DNA of 8,854 nt from Candidatus Poribacteria bacterium. GTDB lineage: Bacteria; Poribacteria; DTPJ01; WJIO01. The stretch spans positions 1-8,854 of the forward strand of contig WJIO01000238.1 of assembly GCA_014730235.1 (NCBI GenBank), read 5' to 3'. Under the pieces are notes generated by a model, which was not told the origin of the DNA, searched no databases, and saw nothing but the letters and a program-made list of their open reading frames with translations. Each line of letters opens with the position of its first letter. Within the stretch, counting starts at the first letter, position 1. The position numbers were made by a program, and so were the translations under genes. Shown piece by piece: positions 1 to 8,854 of this stretch.

Positions 1-564
1 AATGAAAGAATAGCGAAGATACTCAACCGTAAGCCAGTGGAAAGCTACAAGCTTGATCGTCTTGTGCTGCGTGGTAATGCCATTATCTCAGTTCCACAGC
101 CGGATGAGATAATAGAAAACATTTCACATGAGGGCATTTTCAGACCCGGTTTTGTCCCGGCGCTTTTCTTTCAGCATCACGGGAATCCATACTGGTTTGA
201 GGATTTTGTTCGGCAAGGTGTCAGCGGCGAGAAAAATTTATGGTATAGTTCTGAGGCTGAGGCATTCGGAATCCGTAAAATATATAGCGATGACTGGCGC
301 GAACGGGCCCCGCGATGTGTGATGATTGATTTCTCAAAATGGCAGAGATATACAGGTGAACAGAAATCAGCCTGGAAGTCGCTGGAGTTTTTAGCTCCTG
401 ACCGATTTGATTTCAGGTTAACGAATGGAAGTTCCGCAGACAAATGGCAATTTCCAGCTTTTCGTCTACCGGCAGAATATTTGGACGAGTGGGAGCAATT
501 CCGATCTGCTAATTTCCACAGGGTTGATCTACGTAGCAATATTGCTAACATTATAGTGGAGTAA
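1..564 (+). CDS. Hypothetical protein, 3' part of a gene cut by the window edge
   Basis: The frame is open from base 1 (first residues NERIAKILNRKPVESY) to a TAA at 562-564, so at least 187 residues are visible and the start lies outside the window. A GTG at 37 could serve as a start, but no ribosome site precedes it and the upstream codons look coding, so I treat the gene as partial. The protein is soluble, with no signal peptide or membrane segment in view. It is rich in aromatic residues and in charged residues (HHGNPYWFEDF, WYSSEAEAFGIRKIYSDDWRERAP, MIDFSKWQRY). I do not recognise a family. It converges with the GH5 gene, their stops only 32 bp apart, with no hairpin terminator between them. 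That it is coding is fairly certain; its function is unknown. Confidence 0.75.
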   Translation, partial: NERIAKILNRKPVESYKLDRLVLRGNAIISVPQPDEIIENISHEGIFRPGFVPALFFQHHGNPYWFEDFVRQGVSGEKNLWYSSEAEAFGIRKIYSDDWRERAPRCVMIDFSKWQRYTGEQKSAWKSLEFLAPDRFDFRLTNGSSADKWQFPAFRLPAEYLDEWEQFRSANFHRVDLRSNIANIIVE

Positions 565-596
565 TATTTCAAAACAGCATATTAAGTTCAGAAAAA

Positions 597-3578
597 TTAG
601 CTTTTTATCAAAATAAGATGAGCCAAACCTGGCGAACCATACATCAGGTTATTCTCCATGAGAACCTGACTGCCGCTGACGATAGCCACACTGGCCTGAA
701 GGTTAGCTGAGAACAGGGAGTTCCGCACATGAAGTCCGCGGGATATTTCCCAATCGAGCCCAATTCTATTGCCAATGGCTATCAGACTATCCACCAGAAC
801 GTTACCACAGCTTATATCATACCACAAACCGACGCCATCATTGCCGATGGCCCTATGACCACGAGTGATCATATCCAGCGTGTTATGAATTTTGATTCCT
901 CCAGACGCCCAGCCTCCGCTAACTCGCCAGTTATTAAATGAGGACTCTGTATCCTCCCAGAGGACATTTTGAACTGTGTCCATTGTAATACCACCATACG
1001 CACCATAAAGGGCGCGGCACCGACGAAGCATCACATCCTGGGAATAGCGAATACTCAGTTGGTTATTGTTGTTGTAGCGAAAGGTGCAGTCCTCTATGAG
1101 AATATTGCGATTAGTTAGTTCCTCTGGCTCTGGCCACCATCTGCCGATCATGACCGTTCCATAAGATTCTATGGGTCCCGCGCAATGCTGAAAAATCAAC
1201 CCGCGCAGCACCAGATTGCTCTTATACTTGGACCATAAGAGATAACGCCGTACCGACACTTCAATTTTTGCCTTATTCCACTGGATTCCTTCCGGCGGTC
1301 GGAGGTAGATGCGGTTGCCGTTTTCATCCCGTTCAGCAATACCAAAAGAGCCGGGTGGTAATTTCTCAGGATCAGTCATGCCCACGTAAGTATATATTCC
1401 ATGCTTGTTAATATCCTGTGGTACACCTGGATAGGGATCGATGATCGTGTCCTCGGGGAAAGGCTTGCTTTCCGGAGGCTTATATTCGTAGACTTCCAGC
1501 ATAATCTGGCGAAGGGGTTTGCCGTTCACAAAGGCTAACTCACTTCGATGCTCATAGGGATATTTGGGGTTATTCTGTTTCCAGCCGCCCGGGTTAAAAC
1601 CGAAATCGTAAGGCCATGGATGCTCATAACAGATGATATTATCCATTTCATCCATGACAGGTTTCCAGGTATCCGATGCATAAGCGTCAGAGCCGCTGAT
1701 AACAACACTTCCCGGCTTTGCTGCTTCAATAATCAGAAGCGTATAGGAAGCTTTGCCTTGAGCCGGGATATTCAACTCACCCTCCCTGTATGTTCCAGGT
1801 TGGATGACAACCCGCGTTGGCTTCTCCTGCTTGAGAAATGCAGTCACCGCCTCAAGGGCCTGCGTTATTGTTTGGAATGGTTCTTCCTGACTGCCATTGC
1901 CGCCCGGTTTTGCCATGACATCAACATACAAAATAACTTCCACAACCGATTCGTCTATTTGAGCACCGGTAACGACGCTAAAGTCCACAGGCAGAAAATC
2001 GCCATGCGTTGTCAAACCTGATATCAAATCTCCACTAATAGCGATTCTGGATACACCGGATTTTTTTGTAGCGATATCTTGTTTTTCTACAGTATTTTTG
2101 GCATCTGGTGTAGTCGTATCGGCAAATACGGCAAATTCCCATACGGAATAACCCCAATCAGTACCTCTTTCCGTCATGAATAACCTGATATATCGTCCTT
2201 TGCCAGAAAGACCAGTTATTGAATCACGCCCACCGTCACCTTCCGTAGTAGAATAAATATCTGACCAATCACCATCAGGTCCACCATTATCCGAGACCTG
2301 AATCTGGTATGATTTGGCATCTGCTGATTCCCATTCTATATTAACACCGGTTATCTTATAAGTTTCACCCAAATCATACTCAACCCACTGGATATCAACT
2401 TGTCCCTCGCTGGCCCAGCGCGTATAGATATCACCATCATTCAGATTGGAACCAATTTTCTCACTATGCTCTTTGGAAGAAACCGTCACTTTCTTTTTTA
2501 AGGCAATATTTTCAGAAAGACCCGGAGGCGGCACAGGATTAAATAGACAGTTGACAACACCAGGATGGGCTATGGGCCTTTGTGCATCCTTGACATCAAA
2601 AAGCCCCCATGCATAAGGACCTGTATATGAGAATACCACCCAACCGATATTTTTTAATTCAGCTCGGGATCTCACATAATACGTCCAGTCTATTCTATCA
2701 TCCTGATTGCACTTGTCTGTTGCGCCGAATTCCGTTATGATGACTGGCCTGCCGGTATCATCCGACCACCGCTTTGCGTCATTTAGAGCAATGTCTATTC
2801 TGTTTTTAAGATTGGCGCAACCATCCCATGGCCATCCCTTTCCCCCGCCGCCGTAACCGGCATGAGTGAAACTGAACGGGCGATAGATGTGGATTGAACC
2901 AAGAATGTAGATGTCATCTTTCGGTAAATCCAGCAATTTCAGCTTCTCAGCCGCATTGTAATCTATACTTCCTGCAAGGAGATATCTTTTAGGGCTTACC
3001 ATCCGTATTGCCGTTATCGCCTCATTCATATACTCATTAAGTAAATCAGGATTTTTCCCTAACGGGCTATTCTTGTCAAGCTCCGGTTCATTCAACAAAT
3101 CAAAGACAATCGCACTTTGAGAATATTCTTTGTAGTGACTGGCAATCTGCCACCAATATTCAGCGAATTTCTCTTTCGTAGTATTACCCGCACCGGATTC
3201 CATTACCATAGCGACAGCAATATTCTTGGCACGACAGTCCTCAACAATTTCATCCAGATATCCGAAAAAGTCTTCTCCCAGGTCTTGCGTAAAATTATTG
3301 GAAAACTCAACAACTTTTAAGGGTATCCTTATGGACTGAAATCCCGCGTCACTTATAACTTCCGCATCCCTTTCTATCCATGCAGGGAATTGAGATGATA
3401 CAGTTCCGTAGCTTACAAGCACTCCGATGCCTTTTGTAATTTTGTCTTTCATTTCCCATGGATCCAGATCACCCATTTGTGAAAGGGTGTTTGAGGCAAT
3501 TAACAGAATGCTTGCCATTATTAATATCAAACAAACGGCATGTTTTGATTTAAGATTGAAGTTAATTTTTATATACAT
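597..3578 (-). CDS. Secreted multidomain glycoside hydrolase: GH5 + F5/8 type C + right-handed beta-helix
   Basis: A 993-residue secreted protein. I chose the ATG at 3578 because AAGGA lies 7 nt upstream and a signal peptide follows directly (MYIKINFNLKSKHAV, then a hydrophobic ILIMASILLIAS core). The frame is open 26 codons further, to 3656, but that start would bury the signal peptide. Residues about 40-345 form a GH5-type (beta/alpha)8 glycosidase domain: GFQSIRIPL near 80, acid/base Glu164 in DLLNEPE, HIYRP near 230, and nucleophile Glu283 in VIITEFG. Residues 355-487 are an F5/8 type C (discoidin) domain (NIALKKKVTVSS, NDGDIYTRWAS, VEYDLGETYKITGV, GRYIRLFM). After a linker, residues 549-993 are a parallel beta-helix opening with VDVMAKPGGNGSQEEPFQTI and PGTYREGELNI. 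Both GH5 carboxylates are present, so an active beta-glycanase is likely; the substrate is not evident. The chain ends inside beta-helix repeats, which may mean truncation. It lies 74 bp downstream of the recombinase gene. Confidence 0.88.
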   Translation of the reverse strand: MYIKINFNLKSKHAVCLILIMASILLIASNTLSQMGDLDPWEMKDKITKGIGVLVSYGTVSSQFPAWIERDAEVISDAGFQSIRIPLKVVEFSNNFTQDLGEDFFGYLDEIVEDCRAKNIAVAMVMESGAGNTTKEKFAEYWWQIASHYKEYSQSAIVFDLLNEPELDKNSPLGKNPDLLNEYMNEAITAIRMVSPKRYLLAGSIDYNAAEKLKLLDLPKDDIYILGSIHIYRPFSFTHAGYGGGGKGWPWDGCANLKNRIDIALNDAKRWSDDTGRPVIITEFGATDKCNQDDRIDWTYYVRSRAELKNIGWVVFSYTGPYAWGLFDVKDAQRPIAHPGVVNCLFNPVPPPGLSENIALKKKVTVSSKEHSEKIGSNLNDGDIYTRWASEGQVDIQWVEYDLGETYKITGVNIEWESADAKSYQIQVSDNGGPDGDWSDIYSTTEGDGGRDSITGLSGKGRYIRLFMTERGTDWGYSVWEFAVFADTTTPDAKNTVEKQDIATKKSGVSRIAISGDLISGLTTHGDFLPVDFSVVTGAQIDESVVEVILYVDVMAKPGGNGSQEEPFQTITQALEAVTAFLKQEKPTRVVIQPGTYREGELNIPAQGKASYTLLIIEAAKPGSVVISGSDAYASDTWKPVMDEMDNIICYEHPWPYDFGFNPGGWKQNNPKYPYEHRSELAFVNGKPLRQIMLEVYEYKPPESKPFPEDTIIDPYPGVPQDINKHGIYTYVGMTDPEKLPPGSFGIAERDENGNRIYLRPPEGIQWNKAKIEVSVRRYLLWSKYKSNLVLRGLIFQHCAGPIESYGTVMIGRWWPEPEELTNRNILIEDCTFRYNNNNQLSIRYSQDVMLRRCRALYGAYGGITMDTVQNVLWEDTESSFNNWRVSGGWASGGIKIHNTLDMITRGHRAIGNDGVGLWYDISCGNVLVDSLIAIGNRIGLDWEISRGLHVRNSLFSANLQASVAIVSGSQVLMENNLMYGSPGLAHLILIKS

Positions 3579-3593
3579 TTGTGATCCTTGTCC
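3572..3593 (-). promoter_or_regulatory. Ribosome binding site and start of the GH5 gene
   Basis: Read on the minus strand, the sequence is GGACAAGGATCACAAATG. AAGGA stands 7 nt before the ATG at 3578-3576. This decides between the 993-residue start and the longer frame beginning at 3656, which overlaps the recombinase stop and has no ribosome site of its own. Confidence 0.7.
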
Positions 3594-3652
3594 TACTCTC
3601 TCCTGAATTTGAGTATTCTTGCATATCCCTTCCAAAAGTTGTATGAAGACTC

Positions 3653-4225
3653 TCAATCCCTCTTATCTGATAATTTAGCTCCTTTTTCATTGAGAAGGCG
3701 ATACACAGTCGCCTTTGATACATCGTAGTCTTTCATCAGCGTTTTTATAAGAAAGCCCTGTTTTCGTCTTTCACACATTTCGGCAATCTGCTGCGCTGTC
3801 AATTTTCTCTTCCTGCCAAACTTCACTCCACGAGCTTTAGCTTTCTGTATACCATCAATCTGTCTTTCTGCTCGTAATTCCGTCTCAAACTGTGCAATAG
3901 CTGAGAGCATATTGAAAAGCAAGCGTCCAGTGGCACCACTGGTTTTTATATTCTGATCAAGCACCTGGAGATGAACATTTTTGCCTTTAAGCTGTTCTGC
4001 GATTTGGCACAGATGCAGCGTTGAGCGTGCCAATCTATCCAATTTCGTAACAGCAAGCGTATCCCCTGAGCGGATATATTCCAGACATTCTTGCAGTTTA
4101 GGGCGTTTATCCGATATGCCACTCTTCCTTTCCTGAAAGACTTTATCACAATGGACCAGCTTTTCCAGTTGTATATCAAGGCTCTGTCCCACGGAACTGA
4201 CCTGTGCATAGCCAATGAGAGCCAT
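3653..4225 (-). CDS. Serine recombinase, resolvase/invertase family, with Arg8 changed to Gln
   Basis: A 190-residue small serine recombinase of the usual length for resolvases and DNA invertases. I chose the ATG at 4225: GGAAGGA lies just upstream and MALIGYA is the family's normal N-terminus. An in-frame ATG at 4276 adds 17 atypical residues with no ribosome site. The catalytic domain (1-135) has Ser10 in YAQVSS, Arg41 in SDKRPKL, and Asp63, Arg64 and Arg67 in KLDRLARST. An E-helix follows (SAIAQFETELRAERQ), then GVKFGRKRKLT and a C-terminal helix-turn-helix (AQQIAEM to VSKATVYRLLNEK). The family normally has YARVS; here Arg8 is Gln (codon CAG, one transition from CGG). Arg8 belongs to the active site of Tn3/gamma-delta resolvases, so the enzyme may be crippled for cleavage yet still bind DNA. 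It would act on paired sites in DNA inversion or cointegrate resolution. No transposase gene accompanies it. Confidence 0.92.
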   Translation of the reverse strand: MALIGYAQVSSVGQSLDIQLEKLVHCDKVFQERKSGISDKRPKLQECLEYIRSGDTLAVTKLDRLARSTLHLCQIAEQLKGKNVHLQVLDQNIKTSGATGRLLFNMLSAIAQFETELRAERQIDGIQKAKARGVKFGRKRKLTAQQIAEMCERRKQGFLIKTLMKDYDVSKATVYRLLNEKGAKLSDKRD

Positions 4226-4302
4226 ATTATCCTTCCTGTGTTTACTTATCATAAGACAATTCATACAATGTTTCACTATTTCTAAGACTTTGTGATAATA
4301 AT

Positions 4303-4331
4303 ATAATAAGACATGAAAAGAGACACGTCAA
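4303..4331 (-). promoter_or_regulatory. Sigma-70-type promoter of the recombinase gene
   Basis: On the minus strand TTGACG (4331-4326) is followed after exactly 17 nt by TATTAT (4308-4303). Each hexamer matches consensus at five of six positions. Transcription would start near 4296, giving a leader of about 70 nt before the ATG at 4225. With no promoter visible in front of the GH5 gene, it may serve both genes. Confidence 0.7.
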
Positions 4332-4338
4332 TAGCAAT

Positions 4339-4364
4339 GTCTCACAAACTACATTTTGTGAGAC
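4339..4364. repeat. 26-bp dyad, candidate recombinase site or operator
   Basis: Perfect 10-bp arms, GTCTCACAAA and TTTGTGAGAC, are separated by 6 bp (CTACAT). The total of 26 bp is the usual size of a crossover site for small serine recombinases. The centre is asymmetric, as directional sites are. It begins 8 bp upstream of the -35 box of the recombinase promoter, so binding there would also influence expression. No T-run follows on either strand, so a terminator is unlikely. No second copy was found in the window. Confidence 0.5.
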
Positions 4365-4513
4365 TCTCTGAAATACATTTTGGGGTTTTGGGAGTAATGG
4401 AGAAATTTCCAACGCTCCGTCGGCATCAGCAAATTCTTCTTGACTAATCCCCGTATTGAAAAAGCAACTATAAATTCATCGGAAAGCCTTTTGCCATCAG
4501 CATTTACGGGCAA
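4349..4513 (-). pseudogene. Coding-like fragment, unrecognised
   Basis: An open frame of 54 codons on the minus strand runs from a TTG at 4513 to a TAG at 4349-4351. It reads like real protein (LPVNADGKRLSDEF, IRGLVKKNLLMPTERWKFL) rather than noise. It has no ribosome site, and an in-frame TAA (4516-4514) precedes it, so it looks like the 3' end of a decayed gene. Its stop codon lies within the spacer of the 26-bp dyad. I do not recognise a family. Confidence 0.3.
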
Positions 4514-4544
4514 TTAGAGAATTGAATCCTGGACAGCTTTCGAG

Positions 4545-4599
4545 TAGGGGTCAGACTGGATTCTTTTGTTGACTTTGCAGATGACATTTTGTAAAATGT
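4545..4599 (+). repeat. REP/RAYT-like motif followed by a short palindrome
   Basis: TAGGGGTCAGAC (4545-4556) is followed by a T-rich stretch and then a palindrome with 7-bp arms, ACATTTT-GT-AAAATGT (4584-4599). From memory, AGGGGTCAGAC next to a hairpin marks the flanks of Y1/REP-associated tyrosine transposase genes in many environmental bacteria. The expected inverted partner, GTCTGACCCC, and a transposase gene are both absent here. At most this would be a degraded or solo end. Confidence 0.3.
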
Positions 4600-4601
4600 G
4601 A

Positions 4602-4793
4602 GCGTTTGGGGTTTATGAAGAAGGCAATGAAGGCTGTCAGTTTCAATTGGTGCCGTGTGCGAAAGAATTAGGCTTCCGGGGAGATATTGATGCTGCTGCC
4701 GAGAGAGCGTTGAAGGAATGGCGATTTTACTCAGGGCTTTATCTCTCTCCAGAAGTGCATAAAGTGTTGTCTTCCCTGAAAAAAAGTGGTTAA
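4602..4793 (+). pseudogene. Coding-like fragment, unrecognised
   Basis: An open frame of 63 sense codons runs from just after a TGA (4599-4601) to a TAA (4791-4793). The translation looks genuine: VYEEGNEGCQFQLVPCAKEL, GFRGDIDAAAERALKEWRF, YLSPEVHKVLSSLKKSG. No plausible start with a ribosome site exists in frame, so I read it as the 3' remnant of a gene whose front was lost near the REP-like motif. ALKEWRF recalls the C-terminal domain of TonB-like proteins, but the rest does not fit. I assign no function. Confidence 0.4.
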
Positions 4794-4841
4794 ATACTTG
4801 GTGTCATATCTAATATCAGTTGTCGATTACCGGAATATCTT

Positions 4842-5127
4842 TAGCAACCGGGTATCGCTCCATATTTTGATTTCGCCATAGCTTCTGACGTGTTTGGGAC
4901 CAGCAAACCAGATGGATCAATTTGGCGTTGGTGTATGGGGATTTGGCGCTGCCACAATGCAAACCAATGGTCTACAAGATCCTGACTGTACAGCTTTTTG
5001 GGTCTGGGCCGGGCCAAATGATGCTGCTAATGATATTTATCTCCGATTCACAATTCCCGGAACTGCTGTAACACCGGTTAAATCTGCTGGTAAGCTGGCT
5101 GTTTCATGGGGAAGTCTTAAAAAATAA
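4842..5127 (+). pseudogene. Frameshifted remnant of a secreted protein with a GKL-x3-WG C-terminal motif
   Basis: Two frames read like one protein. The first, after the TAG at 4842, gives QPGIAPYFDFAIASDVFG then TSKPDGSI to about 4930. The second, shifted by one base, gives FGVGVWGFGAATMQTN, then DPDCTAFWVWAGPNDAANDI and YLRFTIPGT, and ends with PVKSAGKLAVSWGSLKK at a TAA (5125-5127). The second frame taken alone would need a TTG start at 4894 with no ribosome site, so a decayed gene with a single-base shift fits better than a 77-residue protein. The aromatic, glycine-rich segment suggests an extracellular beta-sandwich, but I recognise no family. The last 17 residues align without gaps with the end of the 6310-7038 protein. 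A long hairpin with a T-rich tail follows 43 bp downstream. Confidence 0.45.
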
Positions 5128-5170
5128 TATTTATTAGATCAGATTGATTTATGATATTATGATAATAGAT

Positions 5171-5245
5171 AGCTCCGTTAGGAATAATAGCTTAGAAATA
5201 CATTTTTCTATAAACATTCCATTCCTAACGGAGCTTGTTTTTCTC
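5171..5245 (+). repeat. Long hairpin with 15-bp perfect arms, possible terminator or mobile palindrome
   Basis: AGCTCCGTTAGGAAT (5171-5185) and ATTCCTAACGGAGCT (5221-5235) are perfect inverted repeats around a 35-nt loop holding TTTCTATAAACATTCC. TTGTTTTTCTC follows on the plus strand, so it could end transcripts from the upstream remnant. The loop is much longer than in ordinary terminators. The pattern of a GCTCCGTTAGGA-type arm with a TTTCTATAAACAT core recalls, from memory, a family of dispersed palindromes in uncultured and anammox-type genomes. Confidence 0.6.
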
Positions 5246-5248
5246 AAG

Positions 5249-5366
5249 TCCTGGTGGCAACGAAAGACGTGCGAAAACTAAAGCTGCAAAAGCAGTAGGT
5301 GTATCAAAACCTACTTTAGCAACTACCTTTTTGTTGCACTGGGGGGAACGGATCGTTGTTTTTTTT
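5249..5366 (+). ncRNA. Candidate structured RNA: three-way junction inside a closing helix, then a T8 run
   Basis: CTAAAG (5278-5283) pairs with CTTTAG (5314-5319). Inside are two hairpins that abut with no unpaired bases: CTGC-AAAA-GCAG (5284-5295) and TAGGT-N8-ACCTA (5296-5313). Outside, 5249-5261 can pair with 5333-5344 (core GCAAC/GTTGC, one bulged G, a few G-U pairs). AACG-GAT-CGTT (5347-5357) with TTTTTTTT (5359-5366) follows and could be a weak terminator. Size and layout resemble a cis-regulatory RNA. Blocks such as GGCAA, CGAAAG, GACG and GCGAAAAC loosely recall c-di-GMP-I riboswitches, but the consensus is not met. No gene directly follows. This is a fold read by eye, with no covariation evidence. 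Confidence 0.35.
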
Positions 5367-5373
5367 CTCCGTT

Positions 5374-5800
5374 ACTACCTAAATACCGAGTCCCATTTAA
5401 GAGTACACCACGCCTCCTACCCTATGCTCCTGATCTGAGCTTACACCAGTCCGGGAGCTGCTCAGGGATGCAGTCAGAGAACGTAACAGTCTGGGAGTTG
5501 GTCCAGATTCGTGTCTTTACTGGTGGGTTATCCTTTCTGGTATGAGGTAAGGTGTATCTGCTGGTATGATGTAACACCAGGATAAGGTAGTGATGTGGAG
5601 TGTCATAAATGAACTTGCCCCCGGAAAGCCAACTATATCACAGAACTTTGAAAGGTCAAGCTTTCCAAAGCCAGATCAATTATCAGCTTATCCTTATCTT
5701 TCTTTACTCAAAATTTCTTTACAAAAGAAAATTTGAAAAAAGAACGCCTGACATTTCAAGAACCTGTGAGGCTTTACTAATAACGGGGGCAATATTTTCA
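5374..5800. other. Stretch without a recognisable gene, with degenerate direct repeats
   Basis: I see no convincing gene here. Two diverged direct repeats stand out: CAGTCCGGGAGCTGCTCAG (5447-5465) against CAGTCTGGGAGTTGGTCCAG (5487-5506), period 40, and CTGGTATGAGGTAA (5537-5550) against CTGGTATGATGTAA (5561-5574), period 24, one mismatch. TTACACCAG or its complement recurs at 5441, 5520 and 5570. An open frame at 5609-5815 has GGAG nearby, but its translation is compositionally odd and it runs through the next promoter, so I do not call it. Confidence 0.5.
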
Positions 5801-5829
5801 TTGATTGGACAATAGGAGCCTGGTATAAT
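5801..5829 (+). promoter_or_regulatory. Sigma-70-type promoter with extended -10
   Basis: TTGATT (5801-5806), a 17-nt spacer and a perfect TATAAT (5824-5829) preceded by TGG (an extended -10, TGn). Transcription would begin near 5836, about 35 nt before the ATG at 5871. This is the best-formed promoter in the window, and it points at the two overlapping small ORFs downstream. Confidence 0.75.
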
Positions 5830-5870
5830 ATTTATAATTATAACAGATTTCTGGAGATGAGGGATGGCCG

Positions 5871-5930
5871 ATGAATAGACGTAGATTGCTTCGCAGTATC
5901 CTATCAGCAAAAGGAGAAAAGTGCGTATGA
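5871..5930 (+). CDS. Possible 19-residue leader peptide
   Basis: ATG at 5871 with GAGGG about 7 nt upstream, encoding MNRRRLLRSILSAKGEKCV. Its TGA (5928-5930) overlaps the ATG of the next ORF in ATGA, the usual sign of translational coupling. It is the first ORF behind the strong promoter at 5801-5829. Candidate roles are a leader peptide or a small basic protein. The RRRLL start resembles the front of a Tat signal, but no hydrophobic core follows. At this length chance cannot be excluded. Confidence 0.35.
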   Translation: MNRRRLLRSILSAKGEKCV

Positions 5931-6094
5931 AACTTCAAAAGACAAAGTGCAATGGGAAATGTCATTTTGCCCGGGCCCTAGCAATCCTACTACTATATGT
6001 TTTGTCAGGTATACCCTTTATTAACTTGGCAGCGGATGATATGTGGACAAAGAAATATGGACGTAACATAATATGGCATGATTTTACCGGATAA
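5927..6094 (+). CDS. Short secreted peptide or truncated secreted protein (55 residues)
   Basis: The ATG at 5927 has AAGGAG about 10 nt upstream. The product starts with a basic region (MKLQKTKCNGKCHFAR), then a hydrophobic core (ALAILLLYVLSGIPFINLA), a good Sec signal peptide with likely cleavage after LAA. The mature part would be only about 19 residues (DDMWTKKYGRNIIWHDFTG) before the TAA at 6092-6094. It is translationally coupled to the 19-codon ORF and driven by the promoter at 5801. Either it is a genuine small exported peptide, or the gene lost its body; after the TAA the same frame stays open for 40 codons. I know no family for the mature part. Confidence 0.5.
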   Translation: MKLQKTKCNGKCHFARALAILLLYVLSGIPFINLAADDMWTKKYGRNIIWHDFTG

Positions 6095-6217
6095 TTATTG
6101 CAGACCAAAACTAAAAACCTGTATAACCTTTATATGATTGGCGTTACATGGATTATTGTCATAATAAGCTTGGTTTTATATAGTTTATATACAGGGAATT
6201 TACATCTTTTGAGATGA
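6095..6217 (+). pseudogene. In-frame continuation with a membrane segment after a stop codon
   Basis: Directly after the TAA at 6092-6094 the frame stays open for 40 codons to a TGA (6215-6217). It encodes LLQTKTKNLYNLY, then a clear hydrophobic segment, MIGVTWIIVIISLVLYSLY. An internal ATG at 6134 has no ribosome site. It could be the rest of a gene broken by a nonsense mutation, or chance hydrophobicity in AT-rich DNA. Confidence 0.25.
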
Positions 6218-6221
6218 ATAT

Positions 6222-6290
6222 GCGTTTTAAGTCATGGGAAAACCTGCATTATATTTGTATCAAACAACTTAAGGCGTGTATTTAAAACGC
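6222..6290. repeat. Inverted repeat in front of the 6310 gene
   Basis: GCGTTTTAA (6222-6230) and TTAAAACGC (6282-6290) are perfect 9-bp complements 51 nt apart. They lie just before the ribosome site of the secreted GATase-like gene. They could form a leader stem or serve as paired operator half-sites. The only promoter-like boxes nearby (TTGTAT 6255-6260, TATTTA 6279-6284, spacer 18) are weak and overlap the second arm. Confidence 0.35.
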
Positions 6291-6309
6291 TCATCTGGGA
6301 GGTATTCTT

Positions 6310-7038
6310 ATGCGCAAGTTTTTACTAGTTTTTTTCCTTTCTTTAGTATTCGCGATAAATTGTATGGCTGAAGTACATGTCCTGGTCCTTGCAGGGAATA
6401 TCAGTCATGCGGAGTTGGCCGTCCTGGAAGGCTTTGATAATGTAAATGGTGAGAAGGTTACTTACGAACAGACAAATGATCGCGGCTTGCCTGGTTTAGA
6501 TGATGCGGACATTCTCTGGATCGGGCAGGGAGAAATTTGCGAAAATGCATACTTCTTCGACGCTGCTACCGAGGGTAAGATAAAGAGCTTTGTTGAAAAA
6601 GGCGGGATCGTAATACCTGTGGGTCAGGACAGCGATGGCGGCAGACCATGTGAAGCAGGCTGGACTCCTGTGCCTATAACGGGAGTTGAGAGAGGTGCCG
6701 TTGAGACCTTTACGGTGACTGATGCTCCGGAAGTAGGTGATCTGTTTACCAAACCTAATGAGATAGCGAACGCTCATTTTGACGATACCTGGACCACGCC
6801 TGATGAACCATATATAATGCTGGCATCCGTAGGTCCCCAGGATATAGGTTTTGCTCTTCTGAAGCATGGTTCAGGCTTCTATATTATTGCTGGTATCGAG
6901 AACGAGAATGCCGATGACGTAGCAGTTAACACCCCTATGATGGAAAATTTGATACATTATGCCATTAATCTGAAAAACAGTGTCGCTGTGGAGTATCGCG
7001 GAAAACTGACATCAGCATGGGGAAAAATTAAGCTTTAA
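6310..7038 (+). CDS. Secreted protein with glutamine-amidotransferase/ThuA-like fold and C-terminal GKL-x3-WG motif
   Basis: A 242-residue protein. The ATG at 6310 has GGGAGG 7 nt upstream. Residues 1-20 are a Sec signal peptide (MRKFLLVFFLSLVFAINCMA, cut before EVHV). AINC does not match a lipobox, so it is probably not a lipoprotein. Residues 21-221 look like a flavodoxin-like class I amidotransferase/ThuA fold: HVLVLAGN at strand 1, DADILWIGQGE, KIKSFVEKGGIVIPVGQDSD, then ALLKHGSGFYIIAGIENE and a last helix MMENLIHYAIN. No Cys sits at a clear nucleophile elbow, so it may bind a ligand or sugar rather than act as an amidotransferase. The final 17 residues, AVEYRGKLTSAWGKIKL, match the end of the 4842-5127 remnant. 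The fold call is by strand pattern, so a divergent ThuA-like or uncharacterised domain is equally possible. It seems monocistronic. Confidence 0.7.
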   Translation: MRKFLLVFFLSLVFAINCMAEVHVLVLAGNISHAELAVLEGFDNVNGEKVTYEQTNDRGLPGLDDADILWIGQGEICENAYFFDAATEGKIKSFVEKGGIVIPVGQDSDGGRPCEAGWTPVPITGVERGAVETFTVTDAPEVGDLFTKPNEIANAHFDDTWTTPDEPYIMLASVGPQDIGFALLKHGSGFYIIAGIENENADDVAVNTPMMENLIHYAINLKNSVAVEYRGKLTSAWGKIKL

Positions 7039-7043
7039 TTTTT
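7023..7043 (+). terminator. AT-only hairpin over the stop codon, weak terminator candidate
   Basis: AAAAATTAA (7023-7031), loop GCT, and TTAATTTTT (7035-7043) form a perfect 9-bp hairpin spanning the stop codon of the 6310 gene and ending in T5. The stem has no G-C pair, so it would be weak. Confidence 0.3.
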
Positions 7044-7079
7044 ATGAGGAAAGCATGTAACTTGACTTTGTTAAATTAG

Positions 7080-7304
7080 GTTTTGTGTTTGGCTTCATAC
7101 TTGTTATGCTTTGAGCGTCATGCTAATAATAACATTCTCGATAATAGTCGCTATTGGCATTTGTTGACTGACAAAGAGTTAATAAGATGGCTATTATGGA
7201 AGATCAGATACTTCCTTGAACTTTCTGCCCCTGAGTTAGAGGAAGAACCTGTGTGGAAGAATCTATCACAACGTTATCAGGAACTTGTCATTTTAGATGA
7301 CTAG
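7080..7304 (+). CDS. Short hypothetical ORF or 3' gene fragment
   Basis: The frame is open from just after a TAG (7077-7079) to a TAG at 7302-7304. Its second half reads like a real helical protein: RYWHLLTDKELIRWLLWKI, RYFLELSAPELEEEPVWKN, LSQRYQELVILDD, with amphipathic spacing. Only TTG codons (7083 and later) offer starts, and none has a clear ribosome site. It may be the 3' end of a decayed gene or a small protein with a non-ATG start. It converges with the MFS gene. The roughly 117 bp between their stops shows nothing clear, and no terminator. Confidence 0.4.
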   Translation, partial: VLCLASYLLCFERHANNNILDNSRYWHLLTDKELIRWLLWKIRYFLELSAPELEEEPVWKNLSQRYQELVILDD

Positions 7305-7421
7305 CGGGATTTACGAAATGAGTTTTAAACAGCCATTGGTCAAAGACTGATGCGAAAGATGTGTACGAGAAGGTATCTATGAGATTCAATGGATATGCTT
7401 CACCACTCATTGGATATTCTG

Positions 7422-8645
7422 CTAAGTCTGGCACGAGGTAGTGACGCTCAAACCATAAAGAACGCAGACAGCAATCAGAAGTGCCAGTCCACCCATGTAT
7501 ACCCATCCTATGCCAATCCGAATACTCAATAGGAAGTAACTAACTAGCGGGCCACATGCAGATCCCAGATCTGTAAATGTCACATAACGGCTTACTTGCT
7601 GACCAGGTTTATTCTTAGATGCCATGTCCACTATAGAGGCGTCCAGGGAGATAGAAATAGATATATATGATACAGAGCAAGCTGATGATGATAAAGCAAT
7701 CAGAAGAAAGCTCTTTTGCGTTGCCATGAGTACCAAAGCAACGATGTTAATAGCAAGACCGAATATAAGAATGAAGTTCCTACCTGCCCGGTCGGCAAAG
7801 TGTCCCATCACAGGGGCCAGAAACATTGCTATCATCCTGCGGATGAGGGACAGAATCCCCGTCACCGATGCAACACCTATGGAAGTTCGCCATAGAGGAA
7901 TGTTCATGCCGAAACGTATCTTCAGTAATCGGCCAAGTGTTGAGCCAACTACACTACTACTTACCAAAATATTCGCGAACCCCATGAGATAGACTATCCA
8001 TCGTGCAGGAAGATTGATATCTTGAGGCTTTGTGTCAGCGTTTTCCTCTACTGATCGCTTTGTTATGTCTCTCTCTGCTATGCTTTTCTGGGGTTTATTA
8101 TTCCTCAATTTCTCCAAAAACAGAGCAAAAGCTCCTATCAAGGAAAAGCAGGCAAAGTATAGCATACACTTCCTGTACCCCATAGTATCTGTTAATAAGC
8201 CACCCAGAGTTCCACCTGCCATGAAGCCTATGGTAATGATGGATTTATAAGCTCCCATCAACTTTCCGCGACTATCTGGAGGAGACTCGGTAATAACTGA
8301 TGAGTAGCCCTCCAGTCGGAGGAAAGACCAGCATACTCCCCAGGCAAGGCGCGCGGCAAAGAATATCCAGAATCCCCAGAACAGCCCATATATAGCAGTA
8401 ATACAGGCTCCCACAATCAAAGCCATCATAAAGGGCCAGGAACTGTGAAACTGATCATGGATTTTCCCTGACCAAGAATTGCTAAGCAGTCGCACAAAGC
8501 GATTGGCACTAAGCAAAACTCCCACCAAAGCAAGCCTGATCCCCAATTGCTCCGCATGAGTAGGAAGAATCGTGTAGAGCGCTGAATCTCCTAATAGGGA
8601 AGTGGCTATCGCTAGTGAAACAACTGTAATTTGTCTTGGTATCAT
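7422..8645 (-). CDS. Major facilitator superfamily transporter, 12 TM
   Basis: A 407-residue inner-membrane protein of normal MFS length with two six-helix bundles. The first runs from TM1 at about 7-25 to TM6 at about 158-176; a charged cytoplasmic loop (177-212, RNNKPQKSIAERDITKRSVE) leads to TM7-12 (about 215-400). The TM2-TM3 loop has a reduced motif A (SGKIHDQF, Asp64). The equivalent TM8-TM9 loop keeps the canonical form, GHFADRAGR at 281-289. The N-terminus (LGDSALYTILPTHAEQLGI) is typical of drug:H+ antiporter-like and sugar-phosphate-like MFS members. The ATG at 8645 has no strong ribosome site, but it fits TM1 and lies 15 bp after the stop of the upstream phosphatase gene, suggesting translational coupling in one operon. 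Proton-coupled import or efflux is likely; the substrate cannot be assigned. Confidence 0.9.
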   Translation of the reverse strand: MIPRQITVVSLAIATSLLGDSALYTILPTHAEQLGIRLALVGVLLSANRFVRLLSNSWSGKIHDQFHSSWPFMMALIVGACITAIYGLFWGFWIFFAARLAWGVCWSFLRLEGYSSVITESPPDSRGKLMGAYKSIITIGFMAGGTLGGLLTDTMGYRKCMLYFACFSLIGAFALFLEKLRNNKPQKSIAERDITKRSVEENADTKPQDINLPARWIVYLMGFANILVSSSVVGSTLGRLLKIRFGMNIPLWRTSIGVASVTGILSLIRRMIAMFLAPVMGHFADRAGRNFILIFGLAINIVALVLMATQKSFLLIALSSSACSVSYISISISLDASIVDMASKNKPGQQVSRYVTFTDLGSACGPLVSYFLLSIRIGIGWVYMGGLALLIAVCVLYGLSVTTSCQT

Positions 8646-8660
8646 TTAGTCTGAATTAGC

Positions 8661-8854
8661 CTATATCAAGAAGGATCTCAGGAGTTGAATAACCTCGTCG
8701 TGGAATTGGCCGTTTGATCCCACAAATTCACTGATGTATGGACTCCATTTGTCGCCCATGAGAGTGGTCATCTTGCCACCTGCTTCCTCTATGAGCAGGC
8801 CTCCAGCTGCGAAATCCCATGGCTTGTCGTTGTATATTATGGTCATATCGGCAC
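8661..8854 (-). CDS. Inositol monophosphatase family protein, C-terminal part (cut by window edge)
   Basis: About 63 C-terminal residues are visible, ending at a TAG at 8661-8663; the frame is open to the edge, so the start lies outside. KPWDFAAGGLLIEEAGGK is the second signature of the IMPase/SuhB/CysQ/FBPase-like superfamily, with the metal-binding Asp in WD. The family's usual C-terminal pattern follows (FVGSNGQFHDEVIQLL, compare the usual AAN or ASN-x-x-LH-x-x-L ending). These are Mg2+-dependent, Li+-sensitive sugar-phosphate phosphatases of the cytoplasm. Whether this one acts on inositol-1-phosphate, histidinol phosphate or another sugar phosphate cannot be told from the C-terminus. It is first in a likely operon with the MFS gene, 15 bp apart. 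Confidence 0.88.
   Translation of the reverse strand, partial: ADMTIIYNDKPWDFAAGGLLIEEAGGKMTTLMGDKWSPYISEFVGSNGQFHDEVIQLLRSFLI

Follow-up and report, generated by a model that had tools for sequence, protein, structure and literature searches.

Among described C-terminal signals, one of those closest to the tag studied here is the Type A domain of the type IX secretion system, T9SS (TIGR04183, Por_Secre_tail, PF18962). Like the tag, it is located at the C-terminus of otherwise unrelated Sec-exported proteins, occurs in dozens of copies per genome and carries a near-invariant Lys at its end; it is also present in the same genomes, where homologous bodies end in one or the other. In Type A domains a Lys near the C-terminus is the single near-invariant residue of the tail (PMC10994853). 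However, the Type A domain is an Ig-like beta sandwich of 70–100 aa, whereas the tag is a linear stretch of ~16–20 residues, with K-L...W-G...K and no GxY. Unlike the Type A domain, it was matched by no T9SS model, and a TIGR04183 tail was present in 0 of 149 tagged ORFs. The Type A criterion of a folded Ig-like domain of 70–100 residues is met neither by the window protein, in whose AlphaFold model residues 230–242 are disordered, nor by the LamG proteins described below.

Shorter T9SS tails have been reported. Tails of 40–55 aa are known, with PorV binding retained in models, and a GFP fusion needed no more than the final 22 residues of the Hbp35 tail to be secreted (PMC11969387). Different tail types are served by separate shuttles (PMC12618676). 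Together with the conserved Lys (PMC10994853), these precedents make a short T9SS signal plausible. The short tails of Prevotella intermedia (PMC11969387) resemble the tag in that a single organism has both long and shortened signals; yet they span 40–55 aa, contain motifs B, D and E and form a three-stranded sheet, none of which is seen in the tag, less than half their length. Type B domains (TIGR04131, CHU_C) with their PorP/SprF shuttles (PMC12618676) provide a precedent for a second signal class that depends on another PorV/PorP-type shuttle. These domains are 150–235 aa long and often encoded beside the shuttle, but no such linkage was observed near the PorV homologues of Poribacteria. 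By sequence and size, the tag belongs to neither the Type A nor the Type B family. PEP-CTERM/exosortase and GlyGly-CTERM/rhombosortase signals are, like the tag, short, C-terminal, borne by unrelated exported proteins and found by terminal enrichment. They consist, however, of a hydrophobic helix and a basic tail, both of which the tag lacks, and very few Poribacteria genomes encode an exosortase. In Poribacteria themselves, a single-cell study from 2014 described classical T9SS tails but did not find the structural genes, so that the route 'remains to be revealed' (PMC3909097).

Two co-terminal tails in the window

As listed in Table 1, two genes in the window (the whole 8,854-nt stretch analysed here, one contig of a Candidatus Poribacteria genome) end in the tag. 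The C-terminus of the first, a remnant ending at 5127, reads PVKSAGKLAVSWGSLKK up to the stop codon, and that of the second, an intact protein ending at 7038, reads AVEYRGKLTSAWGKIKL. The two tails align without gaps with seven identities. The sequence-only reading of the window had reported this alignment, unrelated bodies for the two proteins, a signal peptide on the intact one and the absence of the motif from the GH5 protein (597–3656, minus strand); all four claims held, and so did the positions and reading frames assigned to the tails.

Table 1. Positions of the tagged genes and their parts in the window
Feature	Position	Strand	Description and basis
Intact tagged protein	6310..7038	+	242 aa; signal peptide, ThuA/class-I-GATase-like domain and C-terminal tag (ORF, AlphaFold, Foldseek)
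Sec signal peptide MRKFLLVFFLSLVFAINCMA	6310..6369	+	Read directly from the sequence, by inspection
Tag V-A-V-E-Y-R-G-K-L-T-S-A-W-G-K-I-K-L	6982..7035	+	Stop TAA 7036–7038; pattern match 7003–7032
Remnant of the second tagged gene, 5′-truncated	4882..5127	+	C-terminal ~75 residues of a 206–224-aa family (ORF and homologues)
Tag V-K-S-A-G-K-L-A-V-S-W-G-S-L-K-K	5077..5124	+	Stop TAA 5125–5127; pattern match 5092–5121

The body of the remnant (ORF 4842–5127) corresponds to the last third of two tagged proteins, 206 and 224 aa long, encoded in another Poribacteria genome (L155:9197-9814:-, E 1e-24; L155:9886-10557:-, E 5e-23). What had been called simply a remnant can thus be refined to the C-terminal end of a 5′-truncated gene. 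A frameshift is unsupported, the upstream piece in an alternative frame being without clear homology. The intact protein has an unrelated, ThuA/GATase-like fold: its AlphaFold model is confident (mean pLDDT 82.7), and the Foldseek matches of the model include ThuA-like 1T0B and GATase folds. Tag residues 230–242 had pLDDT values below 50 in the same model and form a disordered tail. Neither the intact protein nor the remnant gave a Pfam match at E 0.001 or an NCBIfam match at E 1, and none of the NCBIfam sorting-signal models matches the former.

A phylum-wide motif at the ends of exported proteins

The strict pattern K-L-x3-W-G-x-[ILV]-K was searched as a DNA pattern, with the reversed pattern as control. 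In the genome of the window we obtained 53 matches against 1 for the control, and in 84 Poribacteria genomes 5,632 against 44, so the resemblance of the two tails is not due to chance. Every one of the 84 genomes contained the pattern, with 6 to 128 matches each (median 69), which bears out the statement in the sequence-only reading that similar endings occur in many Poribacteria proteins. Some of the genomes encode it with different, G+C-richer codons. Outside the phylum, 51 of 302 genomes showed any match, at most 4 each, which is noise of the control level. When named genomes were scanned with one tagged family, Candidatus Poribacteria was the only name retrieved. The matches in one non-Poribacteria genome (G153) lie in the Poribacteria lamin-tail family, beside transposase-like ORFs on short contigs, and were set aside as probably mis-binned.

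The position of the motif was determined with a position matrix in a near-complete chromosome (G027, record CATQHZ010000001.1; 1.99 Mb with 1,878 predicted ORFs examined). In this sequence 48 ORFs were tagged at the C-terminus and a single match was internal. Across the whole of the DNA analysed, C-terminal scores were sharply bimodal, as 149 of 17,674 ORFs scored above 15 and only 4 between 5 and 15. The consensus is [AP]-V-[EDS]-[PA]-x-[GND]-K-L-[TA]-T-T-W-[GA]-x-[LIV]-K followed by 0–11 residues, ~16–20 residues in all, and a typical tail is approximately V-E-P-x-G-K-L-T-T-T-W-G-x-L-K. Across 231 tagged ORFs the final K was present in 99% and the [LIV] position in 97%, W in 89% (F in 10%), K in 87% (R in 12%), G in 81% and L in 74%; the distance from the final K to the stop ranged from 0 to 11 residues and was most often 3. 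In the lamin-tail-domain family, which has many copies, some members end in an F variant, LTTFGxxK, and others in the W form. Since both forms occur within one family, the F variant is homologous to the tag. At 79 loci of this family we found 69 tagged proteins, 1 with a classical T9SS tail, 2 running off the contig end and 7 with neither ending, 4 of which have visibly degenerate tags.

Tagged proteins were strongly associated with Sec signal peptides: 39 of 42 short tagged proteins in G027 were positive, compared with 429 of 1337 other ORFs (32%; Fisher p 6e-16). These calls rest on a crude home-made rule, and the comparison ORFs were of at least 150 aa; of the three tagged exceptions, at least one looks missed on inspection. 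Apart from the signal peptide, 41 of the 42 had no predicted transmembrane stretch, and no hydrophobic segment precedes the tag. The bodies are diverse. Among 41 tagged G027 proteins, 25 belong to LamG and 5 to 3-keto-disaccharide hydrolases, the rest being PD40 propellers and others; further tagged bodies include ThuA-like and lamin-tail proteins. In the examined part of G027, every LamG protein (25 of 25) is tagged. In LamG proteins just ~15–25 residues lie between the domain and the C-terminal end. In the ThuA-like family, paralogues without a signal peptide also lack the tag. Column identity averaged 13% across the 41 proteins, the tag residues forming the near-invariant columns. Tandem copies were seen among the tagged genes.

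The tag is therefore phylum-wide and phylum-restricted, placed at the protein end, linked to signal peptides and, in one model, disordered. These data show a phenomenon much larger than the two proteins first reported. The proposal that the motif is a sorting, anchoring or processing tag is supported by its terminal position, its link to signal peptides and its occurrence on different folds, and we consider it almost certain that the tag is a genuine C-terminal, export-linked signal of exported Poribacteria proteins; what it does remains inferred. Neither outcome that would have refuted the proposal, a lack of terminal enrichment or plain paralogy, occurred (48 terminal matches vs. 1 internal, on different folds).

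T9SS homologues and classical tails in the same genomes

The sequence-only reading had also suggested looking for a processing enzyme that co-occurs with the tag. Candidates for SprA, PorV and PorU were found phylum-wide, although it is only inferred that any of them reads or processes the tag. A distant SprA (TIGR04189) of about 2,000–2,300 aa was detected in 80 of 81 Poribacteria genomes and in 0 of 14 controls; in the genome of the window it lies on contig C368. The G027 copy scored 157.7 bits (E 2.5e-46, five stretches), under the 200-bit equivalog cut-off, and the score stayed under the curated cut-off in every genome except one. The SprA profile matched no solved structure by sequence. 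PorV (PF19572) was present in 80 of 81 genomes, in 76 of them above cut-off, and several PorV-family proteins are encoded per genome. A profile of eleven PorV homologues matches solved PorV (6H3I chain F) with E 2.3e-30, and for the model of the PorV from the genome of the window the two best Foldseek fold matches were T9SS PorV structures (8GL6 at the top, and 6H3I), ahead of FadL. PorU-like sortases (NF033707) were detected in 81 of 81 genomes with E-values from 1e-13 to 1e-105; none exceeded the 420-bit cut-off, and two controls were also matched in this search. Their profile matches solved PorU (6ZA2) with E 3.6e-44. All 81 genomes also encode classical tails (TIGR04183), the number of matches per genome ranging from 9 to more than 60. 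The GldM motor (TIGR03517) was not detected in 14 genomes, in a search that matched no control either. Exosortase (PF09721) was found in only 3 of 81 Poribacteria genomes and is absent from the genome of the window. The criteria for T9SS substrates are thus met as regards a Sec signal peptide on the tagged proteins and SprA/Sov, PorV and PorU in the same genomes. As the tag and the T9SS are both present in all genomes, their co-occurrence cannot discriminate between explanations.

No protein carried both the tag and the classical tail (0 overlap between 149 tagged and 33 tailed ORFs), and the two are exchanged on homologous bodies. In G027, a lamin-tail protein of 1,162 aa ending in LTMFGAVKQQAK, a variant of the tag, shares 42% identity across 713 aa with a 2,253-aa protein that has a classical tail. 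In the genome of the window, the tag terminates single LamG proteins, whereas a LamG-cohesin-dockerin protein has a classical tail at its end. Small single-domain proteins bear the tag, and classical tails are mostly found on large proteins. The tagged genes did not cluster near classical-tail genes (7 within 5 genes vs. 6.2 expected), and a search of the SprA and PorV neighbourhoods for a dedicated partner of the tag revealed no obvious one.

Proposed function and rival explanations

We propose that the tag is a minimal, linear signal for outer-membrane sorting, specific to Poribacteria and probably read by a divergent T9SS. The T9SS link is inferred from genomics only; it is the best-supported mechanism, and we hold it to be slightly more likely than not (probability roughly 0.55). 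In the proposed mechanism, a tagged protein would be exported by Sec to the periplasm via its N-terminal signal peptide, with the C-terminal ~16–20 residues hanging free of the folded domain. An outer-membrane sorting machine would then recognise this tail and carry the protein onto the cell surface or out of the cell. The likeliest candidate is a divergent T9SS composed of an SprA-like translocon and PorV-family shuttles; sortases of the PorU-like type may remove the tail and anchor the protein. The presence of SprA, PorV and PorU homologues and of classical tails, as well as the exchange of tag and tail on homologous bodies, is shown. The reading of the tag by SprA/PorV, and any cleavage or anchoring, is an inference without a direct link between the tag and SprA/PorV and without bench data. 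A PorV-family shuttle dedicated to the tag is conceivable, but none was identified.

Several observations speak against the T9SS reading. In sequence the tag resembles neither Type A nor Type B tail domains; it lacks the GxY motif and is far shorter than any known tail domain. SprA falls under the cut-off in all but one genome and has no match among solved structures, and GldM was not detected, though the controls of that search were silent as well. Finally, the tagged genes are not clustered near classical-tail genes.

The rival that survives best is that a different, unknown Poribacteria machinery working on exported proteins reads the tag as a sorting or anchoring signal and that the T9SS handles only the classical tails of 70–90 aa. 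This remains possible. It would agree with the absence of sequence similarity between tag and classical tail, with the restriction of the tag to Poribacteria (in the sample of 302 other genomes it does not rise above noise) and with its placement on small single-domain proteins, as opposed to the mostly large proteins with classical tails. Against it, homologous bodies bear either the tag or the classical tail, and no partner has been identified; exosortases occur in just 3 of 81 genomes and not in that of the window.

Alternatively, the tag could be a docking peptide, binding a surface or periplasmic scaffold in the manner of dockerin and cohesin after export by another route, and not an export signal. 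Like docking peptides, the tail is linear and disordered, and its aromatic and basic positions are fixed; LamG domains, which are lectin-like, make up many of the tagged proteins, and the genome of the window does encode cohesin and dockerin domains. We regard this explanation as unlikely, given that the mutual exclusion with the classical tail suggests replacement of one tail by another and not added docking; the docking partner, too, is unknown.

Plain paralogy, i.e., one expanded family with an inherited tail, has in its favour the single LamG family that accounts for 25 of the 41 tagged G027 proteins, as well as the tandem copies, but it is practically ruled out by the spread of the tag over LamG, 3-keto-disaccharide hydrolase, PD40, ThuA-like, lamin-tail and other bodies, by the 13% mean column identity in which the tag stands as the conserved block, and by the lack of the tag on ThuA-like paralogues without a signal peptide. 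Encapsulation peptides and PEP-CTERM signals are also short C-terminal tags on unrelated proteins. An encapsulation peptide (microcompartment or encapsulin) or a PEP-CTERM-like exosortase signal can nonetheless be virtually dismissed, because the signal peptides exclude a cytosolic compartment, while an exosortase signal is contradicted by the missing hydrophobic segment before the tag, by PF09721 in merely 3 of 81 genomes and by the lack of any NCBIfam sorting-signal model matching the intact window protein.

Beyond the divergent-T9SS reading that we prefer, a bolder one can be formulated, in which a non-domain signal of ~16–20 residues, borne by dozens to more than 100 proteins per genome, relies on a receptor not yet recognised, which could be a dedicated PorV-family shuttle of the divergent T9SS or an entirely new system for outer-membrane sorting. 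We judge the odds to be slightly against it. Were it true, the tag would be the shortest outer-membrane export signal of its kind.

For a largely uncultured sponge and environmental phylum, the tag constitutes an undescribed but readable marker of the exported proteome. The libraries searched offer no such marker, and the tag gives a median of 69 strict-pattern matches per genome. The homologues of SprA, PorV and PorU in nearly every Poribacteria genome bear on the question left open by the 2014 single-cell study (PMC3909097). If the T9SS does read the tag, the minimal signal would be a linear peptide and no longer a folded domain, a change relevant to how SprA and PorV recognise their cargo.

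Genes flanking the truncated tagged gene

The GH5 protein of the window carries neither the tag nor the classical T9SS tail. The neighbouring serine resolvase is consistent with a possible rearrangement at this locus.

Coordinates of the features discussed (L, fetched DNA stretch)
Feature	Position	Strand	Remarks
GH5-F5/8C-beta-helix protein	window 597-3656	minus	signal peptide
Serine resolvase (PF00239 with HTH_7)	window 3653-4276	minus	separates the GH5 protein from the truncated tagged gene
964-aa protein	L211:8397-11288 (contig C153, own genome)		LamG, two cohesin matches, dockerin, classical T9SS tail
Side-observation locus in G027, a near-complete Poribacteria chromosome	G027:C2:26.2-33.0 kb = L077:6301-13125	minus	

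Lamin-tail-domain family and exosortase homologues

More than 10 highly similar copies of a secreted lamin-tail-domain family were found in one chromosome (stretches L216-L233, from CATQHZ010000001.1 and AGPOR5), each with the tag's F variant at its C-terminus. Members of this Poribacteria family, adjoined by transposase-like ORFs, also occur on two short contigs (L201 and L202) of G153, a genome from outside the phylum; these contigs are likely mis-binned. Strong exosortase homologues were detected in three Poribacteria genomes (G016:C414, G014:C677, and G002:C421; E 1e-55 to 1e-66).

Cellulosome-like protein

Judging from the domain matches of the 964-aa protein, Poribacteria possess cellulosome-like parts.
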